Below, piece by piece: positions 1 through 64,000 of a stretch of 64,000 nucleotides of DNA (position 1 is the first letter of the stretch; every line of letters begins with the position of its first letter). The notes beneath the pieces were generated by a model. It had not been told where the DNA came from. It searched no databases and was given only the letters and a program-made list of their open reading frames with translations. Made by a program: the position numbers and the translations under genes. This DNA is from Euzebya pacifica (GTDB taxonomy: Bacteria > Actinomycetota > Nitriliruptoria > Euzebyales > Euzebyaceae), in NCBI RefSeq assembly GCF_003344865.1, contig NZ_CP031166.1, positions 1-64,000 on the forward strand, in the 5' to 3' direction.

Positions 1-2
1 GC

Positions 3-359
3 GACCTCATCGCCGGCCAGGCCAACGCCGTCCGGGCCGCAGCGACCGGCGTCGCGCACGGCCGCAACCTCGACGTCGCCACCGCCGGCGCGTCCGCCCA
101 CCAGGTCAACGTCGTCAACGTCCCCCAACAACCACCCTCCGGACCGCCTCCCGGACCGCCTCCCGGACCGCCTCCCGGACCGCTGCGCCTGGACGCCAGC
201 GGTTCCCCGGCAGAGCTCGAACCCGGCGCGCCTCTGGTCGCCGCCACCGAGGAGTCGGTGTTCGGGGCCCTCGAGCGACTCGGTGCGCTCCGCGACCAGG
301 GGATCCTCACCGACGACGAGTTCACCGCAAAGAAGACCGAACTGCTCCGACGCCTCTGA
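3..359 (+). CDS. SHOCT-domain protein, C-terminal part
   Basis: The gene enters from the left edge; 118 residues are visible. A Pro-rich linker (PPGPPPGPPPGP) is encoded by three perfect 12-bp copies of GGACCGCCTCCC at 141-176. It is followed by a closing segment of about 30 residues, ALERLGALRDQGILTDDEF... ending LLRRL, which is the classic short C-terminal (SHOCT) domain: a leucine-rich helix, the GxLTxxEF turn and a second helix. SHOCT domains sit at the end of many membrane or filament-type proteins and are thought to mediate oligomerisation. The N-terminal domain that would define the function lies outside the window. Confidence 0.85.
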   Translation, partial: DLIAGQANAVRAAATGVAHGRNLDVATAGASAHQVNVVNVPQQPPSGPPPGPPPGPPPGPLRLDASGSPAELEPGAPLVAATEESVFGALERLGALRDQGILTDDEFTAKKTELLRRL

Positions 360-942
360 CCCGCACACCGGCCGCCAAGCGGGCTGTCGAAACGGTCGAC
401 GGCTTCGACGTCCACAGCAACCGCAGCCCCGCCGACGGAGGGAGTCGAACTCAACGGCTACGGGACCTCGACTTCGCCCGCTGGCACGGCACCGACCCCA
501 CCGCCCGCCGCGCCGGGCTCGACCCCCGACACGGCCCCGCCGCCGCCCACCGGCCGACCGGATCAGTCCGCGGACCGCATCGCCGCAGGTCGCACAACCG
601 AAGACGACGTGACCACCTACACCCATCTCGACATCCGAGAGTGAAGGCTGACGAGGAGGGGGCACGACGGCAGGTGCGTTCATCGGGTGACGACAGGTGC
701 CACCAACCTTGGGTGCCGATGTCGATTGACACCGTCACCCCTGACGGCCGGCTGGACCTCTTCGCGGTGCTCGCTGCCCCAGTGGGGCAGTGGCGTCCTC
801 TCGGTGGCGTCCTCTCGGTGGCGTCGTCCCGGCCCGACGGCGCGCCGGTTCGGGATGTCGGCACGGCCTGTGTGGGACGTCTACCGGCATGGGTTTCACG
901 GGAGGCGTCGTCTGGGCTGCCGTTGACCATGAGCGCCATGGC
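360..942. other. Spacer without a convincing gene
   Basis: No open frame here has a believable start. The frame of the preceding gene stays open after its TGA from 360 to 644 and ends in a protein-like stretch (DDVTTYTHLDIRE), but has no ATG, GTG or TTG in a usable position near its beginning. It may be a decayed gene remnant. From 645 to 942 I see only GC-rich sequence, including two direct copies of GTGGCGTCCTCTCGGTGGCG-like text near 788-822. Confidence 0.5.
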
Positions 943-1296
943 CTACGGGTGGGGGAGGACCTCGAGGAGGGAATGGGCAGCAAGCCGGAGGATCTGGGCG
1001 GCAGCGGGATGGCCGTCGCTGGTCTCCAGGAGGCCGTGGAGGCGGATGAGCGTGGTGGGGTCCTCGGTGTGGAGTGAACCGGTGCAGGGGTCGTCGAGTT
1101 CGGCCCAGTCGCAGTCGAGCTCGTGGGCGGCGGCGGCACAGATGAGGTTGTGGAGGGCGGCGCGCTCCGCAGCGATCGCCACCGCGGCCGCGTGGTCGCC
1201 GGCGCCGGCGGCATCGCAGACCTGGTCGAGGGCGACGATCAGGTCGTCCATGGCGGCGTTGATCCGGTCGAGGGGAGAGATGGTCGGGTTGGTCAT
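943..1296 (-). CDS. Hypothetical protein, 117 aa
   Basis: A small acidic, alanine-rich, mostly helical protein. The N-terminal half (LDRINAAMDDLIVALDQVC) and middle (AIAAERAALHNLICAAAAHE) look like amphipathic helices; there is no signal peptide or membrane segment. ATG start at 1296 with a GAGGA-like ribosome site upstream. Codon third positions are strongly G/C, supporting a real gene. I do not recognise a family. Confidence 0.7.
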   Translation of the reverse strand: MTNPTISPLDRINAAMDDLIVALDQVCDAAGAGDHAAAVAIAAERAALHNLICAAAAHELDCDWAELDDPCTGSLHTEDPTTLIRLHGLLETSDGHPAAAQILRLAAHSLLEVLPHP

Positions 1297-1729
1297 CGGA
1301 GTTGGGGTCCTCGGGTTGTGCTGTTGGGACAGTCCTCAACCGTGTGGTCGTTGGCGGGGCCGAGGCAAGTACGTCCCAAGGTCGTCCTCGTGCACAGCCC
1401 GCTGCACCGGAGGGCCCGCTCGGCGTGACGCGGAAAGATGGCGCGCCCCGTGTCCGGGCCCTTGCGGAGGATCCACCGAGCCGGAAACGGGGGGAGTGGG
1501 TGTGGCGGGACGCCAAGGGGAACATGGTTGCGAGGGGGCGACGGCACTTGGCCGGCGACAGGGGATGCCCTCGACGCCGCCCCGTGGGCAACCGGAGCGA
1601 GGCCGGCCCCGACTTCTCCCGCGGATGTCCGCCGCCAGCTCATGACCGGGGTCCCATGTAGGTCCTGTCAGGTCTGACGGGCACGTGCGGCAGGATTGGA
1701 GGTCAGACGCCTACAGAAGGAGAACCTGC
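1297..1729. other. Spacer with a dyad before the 1730 gene
   Basis: No gene is evident. Close to the next gene is an exact inverted repeat GTCAG-GT-CTGAC at 1667-1678 and a strong ribosome site AGAAGGAGAA at 1716-1725. The dyad could be an operator, but nothing else in the sequence names its ligand. Confidence 0.45.
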
Positions 1730-3091
1730 ATGCCCAGCCCAGACGGGTCGATTGCCTACGAAGCCGATGTGGTGGACGCCGTCGCGGTCCACCTGACCGG
1801 CCTGGGCTGGGCGGAGAAGGCACGCGCAGCGACCACCGCCCATGGGGTGGACCTCCTCCTTCGCGCCGGCCGCCTCAGCGTGGCGGTGGAGGCCAAGGGC
1901 GCCGGGAGCAGCCAGGAACACACGGCACGATTCGGGCTGCCGTTCACGGGCGGGCAGGTCGCTGACCATGTGGCCATGGCGGTGGCCACCGCACTCAGGG
2001 TCGCCTCCGCCGGGGAGCACCTGGCCGCGATCGCACTGCCCGATGACGACCAGCACCGCCGGCACGTGGGGACGCTCCTGGCCGCGATCACGACGGCGGG
2101 CATCACCGTGCTGTGGGCCCGTCCCGACGGGACCGTCCGCCAGGAAGGCGCGGCCCTGCCCGACCCGACGTCGGGGCGGCAACAAACGATCGTGCTGCCC
2201 GACGGGACGGTGGAGATCGTCGAGTACGACGATGACGGGGAAGTCCTCAGGCGGACCTACGGCACTGTCGAACCGGACGACCAGACGGACGATGCCCGGC
2301 TGCTCGAGGAGTCCGCCGCGATGCATGCCGATGACTGGATCAAGACGGGCCGCTGGGACATCCGCGACTCCGACCACGAGACCGTCCAGACCGTCAGCGA
2401 CCTGGCAGCCACGCTGGGCTGGGGACGCGATCAGAAGGCGGAGTTGCGTGCCTTCATGCTGCTTCCGGCGTTCCGGGCTGCGCCCGCGACGCTGCGCCAC
2501 AACATCAAGGACCTGCTCGTTGGCACCCCGCCACGAACGGCACCGAGCCCGCTGGAACTCGTCGTGCTGGCACACCGCCACGACGAGGAACTGCTCGGGG
2601 CCGCCCTGCTGCGGTTCCCCTGGGCTGACGGGCCGGTCATACCGCCCTACACCGGAGGTGGCTGGGATGCCTACCTGGCGACCAACCAACCGCCGCAGGA
2701 CACCCCGGGAGCGCTGGTGCGCCACGCACGGGCATGGGGTGTCCCCGACCGTGTCGTCAAGCGGATGCGGACAGCGTTCCGTGCCGCGGGCCGCAAGGTC
2801 GAGGAAGCCCACGTGATCGTGCAGACCGCGTCGGACCACGACGGCATCACCCATGCGGTTGCCGTCACTGACGACGTCGACGGATGGACGGTCCTTGTGT
2901 CGTCCAACGGGCACGAGCGGCCAGCCGTCGGGCCGCTGCCGTTCAGCAGCGGCTACCCCGGTCCACTGACCGGGAAGCCGTCATGGGCGGTGGACCCTGC
3001 CGACTCCTGGCGCGTGCTCATCGATGGCAACCCTGTCCCAACCCGATGGGACCTGCCCGCAGAACACCAGACCCACCCCGCAGACGGCTGA
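1730..3091 (+). CDS. Large protein with N-terminal restriction-endonuclease-like core
   Basis: 453 residues. The ATG at 1730 follows a near-ideal ribosome site (AGAAGGAGAA), so I prefer it to an upstream in-frame codon. Around residues 30-55 the run HGVDLLLRAGRL-SVAVEAKG has the shape of a PD-(D/E)XK nuclease core: an Asp in a beta-strand, then Glu-x-Lys in the next strand. This is the fold of many restriction and repair nucleases. The middle (residues 160-200) is acidic, and the C-terminal half is of unknown fold. It is followed at 3111-3136 by a perfect palindrome. Nuclease activity is inference from the motif only; a recombinase or methylase partner is not adjacent. Confidence 0.8.
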   Translation: MPSPDGSIAYEADVVDAVAVHLTGLGWAEKARAATTAHGVDLLLRAGRLSVAVEAKGAGSSQEHTARFGLPFTGGQVADHVAMAVATALRVASAGEHLAAIALPDDDQHRRHVGTLLAAITTAGITVLWARPDGTVRQEGAALPDPTSGRQQTIVLPDGTVEIVEYDDDGEVLRRTYGTVEPDDQTDDARLLEESAAMHADDWIKTGRWDIRDSDHETVQTVSDLAATLGWGRDQKAELRAFMLLPAFRAAPATLRHNIKDLLVGTPPRTAPSPLELVVLAHRHDEELLGAALLRFPWADGPVIPPYTGGGWDAYLATNQPPQDTPGALVRHARAWGVPDRVVKRMRTAFRAAGRKVEEAHVIVQTASDHDGITHAVAVTDDVDGWTVLVSSNGHERPAVGPLPFSSGYPGPLTGKPSWAVDPADSWRVLIDGNPVPTRWDLPAEHQTHPADG

Positions 3092-3110
3092 CCCGCACCG
3101 AACCCGCCCG

Positions 3111-3136
3111 GGGTGGGGTGACATGTCACCCCACCC
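3111..3136. repeat. Perfect 26-nt palindrome with TGACATGTCA core
   Basis: GGGTGGGG-TGACATGTCA-CCCCACCC reads identically on both strands, with no loop. It lies 19 bases past the stop of the preceding gene. It is the best member of a family of G/C-flanked TGAC..GTCA palindromes found between genes in this window (also near 8752, 29697, 33035 and 49830). Protein-binding site or terminator are both possible; no T-run follows. Confidence 0.75.
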
Positions 3137-3281
3137 GGCCCCGACACGAGGCAGTCGTCGACCCAACCACGGGGCCCGAGCACAACCCCCAGCGCAACCA
3201 ACGACCAGGGGATGGCCGGTGAACGCCGGTCCCGTTCGGGGGGCAGCAGCCGCAGAAGCGACCCAGGTGCCACGAGCACCG

Positions 3282-3599
3282 TCAGCGATGACGGGCACCG
3301 TCAGGCAGCCGGGACCGTCCGGCGCTGCAGTCCGGCCAGCAGCCAGCGACGGCAGCCCGCACCTCCAGCAACGACCACGGGATGCCTCCCTCGGTCATGA
3401 CGAACACGGTGTCACCAACCAGTTCCGCACCGACGGGCCCGACCGAGGCGCAGGTATCGGTCCGCCACACCGAACGCCGATCGCAGCCGTCATCGAGGGT
3501 GGCCCGCAGCAGGCCCGCGTCGTCGAAGTCCGCGACCACTGCGGCACCCCCGGCGATGCCCTGGGTCACCCAATGGGTCGAGATGCATGGTTTCCGCAT
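3282..3599 (-). CDS. Hypothetical protein, 105 aa
   Basis: Start taken at the ATG at 3599, divergent from the 3642 gene. The sequence reads as a compact alpha/beta protein: a hydrophobic strand (GIAGGAAVVADFDDAGLL), a strand pair around GAELVGDTVFVMTEGGIPW and a Cys-containing basic tail. No signal peptide. Codon usage is protein-like through the first 75 residues and weaker in the tail. No family recognised. Confidence 0.5.
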   Translation of the reverse strand: MRKPCISTHWVTQGIAGGAAVVADFDDAGLLRATLDDGCDRRSVWRTDTCASVGPVGAELVGDTVFVMTEGGIPWSLLEVRAAVAGCWPDCSAGRSRLPDGARHR

Positions 3600-3641
3600 G
3601 ATGGCGTGCGCAGGTCGTGCACGTTGAGGTAGGGTTGGGGC

Positions 3642-4421
3642 ATGAACGACCCGGGATCGGCAATGCAGCTGCTGCGAGGCCAGTACGGCCACCTCCTGGA
3701 CGCTGCACGACTCCAGTGGACCCGTCTCGCCACGGGCGAAATGACCACGTCGGCGCTGCCCTACGTCGACACGGTGACGGAGATAACCCGAACCGTTGTC
3801 CGCGTCGCCCACGTCGATGACCTGCCGAAGCCCGCGCTCGGCAACGTCATCGCCGCCACGGCACTCGCGCCGATCGCCACCCCCTCCGCACCGGTGGACG
3901 CCATCATCGGCGGGCTCACCCGCAGCCTTGCGGAGCACACCAACGACCGCCACTGGCTCGACATCGTCGAACCACCATCGACCGCCGTGCTCGACCGCAC
4001 CACCGATGTCGTGCTGCCCACCCAGCAGGTGATCCTGCTGATCCAGCGGGCACTGACCGACACCGAAAGCCCCACCGACCGGATCCGCCGTGTCCTGGGT
4101 GCAACCAGCAACGACACCATCGGATCGATGATCGGCACCTCCCGCAACGTCGTTGCCAAGCTCGACTCCGGCAAGCGCCCCAACGACCAGACCGTCCTCG
4201 GCCGTCTGTCCCGCATCGACCGGATCGCCCGGTTCGTCGACGAACTCCTCGAACCAGAAGACGTCGACGCATGGCTCGACACGCCACTGGCCGACCTGGA
4301 CGGCACCACACCCCGTGAAGCGCTGACCGACCCCGACCGCACCGAACGGCTCGTCGCGCTCCTCGCTGCCGTCGCCACCGGTGGGCCCGGCCCGACCCCA
4401 CTGTCGGGCCAAGCCGCCTGA
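3642..4421 (+). CDS. Putative antitoxin-like protein with Xre/MbcA/ParS-type C-terminal domain
   Basis: 259 residues, cytoplasmic. Residues about 140-175 (RIRRVLGATSNDTIGSMIG...VAKLDSGKRP) read as a helix-turn-helix-like DNA-binding segment. Residues 185-250 contain FVDELLEP, then WLDTPLADLDGTTPREAL and a final helix ERLVALLAAV. This W-L-x-x-P-x-x-x-L-x-G-x-x-P pattern is that of the toxin-binding domain of antitoxins of RES/Xre systems. The N-terminal 130 residues are unknown. The next gene starts 31 bases later and a third overlaps it by four bases, so an operon is likely. The antitoxin role is inference; a plain regulator is the alternative. Confidence 0.75.
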   Translation: MNDPGSAMQLLRGQYGHLLDAARLQWTRLATGEMTTSALPYVDTVTEITRTVVRVAHVDDLPKPALGNVIAATALAPIATPSAPVDAIIGGLTRSLAEHTNDRHWLDIVEPPSTAVLDRTTDVVLPTQQVILLIQRALTDTESPTDRIRRVLGATSNDTIGSMIGTSRNVVAKLDSGKRPNDQTVLGRLSRIDRIARFVDELLEPEDVDAWLDTPLADLDGTTPREALTDPDRTERLVALLAAVATGGPGPTPLSGQAA

Positions 4422-4452
4422 CCACCGAACAACGACGGGGGGTGAGACAGGC

Positions 4453-4920
4453 ATGGTCGAACCGATCCAGATGGCGCAGGGCTGGCTGGTGGCCCCAGCG
4501 CTGCACATGGAGGGACTCACCGGACCGGGGCTTGGCAGGGTCACCGACCCCGCCCGTCAGCGCTACCACGACCCCGCCAGCGGCCCCGCCACCTACGCGT
4601 GGTCCGACCCCCAGCTCGCCCGCCACGCCCACGCCAACAGCCTCCAAAGGGCCCTCGGGAGCTTCCCATCCCGACGTCGTGAGCGGCTGTGGGAAGTCGA
4701 GCTGCCCACCGAGCCGTTCGCCAACCTGGTCGACCCGGCCGCCGGTTGGTCAACCGCAACCGACCGGCCCGCCTGGATCTCCTCCTTTCGCCACCGGTTC
4801 GCCGGCGCAGTCGTCCCCCACGACCTCACACCACCCCCACCGGTGGCCGGAAGCCTCCTCGTGGTCTTCCTCGCCCACGACTACGACCACCTGACCGTGC
4901 ACGACCGGGGTGGCCCATGA
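4453..4920 (+). CDS. Hypothetical protein, possible toxin partner of the 3642 gene
   Basis: 155 residues, ATG start at 4453. The middle contains TYAWSDPQLARHAHANSL, reminiscent of the tyrosine-alanine-serine...alanine...segment of RES-domain toxins (NAD-degrading), and a central LWEVELP strand. The match is weak and the diagnostic Arg/Glu/Ser set cannot be placed with certainty. It sits directly after a putative RES-type antitoxin, which is the main argument for a toxin role. Its stop overlaps the next start (ATGA). Confidence 0.7.
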   Translation: MVEPIQMAQGWLVAPALHMEGLTGPGLGRVTDPARQRYHDPASGPATYAWSDPQLARHAHANSLQRALGSFPSRRRERLWEVELPTEPFANLVDPAAGWSTATDRPAWISSFRHRFAGAVVPHDLTPPPPVAGSLLVVFLAHDYDHLTVHDRGGP

Positions 4921-5414
4921 CCACACTCCTGCACCTCCTCGCCCAGACCCCCACCCCAACGGGCACCCCAACCGCTGCCGGCGACGGCCCCGCATGGTGG
5001 GTCGAGCTACTCGCCGGTGCCCTCGTCGCGTTCGTCGCCGGCTGGGCAGGCGGCTGGCTGGCGTTCCGCCGGGCACAGGGAGCCGCCCGCGCCGACCGGA
5101 CCAGGGAACGCAACGAGGCGCACCACGTGGCCCTTGGACTGCTCATCGACACCCTCCTCGGGATCGAGGCGGCACTGCGCCACGGTGGTGACGCCAACGA
5201 CCTCGTGGCCAGCATCCTCCACGGGGCCACCGCAGCCCATCGGCCCGACGCCGAGGCACAACCCGTCCACGACCGGCTCGTGGCGTACCTCGCCACCGAC
5301 CGAACCAACGAGGACACCCGCGACTCCCTCCTCGGCCAGCTCCAGGTGTGGCGATCGGCCCTCCACAGGGACCAAGCAGCAGTTGCGATCCGCCGCGAAG
5401 GCCCGGTCACCTGA
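4917..5414 (+). CDS. Single-pass membrane protein, 165 aa
   Basis: Starts at ATG 4917 inside the stop of the previous gene (ATGA), so translation is coupled. Residues about 25-50 (ELLAGALVAFVAGWAGGWLA) form one membrane helix after a short extracytoplasmic Thr/Pro segment. The following FRRAQGAARADRTRERN is a positively charged, coiled-coil-like cytoplasmic region, and the rest is helical. Function unknown; as third gene of the operon it may anchor or sense for the two upstream proteins. Confidence 0.75.
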   Translation: MTTLLHLLAQTPTPTGTPTAAGDGPAWWVELLAGALVAFVAGWAGGWLAFRRAQGAARADRTRERNEAHHVALGLLIDTLLGIEAALRHGGDANDLVASILHGATAAHRPDAEAQPVHDRLVAYLATDRTNEDTRDSLLGQLQVWRSALHRDQAAVAIRREGPVT

Positions 5415-5580
5415 CCAGACCCGTCGCCCCACCAACCACCTGACGGCCGCTGTTCACACGCAAAGGCCCGTCAATCCACTCGCGGACCCCGTGGACACAC
5501 ACCCGGTCGGTCCCCTGACCTCCACCAGGCCGGCGGTTTGCTGGCAGTGACACGAAGAGTGGACCGGTGTGGACAACCCA

Positions 5581-5958
5581 CTAGTGAATGCAGACGCTGA
5601 GTTCGTGGATGATGTACCGGCCGCCCTGCCGCAGGAACTCCGCAGTGACGGTGGCGGTTCCATCTCGTGTCGTCCCGCTGAGCGTCGTGCCGTCCTCGTG
5701 GACGCTTCGCGGGTCGAGGTCGGGGGTGTGCTCGGAGACCTTCGCGGCTTCCAGGAGGGCCGTGACGGGGTCGGTCTCTCCCCCGCCCTCCTCTGGGGTG
5801 AGGAAGTGTTCCTCCCGTCCTGTGCACCTCGTGGCATCGGCTATGGCATCCCCATTCGACGTGGGCCCTGTGCCCCGGTCACCCGGCGTGTCAGCGGCGG
5901 TGCAGGCAGCCAGTGCGCTGGCGGCCAGCAGGAGCAGAAGGAAAGCAGCACGTCGCAA
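5581..5958 (-). CDS. Lipoprotein
   Basis: No ATG or GTG precedes the hydrophobic core in frame, so a TTG start at 5958 is proposed, with AGGA just upstream. The N-terminus is a short basic segment (RR), a run of five leucines, then the lipobox ALAAC with Cys at residue 19, typical of a signal-peptidase-II substrate. The mature part is acidic with two more Cys (TRCTGRE and VCIH) that may pair. The C-terminal half has beta-type strands (TATVTAEFLRQGGRYIIHEL) like small extracellular domains. Function unknown; start codon uncertain. Confidence 0.65.
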   Translation of the reverse strand: MRRAAFLLLLLAASALAACTAADTPGDRGTGPTSNGDAIADATRCTGREEHFLTPEEGGGETDPVTALLEAAKVSEHTPDLDPRSVHEDGTTLSGTTRDGTATVTAEFLRQGGRYIIHELSVCIH

Positions 5959-6198
5959 CGTCCTGTTCGACGCCGCTGACCACGGGTGGGTTCCGCGAAC
6001 CTGCGGGCTGCTCCGCCGGGGGCACGTGTGTCGCTGCCGAAGGACCTGTCCGCCAGTTCCGGAGTCCGACAAGGCCCCGCGGCCGATCCGGGGGACGATC
6101 CGCTGTCGTACGGCTGCCACGAGCCGTCCGACGGGTGCCGCATCGTGTGCAACGATGCCCCCGATGATGTCGACACGGGAACAGCAGGGGTTGACGGG

Positions 6199-7041
6199 AT
6201 GCCGGCGACGGTCCTGACGGGCCCGCCGCTCGCGGCGGTCCGCGACCTGCTCGATGGGGCGGACCGGGCGCTCCTGGCGGTGGCCTACCTGCGCCCGGCA
6301 GGAGTTGGGCTGCTCCGGGACCGACTCGCCGGTGTGGCCGACGGCAGGTTGCTGGTGGCCACCGACCGGGTCACCACCGCCGACGGGATCGCCGCCGCAC
6401 GCAGCCGACGGTTCGAGGTGCGCGGCCACACCCCGCCACGCGGGGCGTTCCACGCCAAGTCGTGGCTGGTCCACCGGCCCGGTGGGGGCTGGACGGCCCT
6501 GGTGGGGTCAGGCAACTGCACCGGAGGGCTGGCGGTCAACGACGAGGCCCACACCCTCCTGGACGGCCCCGACGTCCAGGACACCCTCGGCCGACTCGCC
6601 ATGGCGTTCGAAGACCGTTGGGCAGCCGCTGACCGCCGGCCCGAGGACACCATCCCGGAGCTGCGGACCGTCGACGTGGTCCGGGCCGGGCTGTGGGGTC
6701 CGCTGGCGGCGACGCTCGAGGCCGACCCCGTGGTGGAGACCGCCACTGGTGCGGCCAACACCGTCGTGGCGTTCGACCGGACCGGGTTCTCCGTCACCAC
6801 CGGGGCGTCGGCAGCCAAGGGCAGCGGGGCGCAACGGGTGGACCCATGGATGGTCGAAGTCGTCCACGACCACCTCCTCGCCCACGGGATCGTGAGCTCC
6901 AAGGTCGTACAGGGCAACAGCGGCGACGGCGGGTTGAACGTGAAGCGGTCCGCGTTCGTCCTTGGGCTCCTTGCCCGCCACCCCGACATCGAATGGGCCT
7001 CCCGGCAACGCGGGTCGGTCGCCATCCGGCTGCGCCGCTGA
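6199..7041 (+). CDS. Phospholipase-D-fold nuclease-like protein
   Basis: 280 residues with a single HKD-type motif near residues 80-105: H-A-K-S-W-L, then about 12 residues later GSGNCTGG, matching HxK...GSxN of the PLD superfamily. The usual Asp four residues after the Lys is replaced by His, as in some restriction-type PLD nucleases. One motif per chain suggests a homodimer with one active site, as in Nuc and BfiI. An N-terminal alpha/beta unit (LTGPPLAAVRDLLDGADRAL) fits the fold. ATG at 6199 after a G-rich stretch. DNA or phospholipid as substrate cannot be decided; a nuclease is favoured by the genomic context. Confidence 0.8.
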   Translation: MPATVLTGPPLAAVRDLLDGADRALLAVAYLRPAGVGLLRDRLAGVADGRLLVATDRVTTADGIAAARSRRFEVRGHTPPRGAFHAKSWLVHRPGGGWTALVGSGNCTGGLAVNDEAHTLLDGPDVQDTLGRLAMAFEDRWAAADRRPEDTIPELRTVDVVRAGLWGPLAATLEADPVVETATGAANTVVAFDRTGFSVTTGASAAKGSGAQRVDPWMVEVVHDHLLAHGIVSSKVVQGNSGDGGLNVKRSAFVLGLLARHPDIEWASRQRGSVAIRLRR

Positions 7042-7129
7042 CGCGCAAGGGCGGGCAGGGCATGGTGTCGGTGGCTGATGCTTCACTTCCGGCATCTCCA
7101 CCGTCCAGACCGCTGAGACCATCAACCGC

Positions 7130-7561
7130 GTGGGAGACCCACCCGTACGACATCTCGTCGCCCTCGTGCTCATCCTTGGCGTCGCCGTGCTTGCTGGCGT
7201 CGGACTGCTGGGCGAAGCGCGGGAGCACCAGCGCAGGGCCGACGCCGCATGGGCAAGGGAGGCCGTCGCCTTGGCGGTGGTCAGCAGCGGTGACGTCGTC
7301 GGGACCCGTGGGGAGGCCGGTGCGCTGCGTGCCGCCGCGCAGGAGGTCTGGGCCGCCGATGGCGTGGCAGGGCAGGCGTTTCGGGCCTGGACTGCGCCGG
7401 CGGGCGACCGGGCCGCGTTGCTGGTGAGCGTCCAGGGACGTCCGCCGGCCTGCGCCGTCCCGCACGGCGCTGGGCGGATCGTCTACACCGCCGCCGGCGA
7501 GCGGATGTCACCAGCGACAGCCGACGGCCCCCACGCCGTCGACTGCGCAGCCCTGGGCTGA
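7130..7561 (+). CDS. Membrane-anchored or secreted protein, 143 aa
   Basis: GTG start at 7130. Residues 8-27 (HLVALVLILGVAVLAGVGLL) form a signal anchor without a clear cleavage site, followed by a charged linker (EAREHQRRADAAWARE) and an extracytoplasmic domain with two Cys (PPACAVP, HAVDCAALG) likely to form a disulfide. The type II orientation and small size resemble actinobacterial pseudopilin or sortase-like accessory proteins, but no family can be assigned. Confidence 0.65.
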   Translation: MGDPPVRHLVALVLILGVAVLAGVGLLGEAREHQRRADAAWAREAVALAVVSSGDVVGTRGEAGALRAAAQEVWAADGVAGQAFRAWTAPAGDRAALLVSVQGRPPACAVPHGAGRIVYTAAGERMSPATADGPHAVDCAALG

Positions 7562-7677
7562 CATCCCTGCCCGCCACCAGCCGAAGCAGACCCGCGACCC
7601 CTTCGGGCAGGACGACTGTTCGTTGCCGGCGCACTACGGCGCGGCCCGGTGTCTGGGGGCGGTGCGACACTGGCGGC

Positions 7678-8115
7678 ATGGACGACCACACCGACGCCGT
7701 GTTCCGTGACGGGGTGGCCGCTGACCGGCTGGCCGGCCTGGCGATGCTCGACCTGCGCTGCGGCACCGGGATGTGGCGGGCCCGACGGGCCCACCGGGCC
7801 GCCGTCGACCTCGCGGCCGACCTGGGCATCGACCAGGTGTGGCTGGTCACCTCACCGGCGCGGGCAACGGTGGGGGAGTGGCCGGAGGTGTTCGGGCCCG
7901 GACGGACCGTCGCCCCAGCCGACGCCGGCCGGAACCCCGACCATGCCGTGGTCGTGGTCGACCTCACCGCACTGCGGGGTCACCGCACCGTCGGCCTCGC
8001 CGAGGCGTTGGCTGGCCGGGTCCTTGTCACCACCTCCTCGCTGGGCTCCCGACTCCACGGGCTCCCCGTGCTCTCCGAGCACGTTGCGGCCGCCGGGTCA
8101 CCCACCCGACGCTGA
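7678..8115 (+). CDS. Hypothetical alpha/beta protein, 145 aa
   Basis: ATG start at 7678. The pattern of alternating strands and helices (IDQVWLVTSPARATVG, DHAVVVVDLTALRG, GRVLVTTSSLGSRL) suggests a Rossmann-like or PIN-like fold, with an Arg-rich helix near residues 30-45. No catalytic motif stands out. It is followed after 134 bases by a small AbrB-like gene on the same strand. Confidence 0.65.
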   Translation: MDDHTDAVFRDGVAADRLAGLAMLDLRCGTGMWRARRAHRAAVDLAADLGIDQVWLVTSPARATVGEWPEVFGPGRTVAPADAGRNPDHAVVVVDLTALRGHRTVGLAEALAGRVLVTTSSLGSRLHGLPVLSEHVAAAGSPTRR

Positions 8116-8249
8116 GACCCCTCCCGTCCCGAACGCAACGACGACACGCGCGGTCGGGACGGGGCCAGCGCGCCACCGGGGTAACGTTGGGGATGCGCCC
8201 CGGTAGGCCGCGGGCGCCAACGAGCCAACGCGAAGGAACCGTGAGGCCG

Positions 8250-8480
8250 ATGACGACGATGCTGGGAGAGGTCGAGGTGGACGGACGCGGCCGTGTGTCG
8301 CTCGGCAGGTTCGGCAAGACCGAGCGGACCCGCTACGTCGTGTCCGAGGACGACCGCGGCGTGCTCACCCTCACCCCCGTCCACAGCCTGCCCGTGACCG
8401 ACCTTCCCGACTGGCTCGCCCGGTCCATGGCGCAGGCCGACCGGGGCCAGGGCGGACCCCGCCCCGAGTTCACCAAGTAA
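8250..8480 (+). CDS. AbrB/MazE-like swapped-hairpin protein, 76 aa
   Basis: The N-terminal segment (EVEVDGRGRVSLGRFG...TRYVVSEDDRGVLTLTPV) has the strand-turn-strand pattern D-x-x-G-R-x-x-L/I...of SpoVT/AbrB/MazE DNA-binding domains. The C-terminus is acidic then basic, as in antitoxins. An in-frame GTG at 8241 is an alternative start; AAGGA lies at 8234-8238. No toxin gene follows, only a spacer, so a transcriptional regulator or orphan antitoxin is equally possible. Confidence 0.65.
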   Translation: MTTMLGEVEVDGRGRVSLGRFGKTERTRYVVSEDDRGVLTLTPVHSLPVTDLPDWLARSMAQADRGQGGPRPEFTK

Positions 8481-8751
8481 CCACGGGGACTTGGCGTCGT
8501 CGGCGGTGGTTGGGCCAGGCGATTCGCTTGGCTCGCTGCGACCGGTAGGGGCGGGGGATCGAAGCTTCTCGAGCGGCAGCCAGCAACTGATTCGGGACGG
8601 GGATGACGTCCCGTCCCCTCCGCAGGATGAGTGCCACGGGCGTCGGGTGACTTGACCGTCGCCGGGTTGGCGTGGCCCTTTCTGGCGGCGTGTCGCCTGA
8701 ACGGACGGTCGGCACCGGGGACTGCATGACGCCCGGGCCCACCACTGGCCG

Positions 8752-8773
8752 AGGGGGCTGACATGTGACCCCC
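8752..8773. repeat. Imperfect TGACATGT palindrome
   Basis: AGGGGGC-TGACATGTGA-CCCCC lies in the spacer after the AbrB-like gene. The flanking bases GCGCCAGCGTCCG repeat almost exactly beside the copy at 33035. Confidence 0.6.
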
Positions 8774-8784
8774 GCGCCAGCGTC

Positions 8785-8886
8785 CGGCGACAACCATCGC
8801 TGACACGGGCAGGCGACAACCAGCGCTGACATGGTCAGGCGACAACCGGCGCTGACATGGTCAGGCGACAGCCGTGGTGACGTGGA
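8785..8886. repeat. Tandem 26-bp repeat, about four units
   Basis: Two near-identical 26-base units at 8810-8835 and 8836-8861 (CAGGCGACAACCRGCGCTGA followed by CATGGT) are flanked by a degenerate unit on each side (8785-8809 and 8862-8886). The unit length is close to 2.5 helical turns, so successive sites alternate faces of the DNA. Iteron-like sites are one possibility; no replication gene is nearby. Confidence 0.7.
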
Positions 8887-9191
8887 TGGTTGACGCCGTC
8901 ACCCCATGTGGGTCGCCACGCGGTCGGACGGAGCGCGCAGGCACCCGCCAACGACGTAGGAACCGAGATGGGCGTGGCTGACCTGCTGAACCGACGCGAC
9001 GGGCTGCGGACTGCCATCGGCAGCATCAGGCGCTGCCCGAACAACCATCCGCGAAGAGCAGTCCACCTTCTGGTTCCCGTGCCAACCGAGACCCGCACCC
9101 AGCCCCATGCACCACGGGGTTCGCTGACTCCCTCGTGTCGGTCGGGCCGGGCGGGCCCACCAGCTGCGTTGGCGGGCCCGCAACGTCCGGG

Positions 9192-10781
9192 TCAGCGCAT
9201 CCGGACGAAGTCGACCATGAAGTCCAGCAGGACCTCATCGTCCAGCCGGAGCCACTCACCCGTCTCCTGATGTCGCTCTCCGGCGAGTTCTATGTAGGCA
9301 ACTCGCCCGTCGGGTCCCTCTGCAAACAAGGCTGCTGCCCCCCACGTATTCCCGTGGGTATCGGATGGGAGATCATAGGCCCACCCATGGACAGGTATTC
9401 CGTCTACCAGCAGATCCACAGGGTGTACCTGCTCTGCCGTCGACCTGGAGAGAGAAGTCCAGCTGGTACCCCAATCCACAACGTCTGCACCGCCGAGCAC
9501 CAAGGTGGTACGTGGTACGTAGCACGCGCCAGTGATACTGGTCGTGTCAAACCAGTCGATGGGATGTTCCCACGTCTGAGTGATTATCGGATCATTCCAG
9601 TACTCCTGCGGCACGTTGCCGAGGCGTTCGCACAACCAGCCGTCACCGGCCACGGGCGCGATGACGTCGCCGACGCAGTCGGCCTTCATCGCATCAGCGA
9701 CCCTGGACGACACCCGGTCGGTGGGGCCGACGACGAGGATGTGTCGGTTCAGGTCGTAGCACGGTGACACGCGGGCGGCGACGGGTGCGTCGATCCGGTT
9801 GGTGTCGACCAGCATCAGGGAGGTGTTGCGGCCTCGCAGCGCCCCGGTCGTCAACGCCGCGGCCGGTAGCCCGTACACCCATCCGTCGGATGCGAACCCG
9901 TTGATCACCACGTGGTGGGACGCCCCACCGATGTCGTTGTCGTACTCGCCGTTGTACCAGGTGTCGAACACTGCAGCGGTTGCCGTCCTGGTGTTGCCTG
10001 CAACTCGGTCGACCCGGATGTTGTCGTAGGTGGACGCCACCATGTACCGGTCCACGACGGACTCGTTGACGGCGTTCTCACCACCGGCCACGACGAACCA
10101 GTGGGACCAGTCCTCCCTGAGGTAGTCCTCCACCGCAGGGTGCGGCCGGGACGTCGGGGTCAGCAGGATCGGGGCACGACCGGCCGCCCACACCGACGCC
10201 GTGATCGAGTCGGCCCAGTCATCAGACCGTGCCAGGACGACACGGCCACCCGGCGGATCCCAGTGGGCGTTGAACTCCCGCGCCACCGCAACCGACGTCT
10301 CCACACGGGACGCACCCGACAGGCGACGAACGTCATAGCCCTCGAGGGCCAACTCGACCTGTGGCGACAGCGCCGACGTGCCACCCAACAGGTACACGAT
10401 CCCGCCGGCCGGCAGGACCCGGTCGACCTCTGCCGCCACCCGACCATCCAGCGCCTCCGACCCGGTCAGCAGGATCGGGCCGCGCGTGGCGAACACGGTG
10501 CCGGCGAGGCTGTCGGCGAACACGTCATCGCGGGAGATGACGACGAGCTCGGCGGTCTCGTCGGCGAACCGGACCCGCGACACCTCAACGGCAGTGCCGA
10601 TCGGGTCGCCGGCGTCGATCCGCTGGACGGTCTCGGGATCGGCGTCGAACCAGGGGGCACGCGAACTCTCGGTACGCCGCGAATCGGGCACCTCGTCGGA
10701 CTGCGTTCCCGTGGCGGACGCCGGCGGGACGAACACGATCATCACCAGCAGCACCAGGGCTGCGGACAGGACTCTGGACAC
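9192..10781 (-). CDS. Secreted protein with cell-wall-binding type 2 repeats
   Basis: 529 residues. GTG start at 10781 with TTGGAG upstream. A signal peptide (hydrophobic core LVLLVMIVFV, cleavage after ASA near residue 23) precedes an acidic linker. Residues about 55-330 contain CWB2-type units: DDVFADSLAGTVFA...PILLT, VYLLGGTSAL, YDVRRLSGASRVETSVAVA, then DDWADSITASVWA...PILLTP and WFVVAGGENAV. These modules bind teichoic-acid-like or other anionic wall polymers in Gram-positive bacteria. The C-terminal 200 residues (with two or three Cys and tryptophan-rich strands) are of unknown function and are probably the displayed domain. Confidence 0.9.
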   Translation of the reverse strand: MSRVLSAALVLLVMIVFVPPASATGTQSDEVPDSRRTESSRAPWFDADPETVQRIDAGDPIGTAVEVSRVRFADETAELVVISRDDVFADSLAGTVFATRGPILLTGSEALDGRVAAEVDRVLPAGGIVYLLGGTSALSPQVELALEGYDVRRLSGASRVETSVAVAREFNAHWDPPGGRVVLARSDDWADSITASVWAAGRAPILLTPTSRPHPAVEDYLREDWSHWFVVAGGENAVNESVVDRYMVASTYDNIRVDRVAGNTRTATAAVFDTWYNGEYDNDIGGASHHVVINGFASDGWVYGLPAAALTTGALRGRNTSLMLVDTNRIDAPVAARVSPCYDLNRHILVVGPTDRVSSRVADAMKADCVGDVIAPVAGDGWLCERLGNVPQEYWNDPIITQTWEHPIDWFDTTSITGACYVPRTTLVLGGADVVDWGTSWTSLSRSTAEQVHPVDLLVDGIPVHGWAYDLPSDTHGNTWGAAALFAEGPDGRVAYIELAGERHQETGEWLRLDDEVLLDFMVDFVRMR

Positions 10782-11417
10782 ACACGCTCCAAGGGTTGGG
10801 TGTGCGCTGCACAGCGGCCGACCGGCGGGGGGAGGGGCGACCCTGCAACTGCGCAGCGATGCACACGTTGGGGTTTAGGACGGGTCGATGCTCCACGGAC
10901 GCGGCCGGTCGGCAGCGCCGCCCGGATCGCCAGTCGGGGCCATCGGCCGCAGGCAGTCGGGGGAGCGGGGCGGTCGTGGACGGGCACGTCGTTGGTGTCG
11001 TTGGGACGTTGCCGTCCACGACGCTGCTGCTGCCACTCGCTTCCACCCACCCCTGGCTCGATTGCCTTGCTCCGGTTTTCATTCGACATCAGGGCCGGTG
11101 GTTCCTGCTCCGGTTGCCGCACGACGGGCAACGTCGTCCACGGGTACCAGCACAACCTCCGCCGCCGACTGCGGTCAACCGTCGATGCGCTGCTCCGCGG
11201 GGGTGTCATCCGTCGCGGACGGCTGCTCGTGCTCGCTTCCCGCCATCGACGAGGTCCTCGGCCGACTGACCCCTGTCCCAACACGGACGCAGGTCCGCGC
11301 GCCGCCGCAGCCAGCGCAGAGGGGCACCACGGGGAGGCGGCGGCCCCCAGGACAGCCGAGGGCGAGCCCCCCGTGCGCCGGTGGCGGTTCAGTTCCGACA
11401 TGCAAGGGTTGGGCGGC
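10782..11417. other. Divergent intergenic region
   Basis: 636 bases between the divergent CWB2 gene and the 11418 gene. No frame has protein-like codon use with a start. The stretch must hold promoters for both sides, but I cannot place clear -35/-10 pairs; GGGTTTAGGACG near 10873 is the most AT-containing part. Confidence 0.4.
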
Positions 11418-11768
11418 ATGGACGACACCCTCCTCGACAGCCTGCTGACCCTCGCGACCGGCCACGACGAAGGGGCGGCCGCGCCCACCCCGGGGATGCG
11501 GGTGCTGCTTCGCCTCGGACTCCGCAACGGCCAGATCGTCGAAGGCGAACTCCTCAGCGCCCAGCAGTACCTGTACAGCCTCGATCGGGTCACCCCCGAG
11601 GACCTGCCCCCCATCGAATGGGCTGACGACGACGGACTGGTCCACCTCGACCGGGTCACCTACGGCGATGCCGGCCGCACCTACGGGCCGTCCGCCGCCC
11701 CCGGCGCGATCCAGCTGCACCGCAACGACATCGTCACCACCCAGGTCATCGGCATCGGTCCACGCTGA
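11418..11768 (+). CDS. Hypothetical protein, 116 aa
   Basis: ATG at 11418 is preferred, with AAGGGTTGGG upstream; an in-frame ATG lies at 11400. The core RVLLRLGLRNGQIVEGEL and closing AIQLHRNDIVTTQVIGI are alternating strands that resemble a small beta-barrel of Sm/LSm type, separated by an acidic insert. No family assigned. It precedes rnhA by 38 bases on the same strand and may be co-transcribed. Confidence 0.65.
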   Translation: MDDTLLDSLLTLATGHDEGAAAPTPGMRVLLRLGLRNGQIVEGELLSAQQYLYSLDRVTPEDLPPIEWADDDGLVHLDRVTYGDAGRTYGPSAAPGAIQLHRNDIVTTQVIGIGPR

Positions 11769-11806
11769 CCACAGCCCCCAGCACAGCAACGAAGGGTGCC
11801 CCTGAC

Positions 11807-12247
11807 ATGCGCGTGGTCCACACCGACGGGTCGTGCCTGTACCCGACGCCGGCCGCACGGACCGGGCCGGGCGGCTGGGCCTGGATCACCGATGACGGCC
11901 AGCAGGGCTCCGGTGGGCAGCCCGACACCACCAACCAGCGGATGGAGCTGCATGCCGTCGCCGATGCGCTCCGCCGCATCGACGGGCCGGTGGAGGTCGT
12001 CACCGACTCCGCCTACGTCGCCAACTGCTGGGCGCAACGATGGTGGGAGGGCTGGATCGCCCGTGGCTGGAAGACCTCCGCCAAGAAGCCCGTTGCCCAC
12101 CGGGACCTGTGGGAACCCGTCGTCGACAGGTTCGCCCTGGGTGACGTCACCATCCGTTGGGTGAAGGGCCACACCGGCGATCCCGGCAACGAACTCGCCG
12201 ACCGGCTTGCCCGCAGCGAAGCAGAACGGATCCGCGACACGACCTGA
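11807..12247 (+). CDS. rnhA: Ribonuclease HI
   Basis: 146 residues, the usual length of bacterial RNase HI, which cleaves the RNA strand of RNA-DNA hybrids. The catalytic carboxylates are all present: Asp7 in HTDGS, Glu47 in NQRMELHAV, Asp67 in VTDSAYV, and Asp132 in NELADRLA, with the flexible-loop His122 in WVKGHTGD. The basic WWEGWIARGWKTSAKKPV segment corresponds to the substrate-handle region. ATG at 11807. Presence beside SSB, dUTPase and DprA in the same region suits a replicon carrying its own DNA-maintenance enzymes. Confidence 0.96.
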   Translation: MRVVHTDGSCLYPTPAARTGPGGWAWITDDGQQGSGGQPDTTNQRMELHAVADALRRIDGPVEVVTDSAYVANCWAQRWWEGWIARGWKTSAKKPVAHRDLWEPVVDRFALGDVTIRWVKGHTGDPGNELADRLARSEAERIRDTT

Positions 12248-12409
12248 CCACACCCCGAAAGGGAAGTTGTCGGCCGCTCGGCACCCGTGACCGGTCCTGC
12301 GGCATGCTGCCCCTGCCGTTGTCCCGTCCGCCGCGGGCACGCCGTCGCCCCGTGAGGTCGGGGTTGGGGCGTGCCAGCCGGCACCATCCGACCAAAGCAG
12401 GGGAAACCC

Positions 12410-13062
12410 GTGACCGACCCAGCCGCCGAACCCGCCGAACCCGCCGATGGCCGCAGCAGCCTGCTCGACCTGTACCGCATCATTGCCGCGGAGGGCATCG
12501 ACCCGACACGGGTCAGGGTGATGCGTCACACCCCATCGCCCGACGAGCTCGCCCGGCAGATCCGATGGATGGCAGTCGAGGACCCCGTCGCCTTCACCGC
12601 CTTCCACTGCTACCAGCTCAACCAGCAGGCCATCAGCCTCCGCAAGGCCGACTGGCTGGTCTCCACCCTGCCCGAGGGCCGCGCAGCGGTGTTCACCGGC
12701 CTGTTCGCCATCGGCGCCGAACAGCACCTCGACCAGAACGCCTGGCTGGCCAAACCCGGCAACGACCGGCTTGCCGCCGCAGGTGCCATCGGGCCCGCCG
12801 ACACCGGAGCCCATGCGTGGTTCGAGCTGACCGCCGACCCGCGGCTCTCCGACCTCATCGGCCGGCTCGAGGTCGGCTGGCCACCCGCCCGCAACTGGTG
12901 CCGACGGCTGCAACCCGGCCTGTTCCCCATACTGGCCATCCACCGCGAGAACATCCTCGCGTCCCACACCCCGCGACCCAGCTGATCAGCTACACCGACC
13001 TTTGCGGCGCTGCCCACGCCCTGGTGGTCCTCGGCCGGGTCGCCCACGGCGACCCGGACTGA
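12410..13062 (+). pseudogene. Frameshifted relative of the GIY-YIG protein's N-terminal domain
   Basis: GTG start at 12410 after CAGGGGAAA. The uninterrupted frame ends at 12985 (191 residues). It shares with the 30590 protein the stations RHTP/RHTG, the GLFAIG/GLYRVG region, PGNDRLAA-GA-GPAD, W-x-EL-x(2)-D-x-RL...GRL and RxxxPGLFxIxAxHxE, but lacks the GIY-YIG nuclease. At the four-C run 12969-12972 one added C would restore the reading HTPATQLISYTDLCGAAHAL and carry the protein to the TGA at 13060-13062. So it is either a one-base deletion or a sequencing error. If functional it would be a stand-alone copy of the N-terminal domain. Confidence 0.65.
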
Positions 13063-13076
13063 CCCCCACCGGTCAG
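13059..13076. terminator. Hairpin between convergent genes
   Basis: CTGACC-CCCACC-GGTCAG forms a six-pair stem with a six-base loop. It overlaps the TGA of the plus-strand gene (13060-13062) and the stop of the minus-strand gene (13073), so it could end transcription from both sides. No T-run is seen on either strand. Confidence 0.5.
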
Positions 13077-13309
13077 GGCAACCAGCGGGTACGGACGCCA
13101 TCGGGCCACGGGCTCGGCGGGACCGGTTCGCCACGCTGCCCCACCCAGCGATCAAGGGCCCGTCCGGCCGCCTGCAACTGGGCAACGACATCAAGGACCT
13201 GGTCCATGTCGTCCTCCAGGTCGCCGGCACAGAAGTCCGCCACCGCGTGGTAGGCCTTCCAGAAGACCGCAGCGGGCACCTCCACCATGACGTCGTCCAC
13301 GCCCGTCAC
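13073..13309 (-). CDS. Hypothetical protein, 78 aa
   Basis: Small acidic protein: YHAVADFCAGDLEDDMDQVL and VVAQLQAAGRALDRWVGQ are predicted helices, followed by a Pro-rich basic tail. ATG at 13309 lies inside the end of the upstream gene (ATGA overlap with the 14313 gene), so the two are translationally coupled. No family recognised. Confidence 0.7.
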   Translation of the reverse strand: MTGVDDVMVEVPAAVFWKAYHAVADFCAGDLEDDMDQVLDVVAQLQAAGRALDRWVGQRGEPVPPSPWPDGVRTRWLP

Positions 13310-14313
13310 CGCCCCACCCGACCGTCGGCAACGACCCCGGACCGAGACGGTGTCTCCGTGGGGATGCGGGCAACGGTGGCAGACGGGCCGCCCTTGCAGG
13401 GGATGACCGTGAGGTGCTGCTGGTCGACCAGCAGCACCGCTGGCTGGTCGAACGTCCGGCCCAGGCAGACGAGCAGGGCGATGTCGGGATCGGGGATGGC
13501 CCAGCCGACCGTCGGGCCCCCGTCGCCGGCGGTGTGGGCGGGCAGCACGGTTGCGCCGGTTCCGGTGAGGATGCGGGCCAGGTCGGCTGTGCGGATCCCG
13601 TCAGCCCCCTGGGTGCCGGCCGGTGGCCAGCCCCGGAGGATGCCGATCCGCTCCCACGGCAACACCGGTTCGCCGGTCGGTCCGGTGACCCGCATCCGGT
13701 GGGGCATCACCACGTCGACGTCCACGCGGGCCGGGTCGGGCACGGCGTCCCGGATCGGCGGGGCGGGGTCGGGTTGGCGGCCGAGCTGCCAGGTCGGGGC
13801 CGCAGGCACCGGAGGGCCCCACCGGCCGGCAGGCACCCTGCCGGCAAGCTCCCTCAGCGTGGCCCCCGGCTCGGGCATCCTGACCGGCGTGCCGTTGCAC
13901 ACCAGGTGGGGCGGCTGGCCAGCCGGTTGGTCCACGGCCACCGGCAGGTACGGGTCAGCGGTGGCCCAGTAGACCGCTGCTGCCGACAGCGGCCAGTCGG
14001 GATCGTCGAGGGCGTCGAGCAGGTCGGCAGCGCCACCGTGCAGCCACGCCACATGGACCTGCCGATGGTGGATGAGGCGTCGCAGCCGGTTGCCACGCCC
14101 GTTGAGGTAGTTGACCGTCGCCCCCGAGCTGCTGGACGCCGAATGGACTGGCGGGTCGATGGGGGCATCGGCTCGGGCACGCAACCAGCCGGTGAGACGG
14201 TCGGGGTTGGCGGCCAGCACCGCCAGGGTCAGCTCGTCGACACCGACATGATGGCGCAGCCAACGGAGGACACGGGTGTGGAGGTCGCCGGGGAACGGAA
14301 ACGGTGAGTGCAT
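13306..14313 (-). CDS. Hypothetical protein, 335 aa
   Basis: The N-terminal 100 residues are helical and repeat-like: VLRWLRHHVGVDELTLAVLA followed by leucine-rich helices, LIHHRQVHVAWLHGGAADLL and DALDDPDWPLSAAAVYWA. This resembles HEAT-like or ankyrin-like helical pairs. The C-terminal 200 residues are Pro-rich with strands (AVLLVDQQHLTVIPC). No signal peptide. Its stop overlaps the start of the 78-aa gene downstream. Function unknown. Confidence 0.75.
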   Translation of the reverse strand: MHSPFPFPGDLHTRVLRWLRHHVGVDELTLAVLAANPDRLTGWLRARADAPIDPPVHSASSSSGATVNYLNGRGNRLRRLIHHRQVHVAWLHGGAADLLDALDDPDWPLSAAAVYWATADPYLPVAVDQPAGQPPHLVCNGTPVRMPEPGATLRELAGRVPAGRWGPPVPAAPTWQLGRQPDPAPPIRDAVPDPARVDVDVVMPHRMRVTGPTGEPVLPWERIGILRGWPPAGTQGADGIRTADLARILTGTGATVLPAHTAGDGGPTVGWAIPDPDIALLVCLGRTFDQPAVLLVDQQHLTVIPCKGGPSATVARIPTETPSRSGVVADGRVGR

Positions 14314-14731
14314 GGGGACGGGCCTCTCTGCGGTCCGACGCGCAGGGCGGTCCCCGGATGCCGCCCCCAGCGGGGTCGGCGCTTCCTACCTCTTGCCCGA
14401 GTTCGGGCCGCATCCCCTCCAACGGAGGGAAGGCACCTTGGGGTTGGTCCAGGTTGCCCCGCGGACAGGTCCGCGGTCGTGATGCCGACGCCGTACGGCG
14501 CCGTACCTCCAAGTGTAAACGAGCGAGCCCGGTGGCCAGCGGAGGATCAGCCGATCCGTGATGCAACGAGACGGTCACACAACGGTGCCGTGGCCGTCAC
14601 CGGCCGCTGGCACGGTGACGGCCGTCCCGGTTCGTCAAGCTCCGCCCGGTTGCGGTCTCGGGACACCGGCCCCCTAATCGTTCGTCGATCGGCTCCGACG
14701 CACGAGAAGGGGGCCGACTTCCGTCCGGGGG
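14314..14731. other. Spacer with three stacked inverted repeats
   Basis: No gene is seen in 418 bases. Inverted repeats lie in a row: CCCTCC-AAC-GGAGGG (14415-14429), CCGCGGAC-AG-GTCCGCGG (14459-14476) and the exact palindrome GTACGGCGCCGTAC (14493-14506). They fall in the leader of the minus-strand 13306 gene and downstream of the minus-strand 14732 gene, so they could be a terminator followed by a structured leader or operators. Confidence 0.55.
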
Positions 14732-15562
14732 TCACATCGGCCAGACGCCGACGTCGGTGACGTCGTGGCCGGCGGCCCGGAGGTCAGCGACGACCGAGTC
14801 GAGCAGTTCCAGCGGGTAGGTGACGAACACGTTGGGGTTGACCGGGGAGGGGTCCGATTGGGTGGCCAGATCGCGGATGGATGGGGGCAGCAGCTGGTGC
14901 ACCTCCCATGCGGGCGTCTCGTGGGGTGCCTCGCCGAGGAGGTTGGACGCCACCGCCTGGTCCCACACCTGGCCCGAGTCCAGCGGGGTGGCATCGGGCA
15001 CCACCGCAGGGTCGGTGTCATGGAGGTCCTCGTCCAGGCCGGCCCGGTCCATGACGTCCTCGTCGACGAACGTCCAGAACAACCCGGCACGGTCCTCGCC
15101 GAGCAGCCGCCGGAGTTCCCCGACCGTGTTCACGTCCTCCCAGTCCATCCCGTTGAGCGCCTGCCTGGTCGCCCCCGGCCTGGTGATGGTGAACTCGTCG
15201 TGGAAGCGCACGACCTCCACCGGCACCGGGGATGCTGGTGCGGTCTCCTGGGCGGCCGGCACGTCGGGGTCGTCGTCCTCCACCGTCCGGTACACCTCGC
15301 TGTCTGCTGCACGCGCTGTGGCATCGCTGCGGCCATCCAGCATTGCGTCAAGGTCGGCCGTGCGGGGCAGTCGGCCAGCCCGCACGTCACCGGCAACCCG
15401 GTCCATCGCGTCGGCCCGTGCCCGGGCGAACGGGCCGGGCAACCGGTCGAGAAGCCGTCCGACCTCAGCCAACCAGCCTGCCCGCCGTCGGCCGTCGCGG
15501 TACTCAGCGACGAGCTCTGCCAACCGGTCCAACGGATCCTCCGCCGCAGCGTTTGTGCTCAT
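14732..15562 (-). CDS. Hypothetical protein, 276 aa
   Basis: ATG at 15562 (another ATG three codons upstream). The first 100 residues are helical and rich in Arg/Asp (LDRLAELVAEYRDGRRRAGWL, LLDRLPGPFARARADAMDRV); the C-terminal 150 residues are an acidic, Trp-containing alpha/beta domain ending with NPNVFVTYPLELLDSVV and a Gly/Asp strand. No catalytic motif or membrane segment. It diverges from the 15601 gene with only about 40 bases between the starts. Confidence 0.7.
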   Translation of the reverse strand: MSTNAAAEDPLDRLAELVAEYRDGRRRAGWLAEVGRLLDRLPGPFARARADAMDRVAGDVRAGRLPRTADLDAMLDGRSDATARAADSEVYRTVEDDDPDVPAAQETAPASPVPVEVVRFHDEFTITRPGATRQALNGMDWEDVNTVGELRRLLGEDRAGLFWTFVDEDVMDRAGLDEDLHDTDPAVVPDATPLDSGQVWDQAVASNLLGEAPHETPAWEVHQLLPPSIRDLATQSDPSPVNPNVFVTYPLELLDSVVADLRAAGHDVTDVGVWPM

Positions 15563-15600
15563 GCGGCGCATGATCGCCGATCGGCCCGCTCGTGCCGATA

Positions 15601-15966
15601 ATGCCCGGCATGCCGAACAGTCCACTTCGCCTCGTCCTCGTGACGCTCGACAACGACCGGTTCACCATCGTCAGGCACGACGAGTTCCACGGACGCCACG
15701 ACGACAACGATGACGACCTCGACTACGACCTCGACGATGTCGATGATGACGATCTTGACGGGGGGCTCGAGGGGCCCGAATGGACCTACGTCCCCGGTAC
15801 CGAGGACGGCATCGAAGATCATCTTCCCGACGACGTCGTGGCCCTCATGCAGGTCACCGGTGGGCTCATGGGCCCGGACCAGGTCTGGTGGCCCACCAGC
15901 TGTCTGGAGGAGGTCCGTGCGGCACTGCTCACCGCCGGCCATCCGCTGAGCACAGCCAACTGGTGA
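15601..15966 (+). CDS. Small protein with a poly-Asp tract
   Basis: 121 residues from ATG 15601 (ATG 15610 and GTG 15592 are alternatives). After a strand (LRLVLVTLDNDRFTIV) comes an Asp run, DDNDDDLDYDLDDVDDDDLD (residues about 34-55), in which over two thirds of residues are Asp. The rest is a compact domain with WTYVPGTEDG and LPDDVVALMQVTGG. Long Asp tracts occur in DNA mimics and in metal-binding proteins; which applies here cannot be told. Confidence 0.7.
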   Translation: MPGMPNSPLRLVLVTLDNDRFTIVRHDEFHGRHDDNDDDLDYDLDDVDDDDLDGGLEGPEWTYVPGTEDGIEDHLPDDVVALMQVTGGLMGPDQVWWPTSCLEEVRAALLTAGHPLSTANW

Positions 15967-16033
15967 CAGCCTCCCGCGGGTCCTTCCGGCCGTCGGGTCG
16001 CGTCCCAGTCCTCTACCGGTAGGCTGCACGATC

Positions 16034-16396
16034 ATGGGGTGGTACGAGCAGCAGCACGTCGACGACGCGATCGCCTGGCTGGCACGACATGTGCCTGACC
16101 GGCCCGAGGGGACGGTGGGCTACGCCGACCTGCTTGCCGGGGTTGGGCTGCCCGGCCCCGCCGAGGTGGGTGTTGGCCAGCTTGCCCTGTTCATGGGCGA
16201 CATCCATCGGGCCCAGTCCGTCCCTTGGGACAGCGTGGTCGTGAACAAGGCCACTGGGGTCCCCGGACATGGGTACTGGACGATCAACGACCGGCGCGAC
16301 CCGATGCGTGATGGCTCCCAGGTCGACATGGACTTCTGGACGGCCCAGCAGCAGCAGGTCTGGGCCCATGTCGGCCACCCCAACGCCCGACGCTGA
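16034..16396 (+). CDS. Hypothetical protein, 120 aa
   Basis: ATG 16034. Motif order YADLLAGVGLPGPAEVG, then VPWDSVVVNKATGVPGHGYW. This arrangement, a helix with G-L-P-G followed by PW..VVN..TG-x-PG-x-G-[FY]-W, recalls the DNA-binding part of alkyltransferase-like proteins, but the active-site PCHR is absent. It could bind DNA without catalysis; this is a weak inference. Upstream CTACCGGTAGGCT (16013-16025) resembles a -10 region. Confidence 0.7.
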   Translation: MGWYEQQHVDDAIAWLARHVPDRPEGTVGYADLLAGVGLPGPAEVGVGQLALFMGDIHRAQSVPWDSVVVNKATGVPGHGYWTINDRRDPMRDGSQVDMDFWTAQQQQVWAHVGHPNARR

Positions 16397-16411
16397 CACC
16401 CGTGCCCGGCG

Positions 16412-16432
16412 GGGCCACGCCCTGCGTGGCTC
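16412..16432. terminator. Hairpin between convergent genes
   Basis: GCCACGC-CCT-GCGTGGC (16414-16430) is a perfect seven-pair stem with a three-base loop, extended by one wobble and one G-C pair. It lies just after the 16034 gene and faces the convergent 16577 gene. Confidence 0.6.
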
Positions 16433-16576
16433 GAGACGTTTGCGGTGTGGCGGAGGGTGGTGCTGGCGAGAGGGACCTACGCCCGTGGTGGTCCCTGTGG
16501 GTGGGGCCTACGTGGGAATGGTCCCTCTCGAAGGCTGCACGATAGAGCCTGCGGCCACCTGAGGGCGACCCCGAGG

Positions 16577-17776
16577 TCATCGGTGGATGCGGGAGGGCGA
16601 GGCCGTGATCGACCAGATGCCGACACAGCGGCCGCGGCTTGCAATGGCGGCGTTGCGGATGGTGTCACCCCTGGTGATCTGGTCATCGAGGAGGACGAAC
16701 CGGTCGGGCATCCCATGGGTGCCGTCGCGGGTCTGGTGGGTGCGGCCGGTCAGCAGCCCGACGAGCCGGCCGAGGCGTTGGGAGGTCTGGGCAGGCCGAT
16801 CAGCTGACCAGCGGTGGGCGGCGATCGACACCACGGCCACTGACGGGTCGATGACCTGCCGGGTGATGTCGGCGGCGATGCAGACGGCCGGCAGGAGCAG
16901 CAGGTGGGGGAGGGGGTGAGGGCCTGACCGGTACCAGCCGTCAGCCGTCCACCAGTTCTTGAGCCGCCACAGGGTGGTTTGCCACGTCTGGGTGTAGGGG
17001 CCGAGGGTTCGCAGCGGCCCGATGAGGTGGGGCCGGTCGTCCCACTTGTCGCGGTTGGCGACCAGTTGCGGGTCGAGGTCCAGCAGGCGGGGAAGACGAT
17101 GGGTGGCGAGCCGCATTGCCGTCCACGGCCGGTGGAGGACCTCGTCGATGCGCATCAGCCGGGATGGCCAGAGGTGGCAACGTTCCCCCGTCATGCCGAG
17201 GACCCGTCCAGACGGCCAGCGCCGCTGGGTGTCGGGCAGGGCGTGGCTTGCGAGGCGGTCCTGGGCGGCGGGGCGGCTGCCCGGATGCACCCATCCGCTG
17301 GTGAGGAGCTGGTGGAGCACGTCGGGGTCGTGGACGTGGCGGATCGGTTGCCAGCCGTCACGGGGGACGGCCCAGGCCAGCGGCCCGTCTGGGTCGTCGG
17401 CGTCGTCTCCGGCGGTGACGTCGGCAGGATCGAGCACTCGGATGCCTTGGGGGAGGCGGGCGGCGAGTGGCCCGTCGGGTCGGGTGGCCACCAGTGCGAC
17501 GTCAGCGGTGTGGTTCGCTGTGGCGGGGTTGATGGTGGAGGGGTCCCACACGTCGTCGATGTGGACCGCCCGGTCGTGGGCGGCGGCCCAGACGTCGCGG
17601 GGGTCGTGGTGGCGGCTGGTGCCGAGGACCCGGATGCCCGCGGCGGCGGCCGCCGCTGCAATGTGGCGCAGGCCGATGTCGAGCGGACCCGCAGGTGGCC
17701 AGGCCGGTTCAACGGGACGCAGGGGTGGACCGGGCCGGTCGACATCGATGAGGACGGCCCGTCCGGTGGTGTGCAT
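16577..17776 (-). CDS. Phosphoribosyltransferase-like protein
   Basis: 399 residues. The C-terminal 130 residues hold the diagnostic part: strands around VAVVSIAAHRWSAD, then RFVLLDDQITRGDTIRNAA, which is the PRPP-binding motif of type I phosphoribosyltransferases (hydrophobic-DD-x-x-T-x-G-x-T). ComF-type competence proteins share this DD-TTG signature. The N-terminal 230 residues are unrelated to ComF zinc fingers; they contain several alpha/beta units (GIRVLGTSRHHDPRDVWAA, HTADVALVATRPD) like a receiver or nucleotide-binding fold. Substrate unknown. ATG at 17776. Confidence 0.75.
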   Translation of the reverse strand: MHTTGRAVLIDVDRPGPPLRPVEPAWPPAGPLDIGLRHIAAAAAAAGIRVLGTSRHHDPRDVWAAAHDRAVHIDDVWDPSTINPATANHTADVALVATRPDGPLAARLPQGIRVLDPADVTAGDDADDPDGPLAWAVPRDGWQPIRHVHDPDVLHQLLTSGWVHPGSRPAAQDRLASHALPDTQRRWPSGRVLGMTGERCHLWPSRLMRIDEVLHRPWTAMRLATHRLPRLLDLDPQLVANRDKWDDRPHLIGPLRTLGPYTQTWQTTLWRLKNWWTADGWYRSGPHPLPHLLLLPAVCIAADITRQVIDPSVAVVSIAAHRWSADRPAQTSQRLGRLVGLLTGRTHQTRDGTHGMPDRFVLLDDQITRGDTIRNAAIASRGRCVGIWSITASPSRIHR

Positions 17777-17904
17777 CGTCGTCCCCCTCCCACGGTTCCT
17801 GCGGGCAGCCTACGGCCGGCAGGAACCCGTGGGTGGGGCCACCAATGTCGCCACCGGGCGGGGCAGGTTGGAAGGCGGTGCCCTCAGGGTGTCGTGCCGG
17901 AGGG

Positions 17905-19071
17905 TCAGGCCGGCGGGCGGGCCGCTGCCACGTCACGCGCGACTTGGTCACACACCGCTGCCTGGCCGCCAAGGGGAACGATGGTGGCCGGGTCGAGACG
18001 AATCACCTCGTCGAGGACCTGGTCGGGTACCTGGCCGCACTGGGGGACGAGCAGGACGGGGCCGCCGGTCAGCGACGCCGCTGCGATGGAGTCGGCGAAC
18101 ACATCGGCGCGGGACAGGTAGACGACAGCGGCGCCGTTGGGGAACTGGTAGCGGCTGATCGCAATGGCTGTGTCGAACCGGGAGGGGCCTTCGAGCCGCT
18201 GGATCGGCCGGGACGTCATCGGCGGGACCGGTGTCGGCTGGCCAGTGGGTTCGGGGTCGGGCTGTGCAGGTGGAGTGCCGCCGGCCGGCTGCGGATCCCG
18301 GTCGACGCCCTTGCGGTCGGTCACGTACAACAGGCCCTCCTGATGGGGGGCGATGTCGGGGGACGCAAGGTCGGTGCCGTCGATCAGCACCACGCTCCAG
18401 GTCGTCTCGGGAGACCCGATCAGGGCGGCATCGAAGATCGTGGCGACCGAACTGCTCGAGGGACGGAACACCTCGACGATGTCGATCAGGTCGGTACTGG
18501 TGCACGAGGCGTTGGCGAACAACCCGGCGACCAGACCTGCACCCGGGTCGTGGAAGGCGTTGGTGTTGAACTCGAACCCGTTGCAGCCGGTGTTGGGGTT
18601 GTTGTCGGCGTCGATGAAGTGCATGAACGCCCCGAGGGAGGAGTCCGCCCAGGTGTCGTAGGTGAGGCCGATGCCGCCGAGGCTGAACACGCCGTTGCCC
18701 TCGTTGCAGTAGCCCGCCCCGCCGCCGCCGAGGTCGAGGGTGCCAACGTTGCCCGACGGGCCGTTGTTGTCATCACTGGTGGAGCAGGCCGCATCGACTT
18801 CTTCCGGCGTCTGTGTCGACCGGGCCCTGCTGTCGCTGTGCGCGGTGAACCGTCCGGCGGTCAGGGTCGACGCCGTCGTGGCACTACGGGCCTCCACCCG
18901 TGTGCGGACAACTGCCTGCTGCTCCGCAGAGGTGACGTTGTCCAGCGTGGGTGTGGCACGGCGGACAGCAGCCGCATCACCCTCGAGCAGCTGGGCGGAT
19001 GCCACCCCGCCGAGCAGCATCGTGGCCAGAACGACAAGGGCCACAACGGGCCCCCACGTGGTCTTCCTCAT
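17905..19071 (-). CDS. Secreted CWB2 protein with acidic N-terminal domain
   Basis: ATG 19071 after AAAGGGGAAA. Signal peptide: basic MRKTTW, core VVALVVLATMLLGGV, cleavage after ASA near residue 26. Residues 90-260 form an unrecognised extracytoplasmic domain with four Cys and many Asp/Asn/Gly (FIDADNNPNTGCNGFEF), probably calcium- or sugar-binding. A Pro-rich linker (PPAQPDPEPTGQPTPVPP) leads to a C-terminal CWB2 region of about 100 residues: RLEGPSRFDTAIAISRYQFP, ADVFADSIAAASLTGGPVLL and IVPLGGQAAV. The domain order is opposite to that of the 9192 protein. Confidence 0.88.
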   Translation of the reverse strand: MRKTTWGPVVALVVLATMLLGGVASAQLLEGDAAAVRRATPTLDNVTSAEQQAVVRTRVEARSATTASTLTAGRFTAHSDSRARSTQTPEEVDAACSTSDDNNGPSGNVGTLDLGGGGAGYCNEGNGVFSLGGIGLTYDTWADSSLGAFMHFIDADNNPNTGCNGFEFNTNAFHDPGAGLVAGLFANASCTSTDLIDIVEVFRPSSSSVATIFDAALIGSPETTWSVVLIDGTDLASPDIAPHQEGLLYVTDRKGVDRDPQPAGGTPPAQPDPEPTGQPTPVPPMTSRPIQRLEGPSRFDTAIAISRYQFPNGAAVVYLSRADVFADSIAAASLTGGPVLLVPQCGQVPDQVLDEVIRLDPATIVPLGGQAAVCDQVARDVAAARPPA

Positions 19072-19225
19072 GGGTGTTTCCCCTTTCGTGGGACAGCGGA
19101 CCCAAATTGCCCGTCCCGACCGTCGAGACGGGCTGTCCACCCGCCAGTGATGGTCGACGAAGACCCGCCTGACCGTCACCGCAGCGGCCGCCAAAAGGGG
19201 GGCGTCGACACCACCTGATGCGGGG

Positions 19226-20188
19226 TCAGTCGGGGGAGTGGTTCACCCAGATGTGGGTCCGATGCCAGTCCAGGTAACGCGCCGCCGGGGCGGCCGCCTG
19301 GGAGGGGACGATCAGCCGGTCGGCCACGGTGAAGGCCTGACCGGCGGCGGGGTCGCTGGCCGCAGCCGCCGCAAGCCGACCGGCCCGCCGGATCCGCAGG
19401 TCCGCATCGATGGTCAGCAGTCCGGTGTCGAACCCGATGTCGTGGGTGGGGCAGGCCGCCACCCCGTTGGCCGGATCGAGCCGTTCCCGGCTGGTGGAGT
19501 CCCGCCACGGCTTCACATGGCTGGCGATGGTGAGCCGATGACCCGGCAACGCCGACCCGTCCAACCCACAGAACCCGCAGCGGTTGGCGAACCGGGCAAG
19601 GACCTGCCGGGCGTAGCGGGCTTGACCGACCCGCAGATCGGCGATCGCCTGACGGACCGTGCGGCCCTCGACCATTGCAGCTTCGCGTTCGAGGTCCTCC
19701 CCCGCGAGCTCGTCGAGCCCGACGAACAACGCCTGCCATCCGCCGTTGGCGTCAGCCAAGCCGAGGAAGTCCGGCAGCACCGTCTCGTCGACCCCCGCCA
19801 GGCGTGCGCCCGCCAGGGCAACCAGGTACAGCTCGGCAAACGGGAGGTCGCCGGTCCCGAGTGCGACGTACAGCTCCGCCTCGTGGCTGCCGGCATGCGC
19901 ACGGGTGCCACGCAAGTTGTGACACTTCATCGCCACCGACGACGACGTCCGCACCACCGCATCGGCGATCATCCGGATCACCTCGTGGTGACCGGACCGA
20001 TCCGACCCGCCCTGTGTCGAGGGGTCCACGAGGAACATCGCCGCATACGCCAGCAGCACCTCAACCGGCTCGTACAGGCCCTGGTTGCCCTTCGGCCTCG
20101 GGGGCTGGCGGCTGCGGATGCGCCGCCACTGGGCCGCCGCCCCATCCACCGTCAACGACTCCAACGCGTCGCGAGTCACCCCAGCCAT
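19226..20188 (-). CDS. HNH endonuclease domain protein
   Basis: 320 residues, ATG 20188. The C-terminal third has a textbook HNH nuclease: RFANRCGFCGLDGS (Cys-x-x-Cys), IASHVKPWRDSTSRERLDP, NGVAACPTHDIGFDTGLLTI, giving the catalytic His of SHVKPW, the Asn of NG and the closing C-x-x-H. Similar domains end many restriction-like proteins. Residues 60-200 form an unrelated helical domain (HHEVIRMIADAVVRTSSSVAMK, ELYVALGTGDLPFAELYLVA) that is often fused to this HNH type. Likely defence or repair nuclease; specificity unknown. Confidence 0.9.
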   Translation of the reverse strand: MAGVTRDALESLTVDGAAAQWRRIRSRQPPRPKGNQGLYEPVEVLLAYAAMFLVDPSTQGGSDRSGHHEVIRMIADAVVRTSSSVAMKCHNLRGTRAHAGSHEAELYVALGTGDLPFAELYLVALAGARLAGVDETVLPDFLGLADANGGWQALFVGLDELAGEDLEREAAMVEGRTVRQAIADLRVGQARYARQVLARFANRCGFCGLDGSALPGHRLTIASHVKPWRDSTSRERLDPANGVAACPTHDIGFDTGLLTIDADLRIRRAGRLAAAAASDPAAGQAFTVADRLIVPSQAAAPAARYLDWHRTHIWVNHSPD

Positions 20189-20255
20189 CAGCGGCAGTCT
20201 GCCAGAAGCCCACCAGGAGCTCCTGTGAGAGACGGACCTGCCGGGTGGGAGCCGC

Positions 20256-22796
20256 TCAGTCGCCGATGGCTGCTTCTGCGGTATCAGGAGCGGTGGCCGG
20301 CATCGTTTCGCCGTGGCTGAGGGCCTCAGTGATGAAGGTGTGGGCGTCGGCCGGCTTGCCGAGCCCGTAGCCCTGCAGCTTGTCGGCACCCAAGCGGGTG
20401 AGGAGGCGGGCGTCGCGCATGGACTCGACCCCTTCGGCGACGACCCGCATGTCGAGTGCATGGCCGAGGCCGATGAGTGCGTCAAGGACAGCCACGACCC
20501 GCGGGGATCCATGGGCACCGATGAGCATCTGCCGGTCGATCTTGAGCTCGTCGATGTCGAACCGGGCAAGGCGGCCGAGCGAGGAGTGCCCCTCGCCGAC
20601 GTCGTCGATGGCGATGCGGCAACCGAGCTCGTGAAGGGTCTGCAGGGTCTCAGCGGTCGCTTCGGGGTCGACCATCGCCGACTGCTCGGTGATCTCGATG
20701 GTCAGCCACGACGGGTCGATGTCGTGGGCTTCGCAGGCACCCGTGACGAGATCGGGAAGGGTGCCGGAGGCCAGGTCGACGGCGGTGACGTTGAGGTTGA
20801 CGTGCACGGCGGCGTCGTGTTCGTCGCGCCATCGGGCGATGTCGGCACAGACGGCTTGCAGCATGGCGCCCGTGAGGAAGGAATCGAGGCCCATTGAGAC
20901 GAGCTTGGGCAGCCAGGCACCGGGTGGAAGCGTGCCGTCGGTGGGGTGGTTCCAGCGGGCCAGGGCTTCGGCGCCGACCATGGCTGGTTCGGGCCCCGCA
21001 GACATGATCGGCTGGTACCACGGGACGATCTCGCCGTTGCCGAGAGCGTGGCGGAGCTGGTCGGCGAGGCGGAGGTCCTTGGCGGTGCCGAGCGGCATCT
21101 TGTCGGTGAAGGACCGGACAGGGCCCGTGCCGTGATCGAGTGCGGTTTCGGCGCGGACGAGGAGATCAGCGACGCCGATCTGGACGCCGCGGTCGGTGCG
21201 GGCGGCTGTCCCGACGACAATGGAGACGGGCAGGGGAAGGTCATCGACCCGGTAGGTGCCCGACAGGCTGCGGCCGAGCGTTTCGGCGCTGGGGCCGGTG
21301 TCGTCGATGCAGACGGCGAAGCAGTCGCGGGCGACGTGTCCCTGGGGTTGGCCGATGGCCAGCTCGGTGAGGTGCTGGCCGACCTGCCGGATGATGTCGT
21401 CCGCGGCGTAGGGCCCGAGGGCCTGCTCGATCTCGCGCAGGTCGGCGATCCGCAGGACGTGGACGGCGCGGGCGGTCGCGATGCCGTGGGTCTGGTCGAG
21501 GAACGCGGGACGGGATGGCAGCCCCGAGATGTTGTCGGCGGTCACCGCTTCGGTGTGGCGTGCCAGCTTGTCAGCGGTGATGGCCCAGCCGAGCATCGGC
21601 AGGGCCAGGCTCAGCACGGCCACCGGATGGTAGGCCGCGAGGATGCAGACAACGGTGGCGGGGGCAGCAGCAACGACGAGGGCCATCGGGTGCAGTGAGG
21701 GCCGCAGCAGCGTGGGCGACCACGGTTCGCCGGTAGCGAACCGGATGAGGTGGTGCACCACGACCGCGGTGACGTAGTCGATGAGGACCGATCCGACGGT
21801 GACGGCAGCCCACATGGCGGGGGTCGCCGGGTCGGTTCCTATGGTGGTCAGGATGACCACGGCGACGCCGACCGGTGCGAGGGTGTTGAGGGCAGCGTTG
21901 CAGACAGTCTTGAAGACGTGCAGTCGTGCGGGACCGCTGGTGGGGCCGGTGCCGATGGTCCGGTGGACGACCTCACCGATGATCATGGCGGCAAGGACCA
22001 TCGGGGGGCCGCCGGCGGGGGAGGTGACGGCGGCGAGGACGAAGAAGGCATTGGTCGGGCTCTGCCGGCGTGGGCCAGCGATGGATGCCACGTGGGCGGC
22101 CAGGCCGATGGTGGTCAGGGCACCCGCTGTGACGAGCGACCCGGTCGGCATGGTTGAGGTGACCATCAGCAGGGCCAAGGTGCCGGTGACGGTGAGGAGG
22201 CCGATGACGCCAATGGCGGTGGTGCCCGGCCGCGACGGCAGCCCGGTGACGGCAACGGCTGCACGGCGGAGACGGGAGCCGCCTTGGGAGGCGGGCTGGC
22301 CGGCCCTGCGGATCAGGAGGAACAGCCCAATGACGAGGGCAATGTCGCCGATGGAGAACACGTTGGACAGCGGCCAGCTGGCGGGGGTGGCGAAGATGTC
22401 GCCGAGCCACCACAGGGTGGCGTTTTCGGTGACGGCAGAGTTGGAGAATCCGGTCTCGGGGGAGAGCCCTGCCATGTTGGCGGCGGCGGCGGTCGCCGGC
22501 ATGACGCCGCCGTTGGCGGCGATGACGAGGCCGTTGCTCGCAACTCCCAGAGCGATGACCGGCAGTCCCGTGACGTGCCGGTTGGCCCACGCCCACGTCA
22601 GCGCTGCTGCGTAGGACAGCAAGTGCACGAACCGGGCCGGGGTGCCGATGAGCACCTCGATGGCGATCGCCTGGACGAGGAACACCATGATGATGAAGTG
22701 GCTGTGGCGGATCGGCAGGCTGGCGGACGCCGACAGGCGTCCGCCGGTGAGCAGTCCTGCGGAGATGGCCAGGGCAGTGGCGACGAGCAGAATCAT
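20256..22796 (-). CDS. Membrane protein with degenerate GGDEF and intact EAL domain
   Basis: 846 residues. The N-terminus (ILLVATALAISAGLLTGGRL) matches the DUF5317 type membrane domain, followed by more membrane helices (to residue about 400). In the GGDEF domain the signature is RDCFA (490-494), so diguanylate cyclase activity should be lost. The EAL domain keeps GAEALARW (EAL 610-612), N in NLNVTAVDL, E in EITEQS, DD in IAIDDVGEGHSSL, K in ELKIDRQM and E in VVAEGVES, so cyclic-di-GMP phosphodiesterase activity is plausible. ATG 22796 overlaps the stop of the 22793 gene (ATGA). Together they form a complementary pair. Confidence 0.9.
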   Translation of the reverse strand: MILLVATALAISAGLLTGGRLSASASLPIRHSHFIIMVFLVQAIAIEVLIGTPARFVHLLSYAAALTWAWANRHVTGLPVIALGVASNGLVIAANGGVMPATAAAANMAGLSPETGFSNSAVTENATLWWLGDIFATPASWPLSNVFSIGDIALVIGLFLLIRRAGQPASQGGSRLRRAAVAVTGLPSRPGTTAIGVIGLLTVTGTLALLMVTSTMPTGSLVTAGALTTIGLAAHVASIAGPRRQSPTNAFFVLAAVTSPAGGPPMVLAAMIIGEVVHRTIGTGPTSGPARLHVFKTVCNAALNTLAPVGVAVVILTTIGTDPATPAMWAAVTVGSVLIDYVTAVVVHHLIRFATGEPWSPTLLRPSLHPMALVVAAAPATVVCILAAYHPVAVLSLALPMLGWAITADKLARHTEAVTADNISGLPSRPAFLDQTHGIATARAVHVLRIADLREIEQALGPYAADDIIRQVGQHLTELAIGQPQGHVARDCFAVCIDDTGPSAETLGRSLSGTYRVDDLPLPVSIVVGTAARTDRGVQIGVADLLVRAETALDHGTGPVRSFTDKMPLGTAKDLRLADQLRHALGNGEIVPWYQPIMSAGPEPAMVGAEALARWNHPTDGTLPPGAWLPKLVSMGLDSFLTGAMLQAVCADIARWRDEHDAAVHVNLNVTAVDLASGTLPDLVTGACEAHDIDPSWLTIEITEQSAMVDPEATAETLQTLHELGCRIAIDDVGEGHSSLGRLARFDIDELKIDRQMLIGAHGSPRVVAVLDALIGLGHALDMRVVAEGVESMRDARLLTRLGADKLQGYGLGKPADAHTFITEALSHGETMPATAPDTAEAAIGD

Positions 22797-24820
22797 GGGA
22801 CGTGGATCTCCTTGACCGCGGCGGTTGCCGGGGGGGTCAACGGCTGGTCCAGGCTGAGGCGCCCGTCGAGCCATGCCAACGTTTCGGGGAAGGACAGGGG
22901 TTTGGCGAGGCCGAACCCTTGGGCGCGTTCGATGCCGGCGCCTGCGGCTGCGTGGAGGTGTTCGGCCGTTTCGACACCCTCGACGATGAGGGGCAGCCCG
23001 AGCTCACGGCCGAACGCTCCGAGGGTCCGCAGGACCGCACGGCCGTAGTTGCTGTGGGTGGCGTCGGTCAGCAATGACTGGTCGACCTTGAGGGCCGTCA
23101 GTTGCATGGTGCGGATGCGGACCATGACTGAGTCGTTGCCGAACCCGTCGAGTGCGACGCCGACACCCGCTTCGGTGAGCCGGGCGACGGTACGGCGGGC
23201 ATCGTCGGGTTGGAACCCGCTGCTGTCGGTGATTTCCAGGGTCAGCCACTTGCTGGGGAGCTGGTGGTCGTGCAGGGCGGCAAGGACGTCGTCGGCGAAG
23301 GTGGGGTCGGCGAGGTTGCGGATGGAGATGTTGACGTGCACGCCGACCCGGTGGCCTCGGTCGTGCATCTGTCTGGTCGCCTTGCAGGCGTTGCGGAGCA
23401 CCCAGCGGGTCAACGGGGTGAGCAGCGCCGACGCCTCGACCAGCGGGATGAGGACGTTGGGGGCGATGGGGCCGTCGTCGGGGTGGTCCCAGCGGAGGAG
23501 GGCTTCCACCGCCAGCACGGCCTGGGTGCGGACATCCAGGATCGGCTGGAAGTGCAGGGCGAGGTTGTCGTTGGCGATCGCGTCGGCAAGGTCACGCAAC
23601 CGGCGGGTGTCGGCTCCGAGTTCAGCCTCTTCGATGCGGTGACCGGTGCGCTTGGAGGCGTACATGGCGGCGTCTGCAGCCCGGAGCAGCGCCCCGACAC
23701 CCTCGTCTTCGGTTGTCACCTGGGCGTAGCCCATCGATGCTTCGACCTCGACGGTGACGTCGTTGACGATCAGTTGGACAGGGAAGGCATCCGCGAAGTG
23801 CTGCACCTGTGGTCGGGCGTCGGTGGTGGTGTCGGGCAGCAGCACGGCGAACTCGTCACCGCCGAGTCGTGCGACCGTGGCGCCGTGGGGCGCGCGAGCC
23901 TGCAACTGTTCGGCGACTCGTTGCAGGACGATGTCGCCCGTGGCGTGCCCGAGGGTGTCGTTGATCGGCTTGAACCCGTCGAGGTCGAGGACGACGACGG
24001 TGGGGCGCAGCCCATGCCTGATGCCACGGGCGAGTACCTGTTCGGCGTCGGCGGTGAACCGGTCGCGGTTGGCAAGGCCCGTGAGGGGATCATGGTGGGC
24101 ACGGTCCTCAGCAGCGGCGAGGTGGCGGCCGGACCGGATCACCGTGCCGGTGAGGACCATGGCGAAGGGGAGCAGCAGCGGGGAGACCGCTGCGGCTCCA
24201 ACGAGGACTGGGGCCTGCACCAGGAGCAGGCCATCGGTGCCGAACGCGAGGAGAAAGTCGCGTCGCATCGTTGTGACGGCACCATCACCGGTGGCCAGGC
24301 CAATGGCGATGTTAAGGGGAATGGCGGCAACGGCATACATGCTGAGCCCGGCGAGGACGATGCCGAGGACTTGTTCGGCGCTGACGTCGAGGCTGGCAAC
24401 GGCATGTTGCGCGTCGAAGGTCCGGAGCGCGGCGGCGGCAGCAGCAGTGGACAGTGCGGCGGTGGCGGCGTTGAACGCCACCTTGTGACGATCGATGCGA
24501 CGCGAGAGGTCACCGATGATCGATGCGGCGGCAACGATCGGGACGGCGGCCAACCCACTGAGGGACATGGTCAACGCGAAGGCGTAGGCCAGCGACACGG
24601 TGACGAAGCTGGCTTCGCGTCCCCGGATCCACCTGACCGGCTGGATCTCCGCGACGAGCAGCGCCCCCGCGAAGGTGCCGACGGCGATCCAGTTGGGACT
24701 CAGCGTCCCGTTGAGCAACTCGGCGCCGCCGATCCCCGTGGCGGCGACGCCGAGGAGGATGACGGCGGCGAGGTAGGCCCGGAGGCCAACGGAGTACGCA
24801 GGCGAGTTGCCTGCGGTCAT
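22793..24820 (-). CDS. Membrane protein with intact GGDEF and degenerate EAL domain
   Basis: 675 residues, ATG 24820. Residues 10-265 have about eight membrane helices (MASE-like). GGDEF is intact (RLGGDEFAVL, residues 320-324), so cyclic-di-GMP synthesis is plausible. The EAL domain keeps AVEALLRW (439-441), but the DDFGTG motif reads ALDGFGNDS: the second Asp needed for metal binding is lost, so hydrolysis is doubtful. Its stop overlaps the start of the next gene, whose cyclase is dead and EAL intact. A 29-residue peptide gene ends 13 bases upstream. Confidence 0.9.
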   Translation of the reverse strand: MTAGNSPAYSVGLRAYLAAVILLGVAATGIGGAELLNGTLSPNWIAVGTFAGALLVAEIQPVRWIRGREASFVTVSLAYAFALTMSLSGLAAVPIVAAASIIGDLSRRIDRHKVAFNAATAALSTAAAAAALRTFDAQHAVASLDVSAEQVLGIVLAGLSMYAVAAIPLNIAIGLATGDGAVTTMRRDFLLAFGTDGLLLVQAPVLVGAAAVSPLLLPFAMVLTGTVIRSGRHLAAAEDRAHHDPLTGLANRDRFTADAEQVLARGIRHGLRPTVVVLDLDGFKPINDTLGHATGDIVLQRVAEQLQARAPHGATVARLGGDEFAVLLPDTTTDARPQVQHFADAFPVQLIVNDVTVEVEASMGYAQVTTEDEGVGALLRAADAAMYASKRTGHRIEEAELGADTRRLRDLADAIANDNLALHFQPILDVRTQAVLAVEALLRWDHPDDGPIAPNVLIPLVEASALLTPLTRWVLRNACKATRQMHDRGHRVGVHVNISIRNLADPTFADDVLAALHDHQLPSKWLTLEITDSSGFQPDDARRTVARLTEAGVGVALDGFGNDSVMVRIRTMQLTALKVDQSLLTDATHSNYGRAVLRTLGAFGRELGLPLIVEGVETAEHLHAAAGAGIERAQGFGLAKPLSFPETLAWLDGRLSLDQPLTPPATAAVKEIHVP

Positions 24821-24833
24821 GTCCGCTGGTCGC

Positions 24834-24923
24834 CTAGCCCCACTTCTGCGGGGCACCGGTGGCAAGGATGACGGCCACCAAGGCGGCAAGGTTCATGAGG
24901 GCTTTGCGTGTACGGGGACTCAT
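24834..24923 (-). CDS. 29-residue peptide gene heading the GGDEF-EAL operon
   Basis: ATG 24923 is preceded by AGGAG with seven-base spacing, the best ribosome site in the area. The product begins with the basic MSPRTRKALM, has a hydrophobic core NLAALVAVILATGA and ends PQKWG. This is the layout of a small exported signal peptide or a single-pass membrane peptide. The TAG at 24834-24836 is followed 13 bases later by the start of the 24820 gene, so co-translation is likely. A short leader, a secreted signal sensed by the membrane partner, or a regulatory membrane peptide are all possible. Confidence 0.65.
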   Translation of the reverse strand: MSPRTRKALMNLAALVAVILATGAPQKWG

Positions 24924-25255
24924 CGGATTGCTCCTGATCGTGGGTGGACTGCTGCGACGGCAGACAGAGACCGCCACCGCCACCACACAACTATCGGCAC
25001 GTCCGGAGAGAAACCTTAGAACTAGTTGCGCTGCAACGTCTTCGTGGCCATCAGGGGCCATGCGGACCTACGCATCGGGCCGCCCGACCACCCTGACCGA
25101 ACGGCGGTCACCCGTCCGGAATCCTTCGCGGGGCCACCGGGGCGGTGGGGTCCACGACGTTGTCGTCGGCTCGTGTCACCCTAAAGGGGCACCCGGCAGA
25201 TGCCGAGGTACTAGTCACCCGTACGGCTTGCCCACGCCCCGAAGGCCCGTTTCCC
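24924..25255. other. Divergent control region of the cyclic-di-GMP block
   Basis: 332 bases between the minus-strand operon and the plus-strand 25256 gene, with lower GC than the surroundings (AACCTTAGAACTAGTTGCGC at 25011-25030). A small stem CGGC-AGAT-GCCG lies at 25195-25206 just before CTAGTCACCC. I could not fit this to the known cyclic-di-GMP riboswitch consensus. It should hold both promoters. Confidence 0.45.
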
Positions 25256-27397
25256 TTGTCCACGTCTGCTGCACGGCCAGACACCGATGGACGCAGCGAC
25301 GCTGCGGTCATCACGCCTGCAGCCGATGCGGACACGACCGCCAGCGACGCTGCGGCGGACGGCCCGGACCACGTGATGCGGTACGTCTGGGCAGTCGTCG
25401 CCATGGCAGTGATCGCAGCCGTGGGCGTTCTGGTCCACTCCTCGACGCATGGCCTTTGGGGCAGTGACGATTCCATCCTTGCGCTGGTGCTGGTCGGGGC
25501 CATGCTGTGGGTGGAGATTCAGCCGCTGGATCTGTTGAAGAGCCGCGACTCGAGTGTGCACACGCTGTCGGCCGCCTACATCGTGGCACTGCTGCTCGTC
25601 GTGCCCGGCTACACCGCGGCCCTGCTCGTTGCGGCAGCGTCCCTTGCTGCGGACCTGCTGAAGACCGACCCGATCAAGTCGGTGTTCAACGCCGCGATGC
25701 TGCTGCTCTCCTCGATTGCGGCGCTTGCCGTTTTTCGTGCAGTCGACGCCCAGATGCTTGGTGCAGGTGCCGACGCCGATCCGGTGCTGGTCGTCGGGCT
25801 CATCGGGGCGTCGTGGGTGTTCAACATCGTCAACGTCGTCCTGATGTCGGGGCTCCTGGCGATCCTCCAGGAAATGTCGTTCGTGGCGGTGTTCCGCCGT
25901 GACGTGTTCGAGACGTGGACCACCGACTGGATGCTGGTGCTGCTCGGCCCCGTCATGGTCGTCATCGGCCGCACCCAGCCGTTGCTGCTGCCCATGGCGA
26001 TGCTGCTCACCTGGGTGGTTCACCACTCTGCCAAGGTTGCCCTTGCCCGCGAACTCGACGCCATCCAGGACCCCCTGACGGGCCTGCTGAACCGACGGGC
26101 TTTCGACGAGCAGGCCGAAGCCATCATCGAGCGGGCCGGCCGGACCAGCGGCCGGGTGGCGCTGTACCTGATCGACCTCAACGACTTCAAGACCATCAAC
26201 GACACACTCGGCCACCAGATCGGCGACGAGGTCCTGGTCCAGATCGCCAAGCGACTCACCGACGCCACCCCGGAGGGCGGCCTGGTCGCCCGGCTCGGTG
26301 GCGACGAGTTCGCCGTGCTGCTGCCATCAGTCGCCGGGCTCGACGCCGCAGGAGACCAAGCCGGAGTATTGGCTGACGCCATGGCCGGTGACCTGCCCGT
26401 CACCGATCCGGCCGTGGAGACCGTCACCACAAGCGGATCGGTGGGCGTGGCCGTCACCGGACCGAACTGGCGGACCCTCGGTGAGGCCTTCCGAGCCGCC
26501 GACGCCGCCATGTACACCGCCAAGCGGTCCGCAGACCGATGGACCATGGCCGACCCCGACCTTGCCGACCCCACCCACCACCTCGAGTCGCTCCGGGAGG
26601 CCATCAACAGCCCGGAGATGTCGTTGGTGTACCAGCCGATGATCGACACCCGAACGGGACTGGTCATGGGGTTCGAGGCGCTAGCCCGCTGGGACAGCCC
26701 GTTGCATGGCCCCATCGCACCATCGGAGTTCGTCCGCGACATCGAAGCCGCCGGGTCGCTCGTCGGCCCCTTCACCCGCCGAGTCCTCCACGATGCCCTG
26801 TCGGCCCAACCCCAGCTCGAAGCCGAGAACTCCGGCCCCATCATCGTCCATGTCAACGTGTCGCGGCGCAGCCTCACCGACCCAGCGTTCGCCAGCATGG
26901 TCCTGCAAGCACTCACACAGCACAACGTCCCGGCTGACCGTCTCGCCATCGAGATCACCGAAACCGCCGCGATCAAGGAAACCGAGGCCAGCGTCCGCGT
27001 CCTGGGTGAACTCCGCCACCTCGGCGTCCGGATCGCGCTGGACGACTTCGGGACAGGCAACTCCTCCCTTGCGGTGCTGCAGCACCTGCCACTGACGAGC
27101 CTGAAGGTCGACCGACAGTTCGTCTCACGCATCAGCGATGCCAACGGCGAAGCGTTGCTGGCCACCGTCGTGGCCTTCGGACGGCTCCACCAGTTGACGG
27201 TGGTGGCCGAAGGCGTTGAGGACCGGGCGATCATCAGCACCCTCGAACGGCTCGGGTTCGACCAGGCACAAGGACACGGCATATGCCGGCCCCAGGACCT
27301 CAAGGCATCCGTGGCCTGGCTGTCCGGGCGCGCATCCATCGACCCAACCGGTGCCGTGACCGTCCACGAAATAGATGTCGACCAGCACAACAACTGA
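25256..27397 (+). CDS. Membrane GGDEF-EAL protein with both active sites intact
   Basis: 713 residues from a TTG at 25256 with GAAGG upstream. An in-frame GTG at 25145 is an alternative, but codons before 25256 are poor, and ATG 25376 is another. Residues 40-270 carry about seven membrane helices. GGDEF is intact (RLGGDEFAVL, 348-352), as is EAL (GFEALARW, 474-476), with N in HVNVSRRSL, E in EITETAA, DD in IALDDFGTGNSSL, K in LKVDRQF and E in VVAEGVED. It could both make and break cyclic-di-GMP. It is divergent from the coupled pair at 20256-24820. Confidence 0.9.
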   Translation: MSTSAARPDTDGRSDAAVITPAADADTTASDAAADGPDHVMRYVWAVVAMAVIAAVGVLVHSSTHGLWGSDDSILALVLVGAMLWVEIQPLDLLKSRDSSVHTLSAAYIVALLLVVPGYTAALLVAAASLAADLLKTDPIKSVFNAAMLLLSSIAALAVFRAVDAQMLGAGADADPVLVVGLIGASWVFNIVNVVLMSGLLAILQEMSFVAVFRRDVFETWTTDWMLVLLGPVMVVIGRTQPLLLPMAMLLTWVVHHSAKVALARELDAIQDPLTGLLNRRAFDEQAEAIIERAGRTSGRVALYLIDLNDFKTINDTLGHQIGDEVLVQIAKRLTDATPEGGLVARLGGDEFAVLLPSVAGLDAAGDQAGVLADAMAGDLPVTDPAVETVTTSGSVGVAVTGPNWRTLGEAFRAADAAMYTAKRSADRWTMADPDLADPTHHLESLREAINSPEMSLVYQPMIDTRTGLVMGFEALARWDSPLHGPIAPSEFVRDIEAAGSLVGPFTRRVLHDALSAQPQLEAENSGPIIVHVNVSRRSLTDPAFASMVLQALTQHNVPADRLAIEITETAAIKETEASVRVLGELRHLGVRIALDDFGTGNSSLAVLQHLPLTSLKVDRQFVSRISDANGEALLATVVAFGRLHQLTVVAEGVEDRAIISTLERLGFDQAQGHGICRPQDLKASVAWLSGRASIDPTGAVTVHEIDVDQHNN

Positions 27398-27425
27398 CCC
27401 CCATCCCCACCAAGCCGCATGGGCC

Positions 27426-28325
27426 ATGACCGACGACACACCCCTGGCCGACCGCGACTGGCTGCATCGCGCCTACGTCGTCAAGGGCCACACCCAAGCC
27501 GCGATCGCCGAACAGGTTGGCGTGTCCCCACCCACGGTGCGCCGATGGCTCAAGGTCCACGGCATCCCAGTCCGCAAGCACAAGGGCCGCCCAAGGGCCC
27601 CAATGCCCGACCCGAAGGTGCTCCAACGGGCGGTCGAGGACGGACGGACCGCAGCCGACATCGCAGCCGAGCACGGCGTGGCCAAGACCACCGTCATCCG
27701 CTGGCTGCGTGACTCCGGAGTCCGCAAACCGCGTCCGCGTCCCACCCGCCCCGACAACGAATGGCTCCTGGCAGCCCACCGTGACGGACGCACCGCCGAG
27801 GAGCTCGCCGCCGAACTCGGGGCGTCGCTCCACACAACCAACAAGTGGCTGCGCGACGCCGGGGTGGCACCAAGCATCCCGCTGCCCCGCCCGAATGACG
27901 ACTGGTTGGAAGCCGCAGTCATCGATGACGAACTGACGAACTCCGAGATCGCCCGTCGGCTCGGAGTGTCGGAACGCACCGTCCGTCGCTGGATCGACAA
28001 CGCCGGCATCCAACGGCCCCAACCACCGTCCCGGCCCGACGCCGACTGGCTCCACCAGCAGCTCGTGCAGGCCGGCCGGACCCGCAAGGACGTCGCCGCC
28101 GAACTCGGCGTGCACCCAGTAACCATCAGCGCATGGCTTGACGACGCAGGTGTCGACGCACCAGCAAGGCCCGAGCCGCCCGATCGCGAATGGCTGCACC
28201 AGGCCAGGGTCGTGAAGCAGATGACCATCAAGGAGATCGCCGAGGAACTGGGAGCCTCCACCAGTGCGGTCCACCGATGGCTGCACCGGGCCGAGATCCT
28301 CAACGGACACCCCGCAGACGGCTAA
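27426..28325 (+). CDS. Protein built of six tandem helix-turn-helix repeats
   Basis: 299 residues, ATG 27426, 28 bases after the 25256 gene. Six units of 46-51 residues start near residues 9, 61, 108, 155, 203 and 251. Each has the pattern D-x-x-W/V-L-x(3)-A...G/x-T-x(3)-I/V/L-A-x-E/R-L/H-G-V/A-S-x(2)-T-V-x-R/K-W-L/I-x(2)-A/H/S-G-[IV], followed by a basic Pro-rich linker (for example RPRPTRP, IPLPRP, PPSRP). This is a sigma-70-region-4/homeodomain-like helix-turn-helix repeated with flexible linkers, and nothing else is present. It most likely wraps along DNA over many base pairs. No nuclease or recombinase domain is attached. Confidence 0.88.
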   Translation: MTDDTPLADRDWLHRAYVVKGHTQAAIAEQVGVSPPTVRRWLKVHGIPVRKHKGRPRAPMPDPKVLQRAVEDGRTAADIAAEHGVAKTTVIRWLRDSGVRKPRPRPTRPDNEWLLAAHRDGRTAEELAAELGASLHTTNKWLRDAGVAPSIPLPRPNDDWLEAAVIDDELTNSEIARRLGVSERTVRRWIDNAGIQRPQPPSRPDADWLHQQLVQAGRTRKDVAAELGVHPVTISAWLDDAGVDAPARPEPPDREWLHQARVVKQMTIKEIAEELGASTSAVHRWLHRAEILNGHPADG

Positions 28326-28400
28326 GCCGGACCCGTAGGCGCGGCCACATCCGGAACGTCAACCCCACACGGACATCCCGCTGGGCCCGACCCACGCCGA

Positions 28401-28434
28401 GTCCAACCCTGCGCCGGCTGGCACGGGGTTGGAC
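28401..28434. terminator. Strong hairpin between convergent genes
   Basis: GTCCAACCC (28401-28409) pairs perfectly with GGGTTGGAC (28426-28434) across a 16-base loop. It lies between the convergent 27426 and 28475 genes and could act in both directions. Confidence 0.6.
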
Positions 28435-28474
28435 CAGCCAGCTGCGGGGCTGGCCCCTCGACCTGGCTTGGGGT

Positions 28475-29626
28475 TCAGCTGGCCGGCGGCGCGATGCGCA
28501 CCGCATGGATCGGTACCGCGTCCACACCCACCGCCGACAGGCGCGCCGCCGACTCGGCGGTGTCGACCACGACCACCGCCGACGCCAGCTTGCGACGCGC
28601 ACCACCCCGCACCTGCCCGGCGACCGGGTGAACCACGTACAACGGGCCTCCAACGGTCCGTACCACCGTCCCGTGGGCGTACCACCCAGACCGGTCCTCC
28701 ACCGGATCGCCCGGCCAGCGGAGCCGGTGGCCGGCGGCCTCGAGCAGGTCAAGCAGACGTGCGGTCACGGTCCGTTTCGTCTCGGCATGCGCCAGGATGT
28801 TGGCGGCATGGACCTGTCGCCTGGCCGCTGTCACCACGCTCGCCGCCTCCTCGGCCCGCCCCAACGCGTCCGATAGCCGCTGCTGCTCGGGGATCTGGGC
28901 GGCTGGAACCCATTGCCATGACGCCCTCGACGGCCATGCCCGGTTGCGGGGCAGCTCCGTCCACACCAGACGGCCCGACAGGATCCCCGCCACGACCCGG
29001 TCGAGCGGGAACGGGCCGGCCGTCCGCCACCGGGGGACGGGCAGCTCACGGCCGTCCACACGGACACGGGCCGCCGCGTTCAGAACCACCACCGGTGCGG
29101 CCACCGGATGGGGTGCGTCGCCGGCGACCACGAGATGCGGCAGGTCCGGGGCGTCCACGGCCGAGGGGCGGGTGACGACCCACAGGACCGCCGAACCCGC
29201 GCGGGCGTGGTCGGCGGTCCGGGCCACCGTGACGTCAGCGGGCTGGTTGGACAGTTGGATCTCCACCGACACGCAGCCGACGTCTCCGGCAGCCGATCCC
29301 GGTGGGACTGCGAGGACATCGGCGACACGGCCCCCGACCCGGTGCTCGGGCAGCGCCTCCCATCCGGCTGTGCGAACCGCGGTGGCGCAGGCGGACTTGA
29401 GAGCCAGGTGACGGGGCGACTCGTTGGCGCACGGGCAATCTGAGCCCGCCCGGTCGTGTCGGAAGAACCGTGTCGTCTGTCGTTGGACCGCGTGGACGGC
29501 GGCGTCGCATCCGGGGCAGGTGAGGGCCGGCCGGGCCCGGCCGCGCCGGTGCAGCAGCCCCCAGCCGCCGTCGTCAACGGCGGTCGCGTCCACACGGGAG
29601 CCGTCCAGAACGGCGATCTGACCCAT
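28475..29626 (-). CDS. CoiA-like competence nuclease
   Basis: 383 residues, ATG 29626. The N-terminal part matches the CoiA layout: a zinc-finger-like ALTCPGCDAAVHAVQRQTTR, then FFRHDRAGSDCPCANESP-RHLALK. A PD-(D/E)XK core follows: GRVADVLAV (catalytic Asp) and CVSVEIQLSN (E-x-Q). In streptococci and bacilli CoiA acts on incoming DNA during transformation. The C-terminal 180 residues are a helical region with Ala/Arg-rich coiled coil (ALGRAEEAASVVTAARRQ) and a strand-rich end. A phage or plasmid relative rather than a true competence gene is possible. Confidence 0.8.
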   Translation of the reverse strand: MGQIAVLDGSRVDATAVDDGGWGLLHRRGRARPALTCPGCDAAVHAVQRQTTRFFRHDRAGSDCPCANESPRHLALKSACATAVRTAGWEALPEHRVGGRVADVLAVPPGSAAGDVGCVSVEIQLSNQPADVTVARTADHARAGSAVLWVVTRPSAVDAPDLPHLVVAGDAPHPVAAPVVVLNAAARVRVDGRELPVPRWRTAGPFPLDRVVAGILSGRLVWTELPRNRAWPSRASWQWVPAAQIPEQQRLSDALGRAEEAASVVTAARRQVHAANILAHAETKRTVTARLLDLLEAAGHRLRWPGDPVEDRSGWYAHGTVVRTVGGPLYVVHPVAGQVRGGARRKLASAVVVVDTAESAARLSAVGVDAVPIHAVRIAPPAS

Positions 29627-30017
29627 ACGCCGCCAGAGTCTGCACCCACGGTGCGACAGGGCCGTCCGGCCGCCCACCAGACCAACCCCCCTGTGGGCTG
29701 ACGTATCAGCCTGTCGAGATGCGGGCACGAAGGCAGTTGACGTCGTCAACAACGCGGGCAGCCGCGCGTGTGAATGTGTACAGGGCCACGCACACACGTG
29801 AAAGGGGACGCGCCGATTGGCCCCAGACGGCCAGCTTGGGGCGGACACCCAAAGCTCGAAGGCATCTGCGACGACTGCGTCGACCTCGTCACCACCGCCG
29901 CGACACCCCGACAACGCACACGAGTGGCACCCCCGCTGCTGTCGCGCCGCTGCAAAGCGGAACAGTTGCAGGGAGAGTGGGCCGACCCGGCCCGCCGAGA
30001 CCCTGATCGGACCCGAC
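29627..30017. other. Spacer with palindrome and zinc-motif remnants
   Basis: No intact gene. GGCTGA-CGTA-TCAGCC at 29697-29712 is a member of the TGAC..TCA palindrome family. Two overlapping frames show fragments of a cysteine motif (EGICDDCVDLV near 29856 and HEWHPRCC near 29922) that would join only after a frameshift, suggesting a decayed zinc-binding gene. Confidence 0.45.
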
Positions 30018-30431
30018 ATGGACATCCGCTACCGCGACCTGCCCGCCCACACCCGGAACCACCAGCCAGACGGCACGCCCACCCCCGACGCGGTAGCCGA
30101 CCTGCTCGACCAGATGGCCTCCTCCCTGGCCGACCGCGACGAACCTGGCGTGGTCACCGCCGCCGCCCACGCACTGGCCACACTCGACCTGCTCCACGAG
30201 GACGTTGACGCCAACAACCTCTTCGCCGACTACGACGACATCGCCGTCGACGTCCCCGGCCTCCGGCAGCACGCCGAGGCCGGGGAACCGGTCGACACCG
30301 TGATCGACGAGCACGAAGACACGATCAAGGTGCTCGCCGACGAGCTCCGCTACCACGAGCACCCCCGGTTCGGGGTGATCGCGGTCACGGTGGTCGATAT
30401 CTGCACGGACCTGCGCGCCTCCGGGATCTGA
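30018..30431 (+). CDS. Hypothetical acidic protein, 137 aa
   Basis: ATG 30018. Very acidic, mostly helical: VADLLDQMASSLADRDEPG, VVTAAAHALATLDLL and DTVIDEHEDTIKVLADELRY. No signal peptide or cysteine motif. Acidic composition could mean a protein-protein or DNA-mimic role, but no family is recognised. It precedes the GIY-YIG gene on the same strand. Confidence 0.65.
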   Translation: MDIRYRDLPAHTRNHQPDGTPTPDAVADLLDQMASSLADRDEPGVVTAAAHALATLDLLHEDVDANNLFADYDDIAVDVPGLRQHAEAGEPVDTVIDEHEDTIKVLADELRYHEHPRFGVIAVTVVDICTDLRASGI

Positions 30432-30589
30432 CACGCCGGCGGCGCACCCGGCGACGCGTGGCGACCAGGCACGACGTCAGGCTGAGGCCTGGCCGCTGCC
30501 GACCCCGACACCAGAAGCCAGCCTCCCAGCCCTGCGGATCGCTGCGTCTCGGACTGCGGCCAGACGCGGCCTGCACGACACTGCATCGC

Positions 30590-31474
30590 ATGCCGATCCT
30601 GACCCTCGCCCACGTCCTCGACGCCGTCGGCATCCCCGTCACCGACGACCGCACCGCAGTGCTGCTGCGCCACACCGGCGACACCCCCGTGCTCACCGCC
30701 GCCCTGCCGACCCTCGCCGCCGAGGACCAGCAGGCCTACGACGCCTTCAACGCCTTCCACATCGAAGGGGAGGCCAACAAGATCGTCGCCCGCACCTGGG
30801 CCGTCGCCGGTGTCGCCCACGGCGCCGGCGTGCTCCTCACCGGGCTGTACCGGGTCGGGCCCAGCCGGCCCATCACCGACGCCGAATGGCGCGCCGTGCC
30901 CGGCAACGACCGGCTCGCCGCCCTCGGGGCCGAAGGGCCAGCGGACATGGCCGGCCGGCCCACCACATGGATCGAGCTCGCCCGCGACGACCGGCTCGAC
31001 GAGTGGGCCGGCCGGCTCGCGCTCTCCTGGACCGGACGGCGCGGCTACATCCGGGTGGTCCGCCCTGGGCTGTTCGACATCCAGGCCGTCCACCAGGAGT
31101 CCAAGCTGGTGCCGCCGGTCCCTGGGGTGGAAGAACTCGTCGTCGAGCACGCCGGCCTGGCCGCCATGCCCCACTCATGGTGGCAACGCCTCGAGCAGTG
31201 GCGCGGCATCTACTACATCCACGACCGAACAACCGGCCGCGGCTACGTCGGCGCCGCCTACGGCGAGCTCAACCTCGCCCAACGATGGCGCCACTACGCC
31301 CAGACCGGCCACGGCGGCAACGTCGACCTCACCGGCCTGGACCCCACCGGCTTCGTCTTCTCCATCCTCCAACTCGTTGCCCCCACCGCCGACCCCGCGG
31401 ACGTGCAGGCCCTCGAAACCTCATGGAAAGCCCGGCTGTCCACCCGCCGACCCCACGGCCTCAACGCCAACTGA
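30590..31474 (+). CDS. GIY-YIG endonuclease-domain protein
   Basis: 294 residues, ATG 30590. The C-terminal 95 residues carry a GIY-YIG domain: WRGIYYIHDRTTGRGYVGAA with the GIY..(x10)..YVG spacing, then a catalytic-type Arg in QRWRHYAQTGHGGN, and later an acidic residue in ALETSW. Such domains cut DNA in UvrC, homing and restriction enzymes. The N-terminal 190 residues form a separate domain with PGNDRLAALGAEGPAD and VVRPGLFDIQAVHQE, which is also the whole of the frameshifted 12410 gene. The domain is probably for DNA recognition, though that is inference. Confidence 0.85.
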   Translation: MPILTLAHVLDAVGIPVTDDRTAVLLRHTGDTPVLTAALPTLAAEDQQAYDAFNAFHIEGEANKIVARTWAVAGVAHGAGVLLTGLYRVGPSRPITDAEWRAVPGNDRLAALGAEGPADMAGRPTTWIELARDDRLDEWAGRLALSWTGRRGYIRVVRPGLFDIQAVHQESKLVPPVPGVEELVVEHAGLAAMPHSWWQRLEQWRGIYYIHDRTTGRGYVGAAYGELNLAQRWRHYAQTGHGGNVDLTGLDPTGFVFSILQLVAPTADPADVQALETSWKARLSTRRPHGLNAN

Positions 31475-31634
31475 ACCGCCCAGCAGCCACCACCTGGTTG
31501 ACACCAACCCCCGCAAGCCGACTTGGACCCCATGCACCCCCGAGACGCAAGGCATCGCATGGGACCAGCACTCACCGCCACGATCAGCCGGCACCACGCC
31601 GCCCACCCCCCCACACCCGCCGCAACCCGGACCA

Positions 31635-32108
31635 ATGGCACCCGGAACGCTGGCGATCGCCACCAGCCCCGACCGGGCGCACCGCCGCATCCTCCTCCTC
31701 ACCACAACCGACACCCGTTCGGCGACGGCCCGCGTCCTGCTGGTCAGCAACCGCACCCAGATGGCCACCGACTTCGACGCGATCATCCCGGCCGGCCGCG
31801 CCACCGCCTACGACCTGCTGGTCCAAGGCGAGCTGTACGCCACCATCGGGATCGACCGCCTCATCGGGGTCGTCGGCCGGGTCCCCGCCCAGACCACCGC
31901 CGCCATCAGCCGGGCCCTGCGAACCGACGGCGCGTCCCTCCACGGCATGGCGTACGGGCCGCCGCTCGGCGGGCCCGACGACCCCAGGCGGGCGTTCAAG
32001 GCCGACGAGCTCGGATCGCTGCTGCGGCTCACATCACCAAGACGGGCAGGCCCCGAGGACACCACCCGGCCGGCGGTGTCACCCTCACCTCGCACACTGC
32101 CGGCATGA
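31635..32108 (+). CDS. Hypothetical protein, faintly MazF/PemK-like
   Basis: 157 residues, ATG 31635. Strand pattern HRRILLLTTTDTRSATARVLLVSNRTQM, then ATAYDLLVQGELYATIGIDRL and VVGRVPAQTTAAISRAL. The order of strands and the phrase preceding a final helix recall the MazF/PemK barrel, but the conserved Arg and Thr/Ser of the toxin cannot be placed with confidence. The tail is Pro/Arg-rich. The stop overlaps the start of the 32105 nuclease gene, so they are coupled. Confidence 0.6.
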   Translation: MAPGTLAIATSPDRAHRRILLLTTTDTRSATARVLLVSNRTQMATDFDAIIPAGRATAYDLLVQGELYATIGIDRLIGVVGRVPAQTTAAISRALRTDGASLHGMAYGPPLGGPDDPRRAFKADELGSLLRLTSPRRAGPEDTTRPAVSPSPRTLPA

Positions 32109-33028
32109 CCCCGCTGCACCTGATCGCCGCCGAACTCCTCACCGACTGCCCCGTCGACCCCGCCGAAGTGGACGTCTTCGACGAAGGCGTGACGGCACCC
32201 GCACCGGAAGTCGCCCGCTTCCTGCGCCGCCCCCACCGACGACGGGCGCTCGCGGCCGCCCTCGGACGCGAGCGCATCACCGTCAGCGCCCGCGCCCAGC
32301 CGCGCCACCCCCACACCGCCGGCGCCGCATGCGACCGCTGCCAAGCCATCAGCGGCCCGCGCACGGGCGACTGGACGACGCGGCCCTACGACAGCTGCTA
32401 CGCCTGCGGCGCGACGGGAGCTACGGGGCCGGTCTGGCAGGACCGCCTCCCGGACCGGGACAACGCCGGACGGCTGTGCACCACCTGCATAGAGGACGGG
32501 ATCGTCCTTCATGACCGCAAGCCGGTCGCCAGGATCGCCTTCGAGCGGGAACACGACCTGCAGAACTGGATGTTCGGCGACCTCGCCCGTGACTTCCACG
32601 TCCAGCGGGAGGTCCGGGGGGTCCTGCCCGACGGCGGTGGGGTGGCGGTGGATGCCGTCATCCAGCCCAAGGACCCGACCGGGTGGACCGACACCGCGCC
32701 GGCGCTGGCCGTGGAGGCCAAGGCCCTCATCGGCAGGCCCACGGGGCTGAAGGACCCCGTCAAGTGGCTGGCGCAGATGGTCGACTACACCTGGGCCGAC
32801 TTCGAGGGGTTCGGACGGCTCCCCGTGCTGGCCGCGCCAGGCCCCGTGCTGACCGGCGACCGCGACCACCAGCCGACTCGTCACCTGCTTGGCCGCCTCT
32901 GGGTCGGCGAGCTCGTCCCGTTCGTCAACGACGGCTGGACGGTCCTGATGCAGGACCACCGGGTGTGGTCAGAAGCCAAGGGGCCCCGCAAGACCTGGTC
33001 GGTGAAGCCCCGCGCAGGATCCCGCTGA
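32105..33028 (+). CDS. Zinc-finger PD-(D/E)XK nuclease-like protein
   Basis: 307 residues, ATG 32105 overlapping the preceding stop. The central region has zinc-ligand pairs CDRC, CYACG and CTTC (residues about 75-135). The C-terminal half shows FHVQREVRGVLPDG, VAVDAVIQPK (catalytic Asp) and LAVEAKALIG (Glu-x-Lys), the PD-(D/E)XK core, followed by Trp-rich helices. This fusion of zinc ribbons and a restriction-type nuclease suggests a defence or DNA-processing enzyme. Target unknown. A TGACATGTCA palindrome follows the stop. Confidence 0.82.
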   Translation: MTPLHLIAAELLTDCPVDPAEVDVFDEGVTAPAPEVARFLRRPHRRRALAAALGRERITVSARAQPRHPHTAGAACDRCQAISGPRTGDWTTRPYDSCYACGATGATGPVWQDRLPDRDNAGRLCTTCIEDGIVLHDRKPVARIAFEREHDLQNWMFGDLARDFHVQREVRGVLPDGGGVAVDAVIQPKDPTGWTDTAPALAVEAKALIGRPTGLKDPVKWLAQMVDYTWADFEGFGRLPVLAAPGPVLTGDRDHQPTRHLLGRLWVGELVPFVNDGWTVLMQDHRVWSEAKGPRKTWSVKPRAGSR

Positions 33029-33034
33029 CCGCGT

Positions 33035-33058
33035 GCGGGGCTGACATGTCACCCCCGC
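33035..33058. repeat. TGACATGTCA palindrome
   Basis: GCGGGGC-TGACATGTCA-CCCCCGC, palindromic except for one position, lies seven bases after the stop of the 32105 gene and faces the convergent 33156 gene. Its right flank, CGCGACAGCGTCCG, repeats the flank at 8774-8787 almost exactly. Confidence 0.7.
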
Positions 33059-33155
33059 GACAGCGTCCGTCCCCGAACCCGGCTGACATCAGGAGCTGTT
33101 GACGTGAACCAACGACGCCACTACCGGCATCGGTTGCCGTAGACGGTTGACGGTG

Positions 33156-34262
33156 TCACCCGACGCCGTCAGCGTCACGGACGTGGCGGGCCGACACGAC
33201 CGTGGCCTCCACGACCTCCGTCCCCAAGGGCATGCCCGCCCCGTCGGCGGGGGCACCGGGCCTCAGCACCAGCTCGACGACGCTGTCACGGGTCGGCCCG
33301 GCCGGACCCGTGTCCCTGGGCCACCAGACCAGCCGGTAGGACGGCACGGAACCCGCCGCACCCATGCCGGTGAGCGCCTTGATCTCGGCCGACATGGCAA
33401 GAAGGTCGTCGACGGGCAGCGACGCGGCCCCGCCCGAGGACATCAGCTCGGTGAGCTCCTCCAACCGTGCGACGGCGGCGTCCCGCTCCTCCGCCAGCAT
33501 CCCGGCGAGATGGTCGATGGCGGCCTGCTCGGCCGACACCTCCGGGGCGTCAGGCGCGAAGAGCCGAACGACCGATCCAGCAGCGGTGCCCGCGTGGACC
33601 CGCACCCGCGCGTGCACGAGTCCCTCGCCGTCGCCGGCGAGGACCTCAGCGATCGTCGCCGTTGGGGTGTGGCGGGACGCAAGGTCGGCGGGATCCACCC
33701 CGTCGGAGAGCAGCCACCGGTCGGGCCAAGCGGTCCGTTCCCACCCGACCTGCTCGTCGAACAACCCGTCGACGTCAAGAGCGACCCAGACGTGGCCGGC
33801 GTCGGGCAATGCCACAGCCGGGGCGTCGGCGGTCGCAGCGATCAACCCGGCAGGCCCACCGGCGATCCGATGGATGTCGTCCAGGCCCGGATCCCACACC
33901 CACAAGCCGCCGGGATGGCCGTCGGTGGCCAGTTCGAGCACGACGAAGTAGCCCTCGCCACCCACGGGGATCAGGAGGGCAGGCAGGTCCGGGTTGGCGC
34001 GGTCGAGCTGGTCGATCACCGCCTGCGGGCCGACCAGTTCGACGTCGCCGGTGACACGCAGGCCGTCGGGGTCGACCAGTTCGAGAAGGCGGCGATAGTC
34101 CAGGGGCAGCCGCGCGGGAACGGCGGCGATGCCGGCGACCGCGGCCTCAAGCGCGTCAATGGCGGACCGGTCGCAGCCGCCCGGCATGTCCAGACCCTCC
34201 GCGGCGTGCCTGCGGCGGAGCCGGTCAACGGCGTCCTCGACGGTGATCGGTTCGGTGGTCAT
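33156..34262 (-). CDS. SMI1/KNR4 (SUKH) domain protein
   Basis: 368 residues, ATG 34262. Residues 45-150 match the SUKH fold: RLPLDYRRLLELVDPDGL, then LLIPVGGEGYFVVLEL and GLWVWDPGLDDIHRIAGG. SUKH proteins are the immunity part of many polymorphic toxin systems, and also occur as stand-alone regulators. The C-terminal 200 residues are helical (VSAEQAAIDHLAGMLAEERD, LARLEELTEL) with a final beta region (SVVELVLRPG). No toxin gene lies next to it. Confidence 0.78.
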   Translation of the reverse strand: MTTEPITVEDAVDRLRRRHAAEGLDMPGGCDRSAIDALEAAVAGIAAVPARLPLDYRRLLELVDPDGLRVTGDVELVGPQAVIDQLDRANPDLPALLIPVGGEGYFVVLELATDGHPGGLWVWDPGLDDIHRIAGGPAGLIAATADAPAVALPDAGHVWVALDVDGLFDEQVGWERTAWPDRWLLSDGVDPADLASRHTPTATIAEVLAGDGEGLVHARVRVHAGTAAGSVVRLFAPDAPEVSAEQAAIDHLAGMLAEERDAAVARLEELTELMSSGGAASLPVDDLLAMSAEIKALTGMGAAGSVPSYRLVWWPRDTGPAGPTRDSVVELVLRPGAPADGAGMPLGTEVVEATVVSARHVRDADGVG

Positions 34263-34471
34263 GCGATGCAGTGTCGCCGGGGCCGTCGACGTAGGCGTCG
34301 ATGCGACGGTGGGGGAGTAGCGCATCACCAGGGGTCCTCCGAAGAAGTCGGAGCGGGGTGCCCCGTCCTGACCGTGCGGTCGTCACGCCTGGCGGCGCAA
34401 GTCCTGCTGCACACCACCGTCGTCACAACTGACGGCCGCCCCCGGCCACCCACCCCACGGGAAGCTGGTCC

Positions 34472-34780
34472 ATGACCAAACCGGCGGCTCGACAAGCACC
34501 AAACGGCGGCTCCGGTCCCCGGGGACGGGGCCTTCGACAGTTCAAGCTCATGGCTGACAAGACCACCAAGCCCTCCCGGCAGCGTCGACACGGAGAGGTG
34601 ACCACCTGCGTCGCGCTCGGCATCCTCGTCGCCGCGATCCTGACCATCCGCGGCACCGACAACGACCCGCGCCTCCTCGTCGGTGCCGCAGCCGTCTTCA
34701 TCGTGCTGTTCCTCCTCCAGTACGGCCTTGAACTCCGCCACCACCGCAACCAACCTCGGCCGGGTGACCGCCAGCCCTGA
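34472..34780 (+). CDS. Small two-helix membrane protein
   Basis: 102 residues from ATG 34472; an in-frame ATG at 34550 is possible. A basic N-terminus (KPSRQRRHGE) precedes two membrane helices, VTTCVALGILVAAILTI and LLVGAAAVFIVLFLLQYGL, with a short loop containing TDNDPR. The tail is basic. Likely both ends are cytoplasmic. Function unknown. It heads a plus-strand run ending in the M50-like protease. Confidence 0.65.
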   Translation: MTKPAARQAPNGGSGPRGRGLRQFKLMADKTTKPSRQRRHGEVTTCVALGILVAAILTIRGTDNDPRLLVGAAAVFIVLFLLQYGLELRHHRNQPRPGDRQP

Positions 34781-34893
34781 CCAGCCGGCGGGGTCGGCGA
34801 CACCCACCCCGATTGCGGCTCAGCGGACCCTTCGTCCCCGCTGGCGCCCCACCTCCCCGCTGACAACACCGCCGCGCGGTGCAAGGTGAGACC

Positions 34894-35019
34894 ATGCCGC
34901 CGACACCAGCAGCAGGAGCCCGCACGGGGCTGCCTCACCACCAGCTCGATCCGGCCACCTTGGCACACGTCGGCGACAGCCTGACCGTCCGCCCCATGCG
35001 CGGAATGGCCAGCCCATGA
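34894..35019 (+). CDS. 41-residue coupled small gene
   Basis: ATG 34894 follows AAGGTGAG. The peptide reads MPPTPAAGARTGLPHHQL..., then LAHVGDSLTVRPMRG, with no Cys. Its TGA (35017-35019) overlaps the ATG of the next tiny gene, which in turn overlaps the protease gene. The chain of overlaps is the main argument that it is translated. Function unknown; could be a precursor peptide or a leader. Confidence 0.45.
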   Translation: MPPTPAAGARTGLPHHQLDPATLAHVGDSLTVRPMRGMASP

Positions 35020-35102
35020 ACCCCACGCCCGCCAGAGCCCCCAGGCCAGGCCAGGACCCACACACCTGGGGACGCTGGTCCTTGTGGGGCGGCCGGCCGT
35101 AA
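35016..35102 (+). CDS. 28-residue coupled small gene
   Basis: ATG 35016 overlaps the preceding stop (ATGA), and its TAA (35100-35102) overlaps the protease start (TAATG). The peptide is Pro/Arg-rich with three Trp near its end (HTWGRWSLWGG). Translational coupling to a membrane protease is suggestive; a substrate or leader role is inference. Confidence 0.4.
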   Translation: MNPTPARAPRPGQDPHTWGRWSLWGGRP

Positions 35103-35845
35103 TGGCCCGACGCCGCAAAGCCCCCTGGTGGACGGGCCCCTCCCTGCTGTGCGACCTCACCATCGGACTGCTCCGCATCCCCACAGTCCTCGGCTGCGTC
35201 CTGCTGGCCTGGCCTCTCAGCCTTGCCGCCGCCCGCCTTGCCATCAGGGCAGCGCAGGCACCCGCAGGCCCCACTGTCCTGCTCCTCGTCGCCACCACCT
35301 GCACCGCGGCAGGCATCAAGTACGGACGGCACCGCACCGGGTTCGGTCACCTCGGCACCCTTGAGCACGAAGCCGCCCACGCCATCGTTGCGCTTGCCAC
35401 CTTCCACCCCATCACCGGAGCCAGCGTCCGCCGTGACAGCGGCCACGTCACCTACGCCTCCGTCACCGGACGCGGCAACTGGCTGATCGGAATCGCCCCC
35501 TACATCCTCCCGCTCGTCCCGCTCGCCGCGATCATCGGCACCACCGCCGCCGGGCTCGGCGGCAGCCCACTCGCCGCAGCCGCCGTTGGCGCCGCCGCCG
35601 GCTGGCACATCCTCGCCACCCTGGCCGAAACGCGCGGCCATCAGCCCGACCTCCAACGGCTCGGCCGGCCGACATGGGTTCCTGTTGTCCTCGCCGTCAA
35701 CACCACCCAAGTGCTCCTCACCATCGGCTGGGCCGCCGCCGGCACCACCGGTGCCGCCGACGTCATCACCGACCTCCACCACACATCACGCGCAATCCTT
35801 GACCCCGTCGTCGAGCACATCGCCGCCCGGATCGCGACGTCCTGA
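35102..35845 (+). CDS. M50-like membrane metalloprotease
   Basis: 247 residues, ATG 35102. Helices: residues 15-45, 55-75, then TLEHEAAHAIVALATFHPI with the zinc-binding H-E-x-x-H motif (HEAAH near residue 88-92), and four more helices (for example GIAPYILPLVPLAAIIG, AAAVGAAAGWHILATLAET). This is the arrangement of site-2-type (M50) proteases. The third zinc ligand is expected in a later helix; an Asp or Asn is not certain. It may cleave a membrane or small peptide substrate; the two coupled tiny genes upstream and the 35882 gene downstream are candidates. Confidence 0.78.
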   Translation: MARRRKAPWWTGPSLLCDLTIGLLRIPTVLGCVLLAWPLSLAAARLAIRAAQAPAGPTVLLLVATTCTAAGIKYGRHRTGFGHLGTLEHEAAHAIVALATFHPITGASVRRDSGHVTYASVTGRGNWLIGIAPYILPLVPLAAIIGTTAAGLGGSPLAAAAVGAAAGWHILATLAETRGHQPDLQRLGRPTWVPVVLAVNTTQVLLTIGWAAAGTTGAADVITDLHHTSRAILDPVVEHIAARIATS

Positions 35846-35881
35846 CCCGATGTCGGCACCCCACGTGCAAGGAACCGCACC

Positions 35882-36037
35882 ATGAACACCACCAGCCAAC
35901 GGATCCGAACCACCACCCGGCGCCTGCGCGACGGCACCCCCGACCAGACCGGCCCCACCACCGGCCACCGGATCGGCTGCTCCTGCTTCGACGGCTCCGC
36001 CTACCGGCTCCTGGCCGACGCCGCCGCGCAGCACTGA
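35882..36037 (+). CDS. 51-residue protein, possibly with the protease
   Basis: ATG 35882 has a good ribosome site (AAGGA, eight-base spacing). The product is basic, with a Thr/Arg-rich N-terminus (TSQRIRTTTRRLRDGTP) and a short C-terminal segment HRIGCSCFDGSAYRLLAD with the pair C-S-C. Small Cys-containing proteins beside an M50 protease and an ATP-grasp ligase could be modified peptides, but this is inference. Confidence 0.55.
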   Translation: MNTTSQRIRTTTRRLRDGTPDQTGPTTGHRIGCSCFDGSAYRLLADAAAQH

Positions 36038-36059
36038 CACGATCGGCGAAGATGGAGCC

Positions 36060-36344
36060 ATGAACCGAGCGAGGGTCCCGCCCGTCCCCTCACCGATGTT
36101 CCGGTGCGGCCTTGACGGCCACCCTCTCCTCACCTCCACCTTCGCGCCCGAACCTGGCTGGAAACGCCATCCGTGCCGCAACCGGCCGTCGAGCAACCAT
36201 CTGCCAGCCCTCCGCAGGGAAGGCGTCACCCACGTCACGCTTGCCCGCTGCTGCACCGCCATCGCCGAGCTGCTTCGCCGCCGCAACCCCGTGCCGCCAG
36301 GCCACCCGGGGTGCGGCCCCACCGGGGAATGGCAGAGGGCATGA
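36060..36344 (+). CDS. Hypothetical Cys-containing protein, 94 aa
   Basis: ATG 36060; the TGA overlaps the start of the GNAT gene at 36341 (ATGA). Basic, with several Cys (MFRCGLDG, RHPCRNRP, LARCCTAIAE, GHPGCGP). The spacing does not match a known finger. Translational coupling supports expression. Confidence 0.55.
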   Translation: MNRARVPPVPSPMFRCGLDGHPLLTSTFAPEPGWKRHPCRNRPSSNHLPALRREGVTHVTLARCCTAIAELLRRRNPVPPGHPGCGPTGEWQRA

Positions 36345-36985
36345 GCACCTGTCGAGGCACCACCACAACCGGGGCGGCCTGCACGCAGCCGTCGACCACC
36401 GGCGACTGCGGACGCCACACCACCGCAACCGTCACCACCGCCGCAGCCGCCCCGACGGGAGCAGCGGTCGCCGCCACCGATCCGTTCGGTGGCACCCCGG
36501 CCACCACCGGCAAATGGGGGGAGTTCGCCCCATCGGTCCCCGACCGGCTCAGCGCCAACGACCTCGCCATGGACACCGAGCGCGGTACGACGTTGCTGTG
36601 GCGCACCCCTGATGGCGGCATCTACGGCAGGGCCGAGGTCGACGAACCACTCGGGCAAGGGAACAGGATCGACATCCAGTCCCTTGAGGTCCACCCCGAC
36701 GCGCGTGGACGCGGCATCGCCAAGAAGATGCTCGCCGACATGTGGCACCGGGGCGGCGGCCGACTCCTCGCCTCCACCAACGGTTTCACCCCCGACGGCC
36801 ACCGGTACCTGTCGCGCTACGTCTACTCCACCCTGCACGAAACCGACGGCATCGAGTCGATGATCCACGACGAGGGCATCGAAACGGGCTCAGGCGAGTA
36901 CTGGGACCGCTTCGAGGAACTCTCAGATGACCGCGAGGCCGCAATGCGTCACGCCTGCGAGCAGGCGTTCGGCCCCGCGTCCTGA
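36341..36985 (+). CDS. GNAT-fold protein with N-terminal zinc knuckle
   Basis: 214 residues, ATG 36341. N-terminal knuckle: C-R-x-T-x-x-x-G-x-x-C-x-Q-P...GDCGRHT (CRGTTTTGAACTQP), the same as in the 38089 protein. After a Thr/Ala-rich linker, the GNAT core follows: IDIQSLEVHPDARGRGIAKK with the V-x-P-x-x-R-G-R-G-I-A acetyl-CoA loop (residues about 105-125) and helix KKMLADMWHRGG. The acceptor is unknown. It may modify the ribosome, small molecules or peptides. Its knuckle could target nucleic acid or a partner. Confidence 0.82.
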   Translation: MSTCRGTTTTGAACTQPSTTGDCGRHTTATVTTAAAAPTGAAVAATDPFGGTPATTGKWGEFAPSVPDRLSANDLAMDTERGTTLLWRTPDGGIYGRAEVDEPLGQGNRIDIQSLEVHPDARGRGIAKKMLADMWHRGGGRLLASTNGFTPDGHRYLSRYVYSTLHETDGIESMIHDEGIETGSGEYWDRFEELSDDREAAMRHACEQAFGPAS

Positions 36986-36998
36986 CGCCACCGGCCCC

Positions 36999-37019
36999 GC
37001 CCCTCGGCCGGCAAGGGGC
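36999..37019. terminator. Hairpin between convergent genes
   Basis: GCCCCT (36999-37004) and AGGGGC (37014-37019) pair across a nine-base loop, with alternative outer GGCCCC/GGGGCC pairing. It lies between the GNAT gene and the convergent ATP-grasp gene. Confidence 0.5.
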
Positions 37020-37076
37020 CTGCAGAGGCCAGCGCATCTGGGAGGTGGCCCGCGGGGACGCCGGCAGCCGTGGCCA

Positions 37077-38000
37077 TCAACGGGCCACCAGTGGATCCAT
37101 CGTGCTGGCGATCGCTGCCTCGTGGGCATCCGCAGACCAGGTCCACCGCGACGCGGGGCGGCCGCACGACGCCGCAACAACGCAGTCGACAACCAGCCGC
37201 AGGTCGCAGCCATAGGGGTTGGACGCCCACGGCGCGTTGGCCTCAACGACCACCCAACGGCCGCTGGCGAGCAGGCCGACGTCGACCACCAACGCCTCGG
37301 GTGACGGGCCCGAGGCCACTGCTGCCTCGGCAAACGCGCGGGCGGCCGAGGTCTCGGTGGGACGGGAGGCCGCGTCCCAACCGGGCTCCCATGACGCCCC
37401 GTCGACCAGGTAGGGACTGGACGCCACGGCCCGGCCGTCGAGGACATACACCCGGTGCTCGGCGACCAGGTCCAGCCGGACATCTGACACCTGCACCGAC
37501 GTCGCAGGGTGCGCGCCGGCGTCGAGGGCCAACCGTGCGGCCACCGCGATGTCGGGGACCCACTGGGCGGCCAGGACGTCGACCTTGGCCAACGACGGCT
37601 TCACGAACCCCGGGGTTTGCGCCGGCCAGGCAACCAGCTCCTCGAGCACGCCCGTGCGGATGCGCCGGTCCGTGAGCTCGTGGGGGAGACCCGCCAACCA
37701 GGCGTCGTCGACGACATCCAGGCGCAACCCCAGGCCGGCTTGGACCAGACGGGCCGCATGACCGGTCGTCACCCACCAGGCAACCTCACCAGCCGGCGGC
37801 TCCGGAAGGAAGACCGCCGACTGTTCCACCACCACGGGGAACCGTCCGTCCGCCCCCGCCCGCATGTCATCGGCCACCCATCGCAGGTGACAGGCAACCA
37901 TCAACGCCGCAGGCGTCATGGCACCCGCCCTCCGGACCGTGACGAGCCATCGCAGGACGGGACGGGCGTCTGGGTCGGCATCCCAGGCAGTCTGGACCAT
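37077..38000 (-). CDS. ATP-grasp ligase of the R2K type
   Basis: 307 residues from ATG 38000 (an earlier ATG at 38090 would overlap the divergent 38089 gene). The C-terminal 180 residues match the R2K clade of ATP-grasp proteins: PGFVKPSLAKVDVLA (ATP-binding Lys), VSDVRLDLVAEHRVYVLDG (E-x-R), SPYLVDGASW, then VVDVGLLASGRWVVVEANAP with a metal-binding E-x-N. Such ligases are predicted to form amide or peptide bonds, often beside GNAT proteins and peptidases. Substrate unknown. It sits between the two GNAT genes. Confidence 0.82.
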   Translation of the reverse strand: MVQTAWDADPDARPVLRWLVTVRRAGAMTPAALMVACHLRWVADDMRAGADGRFPVVVEQSAVFLPEPPAGEVAWWVTTGHAARLVQAGLGLRLDVVDDAWLAGLPHELTDRRIRTGVLEELVAWPAQTPGFVKPSLAKVDVLAAQWVPDIAVAARLALDAGAHPATSVQVSDVRLDLVAEHRVYVLDGRAVASSPYLVDGASWEPGWDAASRPTETSAARAFAEAAVASGPSPEALVVDVGLLASGRWVVVEANAPWASNPYGCDLRLVVDCVVAASCGRPASRWTWSADAHEAAIASTMDPLVAR

Positions 38001-38088
38001 CCCGCCGACACCGCCATGTACCGGGCCACGGACGACGGCAGGGACCGCGTCGTCGTCCACCGACTGACACGCCCGGAATGACCAGGGC

Positions 38089-39000
38089 ATGCCCCGGACG
38101 CCTCGCTGCCGCAACCGCACCACCGACGGCAGGCCCTGCCGGCAACCGGCCGTCTCCGGTGACTGCGGACGCCACACCGCCACACCGACGGCGGCTGCGT
38201 CAGCCCAGGCCACGACCACCGCCACCACCGACCCGTTTGCTCCCGCCTCCCCGTTCCGGACCCTCGGGCCGACATCCGCTGCGTGCGGCGGATGCGGAAT
38301 CGTCATCCGGGCTGACAAGGCGGCGCAGGCTCAGTGGTGCGGCAACTGCGGCAGCATCGATGGCACCCCGGTGGCGGGCGTACCACCGGTCGCTCCGGCC
38401 GGCCCGGACAGGATCCCCCACACCTACCAGGTCATGCCGGGACCCGACCCGACCTTGGCCGCATGCACCCGATGCGGCGCACAGGGCAACGTCGAGGACC
38501 TCGGGGGACTCCACGCGTGCGGTTGCACCGAGGAGCACGACCTGGGACGCGACGTCGACTGGATCGCCCACGACGCCACCGATGACGCCCGGTTCAAGGG
38601 GACGGCCTACTCCGACGCCTACGTCGCCACTCTGGTCGCCCGCGACCGCCCGCAGGCCGCCAGCTTCCGGTACCTGCCCGGCGGCCACTACCGGCTCTAC
38701 GAGGCGGGCCCGACGACGATGGTCGTGCACGTGCGACGCAAGGACGGCAGCTACGCGACCGCCGGCTACCTCACCTGGTTCAGCGGCAAGCCGCCGCTTG
38801 ACGCCGACGGCAACCCCATCGACGAGGGCGCCATCAACAACGGGATGATCCACAAGGCCTATGTGTCCAAGCAGCACCGCCGCAAGGGGCTCGCGTCGGC
38901 CATGCTGGCGTTTGCCCGTGAACGCAACCCCGACGCGCACGTGCGCCACTCCACCGTCCTGTCAGGCGACGGCACGGCGTGGGCGACGGCGGTCACCTGA
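38089..39000 (+). CDS. GNAT-fold protein with zinc knuckle and ribbon
   Basis: 303 residues. N-terminal knuckle CRNRTTDGRPCRQP...SGDCGRH, as in the 36341 protein. Then a four-Cys ribbon (SAACGGCGIV...QWCGNCGS), a second CTRCG...HACGC, and a C-terminal GNAT domain: MIHKAYVSKQHRRKGLASAM with the acetyl-CoA loop (Q-H-R-R-K-G-L-A), followed by FARERNPDAH. The start at 38089 is divergent from the ATP-grasp gene. Two GNAT proteins with one shared knuckle flanking a ligase make a designed-looking set. Confidence 0.85.
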   Translation: MPRTPRCRNRTTDGRPCRQPAVSGDCGRHTATPTAAASAQATTTATTDPFAPASPFRTLGPTSAACGGCGIVIRADKAAQAQWCGNCGSIDGTPVAGVPPVAPAGPDRIPHTYQVMPGPDPTLAACTRCGAQGNVEDLGGLHACGCTEEHDLGRDVDWIAHDATDDARFKGTAYSDAYVATLVARDRPQAASFRYLPGGHYRLYEAGPTTMVVHVRRKDGSYATAGYLTWFSGKPPLDADGNPIDEGAINNGMIHKAYVSKQHRRKGLASAMLAFARERNPDAHVRHSTVLSGDGTAWATAVT

Positions 39001-39421
39001 ACGCACCGACGCCCCCGACCTCAATGGTCGGTGACGGGAGGGGCAGGACACGCGGGTCGCGCACGTCGGGTTGAAGCCCACGACGTTGCCGCTCAGCAGG
39101 CATCGGGGGCCGATCCCGACGAGTGTCGAGGGCGATCGCAATGTCGTGTGGGCAGTAGCGCCGAGATGGTGTCCGCGCAGCCATACCCTCACCGCCTGCC
39201 ACACAACGCCCGGTGGGCGGCCCCGTGCACGCCGACATCAGGTTCGGCGTTCCAACGACCGGCGCACTCGTCCCCGACCTCCGGCGACCAGGGCGACCCC
39301 AATGGGCCGTCGTTGACGACCACAGCAATGCTGGTCCTGCGGATCCCCGAGCCCCGGGACGAACCTCGCGCTCACCTGGCCACGACCGCGCATCAAGGGA
39401 ATCGACCCCCACCACCGCGCC
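39001..39421. other. Spacer without a recognisable gene
   Basis: 421 bases in which no frame shows a good start with consistent codon use. I see no strong inverted repeats or promoter pair. It could be a decayed gene or a long leader of the 39422-39563 genes. Confidence 0.4.
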
Positions 39422-39566
39422 GTGAACGACGTCAACGAGAACGACCTCGTCACCATCGACTGGGACGACCCCCGACAGCTACACCTTGCCCCGGCCCGTG
39501 GACCTGCCCGCCGTCGATCGCATGTGGTCAGATGAGGTCATGCACCGAACCGAGACGGGACGATGA
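39422..39566 (+). pseudogene. Short gene with a one-base frameshift
   Basis: GTG 39422 opens an acidic peptide (NDVNENDLVTIDWDD) that runs out of frame at the five-C run 39469-39473. With one C removed it would read WDDPDSYTLPRPVDLPAVD on to a TGA at 39564-39566, which overlaps the ATG of the next gene (ATGA). The restored 47-residue product looks like a genuine protein. Sequencing error, mutation or programmed shift cannot be told apart. Confidence 0.5.
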
Positions 39567-40057
39567 GACCCGACCCCCACCACGAGGCCATCGCCCGCGA
39601 CCTCGTGTTCGGACTCGCCGCAGGCCACCCCTTCCCCATCGCCGTCGCCGAACCCGTCGGCGTCTGGCGGGCCCTGTACCTCGCGTTCTCAGTCATCTTC
39701 GGCGACGCACGCCAGGACGGTTGGGAAGCCGACGAACTGACCGCGGCGATCCTCGGATCGACCTACCGGCCAGACCCCCGATGGGATGCGCTCGTCACCG
39801 GCTTGGTCCACCGGCTCTGCACCCACCAGGACAACACCCGCACGGCCAGAACCAGCAGCGACGGCACCGACCCGGACGGCATCCGTGACCTGTTCAGCCG
39901 CAACCTGCCGCTCGAACCCTGCCGGCAGACCATCGCGGTCATCACCGAGATCGTCGTCGCCCTCGCCGACGCCACCATCCCCACCAACGGGCCAATGGAC
40001 CTGGCCGCGGAATGCGGCGACGCCATCGCCCGCGGTGCCGCACTCCCGCTCACCTGA
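39563..40057 (+). CDS. Hypothetical protein, 164 aa
   Basis: ATG 39563. Two helical halves, VFGLAAGHPFPIAVAEPVG-VWRALYLAF and QTIAVITEIVVALADATIP, flank an acidic loop (RTSSDGTDPDG). Polar and alpha-helical; no membrane segment or catalytic motif. It is coupled to the short frame upstream. No family recognised. Confidence 0.7.
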   Translation: MRPDPHHEAIARDLVFGLAAGHPFPIAVAEPVGVWRALYLAFSVIFGDARQDGWEADELTAAILGSTYRPDPRWDALVTGLVHRLCTHQDNTRTARTSSDGTDPDGIRDLFSRNLPLEPCRQTIAVITEIVVALADATIPTNGPMDLAAECGDAIARGAALPLT

Positions 40058-40144
40058 CCGCAGCGGCCACGTCACCCACCCGTTGGCAGGCGGGCGCGTC
40101 GCCGGCGTCGGGCACCATGGGGCCACCCCATCCGGGAGGAACCT

Positions 40145-40528
40145 GTGCCAAACGTCCTGTACACGTCCATCGCCGCCGACACCCTGACCGCCGCCGGCGT
40201 GTCGGTGATAGGCCACGAGTTCGCCGATCGCGGACGCGGCCAGCACCTCGTGCTGCTGCTCGACACGACCGCCGGCGCCGTCCGACTCACCGACGACGCC
40301 AACGGCAAGATGACCGTGGCGCTCGACGGCGAACCCACCGACCCGGCCTCACTGGCCGGCGAACTCGGCGTCATTGACCACGCGGTCCTTGCCTCCGCAC
40401 TCGACGAACTGCTGACCGCGTCCATCACCGCGTTCGCGCGGAGGTTGGCTTCCCACAAGGACGCCGTCGCCGGCGAGCTCGTGGCCGACCTCGTCGTGGA
40501 CCTCTCCACCACCGGCTCCAAGGACTGA
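40145..40528 (+). CDS. Hypothetical protein, 127 aa
   Basis: GTG 40145 with GGGAGGA upstream. The first half is beta-rich (VSVIGHEFADRGRGQHLVLLLD, GAVRLTDDANGKMTVALDG), the second half a long helix (VLASALDELLTASITAFARRLASH). No known family. It is followed by two identical 12-base palindromes. Confidence 0.7.
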   Translation: MPNVLYTSIAADTLTAAGVSVIGHEFADRGRGQHLVLLLDTTAGAVRLTDDANGKMTVALDGEPTDPASLAGELGVIDHAVLASALDELLTASITAFARRLASHKDAVAGELVADLVVDLSTTGSKD

Positions 40529-40549
40529 CCGGCTGGTCCCGGATGACAG

Positions 40550-40593
40550 CGGACCGGTCCGGGCGACCTTCCCCAGCCGTTCGGACCGGTCCG
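40550..40593. repeat. Two copies of the palindrome CGGACCGGTCCG
   Basis: Exact 12-base palindromes at 40550-40561 and 40582-40593, 32 bases centre to centre (three helical turns). They lie between convergent genes (40145 and 40771). Spacing by three turns suggests binding by a dimeric protein on one DNA face; a terminator pair is the alternative. Confidence 0.65.
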
Positions 40594-40770
40594 TTGTTCA
40601 CATCCGACATTCGCCACTGCGTCCGGTGAGCTCGCCCCCCGAGGGAGGGTCCCTTCCTTCGCGTCGTGGTTCGCGCAACTGGGTCAAGCCCTGTCAACGC
40701 GGCTGTCCGCGACCAGATCGCGAAGACTATCTGCAGCGGTCGGGCGTGGCCAAGGCCCCCTTTGGACCGG

Positions 40771-41010
40771 TTAGGCGTTGCCCGCAGGCGGTGGTGCGGC
40801 TGCGGGTGAGGCGCGAACGGCGTCCTCGTGCATGGAACGCAGGATGAGTCCCGCGTCGGCGATCCGGACCGTTGCGGCCAGCGCGATCAGGCGGGATGCC
40901 CGCCGCTCCGGGGAGGTGCTGTGCAGGTGCACGACGTTGGGGGGCGCGGCACCAGGCATCGCCTGGGGCGATGCGCCGTGAGTGGTGCGGGCAGGTTCTG
41001 ACAACGGCAT
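40771..41010 (-). CDS. Hypothetical protein, 79 aa
   Basis: ATG 41010, 31 bases after the upstream minus-strand 41042 gene. A Pro/Ala-rich start precedes a helical segment SPERRASRLIALAATVRIADAG and a Pro-rich end. Plausible helical protein without known family; codon use supports translation. Confidence 0.5.
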   Translation of the reverse strand: MPLSEPARTTHGASPQAMPGAAPPNVVHLHSTSPERRASRLIALAATVRIADAGLILRSMHEDAVRASPAAAPPPAGNA

Positions 41011-41041
41011 GGACAGTCCGAGGGGGCGACCCCGGGGCGAG

Positions 41042-41980
41042 TCAGGGGGCGAGCAGGGTGAGCAGCATCGCGGGCAGTCCGTCGGGGCCGAGCAGTCGAA
41101 GCCCGTCGGGTCCGATGACGCTGGTGCCGTGCGACACCGGACTGTTGTCGGGCAGGCCGCTGAGGCAGCCCTTGCAGACGTTGGCGACGGACCCGACTTG
41201 CATGTCGGCCTGCTTGCCACAGACGGTCATCGACGGCCGCTCGATGGTGGCGCGGTACAGCACCGTCGGGTCCTCCCCGAAGCGGGGTGTGCCATCGAGC
41301 ACGTCGATCTGGGCGACGGCGAGGTGAGCGACGCGTCCGCGGGCCACCCCGACCAGCATGTGGCGGCAGCCGAGCCCGGACTCGGGCGGACCGATCGAGG
41401 AGGTGCCGTCGGGGGCGAGCGCGAGCCAGTCTGGCCAGACCCATCGGCCGGCGAACCGCACGGCCGCGGCGGGGTGGCGGTGGCGCCACTGCGCGACGAT
41501 GGACTGGACGGGGTCGGCTGGTGCGGCGGTGTGCAGCGGCGGGTCGGTGAGCCAGTCGTCGAGGTCGGTGCGGTGGCAGCGCAGGTCGGCATCGAGGATG
41601 GTGACCCACCGCTGGTCCATGCAGGCGGCCGCGACGGGCAGGGCCGGATCGAGGTCGCCCACCGGTGTGCCGTCGGTCGGGACGGCAGGCGGTGCGGGCC
41701 AACCGGAGGGCACCGCGACCGGGTGGGGCCGCTCGGGCATTGGGGCGGTCGCGGTGATGGTCCACCGCATACCGTCGGCATCGGTGACGCGCGCGGCGCG
41801 TAGTCGGCAGCGCCGGGGGTTGCTGCCCGACGGTGAGCAGTCCACCGGTGGTGCGGGCGCGAACCCAGCAGGCTCGCGGGTGACGGCAACGGTGTCGCCG
41901 AGCAGTTCTCGTCGGACGGGCAGGTCCCCGATGACGGCGTCGGGGACCTGCTCCCATCCGTCGGGGCCGGTGGTGTCCAT
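41042..41980 (-). CDS. Cysteine-module family protein A
   Basis: 312 residues, ATG 41980. Ends in the module shared with the 42632, 47030, 51346 and 54782 proteins: ARGRVAHLAVAQIDVLDG, TVCGKQAD...NVCKGCLSGL, then VIGPDGLRLLGPDGLPAMLL. The module is C-x(8-26)-C-x-x-C followed by a short beta segment with V-x-x-D-G and a final leucine helix. Earlier parts contain one possible second module (RRCRLRAARVTDADG). Probably a zinc ribbon; function unknown. Confidence 0.7.
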   Translation of the reverse strand: MDTTGPDGWEQVPDAVIGDLPVRRELLGDTVAVTREPAGFAPAPPVDCSPSGSNPRRCRLRAARVTDADGMRWTITATAPMPERPHPVAVPSGWPAPPAVPTDGTPVGDLDPALPVAAACMDQRWVTILDADLRCHRTDLDDWLTDPPLHTAAPADPVQSIVAQWRHRHPAAAVRFAGRWVWPDWLALAPDGTSSIGPPESGLGCRHMLVGVARGRVAHLAVAQIDVLDGTPRFGEDPTVLYRATIERPSMTVCGKQADMQVGSVANVCKGCLSGLPDNSPVSHGTSVIGPDGLRLLGPDGLPAMLLTLLAP

Positions 41981-42132
41981 GGTGGGGTCGACAGTACGGG
42001 CGGGGGGTGATGGACGCGCCGTCACCCCTCGGTTGCGGGGCACGATGTCAACCGATCCCGTCAGCCGACCTCGTCGGTGCACCGGGCCAGTCGCCGTTGT
42101 CAACGGTCCCCCGCTGTCGAGTTGGCGCCCGG

Positions 42133-42447
42133 TCAGGCCGGGAGGGCAACGTCGATGCGCAGGTCGGGGTCGCGGTCGGGCCAGTCGACGTTGAGGCCGG
42201 CGGCTTCCAGCGCCTCGAGGACGCGGATGCTGTGGGCGGTGGCGGGAAGGTCGTGGAACAGCGACATGGTCGTCTCGTCGGCGTCGGCGTCGAGGTAGCC
42301 GATCAGTGGGGCGTCCTGATCGGTGCGCTGTTCGCGGGCGGAGGACTGGTCGGGGTGGATACCGGGGGAGGTGACGAACCCCTCGACGGCGAGGGTCTCC
42401 AGGACGTCGTCAACGATCCCGGTCAAGGGGCGGGTGGTGGTGGCCAT
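42133..42447 (-). CDS. Small protein under the dyad promoter
   Basis: 104 residues, ATG 42447 after GGAAAGGGGA. Acidic and helical: RPLTGIVDDVLETLAVEGFV, DAPLIGYLDADADETTMSLF, AHSIRVLEALEAAGLNVDW. Transcribed from the promoter at 42483-42520 with the shared dyad. It resembles the 48457 protein only in size and acidity. Function unknown; small acidic products with controlled promoters can be regulators or antitoxins. Confidence 0.7.
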   Translation of the reverse strand: MATTTRPLTGIVDDVLETLAVEGFVTSPGIHPDQSSAREQRTDQDAPLIGYLDADADETTMSLFHDLPATAHSIRVLEALEAAGLNVDWPDRDPDLRIDVALPA

Positions 42448-42482
42448 CTGGCACGTCCCCTTTCCGGGGCTAGGTGAACTCA

Positions 42483-42520
42483 ATGCTAGGAATGCTAGCA
42501 CATGAGTGGCGACCGGTCAA
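42483..42520 (-). promoter_or_regulatory. Dyad promoter of the 42133 gene
   Basis: Minus strand: -35 TTGACC (42520-42515), 17-base spacer, -10 TAGCAT (42497-42492). The -10 lies in the dyad GTGCTA-GCATTCC-TAGCAT (42501-42483). It points to the ATG at 42447. Same arrangement as at 48376, 53443, 55274 and 59655. Confidence 0.8.
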
Positions 42521-42631
42521 TTCCTGCCGGTCGATTGGCTTGGTGATGGCAGCGACCTGCTCGACGCGACGCTCGACACTGCTGCTCGACAACAGCCGGC
42601 GTCCCACGCCCCCGTCATCATGGGCGACACC

Positions 42632-43918
42632 ATGAACAGGCACCGCATCGACACGGCAACGGGCCACATCCGCAACGCCGACGATGCGCCGTTGTGCGGC
42701 AACCGCGGCAACGACCGCACCCCGGCGGGCAACTGCACCACCTGCGTCCTCACCATCCGGCTGGACCCGGCCGTGCCGATCGAACTGGACGGATCGGTCC
42801 TGCACGGACCCCGCGGATGCGCCGCCGACGTCCTCGCCGGCCGCCACCTCGACGGACCCCCACCGCCCCACCCGGCGGCGACCTGGCAGACCGTCACCTC
42901 ACCCGGAACCACCCGCACCCACATCGCCCTGCAAGCCCTCACCGTGGCCCACAACGGCCGGGCCATCGCCTTCCCCGCTGCCACCACCCTGTGCATGCGG
43001 CCACTGGGCGACCCAGTCACGGGCCACGTCGACCCGGCCGACCGCTGCATCACCTGCGCCCGGTCCCGACGCGACGCCGACCTGCCACACCACACGGGCC
43101 TCGACCCCGCCCCGATGACCACCGCGGTGTTCCTCGATGACGGCGACCCCATCCCGCAGCAGCCCCAACCCGACGAACGGGTCGTCGTGGCCGACATCGA
43201 CACCCAGGACGGCTGCGCCGCGCTCACCGGCTTCCGCATGCCCTCCCTCAGCGGCAGCACCGCCCACAACGTCGACGGGGCCCCCAAGACCTCCGGGACG
43301 GGCCCCGCCTACACCGTGCCCGTCAGGGACCGCAGCACGCCCTGTGCCGTGAGGCAGTCCACGATGCTTGGCGGCTGCACCGACTGCACCGACACCATCC
43401 GGTCCGTCGCCCGTTCAGCAGAGGCCGAATGGCACCTCGCCATCGGCACCGGATTCGTTGCCGTGGCCATCGACGGCAACCCCGTGCCCACCGAGGTCCT
43501 CCTCAGCGGCTCCACCAGCGAACCTGCGGCCGACCCCACTTTCGCCGGCCGGTGGCGGCCCGAAGGGGACGGCCGCAGCCGCATGGACCTGGTCGCGGTC
43601 CCCAACGGCCGCGTCACCCACCTCGCCTGGTCCGTCCGATCCACCACCGACCCGACCGGGCAGACGTGGCAGGCCACCCCCGATCGGCCCGTCAGAACCC
43701 TCTGCGGCAAGGCACCAGACCCCGACAGCTCCCCGCCGCCCAACCAGCGATGGTGCACCGCCTGCGGCAAACGCCTCGTCGCCGTGCTCGCCAACCCCGA
43801 CCGGACGAACGCCACCCACCCCGGCGTGGCCATCGGCGACACCCACCTGACACCCGACGCCGCCGGACTGCCCCTGCCGGTCATCTACGGCCTGCTCGAC
43901 CGCGACCGCCACCCCTAA
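42632..43918 (+). CDS. Cysteine-module family protein B, four modules
   Basis: 428 residues from ATG 42632 (ATG 42620 also in frame). Four C...C-x-x-C modules: LCGNRGND...NCTTC, LCMRPLGD...RCITCARSRRD, PCAVRQST...GCTDCTDTI, LCGKAPD...WCTACGKRLV. Between them are beta segments such as VAVAIDGNPVPTEVLL and RVTHLAWSVRSTT, with the closing VAIGDTHL...LPLPVIYGLLDR. Four tandem repeats of one probable zinc-ribbon unit are unusual for a soluble bacterial protein. It is divergent from the 42133 gene. Function unknown; nucleic-acid binding is a guess. Confidence 0.72.
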   Translation: MNRHRIDTATGHIRNADDAPLCGNRGNDRTPAGNCTTCVLTIRLDPAVPIELDGSVLHGPRGCAADVLAGRHLDGPPPPHPAATWQTVTSPGTTRTHIALQALTVAHNGRAIAFPAATTLCMRPLGDPVTGHVDPADRCITCARSRRDADLPHHTGLDPAPMTTAVFLDDGDPIPQQPQPDERVVVADIDTQDGCAALTGFRMPSLSGSTAHNVDGAPKTSGTGPAYTVPVRDRSTPCAVRQSTMLGGCTDCTDTIRSVARSAEAEWHLAIGTGFVAVAIDGNPVPTEVLLSGSTSEPAADPTFAGRWRPEGDGRSRMDLVAVPNGRVTHLAWSVRSTTDPTGQTWQATPDRPVRTLCGKAPDPDSSPPPNQRWCTACGKRLVAVLANPDRTNATHPGVAIGDTHLTPDAAGLPLPVIYGLLDRDRHP

Positions 43919-44432
43919 AGAAGCCCCCGCTCCCGCACCGATCACCACGGTGAAGACCAACGGACGTCGCCCCGTCCGGGCACGCCCCGCACCCCCGCAC
44001 GCAGAGCGGCGAAGGCCGCACGACGGGCAGCACCGCAACCTGTCGCAGAACGGCTGCAAGGTCTCCGACCCCACCAGCCGCATGACCGCCGTCGGCACAT
44101 CCAACCGCAGCCCCAAGGCCAACCTGGCCGAAGCGACCGAGGAGCTCCGCCGCCGACTGCACCAGGCCCGCCCCGACGACACCGCCACGACCAGGAACGA
44201 GGCGCGCCGGTCCCGGGGGAACCAGGACGGCGCCGCCAGGACCTGGACATGGAACGCCCAACGCGACGAAGTCCTCGACCACACCACGGCCACCGCCACC
44301 GCATGCGCGACGCCCCCAGGGGCACGTTCGCCCACCGGTAGCACCGCCCCGGGGCGGGCTGCCCCACCTGCACGGGCGAACCGTCCCACCGTCCCGCCGG
44401 ACGCTCCGCACCCGACGCTACCGTCGGCCCCA
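43919..44432. other. Spacer or N-terminal extension of the next gene
   Basis: The frame of the 44433 gene remains open upstream to GTG 43950, and the segment LAEATEELRRRLHQARPDD looks helical, so a longer protein is possible. However, composition is Pro/Thr/Arg-rich without clear structure, and the ATG at 44433 begins a recognisable domain. I therefore treat this stretch as doubtful. Confidence 0.4.
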
Positions 44433-45467
44433 ATGACCCCCACCGACCCACCCTCCCCCGACATCGCCCGGATCGTCGCCGAACACGGCCACGCCATCCA
44501 GTGGGTCGGCCCCCTCGACCCGCTCTCCACCGGCTACGCCTTCACCGTCGGCCGCCACCCCCACGGCCCCGAACTCATCCTCGTCGGCAGCACCTACGAG
44601 AACTCCGCAGCCCTCCTCAACGCCCTCGCCGCCAACTGGCACCAGCTCGTCGTCGACGGCGTCCACATCAACGACCCCACCGACCCCCACGGCATCATCG
44701 TCCTCGACGGCCCCGAAGGCGGCTGGCCCATCGAGCACCGGATCGTCCACCCCACCTGGGTGTCCGCACTCGCCCCCGTCGCCTACCGGCACCACCACAT
44801 CGACCCCACCGACCTCACGATGGTGCAGATCGTCCCCTGCGGCCTCACCGGCGACCTCCCGCGCGACCTACCCGACACCGACCCCGACGCGCTCGCCCAA
44901 CCCGACCTGCGCAACCCCTCCACCCCCTGGCAGCGCGTCCGCAGCCTGCCCACCGAAATGGTCATCTGGGACGACCCCGACGACACCGCCGACTGCACCG
45001 TCCTGGTGCCCATCACCGTCCGCGGCATCTGGATGGGCGAATGGGAAGCGCTGCCCGCCCGCCGTCTCGACGACGACACCGCAGAGATCCGCAGCGTCGG
45101 CGTCTCCGCCGGAGCCGCACTCATCGGCGACATCGTCACCGTCGACCGGTGGCGACACCCCACCGAACCGCCCGTCGTCACCGACCCGACCGGCCCCGTC
45201 GGCATCCTCGGCACGATCCTGCGTCCCGGCCCCGCCCGCCGCCTCGACTACGACATCCGCCTCGCTGACCCCGACGACATCGTCACCTTCGAGCAGGTCC
45301 TCGCCCGACTCGACCCCACCGTCAGGATCCGCGCCACCGCCCGAGCCGTCCACCTCGCCTCCCCCGATGGCCGCACCCAACCCATCACCGACCTGTTTGC
45401 CCCCCTGCTCGCCAACGGCACCGCCATCGCCTCCGACCGACTCGCTGACGAACGCTACGCCGCCTGA
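44433..45467 (+). CDS. DUF4262-type protein
   Basis: 344 residues from ATG 44433. The N-terminal 90 residues match DUF4262: HGHAIQWVGPLDPLSTGYAFTVG, then PELILVGSTYENSAALLNAL. The C-terminal 230 residues hold two beta-rich regions (ADCTVLVPITVRGIWMGEWE, LIGDIVTVDRWRHP) and a final helical tail. DUF4262 domains are uncharacterised and often mobile. It is followed 12 bases later by dut. Confidence 0.75.
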   Translation: MTPTDPPSPDIARIVAEHGHAIQWVGPLDPLSTGYAFTVGRHPHGPELILVGSTYENSAALLNALAANWHQLVVDGVHINDPTDPHGIIVLDGPEGGWPIEHRIVHPTWVSALAPVAYRHHHIDPTDLTMVQIVPCGLTGDLPRDLPDTDPDALAQPDLRNPSTPWQRVRSLPTEMVIWDDPDDTADCTVLVPITVRGIWMGEWEALPARRLDDDTAEIRSVGVSAGAALIGDIVTVDRWRHPTEPPVVTDPTGPVGILGTILRPGPARRLDYDIRLADPDDIVTFEQVLARLDPTVRIRATARAVHLASPDGRTQPITDLFAPLLANGTAIASDRLADERYAA

Positions 45468-45479
45468 GGACCAAGATCC

Positions 45480-45920
45480 ATGTCACCGACCCTCACCGTC
45501 AACAAGCTCGACGAAGGCCTCCCCACCCCCCGCTACGCCCGGCCGGGCGACGCCGGACTGGACCTCCACGCCACCGGCGACCACATCATCCACCCGGGCG
45601 GCGGCCGAGCCGTCATCGGCACAGGGATCGCCATCGCCCTACCCGACGGGCACGCCGGCATGGTGTGCCCCCGCTCCGGGATGGCCGCCCGGCACGGCAT
45701 CACCGTCACCAACGCACCGGGGATCATCGACGCCGGCTACCGCGGCGAGATCGAGGTCATCCTCACCAACACCGATCCCGACCGACCCCACCACATCCGC
45801 AGGGGCGACCGGATCGCCCAACTCCTCATCGTTCCCGTCGCCACGCCCACCATCGTCCTCGCTGACAGCCTCGACACCACCGAACGCGGCACCGGTGGGC
45901 TCGGCTCCACCGGCACGTGA
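45480..45920 (+). CDS. dut: dUTP diphosphatase (dUTPase)
   Basis: 146 residues, the typical trimeric dUTPase length. All five motifs are present in order: DAGLDL (1), CPRSGMAARHG (2), NAPGIIDAGYRGEI with catalytic Asp and Tyr (3), RRGDRIAQLL (4) and the flexible C-terminal RGTGGLGSTG (5). It hydrolyses dUTP to dUMP, keeping uracil out of DNA and feeding dTMP synthesis. The GTGA overlap with the next gene and the nearby ssb suit a replication-support operon. Common on phages and large plasmids. Confidence 0.97.
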   Translation: MSPTLTVNKLDEGLPTPRYARPGDAGLDLHATGDHIIHPGGGRAVIGTGIAIALPDGHAGMVCPRSGMAARHGITVTNAPGIIDAGYRGEIEVILTNTDPDRPHHIRRGDRIAQLLIVPVATPTIVLADSLDTTERGTGGLGSTGT

Positions 45921-46327
45921 CCACCCGACCGCCCGCACCGGGCCGGTTCTACGTCGCCGGCAAGGCCGCAGCCGCCGAGGACGACGTCAACGCCGTCGCC
46001 CAGGCGCTCGAGCGCATCGGATGGACACGGACGCTTGACTGGACCGGGCTCGGCGTCACCAAGCCCTACGCCGCCAGCCCCGGCGTCAACGGCCCCGCCG
46101 CAGCCGCCATGATCGACGCCGCAGCCGGCTGCGACCTGCTCGTCCTGCTGTGGCACCCCAGGGCGTTCGGTGCGATCGCGGAGTTCGGGGCCGCCATCGG
46201 CGCCGGAGCCCGCGTCGCCCTGCTCGGCTGGCCCGACGACGCGCGCGACAGCGTTTTCTTCGCCCACCACGCCGTCACCCGCCACCCCGACACCGACGAC
46301 CTCCTCCGCCACCTCACCGGCTCGTGA
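45917..46327 (+). CDS. Nucleoside 2-deoxyribosyltransferase-like protein
   Basis: 136 residues, GTG 45917 overlapping the dut stop. Motifs fit the NDT fold: RFYVAGKAAAAEDDVNAVAQAL (first strand and nucleotide loop), AAAMIDAAAGCDLLVLLWHP, then GAIAEFGAAIGAGARVALLG with the catalytic Glu of A-x-x-E-F-G, and FFAHHAVTRHPD. NDTs exchange bases between deoxynucleosides. Coupling to dut suggests a role in the deoxynucleotide pool. A sugar- or NAD-cleaving member of the same fold is the alternative. Confidence 0.78.
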   Translation: MTTRPPAPGRFYVAGKAAAAEDDVNAVAQALERIGWTRTLDWTGLGVTKPYAASPGVNGPAAAAMIDAAAGCDLLVLLWHPRAFGAIAEFGAAIGAGARVALLGWPDDARDSVFFAHHAVTRHPDTDDLLRHLTGS

Positions 46328-46471
46328 AACGCGGCCACGTCCCCGGGGCGGTCATGTCGCACCCCGGTCGTACGGTGACAACTGTCAGCGCACATCAAGA
46401 GGCGCTGGCCACGCCGGCGCAGTGATGACCGTCGGCGTGCACCGAGCTGATGATCAAGGAGCAAGACAGCC

Positions 46472-46918
46472 ATGGCCAACGAGCAGAACACGATCACCGT
46501 GATCGGGAACCTCACCAAGGACCCCGACCTGCGCTACACCCAGGGCGGCACCGCCGTCGCGAACCTGTCCGTCGCGGTCAACCGCCGGGTCCGCAACAAG
46601 GACACCAACGAGTGGGAGGACAAGCTCGACGGCTACTTCGACGTCAACATCTGGCGTGACCACGCCGAGAACGTCGCCGAGTCCCTCAACAAGGGCGACC
46701 GGGTCGTCGTCATCGGTCGGCTGACCAAGCGGTCCTGGGAGGACAAGGACGGCCAGACCCGCTGGCAGACCGAGATCGAGGCCGACGAGATCTGCCCGTC
46801 GCTGCGGTGGGCCAAGGCGTCGGTGGAGAAGGTCTCCGGTGGCGGCAAGCGGCAGCCGGCGATGTCCGGCGGTGGCCAGGCCCCGCCGCCCGTTGCGGAT
46901 GATGAGGTCCCGTTCTAG
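46472..46918 (+). CDS. ssb: Single-stranded DNA-binding protein
   Basis: 148 residues, ATG 46472 after AAGGAG. OB fold: NTITVIGNLTKDPDLRYTQG, VANLSVAVNRRV, YFDVNIWRDHAENVAESLNKGDRVVVIG. The C-terminus is a short Gly/Pro linker and the acidic tip ADDEVPF, which recruits partner proteins. Shorter than chromosomal actinobacterial SSB, which supports a plasmid or phage origin. The arm GDRVVVIGRLTKRSW is intact. Hairpin downstream at 46991. Confidence 0.97.
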   Translation: MANEQNTITVIGNLTKDPDLRYTQGGTAVANLSVAVNRRVRNKDTNEWEDKLDGYFDVNIWRDHAENVAESLNKGDRVVVIGRLTKRSWEDKDGQTRWQTEIEADEICPSLRWAKASVEKVSGGGKRQPAMSGGGQAPPPVADDEVPF

Positions 46919-46990
46919 GGGAGTGGAGAACATCTTCACTTTCTAGTCCGGTCGTGTCGGGGAACCCCCATCACCCGCCACGACCGCCCC

Positions 46991-47025
46991 GACGCCCGTC
47001 GCACGCCCCCATCGCGACGGGCGTC
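46991..47025 (+). terminator. Strong hairpin after ssb, just before the next start
   Basis: GACGCCCGTCGC (46991-47002) pairs perfectly with GCGACGGGCGTC (47014-47025) across an 11-base loop. It ends four bases before the ATG at 47030, so the ribosome site of that gene would be inside the hairpin. It could end ssb transcription or control translation of the next gene. No T-run follows. Confidence 0.7.
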
Positions 47026-47029
47026 ATCC

Positions 47030-48304
47030 ATGATCTGGGACGCCGTGCACCACACCACCCCGACGCCCGCCGGTCACTTCCCGGCCAGGCAACCGGGCTG
47101 CGACGAACCGTTCGGCACCCGCCGGCAGGCATGGAACGGCTGCGCCGTCTGCGGCAACACCTGGCGCGCCTTCGAGGTCGTCCTCGCAGCGGCCGCCGGC
47201 AGGCCCCTGCGGATCGGCGACTACTCCCTCGCGCCGTTCCGCCTCGCCGACCGGATCCCCCTGTGGCTGTTCGCCGACCACCCCCGGCCCGTCGACCTGC
47301 ACCTGGGGCCGAGATGGGCACCCGTGGACGGCGGACCCCGCAGCCGCGCCACCCACCTGGCCCTCGACGGATGGGTGCTTCCCGACCCCGACGGCCGCTC
47401 CGTCCTGGCCTCATCAGCTGCACCCGTGACCGGCTGCGGACGGCCCCGCGGGGACGCCGCCACACCGGCGGAGGGCTACTGCGCGGGCTGCCTCGGCGCC
47501 GCCCGCGAAACCTGGGCCCTCGTCCGCACCGTCGCAGGGGAGTGGCCCGCCCGACGTGACCGTCCCACAGTCGAGCTCACCAGCGGCGACCTGGACCCCC
47601 AGATCGGCGCGGCGCACCGCATCGTCATCGGTACCGTCACATCCGACGGCGTCCACGGCCGCCTCGAGGCGCTCACCGTCGGCGCGGACGGCAGCGCCTT
47701 CCCCCACGTCGCCGTCAACCCGGTATGCGACGGTGAGGTCACCGTCTACGGGGGATGCGTCCCCTGCTCCGACGTGATCCGCCTCAACGCCGACGCCATC
47801 AACAACGCCTGGGTCGGCTACCCCACACCGATGGTCAGGGTCCATGGTGGGCACGTCCCACTGGGGCCCCTCGGCGCGAGGGCGGCGGCCGACACCGCAC
47901 TCATCGGTGGACTGACCGCCGACCCCGCGCCGGGCTGGGCCGGGGCGATGGCGTGGGAGACCGAGACCGCCGATGGTCACCTCGTCGTCGTCCGCGCCCA
48001 CGTGCAGGGGCGCAGCTCGACGCTTCGAGCCGCGCCACCGGTCTGCGGCGACCACCACCCGCCCCGGGGTGCGGTCTGCCCGGACTGCGTGGCTGTCGTC
48101 CACGGCGGTCTTGCCGACGGGACCCTGACCGGAGGTGTGGCGGTGGACGGGATTCTGTACGGCCCCGAACTCGGCGTGTACCCGCCGGAGGTGCTGCACG
48201 GCCTCCTGGACGCTGCGGAACGGCAAGAGGGGGCCGGGGTGCCTCGGCGTGTGGGCCCGGAAGCACGCGCCGGAGTCGGGATGCGTGTCCCACCTGTCCA
48301 ATGA
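47030..48304 (+). CDS. Cysteine-module family protein C, four modules
   Basis: 424 residues, ATG 47030. Four modules: GCDEPFGT...GCAVCGNTW, GCGRPRGD...YCAGCLGAAR, VCDGEVTVYGGCVPCSDVI, VCGDHHPPRGAVCPDCVAVV. Linkers have beta segments (RIVIGTVTSDGVHGRLEAL, DGHLVVVRAHVQG) and the end VAVDGILYG...PPEVLHGLLDAAE matches the tails of proteins A and B. Same unknown family; probably zinc binding. The start lies directly after the ssb hairpin. Confidence 0.72.
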   Translation: MIWDAVHHTTPTPAGHFPARQPGCDEPFGTRRQAWNGCAVCGNTWRAFEVVLAAAAGRPLRIGDYSLAPFRLADRIPLWLFADHPRPVDLHLGPRWAPVDGGPRSRATHLALDGWVLPDPDGRSVLASSAAPVTGCGRPRGDAATPAEGYCAGCLGAARETWALVRTVAGEWPARRDRPTVELTSGDLDPQIGAAHRIVIGTVTSDGVHGRLEALTVGADGSAFPHVAVNPVCDGEVTVYGGCVPCSDVIRLNADAINNAWVGYPTPMVRVHGGHVPLGPLGARAAADTALIGGLTADPAPGWAGAMAWETETADGHLVVVRAHVQGRSSTLRAAPPVCGDHHPPRGAVCPDCVAVVHGGLADGTLTGGVAVDGILYGPELGVYPPEVLHGLLDAAERQEGAGVPRRVGPEARAGVGMRVPPVQ

Positions 48305-48375
48305 GTCGGCACGTTCCCCCCCAGACCACTGGGCCGGTCGGTCGGTAGCCCGCAGAATGCGCCATCGAAGCCCGT

Positions 48376-48416
48376 TTGACTTGCCCTTAAACCAAGTGCT
48401 AGCATTTCTAGCGAAC
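48376..48416 (+). promoter_or_regulatory. Dyad promoter of the 48457 gene
   Basis: -35 TTGACT (48376-48381), 18-base spacer, -10 TAGCAT (48400-48405). The -10 lies in the dyad GTGCTA-GCATTTC-TAGCGA. The gene starts 41 bases further on, with GAGGAG before the ATG. This is the most consensus-like promoter of the set. Confidence 0.82.
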
Positions 48417-48456
48417 GGCTGCCGGGAAGGGTAGTCGACCGACCGAGGAGAACGAC

Positions 48457-48909
48457 ATGGCCGCAGCCACCGCCATCGACACCGACACCATCGTGAAGGT
48501 GCTCACCACCCCCGGCGTTCAGGACGACGAGATCCGCCCCGCCGCCGACGAGGCCACGATCCGCGAGTACCTCGCGACCCCCGTCGACCCAGACGCCACC
48601 GCCTTCGGCGTCCCGTTCGGATCGGTCCTCTACGTGCGGATGAACACCACCGGAGCCCGTGTGCTGGCCGAGGCCGGCGTGGACGTCCACGCCTACGAGT
48701 CCGAGGAGGACCTCGACCTCACCGTGGGCGAGGGCAACCTGTACGGCCAGATGTCACTCATCGGCGGCCCCGCGTTCGCCGTCCAGTCCGCCCATGCCGT
48801 GCAGGGCTCGGCCCTGTTCGACGTCCTCGCGACCTGCCACGCCCTCGACAAGCAGATCGGCACCAACGCCGACGGGGCCGTATCGGTGCTGGCGATCTTC
48901 GACTGCTGA
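48457..48909 (+). CDS. Small protein under the dyad promoter
   Basis: 150 residues, ATG 48457. Alpha/beta: IVKVLTTPGVQDDEIRPAAD, FGVPFGSVLYVRMNTTGARVL, AEAGVDVHAYESEEDLDL, then GPAFAVQSAHAVQG and a final Cys. Acidic. Unknown family, soluble. The gene has its own strong promoter and ribosome site, so it is probably well expressed when the operator is free. Confidence 0.72.
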   Translation: MAAATAIDTDTIVKVLTTPGVQDDEIRPAADEATIREYLATPVDPDATAFGVPFGSVLYVRMNTTGARVLAEAGVDVHAYESEEDLDLTVGEGNLYGQMSLIGGPAFAVQSAHAVQGSALFDVLATCHALDKQIGTNADGAVSVLAIFDC

Positions 48910-49213
48910 CCGCGCCCGTGACGCCCGTGACCGACGGGGCGTGAACGACGACAGGCCGGGCGCGTGTGGTGGACCGCTCGCGCGGCTGGACCCGGGGTCG
49001 CCCCGCGTCCGTGTTCGAAACGCCGTGCGTGCCTGACTGTCCCAACCAACGGCATCGGCTTGGCGTGCGTGGACAGCACCGCGACAGCGTCAACTCAGAC
49101 GACGCCGTCGCGGTGATGGCGCCCTCCGCGGCGGCCCGAACGGAATGACGCGGCAGTAGACGACAACGACCGTCACGGCCATCCCCGCCGCATCCCCGAT
49201 CCGGGAGCCCGTC
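48910..49213. other. Spacer
   Basis: 304 bases with no gene and no strong repeat. CTCAACTCAGACGAC-like text near 49089 and the GAGCCCGTC before the next ATG are the only signals; the latter is a weak ribosome site. Confidence 0.35.
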
Positions 49214-49534
49214 ATGACCACCGCCACCGCAACGACCGACACCGACTCGGCCTTCGACCACGTCGTCGAGGGCTACCGCATGCCGTCGCACGGCGGCACG
49301 AACGGTGGCAACCGTGGGCCTGACGACTTCGGACGGGGCGGCGGCGGCTGGGGCGGCGGCTCCGGCGACGACTCGGAGGGGGAGGAGAGCGGCAGGGTCC
49401 TGTGGGGCATCATCGGCGGGATCCTGACCGTCACCGTCCTCGCCGGGTTCAACCCGACGATCGCCGCGGTCGCGTTCCTCCTCGGCCTCGCCGCGGTCGG
49501 CATCGTCACCCTCATCCCCGCCGCCAGGCGATAG
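49214..49534 (+). CDS. Gly-rich membrane protein, 106 aa
   Basis: ATG 49214. A Thr/Ala start, then a Gly/Asp-rich loop (DFGRGGGGWGGGSGDD), an acidic patch and two adjoining membrane helices (RVLWGIIGGILTVTVLAG, TIAAVAFLLGLAAVGIVTL). Small hydrophobic-tail proteins of this kind are often peripheral membrane factors. Function unknown. Confidence 0.65.
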   Translation: MTTATATTDTDSAFDHVVEGYRMPSHGGTNGGNRGPDDFGRGGGGWGGGSGDDSEGEESGRVLWGIIGGILTVTVLAGFNPTIAAVAFLLGLAAVGIVTLIPAARR

Positions 49535-49587
49535 GGACGGCCGGGTCGGGATCGGCCACGCCCCGGTGGCCAAAGGGGCCCGGACCG

Positions 49588-49749
49588 TCAGGCCAACAGG
49601 GCCAGCCGGCAGTGCCTGCGGCACCACGGGCAGACGGTGTCGGTGGCCGGCGGGTCGAGCCGCAGGTCGATGGTGGCCTTGAACGGCTGGCCGCAACCGG
49701 TGTGCGGGCAGCGGCCGAGGAGCGGAGCGATCAGTGGGGGATGGGCCAT
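49588..49749 (-). CDS. Small zinc-ribbon protein
   Basis: 53 residues from ATG 49749 (a longer start at 49800 is possible). The pairs CPHTGC and CPWCRRHC, separated by about 20 residues, form a probable zinc ribbon; LLGR and RLALLA flank it. It converges on the 49214 gene. Function unknown. Confidence 0.55.
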   Translation of the reverse strand: MAHPPLIAPLLGRCPHTGCGQPFKATIDLRLDPPATDTVCPWCRRHCRLALLA

Positions 49750-49829
49750 CCGCTGATGATGCCCTGCCGGGGTGACATGCTGCCGGGCAGGGCCGGCCAT
49801 GACCGCAACGGGCAGGCCGCTGTTGGGGT

Positions 49830-49845
49830 GGGCTGACGCGTCACC
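49830..49845. repeat. TGACGCGTCA palindrome
   Basis: GGGC-TGACGCGTCA-CCC, in the spacer before the 49909 gene; member of the G/C-flanked TGAC..GTCA family. The symmetrical core differs in the middle pair from the TGACATGTCA copies. Confidence 0.55.
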
Positions 49846-49908
49846 CGGGGTGCGGTGACGGCGAGGTCTCCGATGATGAGGCCAGAGCTGGGACCAACGG
49901 GAGAGCAG

Positions 49909-50343
49909 ATGATGGCGCGACGACGCAAGGCCTTGCCGCCGTCGCTGGTCGGGGCGGTCCGCAGCCGGATCGGGGACCCGTCCGATGAGATGCTGGCTGC
50001 CGTCGCCTTGGCGGACCTGGTGGAGATGGACAAATCGCGCTCACCGGCGGGTCACGTGATGAAACGCAGGTCCTGTGTGGAGAAGGTGGCGTACGGTGCC
50101 AGGTCGGCGCGGCGGGCCGCCAGGCAGTTGCGGCAGGGCCAAGGGGAGGAGGTCCACGCCTACCCGTGCATGTTCTGTGCCGGATGGCACGTCGGCCACG
50201 GCATCGACATCCCCGTCGACGCACGGGGAGTGGACGCACCAGTGACGCCGGATCCCGTGGGGCCGCCGTGCCCGCCCGCGATCGAGGCGTGGCCTGGGGA
50301 ACGGCCGTGGGGTCGGCGGACGGTGTCGGTCAGCGCGGCCTGA
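49909..50343 (+). CDS. Hypothetical zinc-motif protein, 144 aa
   Basis: ATG 49909 with GGGAGAGC upstream. Very basic N-terminus (MARRRKALPP), then helical LADLVEMDKSRS, and a tight Cys/His cluster: RRSCVEKVAYGARSARRAAR...YPCMFCAGWHVGH. The C-x-x-C-x-x-W-H-x-G-H ending recurs in phage proteins of unknown role. Its end overlaps the convergent dprA by 14 bases. Confidence 0.65.
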   Translation: MMARRRKALPPSLVGAVRSRIGDPSDEMLAAVALADLVEMDKSRSPAGHVMKRRSCVEKVAYGARSARRAARQLRQGQGEEVHAYPCMFCAGWHVGHGIDIPVDARGVDAPVTPDPVGPPCPPAIEAWPGERPWGRRTVSVSAA

Positions 50344-51313
50344 TCGCGGCGGCGAGCTCCTCGCCGCGCACGATGACGGTGTCGACGAGCGGGCGCCGGT
50401 CGGCGGCTTGGGCGGCGTGTCGGCCGGTGAGTCCCAGAAGGTCGGGCGGGCAGCCGGCCGGGTCGGTGATGGCCATGAGCAACTCGGAAGCGGGTTCGCG
50501 GGCGTGGACGGTGGCGGGGTCTGGCCGCGGGGCGAGGAGGTGGCGTTGTTCGGCGAGGGCGACGCGGATGCTGCCGGCGGTCCCGGAGCGCGGGGTGGCC
50601 TGGGCGATGAGGACGGTGTGGGCGAGGCCGACGATGATGCGGTTGCGTGCCATGGCGGCTCGTCCGGTCCAGTTGGTGTCCGGCGGCTGTTCGGTGATGA
50701 CGGCACCGTCGGCGGCGAGGATGGCGTCGAGGTGACGGCGTCGGACAGGTGGGAGGGTGTTGAGCCCTTGGGGGATGACGGAGACGACACGGCCGTCGGC
50801 GTCGACGGCGGCTTCCTCGGCGGCCCGGTCGATCCCCGCGGCCATGCCCGAGATGACGGGGATTCCCTCGAGGGCAGCTTCGCCGGCGGCGCGGGCCGCG
50901 ACGCGGGTGCCGTAGACGGTGGGGGAGCGGGTACCGACGATGGCCAGGCCCTCCTCGGTGGGTAGGCGCCCCCACACCCACACCAGGACCGGCGGGGCAG
51001 ACGTGGCCGCCAGGGCCCGCGGGTAGTCGGGGTCGAAGATGGTGATGACCTGGGCGTCGACGACGTTGGGCAGTTCGATCTCCGGCGGGTGGGCGAGTGC
51101 CTCGGCGGCACCGGCGACACCGATCCGGGCGAGCGCCTCGGGTGCGGCGTCGGCGAGCTCCGCGAAGGTCCCGAAGCGCTCGGCGACCCTGCGGGCCTTG
51201 GCCGGCCCGACACCGGGTATGGCAAGGAGTCGCCACAGGCCGCGTCCTGACCGTGGCCCGTCGGGATCGGTGTCGCCCGGTCCCCGGTCGACCTGACTGG
51301 TGTGCCCGTTCAT
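50330..51313 (-). CDS. dprA: DNA-processing protein DprA/Smf
   Basis: 327 residues, ATG 51313. The N-terminus is a helix-hairpin-helix (LAIPGVGPAKARRVAERFG). The Rossmann-like Smf domain follows: FDPDYPRALAATSAPPVLVW, GLAIVGTRSPTVYG, EGIPVISGMAAGIDRAAEEAA, SVIPQGLN, ITEQPPDT, RNRIIVGLAHTVLIAQA and SGTAGSIRVALAE. DprA loads RecA on incoming single-stranded DNA. The C-terminal winged helix typical of longer DprA is missing or degenerate. No competence machinery is adjacent. Confidence 0.93.
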   Translation of the reverse strand: MNGHTSQVDRGPGDTDPDGPRSGRGLWRLLAIPGVGPAKARRVAERFGTFAELADAAPEALARIGVAGAAEALAHPPEIELPNVVDAQVITIFDPDYPRALAATSAPPVLVWVWGRLPTEEGLAIVGTRSPTVYGTRVAARAAGEAALEGIPVISGMAAGIDRAAEEAAVDADGRVVSVIPQGLNTLPPVRRRHLDAILAADGAVITEQPPDTNWTGRAAMARNRIIVGLAHTVLIAQATPRSGTAGSIRVALAEQRHLLAPRPDPATVHAREPASELLMAITDPAGCPPDLLGLTGRHAAQAADRRPLVDTVIVRGEELAAAIRPR

Positions 51314-51345
51314 CACACCATTGTTGGTGCCGGGGCCGACATCCC

Positions 51346-51993
51346 TCACCGGCGGTCCTCTCGGTTGGACGCGACGGGCCTTGCGGTGGCGAGCAGTGCC
51401 AGGAGGGCGATGTCGTCGACGGTGTCGGTGTCGACGGCGTGGTCGTCGGCGACGACGGTGAAGCGGCGCCGGGACAGGGCGAGCCATGCGGCGTCGATGC
51501 AGCCCTGGCAGGTTTCGCCGTCCTCCGGAGCGGGGCCGTCGCACAGGGGACGCCGTCGGGCGGGGGTGATCCGCCACGGGCTGTCGTCGGTGGCAGCCAT
51601 GACGAAATAGTCGATGACGAGGTGGCCGTGGACGGTGCCGATGTGCACGACGGCCCGTTCGGGGGCCGGGCCGCCATGGGGTGCGAGACGGCCGATGGGG
51701 GCGTAGCGGGCCGCGACGTGGTGGGGGACCCGGACGCCGTCGACGTCGACGGTGAGGGGTTCGTGGTGGGCGGCTGCCCGCCACGCGTCGGCGGCCTGCT
51801 CGATGTGGCCCTTGACCTGTTCGGCGCAGGTGCCGCAGCCGAACAGGTCGATGTGGGCGGTGGTGGGGCACGGGTCGGCCCAGTGGTGGGTCGGCGGGCC
51901 GTGGGGGGACGGCAGCCACCAGCGCACCTGCGGATGGCCGGTCGGCCGGTGGGTGACCTCGGCGATCAGTTGGCCATCCGCTTCGGTGCTCAT
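51346..51993 (-). CDS. Cysteine-module family protein D
   Basis: 215 residues, ATG 51993. A first module with FGCGTCAEQVKGH, then VHIGTVHGHLVIDYFVMAA and a second module PLCDGPAPEDGETCQGCIDAAW, followed by FTVVADDHAVD...LLALLATA, the typical tail of the family. Its start overlaps the stop of the 51990 gene (ATGA), so the two are coupled. Lies just upstream of dprA on the same strand. Confidence 0.7.
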   Translation of the reverse strand: MSTEADGQLIAEVTHRPTGHPQVRWWLPSPHGPPTHHWADPCPTTAHIDLFGCGTCAEQVKGHIEQAADAWRAAAHHEPLTVDVDGVRVPHHVAARYAPIGRLAPHGGPAPERAVVHIGTVHGHLVIDYFVMAATDDSPWRITPARRRPLCDGPAPEDGETCQGCIDAAWLALSRRRFTVVADDHAVDTDTVDDIALLALLATARPVASNREDRR

Positions 51994-53225
51994 CGGTGGA
52001 CGGCGATCCGGTGAAGTGCGTCGACGATGCCGACGAGGGTTCCGTTGCGGCTCGGCCCGACCGGTTCGACGGTGCTGGGTGCGCTGCCGCCTGCCGGCTG
52101 CTGGATGCGGATCCGGTCGGGTTCGAAGCCGTCGACGGTCAGGACCCGTCCGTCGGCGGTGTCGACGGACACATGCCAAGTGCGGCGCGTCGGGTCGTTG
52201 TCGTCGATGACGGTGGTGCAGGTGCGGCGGCGCATCGGGCCGCGCAGGTCCGCGTCGCGCATGGCCAACGCGGCGAGGATGGCCTTGCCGATCGGCAGGG
52301 ACCGGTTGGGACCGTGGGCGCTGCCGATCTGGTGGGTGCCGGCGAGCCCTTGGGCGACGAGGCGGACGTCGGTGGCGCGGGGCGTCGCTTCGAGGCGGTC
52401 GAGCGCCCGGTCGGTGACTGCCGAGCCGACCTCCCGCTTGGGCCTGCTGGTGAGCGTGGCGAGGGCGTTGATGGCGGCGGTGCGGGCCCCGCCGGTCAGG
52501 GTGGGGGAGAAGGTGTCGATCAGGTCGCGGCCCTGCGCGCGTCCCAGCTGGTCGAGTCCGCCGGAGCGGGTCGCGCGGCGGTAACGGGTGCAGTGGCCGG
52601 ACAGGAAGGCGTGGTCGGCAGCGGCTGATCGGCCCGCGGTGTCGGAGGCGGCGATGAAGGTGTCGGCGAAGCGGGCGAGGAGGTCGTCCTCAGCGGCCCA
52701 TGACCGGCCCGGAGCGGGCTCGGCGGAAGTCACGATCCCGGTGTGGGGAGTGAGTCGCCGGATCAGGGCGTGGAGGATCCAGTACCAGCCGTCGGCCGGG
52801 TCCCCGTCGGCGTCGTGGGCGTCGAGGTGCTCGAAGAGGCGGGAGAGCAGGAAGTCGTCGGTGGTGAGCGGGTCCTCGGTCCAGCCGAAGCACACCCCGT
52901 CGTCTTCTCGTGCGAGGAAGGCGGCCATCCGTTGTTCCACCGCCATGATCGTGTCGACGTTGGTCGTGTCGGCCTCGACGCGGACCAGTGTCCAGTCGGT
53001 GGGGTGGGTGGCGAGGGTGCCGTTGTCGCCGGTGAGGTCGCGGGGGTCGGCGTACAGGACCCGGTGCGCACCGATGGTGCCGTCTGCCTCCATGGGGCCG
53101 AGGGCCTGCTCGAGGCGGTAGGCGAGATTGGTGAGGGTCGCGTGGTCGCGGATGGCGAGCATGAAGGCGACGTGGCCGATCTGGGGTCCGACGATCGCCA
53201 GGGGGGTGGGGATGATGGTGGGCAT
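51990..53225 (-). CDS. Hypothetical protein, 411 aa
   Basis: ATG 53225. N-terminal alpha/beta (TPLAIVGPQIGHVAFMLAIRD), several acidic helices, a Cys/Arg stretch (GHCTRYRRATRSGG), helix-rich centre (INALATLTSRPKREVGSAVTD), and a C-terminal beta domain (TWHVSVDTADGRVLTVDGFE). No known domain. It is coupled to protein D. A dyad promoter-like site lies upstream at 53443, but its stronger orientation is towards the 53530 gene. Confidence 0.72.
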   Translation of the reverse strand: MPTIIPTPLAIVGPQIGHVAFMLAIRDHATLTNLAYRLEQALGPMEADGTIGAHRVLYADPRDLTGDNGTLATHPTDWTLVRVEADTTNVDTIMAVEQRMAAFLAREDDGVCFGWTEDPLTTDDFLLSRLFEHLDAHDADGDPADGWYWILHALIRRLTPHTGIVTSAEPAPGRSWAAEDDLLARFADTFIAASDTAGRSAAADHAFLSGHCTRYRRATRSGGLDQLGRAQGRDLIDTFSPTLTGGARTAAINALATLTSRPKREVGSAVTDRALDRLEATPRATDVRLVAQGLAGTHQIGSAHGPNRSLPIGKAILAALAMRDADLRGPMRRRTCTTVIDDNDPTRRTWHVSVDTADGRVLTVDGFEPDRIRIQQPAGGSAPSTVEPVGPSRNGTLVGIVDALHRIAVHR

Positions 53226-53442
53226 CGTGTCTGCCTTGTCTGCGGACGTGTGCGGTCCCCGGTCCCGGCACGGTGTCCGCGTCGAAGGGTCGATGCGCTC
53301 ACTGGTGTGCCGGTGGTGGTGCGGTGCCTTGGTCGGCTGCCTTGGGCCGCTCGTGACGTCCGGTTCCCGCCGGGGTCGGGGGAGTGGACTGGCGGCCTGG
53401 AAGCGCCCACCGGCGCTCCCGCACCGCACCGTAACACCCGTT

Positions 53443-53460
53443 CGCTAAGATGTCTAGCAG
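53443..53460 (+). promoter_or_regulatory. Dyad site between divergent genes
   Basis: CGCTA-AGATGTC-TAGCAG: the same GCTA-N7-TAGC dyad with -10 TAAGAT (53446-53451) as at the other four sites, but no good -35 is visible 17 bases upstream (ACCGCA). It lies between the divergent 51990 and 53530 genes and may control either. Confidence 0.6.
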
Positions 53461-53529
53461 AGCGCTGTCGGTTGGTTGGGGCCGGTCATCGGGTGGAGAC
53501 GCCCGATACGCCGCCGATAGCCTGCACCC

Positions 53530-54774
53530 GTGCCCCACCCCACCCACCACCTCATCGCTGACGCCTACACCGGCAACGGGGCCACCCTGGACGAAACCGC
53601 CGCCTTCGCCGGCACCGACCCCACCGGGGTCCGATCGGCGTTGTTCGACCGCGGCCATCCCCAACGCGTCGGCTCCGACGACCCGTTGTCCTACCAGTGG
53701 CTCCTGCCGATGCGGGCCCGTCGTCGCGTCACCGTCCGCGAGCTGGCCAGGCTCCGACACACCTCCCACGCTGTCGTCCGGACCCAACTGCTCCGCCACC
53801 GCCTCGACGCCCACGACCCCCACGCCCCGCCCATCGACCGGGCCGATCTGGCCGCCCTCCTCAACGCCGGTGCCACACCGCAGCAGGCCAGCGAACACCT
53901 GCCGGGACGTCCACCGGCGGACCGGGTCCGCGAGTGGGCCGATCGCTACCGGCTGCCCGACCCGGCCCCGGTGATGCTGGACCCCGACGGCGTCCTCGAT
54001 GCCGTCATCGGTGGAGCCGACCTGGTCAGCGTCATGCACGCCACCCGGCTCGGCCCCGCCGAACTCCTCCACAGGACCGACGACGACCTCCTCGACGAGG
54101 CGATCGCCCGCCGCACCGACCTCATCGACGCCGTCTACGGCGGCCCCGCACGGATCAACCAGCAGCTCCGGCACCGCGAGATCGACGAGCTCAAGCCCTA
54201 CGGGCCCGCTGGGAAGGACGCCATCGCCCAAGCAGGACCCCTCGGGATCACCGCCGCCGCCATCACCGTCCGACTGTTCGACTGCCGGTCCGGGGCACCG
54301 CCCAGGCACGCCGGCATCCCCCGCCGGCTCACCCGCCAGGACCCCACCGAGATCCTCGACGTCGACGACGTCCGCGACCTCCTCGCCACCGGCTGGCGAA
54401 CCGTCGACATCGCCGCCCTCCACGCCACCGACCCCGACGCGACCAGACGCTGGGTCGACCGGCACGGCCTCAGTGAACAGACACCCGGACTGCGCCGCTA
54501 CACCGACGTCCTCACCCCCGAGTTCCTCGCCGAACGGTTCGCCGACCCCACCGCCAGCTATGCCTCCGTCGCAGCCGAAGTCGGCGCGGCCCGCAAGTCC
54601 GTCATCCGCTACGCCCGCCGCCACGGCATCACACCCACCACCTGGGCTGACGTCCTCACCCCCCAGTTCCTCACCAGAATGGTCGACGCCGGCCTGTCCG
54701 CCACCGACATCGCCGCAAAGACCGGAGCATCCCGCTCCACCGTCGAACGGCACCTCGCCGCCCTCGACGACTGA
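53530..54774 (+). CDS. Large protein of repeated helix-turn-helix-like units
   Basis: 414 residues, GTG 53530. Several units are recognisable: VTVRELARLRHTSHAVVRTQL, the unit around GATPQQASEHL, TVDIAALHATDPDATRRWVDRHG, YASVAAEVGAARKSVIRYARRHG and LSATDIAAKTGASRSTVERHL. Each is a helix, turn and recognition helix of homeodomain type, more diverged than in the 27426 protein. Together with that protein it forms a class of multi-headed DNA binders. A repressor of the dyad regulon is one possible role, since its own promoter carries the dyad. Confidence 0.78.
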   Translation: MPHPTHHLIADAYTGNGATLDETAAFAGTDPTGVRSALFDRGHPQRVGSDDPLSYQWLLPMRARRRVTVRELARLRHTSHAVVRTQLLRHRLDAHDPHAPPIDRADLAALLNAGATPQQASEHLPGRPPADRVREWADRYRLPDPAPVMLDPDGVLDAVIGGADLVSVMHATRLGPAELLHRTDDDLLDEAIARRTDLIDAVYGGPARINQQLRHREIDELKPYGPAGKDAIAQAGPLGITAAAITVRLFDCRSGAPPRHAGIPRRLTRQDPTEILDVDDVRDLLATGWRTVDIAALHATDPDATRRWVDRHGLSEQTPGLRRYTDVLTPEFLAERFADPTASYASVAAEVGAARKSVIRYARRHGITPTTWADVLTPQFLTRMVDAGLSATDIAAKTGASRSTVERHLAALDD

Positions 54775-54781
54775 GCAGGGG

Positions 54782-55213
54782 TCAGGCAACCGTCGCCAAC
54801 GCCACCGCGACGTCCAACCCCAGGTCCGACAGGCCCATCAGGTCATAGACCGACGCGCCGAACGACACCCGGACCGACGGATCGGACCCGATTCCCTCAC
54901 CCGACGCCGGCAACCCCTGGATGCGCCGCAACGCCACCCGCAACTCCGTGCGGCACGCCGCGCACACCGGATGGGTCCCATCAGGATCATCTGAGGTGTC
55001 GCCGGGCACCCGCAACGCGTTGGGGGTCTTCGACACATCCAGCCCGCACATCGCCCGGCCGAACAGCGGACTCCCCGACGCCCCGTTCGGCAGACGCGTC
55101 ATGTACGGCCTGCCCCGCGGCATCCGAGGCACCCGCACGGCCCAGTCGTCCAACCGCAGATGCGTCAACACGCCCCGGCGGACCGGGGTCAACTGCAACG
55201 CGGGAACCTCCAC
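54782..55213 (-). CDS. Cysteine-module family protein E
   Basis: 143 residues from GTG 55213. The module is RAMCGLDVSK...HPVCAACRTELRVALRRIQ, followed by a beta/leucine-rich tail (VRVSFGASVYDLMGLSDLG). N-terminal TPVRRGVLTHLRLDDW. Shorter than the other members. Converges with the 53530 gene, seven bases apart. Confidence 0.65.
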   Translation of the reverse strand: MEVPALQLTPVRRGVLTHLRLDDWAVRVPRMPRGRPYMTRLPNGASGSPLFGRAMCGLDVSKTPNALRVPGDTSDDPDGTHPVCAACRTELRVALRRIQGLPASGEGIGSDPSVRVSFGASVYDLMGLSDLGLDVAVALATVA

Positions 55214-55273
55214 ACCACCAGTGTGACCCCCACCCGCGACACCATGGAGCCACCACCGATCCCCAGACAACCC

Positions 55274-55312
55274 TTGACCGCACCGACCCGTAGTGCTAAG
55301 ATCAGTAGCGCA
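55274..55312 (+). promoter_or_regulatory. Dyad promoter of the 55340 operon
   Basis: -35 TTGACC (55274-55279), 17-base spacer, -10 TAAGAT (55297-55302), inside the dyad GTGCTA-AGATCAG-TAGCGC (55293-55311). The gene starts 28 bases further on. Confidence 0.82.
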
Positions 55313-55339
55313 ACATCAGGTCTTTGGGAAGGGCGACCA

Positions 55340-55753
55340 ATGCAGGACCACACCAAGCCTCGGCTCGTGCAAGGGGAGGTCGCCATCGCGACCATCCGCA
55401 GCCACAACCTCTACGGCACCGACGACCCCGGAAAGCCCCGCCCCGTCGTCCTGCTCCGCCCCGCAGGCCGCAGCGGCTGGCTCATCATGGGCCTCACCAC
55501 CCTGCCCGCCTACACCGACGGAACCCCCCGCATCCCCATCGCCGACCCCCACGGCGCAGGGCTGAACGGCCCGGGCTACCTGTGGGGCAACCCCTGCACA
55601 CTGCCGACCGACAACATCACCTCGCACCTCGGCTGGTGCCACGAGCGACTGATCGCCGACATCGCCGCGCTCGCTGACCTCGACGATGGCACCGTGGCCC
55701 GCATGACCCTCGCCTCCAACGCCGAACGCGCCCGTGAGGAGGCCACCGCATGA
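55340..55753 (+). CDS. MazF/PemK-like protein
   Basis: 137 residues, ATG 55340 after GGGAAGGG. Layout of the PemK/MazF barrel: a first strand with VQGEVAIATI, then GKPRPVVLLRPAGRSGWLIMGLTTLP (P-R-P-V-V), a loop, and a final helix DIAALADLDDGTVARM. Usual members are mRNA-cleaving toxins whose Arg and Ser/Thr are in strands 2-3; the Arg of RPVV is present. The next gene overlaps (ATGA) and might be the antitoxin or another partner. A non-toxic, enzyme-type role of the same fold is possible. Confidence 0.75.
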   Translation: MQDHTKPRLVQGEVAIATIRSHNLYGTDDPGKPRPVVLLRPAGRSGWLIMGLTTLPAYTDGTPRIPIADPHGAGLNGPGYLWGNPCTLPTDNITSHLGWCHERLIADIAALADLDDGTVARMTLASNAERAREEATA

Positions 55754-55989
55754 CCCCCACCATCGATCCGACCGCCTTCGACCCGCCGCTGGTCGGCACC
55801 ACCACCGGTCGGGACGTCCTCGCCACCCGCGCCGACCTCGCGTGGGCCCGACGCGAACTCGCCGCAGCAACCGACGTCGACGACACCGACCGCATCACCG
55901 AGTTCACCATGCGGGTCGATGCCATGACCGCCGACCTCGCATGGGAACGCGCCGACCTCGCATGGCGCCACCAGAAGCCCCCGCAGTGA
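55750..55989 (+). CDS. Small acidic helical protein, possible partner of the 55340 gene
   Basis: 79 residues, ATG 55750 inside the preceding stop. Built of ADLAWARREL...ADLAWERADLAWRHQ, three near-copies of a short A-D-L-A-W helix that should form an amphipathic coiled coil. Small acidic proteins coupled to MazF-like genes are often antitoxins; here the role is inference. The stop overlaps the next gene. Confidence 0.65.
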   Translation: MTPTIDPTAFDPPLVGTTTGRDVLATRADLAWARRELAAATDVDDTDRITEFTMRVDAMTADLAWERADLAWRHQKPPQ

Positions 55990-56615
55990 CCGGCGGCACC
56001 CCTCCGCGGCCCACCCGCCACGACATCAAGGTCCTGCAGGACCTCATAGGTGCCGTCTGGCTCCACATGTCGTCCGAACGGTGGGTAGTCACCCAACTCA
56101 CGACCCCGCAGAAGGACCTGTGGGCCGACGCCGTGGACGCTTGGCACCTACGCCTCCACCACACCGACTCCGAGCCCGGCGAACCCCCACGGCCCTACGA
56201 CCGTTGGTGGCGCAACGACCACCCCACCGGCACCACCACACCGCCCACCAGCCCCCCGCCACCCACGACCAGGGACAGCTCCATGGCCACCGCCAACCCC
56301 ACCGAAACCATCCTGGCCTCGGCCCTCCTGGCCGCCGACCGACAGCTCGGACTCAACGACCCGATGCGCAGCGCGTTGCACGCCCAGATCAACGCCGACT
56401 GCGGAGCCGACGGCCTCAACCCGCGCGACATCGCCATCGCCGTCCTCACCACACGCATCACCGGGACGGACGCGCCGACCCCCGACGCCCTCGGTGCCGT
56501 TGTCGCCCTCGCCCGTGACTACGGCAACGAGGGGCTCCTCGACGCCGTCATCGGCAACCTCGGCGCCCAGGCAATCACCGCCGTCCGCGGTGCCGCCCGC
56601 CACATCACCCCATGA
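55986..56615 (+). CDS. Hypothetical protein, 209 aa
   Basis: GTG 55986 overlaps the preceding stop. Residues 1-75 form a Trp-rich domain (AVWLHMSSERWVVTQLTTPQK, WADAVDAWHLRLHH). A Pro/Thr linker leads to a C-terminal helical domain (ILASALLAADRQLGLND, LNPRDIAIAVLTTRITG, EGLLDAVIGNLGAQAIT). An in-frame ATG at 56283 could begin the C-terminal part alone. No family known. Confidence 0.68.
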   Translation: MTGGTPPRPTRHDIKVLQDLIGAVWLHMSSERWVVTQLTTPQKDLWADAVDAWHLRLHHTDSEPGEPPRPYDRWWRNDHPTGTTTPPTSPPPPTTRDSSMATANPTETILASALLAADRQLGLNDPMRSALHAQINADCGADGLNPRDIAIAVLTTRITGTDAPTPDALGAVVALARDYGNEGLLDAVIGNLGAQAITAVRGAARHITP

Positions 56616-56845
56616 ACCCGTCACGGGCACTCGCAGGTGCCATCGCCGCCAGCGGCACGCAACCCGACGCGCCCGTGACGCTCACCCGTTCCATCGCAGT
56701 TGGGCTCGCCGCCATCCTCACCGAACTGCGGGACGCCGCCGACCGGATGCACGACGCCTCCGCAGCCGCATCCCACCACGACGACGGACTCTCCGCAGCC
56801 CGACAGGCCTACCGCATCATTCGTCCCGACCTCACCCTCGACTGA
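56612..56845 (+). CDS. Small helical protein, 77 aa
   Basis: ATG 56612 overlaps the preceding stop (ATGA). Mostly one long helical region (SIAVGLAAILTELRDAADRM) with a His/Asp tract (ASHHDDG). Fourth gene of the coupled chain from 55340. Function unknown. Confidence 0.65.
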   Translation: MNPSRALAGAIAASGTQPDAPVTLTRSIAVGLAAILTELRDAADRMHDASAAASHHDDGLSAARQAYRIIRPDLTLD

Positions 56846-56854
56846 CCGAGTCCT

Positions 56855-57619
56855 GTGTCCACAAAGATCCACCACGGCTATCGGATGGCCGACGACGTCG
56901 ACCCCTTTGCCCTCATCCCGCAGTTGCGCGACACAATGGGTGCCGCCGGGGCGGAGCTGGTGGCGCGGGCCACGGCGACGGAAGCCGCAAGGGCGGTCGA
57001 CGCCGCCCGGCTGCACCGGCCGCTGAACGACATGAGCCCACTGCGGCACGCCATCGACAGCGTCCGGCGGGACTGGACGGACCGCCAACGCCACGACTGC
57101 GACGTCGTGTTCCTGGCCGACCACGCCGACGGCAGACGCTACGCCCTGCTGTATGACCGGACCGCCGGCCACGCCATGACCGGCATCTGGGAAGGACTCG
57201 GCGTCGCAGAACCATGGTCGTACTGGAACAACACCGACCCACCCGACGACGTCGACACCACCGAATGGGAACTTCGGCGCCGCACCTGGGACAGGCTCCT
57301 CGGCAACGACCCGCCCGCCGCCCGTGGACTCACCTGGCGGCTCCACCCGGCCGGCCCGCCCATCGTCCTGTCGCGCGACACCATCATCGAGCACCTGCCG
57401 GCCGAGCGGGAACGAGCCGCTGCCGTCGCACTCCTCCTCGTCATCGACGACCTCCTTGGCCAAGGCCTCACCGCACCGGACGCACTCACGCAGGCGCTGC
57501 TCGGCCGCGACCGCGTAGCCGACCGGACCGAAGCGCTCCTCGGACGGATCGAACCAATCAACGCCGACGACCTCACCACCGCGCCCGTGTCGGCACGACA
57601 GGACACGATGGGGCCGTGA
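56855..57619 (+). CDS. Phage-type protein, 254 aa
   Basis: GTG 56855. Opening STKIHHGYRMADDVDPFALIPQLRD is a hallmark of a protein group frequent in actinobacterial phages and plasmids. Then CDVVFLADHADGRRYALLYD, a beta hairpin, and a Trp/Tyr-rich centre (EPWSYWNNTDPPDD). The C-terminal half is helical. Function of the group is not known to me. It ends with a GTGA overlap into the 57616 gene. Confidence 0.72.
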   Translation: MSTKIHHGYRMADDVDPFALIPQLRDTMGAAGAELVARATATEAARAVDAARLHRPLNDMSPLRHAIDSVRRDWTDRQRHDCDVVFLADHADGRRYALLYDRTAGHAMTGIWEGLGVAEPWSYWNNTDPPDDVDTTEWELRRRTWDRLLGNDPPAARGLTWRLHPAGPPIVLSRDTIIEHLPAERERAAAVALLLVIDDLLGQGLTAPDALTQALLGRDRVADRTEALLGRIEPINADDLTTAPVSARQDTMGP

Positions 57620-58077
57620 CCACTCCCTCCCGCAGCCGCAGCGCCGTACGCGCCGTCCCTTGCGCCAAGTGTCCGTTCCGGTCCGACGTGCCCATCTATC
57701 TGCGGCAGGCACGCCGCCGGGGGATCCGCGACGCCATGCTGGACGGCGGCGGGTTCGTCTGCCATGAGACGACCGTGCCTATCGAGACCGAAGACGGTGA
57801 CGAAATGGCCGTCACATCAGACTCCCAGCAGTGCGCCGGCGCGATCAAGAGCATCCTGAAGAGCGGGGGAGATACCAACACCATCAGGGTGCTGGCCCGT
57901 CTGGGACTGCTTGACCCCGACGCCATCGAAACCGCCGGCGCCGACGTGTGGGACATCAACGACTGGGTCGCCGCCGAAGAGGGCGACACCGCAGAGACCG
58001 TCCAGGCACAGCCGATCGAGACCTGCGCGATCGTCGACAGCGGCTGCGAGGCACCAGGATCGAAGGGGCACGCGTGA
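57616..58077 (+). CDS. DUF6283-type zinc protein
   Basis: 153 residues, GTG 57616 overlapping the previous stop. The motif PCAKCPFRSDVPIYLRQARRRG, then GGGFVCHETTV and QQCAGAIKSIL matches DUF6283: C-x-x-C-P-x-R, F-x-C-H-x-T, C-A-G. Likely a Cys/His-bound metal site. The C-terminal part is acidic with two more Cys (ETCAIVDSGCEAPG). Function unknown; often in phage and plasmid genomes. Confidence 0.78.
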   Translation: MTTPSRSRSAVRAVPCAKCPFRSDVPIYLRQARRRGIRDAMLDGGGFVCHETTVPIETEDGDEMAVTSDSQQCAGAIKSILKSGGDTNTIRVLARLGLLDPDAIETAGADVWDINDWVAAEEGDTAETVQAQPIETCAIVDSGCEAPGSKGHA

Positions 58078-58128
58078 TGGAGGTCACGGGCGGCACGTGC
58101 CCCGCCAGCCCATGGCGCCACCTCCCCC

Positions 58129-58386
58129 GTGACCGTCGCGTCCACCAGCACGACCGCGCACATCGCCTGGGTGCGTGACGGCCAGCCGACGGGATGGAGC
58201 CGTTGCGGCCGCCAGTTGACCGGCCCCCGCACGCTCGAGGTCCGCCTTGGATGCCAACGGGGAGCGCCGGTCCTGGGTGGCGGCCAGCCGCCTCAACCCC
58301 ACACGGCCACCCCCCCAATGGCACAACGCCACCGCCAGGACGTCTGGTCCGCACCCACCCCCGTCCACCCCATCAGCCACCCCTGA
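58129..58386 (+). CDS. Hypothetical protein, 85 aa
   Basis: GTG 58129. TTAHIAWVRDGQPTGWSRCGRQL resembles the beta segment and first Cys of the cysteine-module family (HLAW...CGR), but no C-x-x-C follows. Remainder is Pro/Gln-rich. It may be a truncated module or not a gene. Confidence 0.4.
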   Translation: MTVASTSTTAHIAWVRDGQPTGWSRCGRQLTGPRTLEVRLGCQRGAPVLGGGQPPQPHTATPPMAQRHRQDVWSAPTPVHPISHP

Positions 58387-58392
58387 GGAGAC

Positions 58393-58647
58393 ATGCCGCA
58401 ACAGGAACGCATCAACGACTGGGTCGCAAGCCTCGACGAGCGACAGTTCGCCGAAGCCGTCACCCTGTTCGCCCCACCAACCACCCCCACCGCGGCCACC
58501 ACCGCACAAGCACTCCGCACCGCCCTCGGAGACCTCCTCGCCGCACTCGACGCCCTACCACCGGGGCGGCTCACCGGACCCGAGCTCATCGCCGTCGCCA
58601 CCGCACGAACCAGAGCACTCCTCAACGACAAGGACGCCGCAGCGTGA
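58393..58647 (+). CDS. Hypothetical helical protein, 84 aa
   Basis: ATG 58393 with GAGGAGAC upstream. Helical (RINDWVASLDERQFAEAVTLF, ALRTALGDLLAALDAL, LIAVATARTRALLN). Soluble. The stop overlaps the next gene (GTGA). Function unknown. Confidence 0.7.
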   Translation: MPQQERINDWVASLDERQFAEAVTLFAPPTTPTAATTAQALRTALGDLLAALDALPPGRLTGPELIAVATARTRALLNDKDAAA

Positions 58648-58799
58648 GCACCCGCCGCCTCACCTCCATCGGCGACGACGACGCCGACACCCTCGCCGCG
58701 TTCTACCGGGCCGAGATCGGCGTCACCCAGGACGTCCTAGACGCGGTCCGCCGTGTCCTGCTGGACGCCGGCATCAACCCCGACAACCCGACTCCCTGA
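58644..58799 (+). CDS. Small protein, 51 aa
   Basis: GTG 58644 overlaps the preceding stop. TRRLTSIGDDDADTLAAF, then YRAEIGVTQDVLDAVRRVLL and a polar end. Helical. The same frame remains open and protein-like after its TGA (58800-58982). Confidence 0.6.
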   Translation: MSTRRLTSIGDDDADTLAAFYRAEIGVTQDVLDAVRRVLLDAGINPDNPTP

Positions 58800-58982
58800 C
58801 CACGCAGACCCGCGACCGAATGGGACGAGGAACGCGGCCCCGACGGCTGGCGCCGCCGACTGTCCGACGACGCCGGCAGCCCAGCCCACGCCTGCACGCG
58901 GAAGTCGTGCACCGAACCGTCGCGCGACACTCAGGCCGGGCCGCCGGAGGTGTCGGCAGCCGGGGCTACGGTGACCACATGA
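58800..58982 (+). other. Protein-like frame without start codon after a TGA
   Basis: In the frame of the 58644 gene, after TGA 58797-58799, sixty codons read without stop: EWDEERGPDGWRRRLSDDAG and HACTRKSCTEPSRDT are protein-like. There is no usable ATG, GTG or TTG near its beginning. Read-through, a lost start or a frameshift could explain it. Confidence 0.4.
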
Positions 58983-59149
58983 GCCAGATCCCACGGCCCG
59001 TCACCGCAGCCGCGACCGCGGGGCCGATGCCGACCGCGTCCTGCGACTGCGGCGACCGCCACCGTGCCGCCTGCCGCATCGAAACCGCCCGATGGGCACG
59101 ACGTTTCGGCCGGGTGCTCAGGACCCCCGCCGGCGACGGGAAGGTGTGA
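58979..59149 (+). CDS. Small Cys protein, 56 aa
   Basis: ATG 58979. SCDCGDRHRAACRIET carries a C-x-C...H...C cluster, then a basic Arg-rich tail (RWARRFGRVLRTP). A small metal-binding protein is likely. It overlaps the end of the open frame just before it by four bases. Confidence 0.55.
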   Translation: MSQIPRPVTAAATAGPMPTASCDCGDRHRAACRIETARWARRFGRVLRTPAGDGKV

Positions 59150-59152
59150 CCG

Positions 59153-59653
59153 GTGGACACACCACTGCGCCTGGACGGCCGACTGCACGTCGCCGACTCC
59201 GACGGAACCAGATGGGCAGCGGGGCGGACCGGGGACGGCAGCGTCGTGTTCAGATGGGCCCGGCCGGAGGAGGGCGGGGTGCAGCGGGGCGAGATCGTGT
59301 GGACCGACCCGGCCGACATCCCCGACGGGTTCGACCCGTGGAAGACGGCCCGCACCGCGACCGTCGTCTCCGAACTGGGGCAATCCAGCGCGACCCGCAG
59401 GGTGCTGCTGTGGGGCACGACGCTGTACGCCCACCTGTTCACTGGACCGCCGACCTGGTGGGTCCCCAAGGCCGGCGTCGGCCTTGGGGACGGCGACAAC
59501 CGGATCATCGAGATCAGGGGCGGCTGGCTGCGTGCCGCAGCGACCGTGTCGCTGCACCGAACACCCGGTGCGCGGCCCACCGGGCGGACCGCCGCCGTCG
59601 CTGCCGCCGTCGTGGCCGCCGGACTGCGGGCAGCCATCAGCAGCCGACACTGA
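59153..59653 (+). CDS. Hypothetical beta-rich protein, 166 aa
   Basis: GTG 59153, four bases after the previous stop. Many strands (RLDGRLHVADSDGTRWAAG, GSVVFRWARPEE, RRVLLWGTTLYAHLF, GDNRIIEIRGGWL), then an Ala-rich C-terminal helix that may touch the membrane (AAVAAAVVAAGLRAAI). No family found. Confidence 0.68.
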   Translation: MDTPLRLDGRLHVADSDGTRWAAGRTGDGSVVFRWARPEEGGVQRGEIVWTDPADIPDGFDPWKTARTATVVSELGQSSATRRVLLWGTTLYAHLFTGPPTWWVPKAGVGLGDGDNRIIEIRGGWLRAAATVSLHRTPGARPTGRTAAVAAAVVAAGLRAAISSRH

Positions 59654-59654
59654 C

Positions 59655-59691
59655 TCGACAACGCAAATCAAAGTGCTAGGATAAATAGCAC
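59655..59691 (+). promoter_or_regulatory. Dyad promoter of the surface-protein gene
   Basis: -10 TAGGAT (59677-59682) inside the perfect dyad GTGCTA-GGATAAA-TAGCAC (59673-59691). A weak -35 TCGACA lies at 59655-59660, 16 bases upstream. The AT content is the highest in this part of the window. Confidence 0.82.
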
Positions 59692-59746
59692 AATACCCTT
59701 CGTTGGTGTGCGCAGTCGACACACCAGAACACCCACGGAGCCCCCT

Positions 59747-62176
59747 TTGCGAACGACCCTCCATGCCCTGATCGCCGTCGTCCTGGCCGCACCCCTGTTC
59801 CCCGCCGCCGCAGCAACCCAGGACGCGCCCCTGCTCACCGTCGACGTCGTCCACGGCGCCCACGGCGACGCCATGGTGTGGCGCGCCGGCTGCGGCGAAC
59901 AGGCCCTCATCGACGCCGGCAACGGGATGGCCGAGGAGATCCTCGACGTCCTCGACAGGCACGGTGACCGCCACCTCGACATCGTCTCCCCCTCCCACGC
60001 CGACGCCGACCACCTCGGTGACGTCCTCGACGTGACCGGCGCACCCGGCGTGACCGTCGGCACCTACGTCGACGGGTTCCTGTCCGCCGACGACCACGAC
60101 ACCCAGACGTTCGCCGACTACTACGCCACGACCCGCGGGGCGGGCAACGTCACCGTCGTCGACATCGGCGATGCCTTCACCCTGTGCGACGGACCCGACG
60201 CCGTCGTGTTCGATGTCCTCGCGGTCGGCTACGACGGCACCACGGTCGGCGGACTGCCCGTCGACGGAGCCAACGACCGTGGCATCGTCTACCGCGTCAC
60301 CGTCACCGCAGCGACCAGCCCCGACGGCAACGACGTCACCCTGCTCAGCGCCGGCGACGTCAACGGCACCGACGGCGGCGGCCGCGCCGACGTCGAAGGC
60401 GCACTGGTGGCCACCCACGGCACACGCTTGGCGGTGGACTGGGTCAAGGTCACCCACCACGGGTCGTTCTTCTCCAACACGCCGCCGTGGATCGAGGCGG
60501 TCACCGACGGCACCCTGCCCCACGTCGTCGCGCCGGTCGGGTCCAACGGCTTCGGCCACCCCGCCCAGATCGTCGTCGACGACTGGACCGCCGCCGTCGG
60601 GCCCGACAACTACTTCCAGACCGGCCACGGCGACGGCCACCCCAACGAGGGCGAACCGGCCGACGGGACCGTCACCACCATCGTCACCACCGACGCCATC
60701 ACCACCACCGGGACGGCGTCCGGCCGGACCGCCACCACCCCCCTCACCGGCAACACCCCCGACCCCGACCTCGACGGCGGCACGGCTCCGGCAGAGGTGA
60801 CCGTCACCGCCGTCGTCGACGGCCACACCCACGCCCTTGACGTCTCCCGTGCCCGGTTCCCCGACGGGACCCGGCCGGCCCACGCCGTCATCGCCTCCGG
60901 AGAGGTCTTCGCCGACGCGCTCGCGGGTACCCCGCTGACCGGTGACGGGCCACTCCTGCTCGCCTCCGACGATCCGGACGTCATCCAACAGGTCCAGGAC
61001 GAACTGGATCGGCTCATGCCCGGCGGCGGCACCGTCTACCTGCTCGGCGGTCAAGCCGCCATCGAGTGGGAACCGGTCGGCCACGACGTCGTCCGGCTCG
61101 CGGGCCCGACCCGCATCCAGACCGCTCTCGTCATCGCCGGCACCGTCCAGGACCTCTACGGCACCGATGGGGCAGAGGCCTTCATCGTCCGGTCGGACGG
61201 CCCCGGCTCGGCCGCGTTCGCCGATTCGGTCGCCATCGGCGGCTGGGCAGCACAAGCCCGCGCCGCGGTGCTGCTGACCCCAACCGACACGCTCCACCCC
61301 GACGTGGCGGCGTTCCTGCGGGACAACGACCCCGACACCCGCATCGTCGGTGGAAGCTCTGCGGTGTCCGACGTGGTCCTCGCACGGGCACAGGACATCG
61401 TCGGCAGCACCGTGGCCCGGATCGCCGGTGCGTCGCGTGATGCCACGGCCGCCGAGATCGACCGGGTCCTGTGGGGGTCGCAGGCGCACGGCGGCCACAC
61501 CGTCATCGAGGGCTACGCCGACGACGCGTGGACCTGGGGGCTCGTGGCCGCAGGCCGGGCCGCCGACCTCGGCGCGCCCGTGCTCATCACCACGGGCGAC
61601 TCGCTTCCCGCAGCCACCACCGACCGGATCCGCACCGACCCCGACAACGGCGACGTCGAGGTCGTCGGGGCGTTCACCGAAGCCCAGCAGTCCCTGATCG
61701 GGCGGGACGTCCGCGAGGCGGTCGCCAGCCGTGACCTGCCCACCGAGGACCCCACCGAGGACCCGACCGAGGACCCGACCGAGGACCCGACCGAGGACCC
61801 GACCGAGGACCCCGTAGGTGACGTCGTCCTGACGATCACGGGGATCGTTCACAACCCCGACGGGGACGACCTTGCCCCCGACGGCGGCGAGCACATCACC
61901 ATCGAGTTGTCCGCAGCAGCCGACGGTCCCGTCGACCTCACCGGCCACTACGTCCTCGACGCCGCCGACAACCGGCTCGACCTGTGCCCCATCACCCTCA
62001 CCCCGGCAGCCCGTCTGCGAATGCACACCGGCCCCGGCACCCAGACCACCCACAGCGACAACATCGACTGCTTCGCCGGACGCGGACAGGCCATGTGGAA
62101 CAACTCCGGTGGCGACACCGCCCGGCTCCACAGCCCCGACGGCACCGTCATCGACACCTTCGCCTACGCCTCCTGA
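59747..62176 (+). CDS. Secreted metallo-beta-lactamase / CWB2 / lamin-tail protein
   Basis: 809 residues from TTG 59747, with CGGAG upstream. Signal peptide: RTTLHALIAVVLAAPLFPAAAA. Residues 25-270 are a ComEC-type metallo-beta-lactamase domain: LTVDVVHGAHGDAMVW, SPSHADADHLGDV (H-x-D-x-D-H), SAGDVNGTD and VKVTHHGSFFSN. Residues 350-670 hold three CWB2 units (ASGEVFADALAGTPL, VYLLGGQAAI, GSAAFADSVAIGGWAAQA, RIVGGSSAVSDVV, RIAGASRDATAA). A TEDP repeat spacer follows, then a lamin-tail-like domain (VLTITGIVHNPDGDDL, ...WNNSGGDTARLHSPDG, IDTFAYAS). Wall-attached nuclease or phosphodiesterase acting outside the cell, possibly on external DNA, is the most likely role. Confidence 0.9.
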   Translation: MRTTLHALIAVVLAAPLFPAAAATQDAPLLTVDVVHGAHGDAMVWRAGCGEQALIDAGNGMAEEILDVLDRHGDRHLDIVSPSHADADHLGDVLDVTGAPGVTVGTYVDGFLSADDHDTQTFADYYATTRGAGNVTVVDIGDAFTLCDGPDAVVFDVLAVGYDGTTVGGLPVDGANDRGIVYRVTVTAATSPDGNDVTLLSAGDVNGTDGGGRADVEGALVATHGTRLAVDWVKVTHHGSFFSNTPPWIEAVTDGTLPHVVAPVGSNGFGHPAQIVVDDWTAAVGPDNYFQTGHGDGHPNEGEPADGTVTTIVTTDAITTTGTASGRTATTPLTGNTPDPDLDGGTAPAEVTVTAVVDGHTHALDVSRARFPDGTRPAHAVIASGEVFADALAGTPLTGDGPLLLASDDPDVIQQVQDELDRLMPGGGTVYLLGGQAAIEWEPVGHDVVRLAGPTRIQTALVIAGTVQDLYGTDGAEAFIVRSDGPGSAAFADSVAIGGWAAQARAAVLLTPTDTLHPDVAAFLRDNDPDTRIVGGSSAVSDVVLARAQDIVGSTVARIAGASRDATAAEIDRVLWGSQAHGGHTVIEGYADDAWTWGLVAAGRAADLGAPVLITTGDSLPAATTDRIRTDPDNGDVEVVGAFTEAQQSLIGRDVREAVASRDLPTEDPTEDPTEDPTEDPTEDPTEDPVGDVVLTITGIVHNPDGDDLAPDGGEHITIELSAAADGPVDLTGHYVLDAADNRLDLCPITLTPAARLRMHTGPGTQTTHSDNIDCFAGRGQAMWNNSGGDTARLHSPDGTVIDTFAYAS
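61742..61813 (+). repeat. Six 12-bp repeats encoding TEDP
   Basis: ACCGAGGACCCG-type units (six copies) encode (Thr-Glu-Asp-Pro)6 between the last CWB2 unit and the lamin-tail domain. Such in-frame minisatellites vary in copy number by slippage and change linker length. Confidence 0.85.
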
Positions 62177-62198
62177 CCGCCAGCCCCGAGGAGCAACC

Positions 62199-62711
62199 AT
62201 GATCCCCGCCACCATCGACTTGCCGGCCGACATCGCCGAACGGGTGCTGGTCAACGGCCTGCCGGCCGACGACGCCGCATGGCTGTCCTCGCGCCACCTT
62301 CCCGACCCCACCACTGGTCTGCGCCGCCACGGCATCTCCTCTGACGCCCTCGCTTGGCACGCAGCAGCAGGACGGCCCATCAGCGACCGGGAGGCACCGT
62401 CGGACCCCTCTGACCTCGCCGCCTGCTACTTGACCTGGGCGGCCGCTCCCGACCACCGCCGCCCCGCCATGCACGACACCCTGCACCGCTGGGCGGCCCA
62501 CGTCGGTGGCCGCTACGACCTGACCGAACTCGTGGACCGCCTCGCCCACCTCGGCCCGCTCCCCGGCGTCACCGCAGACGGCCAGACGGCCGCCGATGAC
62601 GCCCTGCCCACCGGCCGGCAGTGGGTCAACCCGATCCTCCGGTCCGGCGACCCCACTTGCGCCGCATGCCGGAACGCCGGCGACTGGTGCGCCGACCACC
62701 TTCCCTACTGA
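62199..62711 (+). CDS. Hypothetical protein, 170 aa
   Basis: ATG 62199 with GAGGAG upstream. Helical: PADIAERVLVNGLPADDAAWLSS, DLAACYLTWAAAPDHRRPAM, HDTLHRWAAHVGGRYDLTELVD. C-terminal PTCAACRNAGDWCADHLPY gives C-x-x-C-x(6)-C-x-x-H, a small zinc site. Unknown family. It follows the surface-protein gene and precedes the ADP-ribosylglycohydrolase gene with short gaps. Confidence 0.72.
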   Translation: MIPATIDLPADIAERVLVNGLPADDAAWLSSRHLPDPTTGLRRHGISSDALAWHAAAGRPISDREAPSDPSDLAACYLTWAAAPDHRRPAMHDTLHRWAAHVGGRYDLTELVDRLAHLGPLPGVTADGQTAADDALPTGRQWVNPILRSGDPTCAACRNAGDWCADHLPY

Positions 62712-62735
62712 CCTCGACCTCCGACAGGACACCCC

Positions 62736-63668
62736 ATGACCACCACAACCAGCACCGACGCCCTCGACCGCGCCACCGGGGCCCTCCTCGGCGTCCACGC
62801 CGGCGACTCCCTGGGTGCCACCACCGAGTTCGCCTCCCCCAACCCCGACCCCGACACGTGGGTCCGCGACATCGTTGGCGGCGGCGCGTTCAACTGGGCA
62901 CCCGGAGACCCCACCGATGACACCGACTTGACCGCCGCGGTCGTCCGTGCCTACACCGACCTGATCGCTGACGGCACCGACCAGACCCTCGATGCGGTTC
63001 TCGACGCCTGCGCCCGCCACTTCCTGTCCTGGTACCGGTCGGGCCCCAAGGACATCGGTGGGACCACTTCCGGGTCCCTCGCCCGACTGCGGCGCACCAA
63101 CGACCCGCGCGGCTCCGGGAACGCTGCTCCCGACGCCCAGGCCAACGGGTCGCTCATGCGGTGCATCCCGACGGCGGTGTACCGCAAGGACGACCCCGAC
63201 CGGCTCGCCGAAGAGACCCTCGCGATCTCCGCGATCACCCACGCGTCAACGGTCGCCACCCAGAGCTGCCTGCTGTACAACCGGGTCGTCGCCGCCCTGA
63301 TCAACGGCACCGACGTCCGGACCGCCATCACCGACGCAGCCGCCGAGCTCGACGGCACCGAGGTCGGCCGGGTCGCCACCAGCCGCCTGGACGCCTCCGT
63401 CGACGACCCGATGCCGTGGCGCCGCGGCGGCTGGGTGCTCACCGCCCTCGACATCGCGCTGTGGGCCGCGCTGCAGGTCGACAGGACCACTGAGGACCTG
63501 CTGGTCGACATCATCAACCAGGGCGGCGATGCCGACACCAACGGTGCGATCGCCGGTGGGTTGCTCGGTGCCCGCGACGGCGTGTCCGGTCTGCCCGACC
63601 GGTGGGTCGCCACCCTCCGTCTCGCCGACGAGTTCCGCCAGGCCGCCACCGCCTTCGTCGCCGGCTGA
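62736..63668 (+). CDS. ADP-ribosylglycohydrolase
   Basis: 310 residues, ATG 62736. Family motifs: RATGALLGVHAGDSLGATTE at the N-terminus, PTDDTDLTAAVVRAYTD (T-D-D-T-x-[MLT]: catalytic metal-binding Asp pair), NGSLMRCIPTAV, and QGGDADTNGAIAGGLLGAR with the second metal-binding D-x-D-T. These ARH/DraG-type enzymes use two magnesium ions to remove ADP-ribose from proteins or other targets. No ADP-ribosyltransferase gene is visible in the window. Roles include reversing a toxin or nitrogenase regulation; here it is orphan. Confidence 0.93.
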   Translation: MTTTTSTDALDRATGALLGVHAGDSLGATTEFASPNPDPDTWVRDIVGGGAFNWAPGDPTDDTDLTAAVVRAYTDLIADGTDQTLDAVLDACARHFLSWYRSGPKDIGGTTSGSLARLRRTNDPRGSGNAAPDAQANGSLMRCIPTAVYRKDDPDRLAEETLAISAITHASTVATQSCLLYNRVVAALINGTDVRTAITDAAAELDGTEVGRVATSRLDASVDDPMPWRRGGWVLTALDIALWAALQVDRTTEDLLVDIINQGGDADTNGAIAGGLLGARDGVSGLPDRWVATLRLADEFRQAATAFVAG

Positions 63669-63801
63669 GGCAGCCGGTGGCGTGAGTCCCGGTGCGGCAC
63701 AGCCGCCCGCGGCGCCGCAGACAACCCGCTGAGCACCTTGGCGATCGCCGCCCGGTCCGTCTCGGCCACCACAACAGCGGCCGCCATCAGCCCGTGGATG
63801 G

Positions 63802-64000
63802 TCACCACACCACGGGAGCAGGTTGGACGGTCCAGCCGGCCGACAGCAGGGACAACGACCCGCCCGCCGGGGCGATGATCCGCCCGTCGGGCCACATCGG
63901 CCACCCGATGGCCGACGCGGCGAAACGGCCCTCCCACAGTCCCACCGCCAAGTCGTTGAACACCGCTGCTGCCGAGTCCGCGCATCCGGACGACACCATC
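63802..64000 (-). CDS. C-terminal part of a minus-strand gene at the window edge
   Basis: At least 65 residues read in from the right edge, with an internal ATG at 63999. LAVGLWEGRFAASAIGWPMWPDGRIIAPAGG and LLSAGWTVQPAPVVW suggest a beta-rich small domain. The true start may lie outside. Function unknown. Confidence 0.5.
   Translation of the reverse strand, partial: MVSSGCADSAAAVFNDLAVGLWEGRFAASAIGWPMWPDGRIIAPAGGSLSLLSAGWTVQPAPVVW

Follow-up and report, generated by a model that had tools for sequence, protein, structure and literature searches.

Peptide quorum sensing is known in the Agr, competence pheromone and Phr types. For most c-di-GMP enzymes of the membrane the input signal is not known, and dual GGDEF-EAL proteins that combine a degenerate GGDEF with an intact EAL are common. 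Membrane receptors with the S-component fold, the 5TMR sensors, carry GGDEF, EAL or kinase outputs, as described by Partipilo and Slotboom (2024, PMC11109136). In E. coli, direct contacts between cyclases and phosphodiesterases, also through degenerate GGDEF domains, are documented (PMC5635695). A literature search found no published account of the function of either MASE9 or DUF5317, and no description of a module of peptide, receptor and DUF5317 in the literature on DUF5317, MASE9, peptide pheromone-GGDEF systems and Thermotoga peptide signalling.

The locus described here lies in the window (the whole 64-kb stretch analysed), which is the start of the second replicon of the organism (571,580 bases; the main contig has 5,799,875 bases). 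The reading proposed, at about an even chance, makes the locus a variant form of a peptide-controlled c-di-GMP module in which synthase and hydrolase are now separate proteins. Its features are collected in Table 1. As the initial annotation had stated, genes A and B overlap by ATGA, the ATG of B at 22796-22794 and the TGA of A at 22795-22793, and the divergent gene C keeps both its GGDEF and EAL sites. The start of gene C is uncertain (its reading frame opens at 25145), and no peptide ORF was found before it. Two further ORFs were identified on the minus strand: one at 17905-19194 with repeats that resemble the CWB2 cell-wall-binding kind, and one of uncertain start at 19226-20569, overlapping the end of B in another frame of the same strand and presumably containing an HNH-like stretch near its C-terminus.

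Table 1. Features of the A/B locus, with positions in the window
Feature	Position	Strand	Description
Gene A	22793..24820	minus	675 aa; putative receptor and diguanylate cyclase with a MASE9-like membrane domain, a complete GGDEF and a damaged EAL
A membrane domain, residues 1-238	24107..24820	minus	ECF S-component fold (AlphaFold2 model), MASE9-like
A GGDEF	23639..24100	minus	catalytic residues present; PHGA, no RxxD I-site
A EAL, degraded	22898..23596	minus	LDGFGN-DSV replaces DDFGTGYSS; TDS replaces TES
Gene B	20256..22796	minus	846 aa; putative phosphodiesterase with DUF5317, a second membrane region, a degenerate GGDEF and a complete EAL
B DUF5317 (PF17248)	22311..22715	minus	ten family-invariant residues all kept
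B GGDEF relic (RDCFA)	21138..21539	minus	under Pfam cut-off
B EAL	20352..21062	minus	metal and catalytic residues present; loop 6 = IDDVGEGHSS
Gene C	25376..27397	plus	divergent; GGDEF and EAL sites intact; membrane domain of A's family
Short ORF, putative signal peptide precursor	24834..24923	minus	29 aa, MSPRTRKALMNLAALVAVILATGAPQKWG; AGGAG 5' of ATG

In gene A both GGDEF (130.8 bits) and EAL (191.9 bits) were identified by Pfam, in gene B DUF5317 (95.9 bits) and EAL (203 bits), and in gene C GGDEF and EAL. The GGDEF of B reached only 14.1 bits (E 0.042), under the Pfam cut-off of 23.8. All cyclase residues checked in A are present (LDLDGF, NDTLGH and GGDEF), and its I-site position lacks the RxxD of product inhibition. 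The EAL of A reads ALDGFG at codons 23138-23155, with the Gly at 23144-23146. These residues are as first reported, and the loss is even larger: in addition to the change of D to G, the loop-6 sequence GTGYSS is replaced by N-DSV, and TES by TDS. The combination of both Asp of DDFG with loop 6 that marks an active phosphodiesterase is therefore missing. DDFGTG provides, in a crystal structure of PA3825 (PMC5301497), two Asp that coordinate the metals M1 and M2, so that the second Asp lost in A would be the M2 ligand by alignment. In B the cyclase signature is absent, RDCFA standing at the GGDEF site, and 8 of 8 checked EAL residues are kept (Glu, Asn, Glu, Asp-Asp, Lys, Glu and Gln), which agrees with the earlier description.

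The genome (6.4 Mb) holds a large c-di-GMP network, with 63 GGDEF and 49 EAL matches. Forty frames contain both domains: 28 with both intact, 11 with only GGDEF lost and a single one, gene A, with GGDEF kept and EAL lost. Same-strand pairs of dual-domain neighbours within 300 bases number four, and A/B is the only complementary one. Among 56 aligned family members, from relatives and from this genome, the DD motif is absent only in A. A quick tree groups A, C and the DUF5317-partnered genes of the genus, the placement of B being unsure. The closest match to B in its own genome (32%) is C2:209430-211499 (L093:3931-6000), a gene with a degenerate GGDEF (APDIL) and an intact EAL that stands alone, with no pair partner. 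Kinship of the two was considered and set aside: the quick tree joined them, on long branches flagged as unsafe by the program.

With A as query, the best matches were about 700 residues long; one is encoded on the chromosome of this genome (C1:4651061-4653001, 42%), others in members of the genus and order. With the first 414 residues of B as query, matches outside the window spanned only the DUF5317 part, roughly residues 1-200. Outside the window, 14 places have an A-like gene followed on its own strand by a stand-alone DUF5317 gene (L017, L018, L019, L020, L022, L085, L114, L115, L116, L118, L119, L120, L127 and G020:C94). L085 is the tandem of the own chromosome, and L020, at a contig start, has the EAL part only; in L017, L018 and L020 the two frames overlap by one base. 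Active sites could be read in 11 of the DUF5317-partnered relatives, and GGDEF and EAL are intact in all 11. Since relatives pair an A-like gene with a stand-alone DUF5317, the ATGA junction of the window would be the old junction between A and DUF5317, and B would be a DUF5317 joined to a second, GGDEF-dead enzyme. The conserved pairing that the initial annotation proposed to look for in relatives thus takes another form, A-like gene plus DUF5317, and no pair of two GGDEF-EAL genes is kept. Its proposal that a split synthase and hydrolase evolved from two bifunctional proteins holds in part: the split is well supported by the sequences, and descent from a bifunctional protein is supported for A by the 11 intact relatives, while B retains a weak GGDEF relic.

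The membrane domain of A was modelled by AlphaFold2 with a pLDDT of 89. The top 22 VIA-align rows are all S-components or CbiM/NikM kin, with Z from 14.0 to 7.5, followed by the first unrelated row at Z 6.0. The best alignment covers 189 residues with an rmsd of 3.6, and the model has the six helices of the S-component fold. Pfam MASE9 (PF20972, gathering score 24.3 bits) gave no match in A at E <=1; it matched 12 of 27 members of A's family at E <=0.1. When A was aligned with C and three relatives and this profile was compared with the MASE9 of HD-GYP and histidine-kinase proteins, the hhalign probability was 99.4% over 226 columns, and by this profile comparison the membrane domain of A is a MASE9 homologue. 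The middle membrane region of B was compared with MASE9 as a possible second domain of this kind, with a non-significant hmmsearch result and an hhalign probability of 30.4%.

DUF5317 occupies residues 28-162 of B, far above the gathering score of 25, and B keeps the ten residues invariant in 57 aligned members (N72, G84, N88, N95, P100, D133, S148, G150, D151 and G157). The AlphaFold2 model of the domain has a pLDDT of 90, and no fold match was found for it in the PDB. Nineteen long DUF5317 frames were searched with Pfam: MFS was identified in 11, the other 8 contained DUF5317 alone, and GGDEF, EAL or HD in none. A frame that places DUF5317 close to its C-terminus probably extends too far, the DNA being rich in GC. 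A fusion of DUF5317 with EAL was seen nowhere outside the window, so the window variant rests on one locus. Fusions of DUF5317 with MFS (MFS_1 or MFS_3) comprise L185:1973-3805, L186:1459-3240, L189:2839-4722, L190:3055-4905, L198:1436-3865, L202:3078-4877, L200:38-2290 and L201:2974-5229, the last ending in a response-regulator receiver domain.

The short ORF, whose stop lies 13 bases 5' of the start of A, belongs to a family of ORFs seen in the scan 5' of A-like genes, with a basic start, a hydrophobic core and a tail of approximately GAPxKW. MSPRTRKALMNLAALVAVILATGAPQKWG scores 41.1-41.3 bits against the family profile. No Pfam or NCBIfam match was obtained for 10 peptides tested, the two weak NCBIfam rows (E 0.067 and 0.1) being far under the cut-off. 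Codon differences in seven pairs of related peptides, pooled, were 47 silent and 32 residue-changing, with residue-changing codons outnumbering silent ones in three of the seven; the pair L215/L217 (1 silent, 0 changing) was left out of this count. Two or three peptide ORFs stand in tandem in L017:7220-7437, L018:7093-7323, L118:630-811, L041:2465-2646 and G212:C142:3117-4926, possibly as separate signals or as a repeat cassette. The gene directly after the peptide encodes a histidine kinase in L185, L186, L189 and L194; an HD-GYP protein in L209, L210, L211, L214, L218, L224 and L255; and a GGDEF-EAL protein in L193, L198, L215, L183 (which ends at a contig end) and the A-like group. These receptors mostly match MASE9, with the exception of L211 and L224. 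In L135, L136, L201 and L202 what comes after the peptide is a DUF5317 frame instead of a receptor, and in L188 no recognisable domain was found after it.

The peptides, about 25-34 aa long and made up mostly of one hydrophobic helix and a tail of few residues, could also be small resident membrane proteins that act on the MASE9 receptor or on DUF5317 through contacts between helices, with no secretion. Their build and the position of the ORFs directly before the receptor gene suit such a role. The most conserved part is, however, the tail, with invariant A and W, and not the helix, and the fusions of DUF5317 with MFS exporters in several lineages fit export; a resident protein is therefore considered rather unlikely.

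The association of the peptide with DUF5317 and MASE9 was observed at three scales. A strict scan for the tail motif in 255 loci (1.55 Mb), some of which repeat the same places (e.g. L022/L123, L161/L185, L175/L188 and L113/window), gave 31 rows, 30 of them in DUF5317 loci, against a mean of 0 rows in five shuffled sets. A profile of 24 peptides, from which the L075 match was left out as spurious by eye, was compared with 15,011 small ORFs, and all matches at E <0.2 lay in DUF5317 loci, some of them outside the profile set. In 66 genomes of the class a 25-row profile (A3) gave 29 matches at E <=0.001, 20 of them near DUF5317 by comparison of match lists. The loci of the other nine were fetched: two have DUF5317, four a MASE9-like receptor downstream or overlapping, two lie at contig ends and one is without an assigned neighbour. 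Three weaker matches (L264-L266) have neither DUF5317 nor MASE9 as neighbour.

Among 296 genomes of the phylum, DUF5317 was identified in 93, MASE9 in 96 and both in 57. The peptide was identified in 35, of which 34 also have DUF5317, compared with 93 of 296 overall. Of the 43 peptide matches (E <=0.001) in these genomes, 36 have DUF5317 no more than 5 kb away and 23 have MASE9 no more than 1.5 kb away; 41 are near one or the other and 2 near neither. DUF5317 loci supplied the profile, which leaves only the matches outside the training set as an independent test of linkage; without the 18 profile-row matches 23 of 25 are near DUF5317 or MASE9 by list comparison. DUF5317 lies within 5 kb of a Pfam-detected MASE9 in 47 of 134 matches; the two are thus often apart, or MASE9 is missed by Pfam as in A. 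Both domains are held by 2 of 14 control genomes, Thermotoga maritima and Thermus composti.

A and B might instead form an ordinary cognate couple of cyclase and phosphodiesterase for local control of c-di-GMP, with the peptide and DUF5317 incidental. A degenerate GGDEF with an active EAL is frequent in this genome (11 of the 40 dual frames), and the direct contact of such enzymes in E. coli (PMC5635695) is in keeping with a couple of this kind. Incidental partners would, however, be expected neither to be linked genome-wide, as peptide, DUF5317 and MASE9 are, nor to retain all the invariant residues of DUF5317, as B does, and this explanation is judged unlikely.

It is very unlikely that A acts mainly as a receptor-effector of the LapD/FimX kind, its damaged EAL binding c-di-GMP and B being the sole relevant enzyme. 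The EAL of A still holds Glu, Asn, the first Asp, Lys, Glu and Gln, and FimX, without the DDFGTG motif, is an inactive phosphodiesterase (PMC5301497); the GGDEF of A, however, has every catalytic residue checked, so that a loss of synthesis is not indicated. That the short ORF is a mere leader, translationally coupled to the receptor gene or attenuating it, as its short distance from A might suggest, is hardly credible, for its amino-acid pattern is kept in different genera and with receptors of three output types, and such ORFs also stand in front of DUF5317-MFS genes.

For the peptide-controlled module, we infer the enzyme activities, the secretion and sensing of the peptide, the role of DUF5317 and the contact between A and B as follows. 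The DUF5317 membrane protein would assist in making, processing or exporting the short peptide, and the peptide would be sensed by the MASE9-like membrane domain of S-component fold, which would control the c-di-GMP enzymes. In relatives the module would comprise one receptor with active GGDEF and EAL, DUF5317 being a separate small protein. In the window, receptor A would retain synthesis only, and hydrolysis would reside in B, where DUF5317 is joined with a further membrane region, a dead GGDEF and a presumably active EAL. The two proteins would be translated as a coupled pair and would probably work against each other as enzymes in physical contact, both answering to one peptide signal; their contact is plausible in view of the contacts documented in E. 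coli (PMC5635695).

The A/B pair is real and unusual, and the larger find is the association of peptide, receptor and DUF5317. The probability is put near one half that this association represents an undescribed peptide-signalling family, present in Actinomycetota and probably beyond, with a precursor of about 25-34 residues ending approximately in GAPxKW, DUF5317, alone or in fusion with an MFS exporter, as processor or exporter, and MASE9 receptors of S-component fold that would convert the peptide directly into c-di-GMP synthesis or breakdown or into phosphorylation. The window would then carry a form of it in which the receptor and the processing protein each took one of the opposing c-di-GMP activities. 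If the peptide is the input, MASE9 and DUF5317 gain a testable function, a peptide language directly connected to c-di-GMP is added to the Actinomycetota, and the A/B pair becomes a natural experiment, one bifunctional receptor having been split into two halves that oppose each other and share a signal.

In comparison with known systems, A and B resemble dual GGDEF-EAL proteins with one degenerate domain in that each keeps one site, and differ from them in that the losses are complementary within one overlapping gene pair. A shares with the S-component-fold receptors (PMC11109136) the membrane fold that serves as input to GGDEF, EAL or kinase outputs; unlike the 5TMR sensors, it has no reported PF07694 match, and its family is MASE9-like and linked to a peptide gene and DUF5317. 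With respect to MASE9 (PF20972), the domain of A is homologous by profile, A itself being without a Pfam match. With respect to DUF5317 (PF17248), the copy in B is fused to GGDEF-EAL, and elsewhere the domain is stand-alone or fused to MFS. Close to its last membrane helix DUF5317 has two conserved Asp with a spacing of about 18 residues, which by eye looks similar to that of the aspartyl peptidase LspA (PF01252); comparison with LspA gave an hhalign probability of 2.9% and no fold match, LspA being absent among the Foldseek rows. As in the Agr, competence and Phr systems, a short precursor gene has a membrane receptor and a putative processor or exporter as its neighbours; the difference is that the output of the module described here often goes straight to c-di-GMP enzymes.

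Follow-up and report, generated by a model that had tools for sequence, protein, structure and literature searches.

What does a protein do that appears to be built solely of consecutive helix-turn-helix (HTH) units? The question is raised by a gene on contig C2, a 571,580-bp extrachromosomal replicon in a two-contig genome of 6.37 Mb, of which the window analysed here comprises bases 1-64000. An earlier note on this DNA described the product as six HTH repeats and nothing else, each repeat perhaps reading a different set of bases.

The array ORF is a real coding sequence (Table 1). Trained on this replicon, a codon-usage gene caller chooses exactly these boundaries, the GC content by codon position (0.74/0.51/0.81) is typical of high-GC coding DNA, and the N- and C-terminal halves of the protein align with a score of 231, the maximum in 1,000 shuffles being 74; on these grounds a spurious frame in high-GC DNA was rejected. 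With the alternative start codon, an ATG at 27375, the product would be 17 aa longer.

Table 1. Features of the array gene, its upstream neighbour and related genes (window positions, or contig C2 where indicated)
Feature	Coordinates	Strand	Details
GGDEF-EAL protein	25256..27397	+	713 aa; gene ends 28 bp before the array gene
Six-HTH array protein	27426..28325	+	299 aa; ATG at 27426, coding to 28322, stop codon ending at 28325; ORF, HTH_23, gene caller, AlphaFold2
HTH module 1 (DRDWLHRAYVVKGHTQAAIAEQVGVSPPTVRRWLKVHGI)	27450..27566	+	helix-3 charge +3
Linker 1, PVRKHKGRPRAPMP	27567..27608	+	charge +5, basic arm
HTH module 2	27609..27722	+	helix-3 charge +2
Linker 2, RKPRPRPTRP	27723..27752	+	charge +5
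HTH module 3	27753..27866	+	helix-3 charge +1
HTH module 4	27894..28010	+	helix-3 charge +1
HTH module 5	28038..28154	+	helix-3 charge -2, without Arg before Trp
HTH module 6	28182..28298	+	helix-3 charge +2; 51% identity to module 1
Second array-type protein	53530..54774	+	414 aa; about seven diverged HTH-like segments by eye; HMM scores 3-4
Paralogous array, four modules	C2:267123-268052		profile/HMM
Paralogous array, two modules	C2:270552-270863		profile/HMM
Paralogous array, three modules	C2:273963-274913		profile/HMM
Two C-terminal modules	C2:452030-452680		profile/HMM

The product is a tandem HTH_23-type array, as seen from the Pfam HTH_23 matches in six stretches (whole-protein E-value 3.3e-39) and from six predicted helix triplets; together with the half-to-half score these bear out the six repeats described previously. 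The modules start at residues 9, 62, 110, 157, 205 and 253, that is at intervals of 53, 48, 47, 48 and 48 aa, and the repeat length of 46-51 residues given in the earlier note fits all of these but the first. Pairwise identity among the six modules is 30-45%. The Trp of the proposed Trp-Leu start opens five of the six modules, module 2 opening with Val, and the R-W-L of the recognition helix is exact in three, the others having KWL, RWI and AWL. What is left outside the modules amounts to 8 aa at the N-terminus, linkers of 9-14 aa and 8 aa at the C-terminus, and the description of a protein without other content is therefore correct. The protein is only mildly basic (pI about 9.0; 44 Lys and Arg, 42 Asp and Glu).

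A single domain that buries the recognition helices, the outcome named beforehand as speaking against a modular reader, was not what structure prediction gave. AlphaFold2 with a five-sequence alignment returned 18 helices in six triplets with low-confidence linkers (mean pLDDT 80.2, pTM 0.29), and the outcome was the same when no alignment was supplied (pLDDT 79.6, pTM 0.27). Since local confidence is high and global confidence low, the six HTHs are predicted to fold as independent units joined by flexible Pro/Arg linkers, and with separate domains the recognition helices would be exposed. A PDB fold search gave no match significant at 1e-3 (best E-value 0.009, none for the whole array); among the non-significant matches are mariner transposase domains with two HTHs and 2lvs, a CRISPR repeat-binding protein. 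Against a viral structure library there were 34 matches to the array fold at E ≤ 0.001, the BcepSauron endonuclease among them, and a sequence search of solved structures with the array protein gave nothing useful.

If each module reads its own bases, the recognition helices might be expected to diverge most, as the earlier note had stated. This stands in part. Positions 1, 2 and 5 of helix 3 (P/K/L/E/P/T, P/T/H/R/V/S and R/I/N/R/S/H) are among the most variable in the fold, as are positions 2 and 9, in helix 1 and its lead-in, and position 16, in helix 2, but the linkers are the most variable segment of the repeat, and for the six canonical HTH contact positions variability does not significantly exceed that of the remaining exposed positions (Mann-Whitney p=0.19). 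For three of these positions, a subset picked after looking, the excess is significant (p=0.006). Modules 3-5 are net negative, and helix 3 of module 5 (PVTISAWLDDA) is acidic. Module 5 thus probably adds little to DNA binding, and it is possibly a spacer module. Linker 1 resembles a GRPR-type basic arm. The helix-3 charges together with the basic linkers 1 and 2 suggest that binding is probably carried mainly by modules 1, 2, 4 and 6. With an acidic helix 3 in module 5 and p=0.19 for diversification of the contact set, a separate set of bases for each repeat is plausible and not established.

The gene is not the only one of its kind on the replicon. Searches with a profile built on two adjacent modules (A1) and with a single-module HMM identified the related genes listed in Table 1, and this paralogous set was shown to be confined to the 571,580-bp replicon: on the 5.8-Mb contig there was no module match with E < 1e-5 (best E-value 4.3e-4). 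Module 1 shares 56% identity with module 4 of the C2:267-268 kb paralog, more than with its own neighbours, which argues that array modules have been exchanged or are old. The protein encoded at 53530-54774 likewise appears to contain little besides HTH-like segments, and while its sequence is unlike that of the six-module array, the same module profile matches it. The gene for the three-module array directly adjoins a DnaG-like gene (by eye). The replicon appears, also by eye, to have its own replication proteins, i.e. DNA polymerase III alpha-like, DnaG-like, DnaB-like, SSB and dUTPase-like proteins, with genes of this type at C2:187980-192254, 274914-276704 and 545635-548952 and at 46472-46918 and 45480-45920 of the window.

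The neighbours at 20-34 kb encode GGDEF/EAL proteins, a UzuA-like protein and proteins without a Pfam match. The array gene may be co-transcribed with the GGDEF-EAL gene directly upstream. Three consecutive EAL or GGDEF-EAL genes (window 20256-27397) surround a divergent region of 435 bp. The UzuA-like protein (30590-31474, plus strand), in which GIY-YIG is recognised by eye, is a full-length match to PADLOC UzuA (E-value 5.7e-49). A PADLOC 'mad1' match was rejected as a defence assignment since it reflects generic HTH similarity.

Candidate operators were looked for in the divergent region (24780-25300), downstream of the gene and upstream of the second array, and no convincing repeats were found; a replicon-wide search likewise gave no repeat family that fits a site of approximately 50 bp. 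The 12-bp palindrome GTGACATGTCAC has four copies on the replicon with at most one mismatch (window 3118 and 33041; C2:560689 and 565367), all intergenic, and was set aside as a target of the array protein as it is symmetric and looks more like the site of a dimeric protein. If the contig is circular, all its copies fall in a stretch of about 44 kb spanning the contig ends, with a ParA-like gene (554788) close by, and a partition site or an operator is possible. CRISPR-type repeats CTTCTCCCCGCGCAGGCGGGGGTGATCCC, about 19 copies, are present outside the window (C2:112.9-126.8 kb and 346.4 kb), and the adjoining ORFs look like Cas3 and Cse1 (by eye).

A search for the repeat in other genomes, the check asked for in the earlier note, revealed the module elsewhere. 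No full-length relative of the array was present in 60 related genomes (E ≤ 1e-8), and no close full-length relative was found among the genome contigs or viral contigs searched. The two-module profile has matches in 11 of 397 genomes of the phylum, its own genome included (E ≤ 1e-9), in proteins of several kinds. Specifically, one of these genomes (G105) has a TniQ protein (Pfam 2.6e-20) with the W-L module, and a genome of the same genus (G002) encodes a 1247-aa protein (L076:5338-9078, minus strand) in which eight or more HTH modules precede two tyrosine-recombinase-like regions (by eye). The module occurs with PD-(D/E)XK/VSR-like regions in G225, G127, G302 and G254 and with HNH-like regions in G314 and G254, in both cases by eye and, as for the recombinase-like regions, without Pfam support among the families listed. 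Two actinobacterial proteins of 990 and 763 aa from two genera of one family (L102:8068-11037 and L103:6614-8902, both minus strand) have at least seven or eight HTH modules that flank a nuclease-like segment, EYDGEHWHDN.

Among viruses, HRTV-4 gp40 and HCTV-5 gp111 (haloviral) have tandem modules beside an annotated HNH, scoring 35-54 bits each against the model of the array repeat, and one module of gp111 is 51% identical to array module 1. HJTV-4 gp23 has tandem modules with an HNH recognised by eye. The BcepSauron/BcepSaruman jumbo-phage endonuclease has four HTHs and is annotated as a GIY-YIG homing endonuclease in BcepSaruman. On plasmids, a TniQ-like protein of Rhodococcus jostii pRHL1 has a module with 51% identity to array module 1; the Rhodococcus proteins in unannotated records are TniQ-like by eye, and other Rhodococcus and Streptomyces plasmid matches are annotated as TniQ. 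Moreover, a plasmid of Streptomyces sp. NBC_01435 encodes a 275-aa array-only protein, the gene of which overlaps an integrase gene. In the enzymes of mobile elements and viruses, the 'D-x-x-W-L...' module recurs as a targeting part.

Taken together, we consider it likely that the array protein is a stand-alone tandem-HTH targeting module, a sequence-specific DNA binder that acts as a monomer on one long asymmetric site; DNA binding, site length and monomeric action are all inferred. The precedents for such a reading are Cbp1, the HTHs of which are placed in order on one site (PMC10883916), and the multi-HTH C-termini of TnsD-like selectors (PMC10293859). Helix 3 of each module would enter successive segments of the major groove, and the Pro/Arg linkers, of which 1 and 2 are GRPR-like, would follow the minor groove or the backbone. 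With all modules bound, a single monomer would span roughly 40-60 bp; were modules 3 and 5 not to bind, the span would be shorter. Each of the replicon's array genes (2, 3, 4, 6 and about 7 modules) would have a target site of its own. With less confidence, we suggest that the role is to regulate or mark the replicon's own DNA rather than to guide an enzyme encoded next door, and that the upstream GGDEF-EAL gene might be the nearest candidate target. Several observations count against a DNA reader: the protein is mildly basic, helix 3 of module 5 is acidic and modules 3-5 are net negative, and there is no full-length relative in the 60 genomes, no target site was found and no PDB match to the whole array is significant.

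An enzyme may nevertheless be served in trans. The array protein could select target sites, or act as an accessory factor, for a tyrosine recombinase, transposase or nuclease of a mobile element on the replicon, like the HTH arrays adjacent to integrases, for which the overlapping Streptomyces genes and the joining of an HTH array to tyrosine-recombinase-like regions in the 1247-aa protein speak, as does the separate HTH protein that transposition of the Tsy element requires (PMC10293859). We regard this as unlikely, because the sole integrase match on the replicon is at 302 kb, 274 kb from the array gene, so that an adjacent enzyme partner is not evident; moreover, the UzuA-like GIY-YIG gene is 2.3 kb downstream with other genes between, and repeat searches around the array gene gave no transposon-like ends. 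Taken with the Streptomyces array/integrase pair (L113:2725-5854), the 1247-aa protein looks like the Tsy gene set in fused form.

The fusion of the same modules to HNH or GIY-YIG in viruses raises the question of whether the array is what is left of a homing endonuclease after loss of the nuclease domain. This is highly improbable given six intact modules without a frameshift, an intact coding signal, array-only paralogs of differing module number on the replicon and array-only proteins elsewhere. The least probable alternative is a Cbp1-like protein that coats CRISPR or other replicon repeats in a chromatin-like manner, in line with a weak NCBIfam Cbp1 match, the non-significant 2lvs fold match and the CRISPR-type repeats on the replicon, but the score is far under the family threshold, the CRISPR arrays are about 85 kb from the array gene, and paralogs of several sizes suggest several targets.

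For the stand-alone targeting module, a broader proposal is that the replicon holds a set of modular HTH-array readers, with long, distinct sites fixed by the number of modules and by the helix-3 residues, a natural and perhaps recodable counterpart of zinc-finger or TALE arrays made from the ordinary bacterial HTH; we put this forward tentatively and as rather doubtful. If each module contacts its own few bp, HTH arrays would join zinc fingers and TALE-type repeats as another class of tandem-repeat DNA readers; in a recent systematic survey of DNA-binding tandem-repeat proteins, HTH is absent from the main text (PMC11417379). It would also mean that the half of a homing endonuclease or Tn7-type selector that recognises the target is able to stand alone and to multiply on a large replicon.

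How, then, does the array relate to known systems? An ordinary dimeric HTH regulator has one HTH and a dimerisation or ligand domain, whereas the array protein has six separately folding HTHs and no other domain, and in this respect the earlier note was right to set it apart. The architecture is not isolated, though, since the same module is found in tandem beside nucleases, integrases and TniQ. Cbp1 of Sulfolobales has stand-alone tandem HTHs with short linkers, the HTHs being arranged 5' to 3' on the CRISPR repeat (PMC10883916), but it has three modules instead of six and is archaeal and CRISPR-specific, and the match to its NCBIfam model (NF040595; 39.7 bits) is below the cut-off of 140. 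The TnsD/TniQ selectors of Tn7-like elements have C-terminal regions of multiple HTH domains for target-site recognition (PMC10293859); the array protein has no TniQ core, the leftover stretches being at most 14 aa, and no Tn7-like element was recognised around the gene, the neighbours at 20-34 kb being those named above. The viral HNH/GIY-YIG homing endonucleases (HCTV-5 gp111, HRTV-4 gp40, HJTV-4 gp23 and BcepSauron gp070) have the tandem module in 2-4 copies, and the haloviral ones share the D-x-x-W-L module start, but the array protein has more modules and no room for a nuclease domain. Membership in these three families was therefore rejected. The mariner transposases Mos1 and SETMAR, among the best (non-significant) PDB fold matches, have two HTHs and a basic linker; their two modules are fused to a transposase. 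No description of such a multi-gene HTH-array set was found in the open-licence PMC literature. Tandem-HTH arrays as such are already known, and what is new here is an array-only protein of six modules within a multi-gene set.
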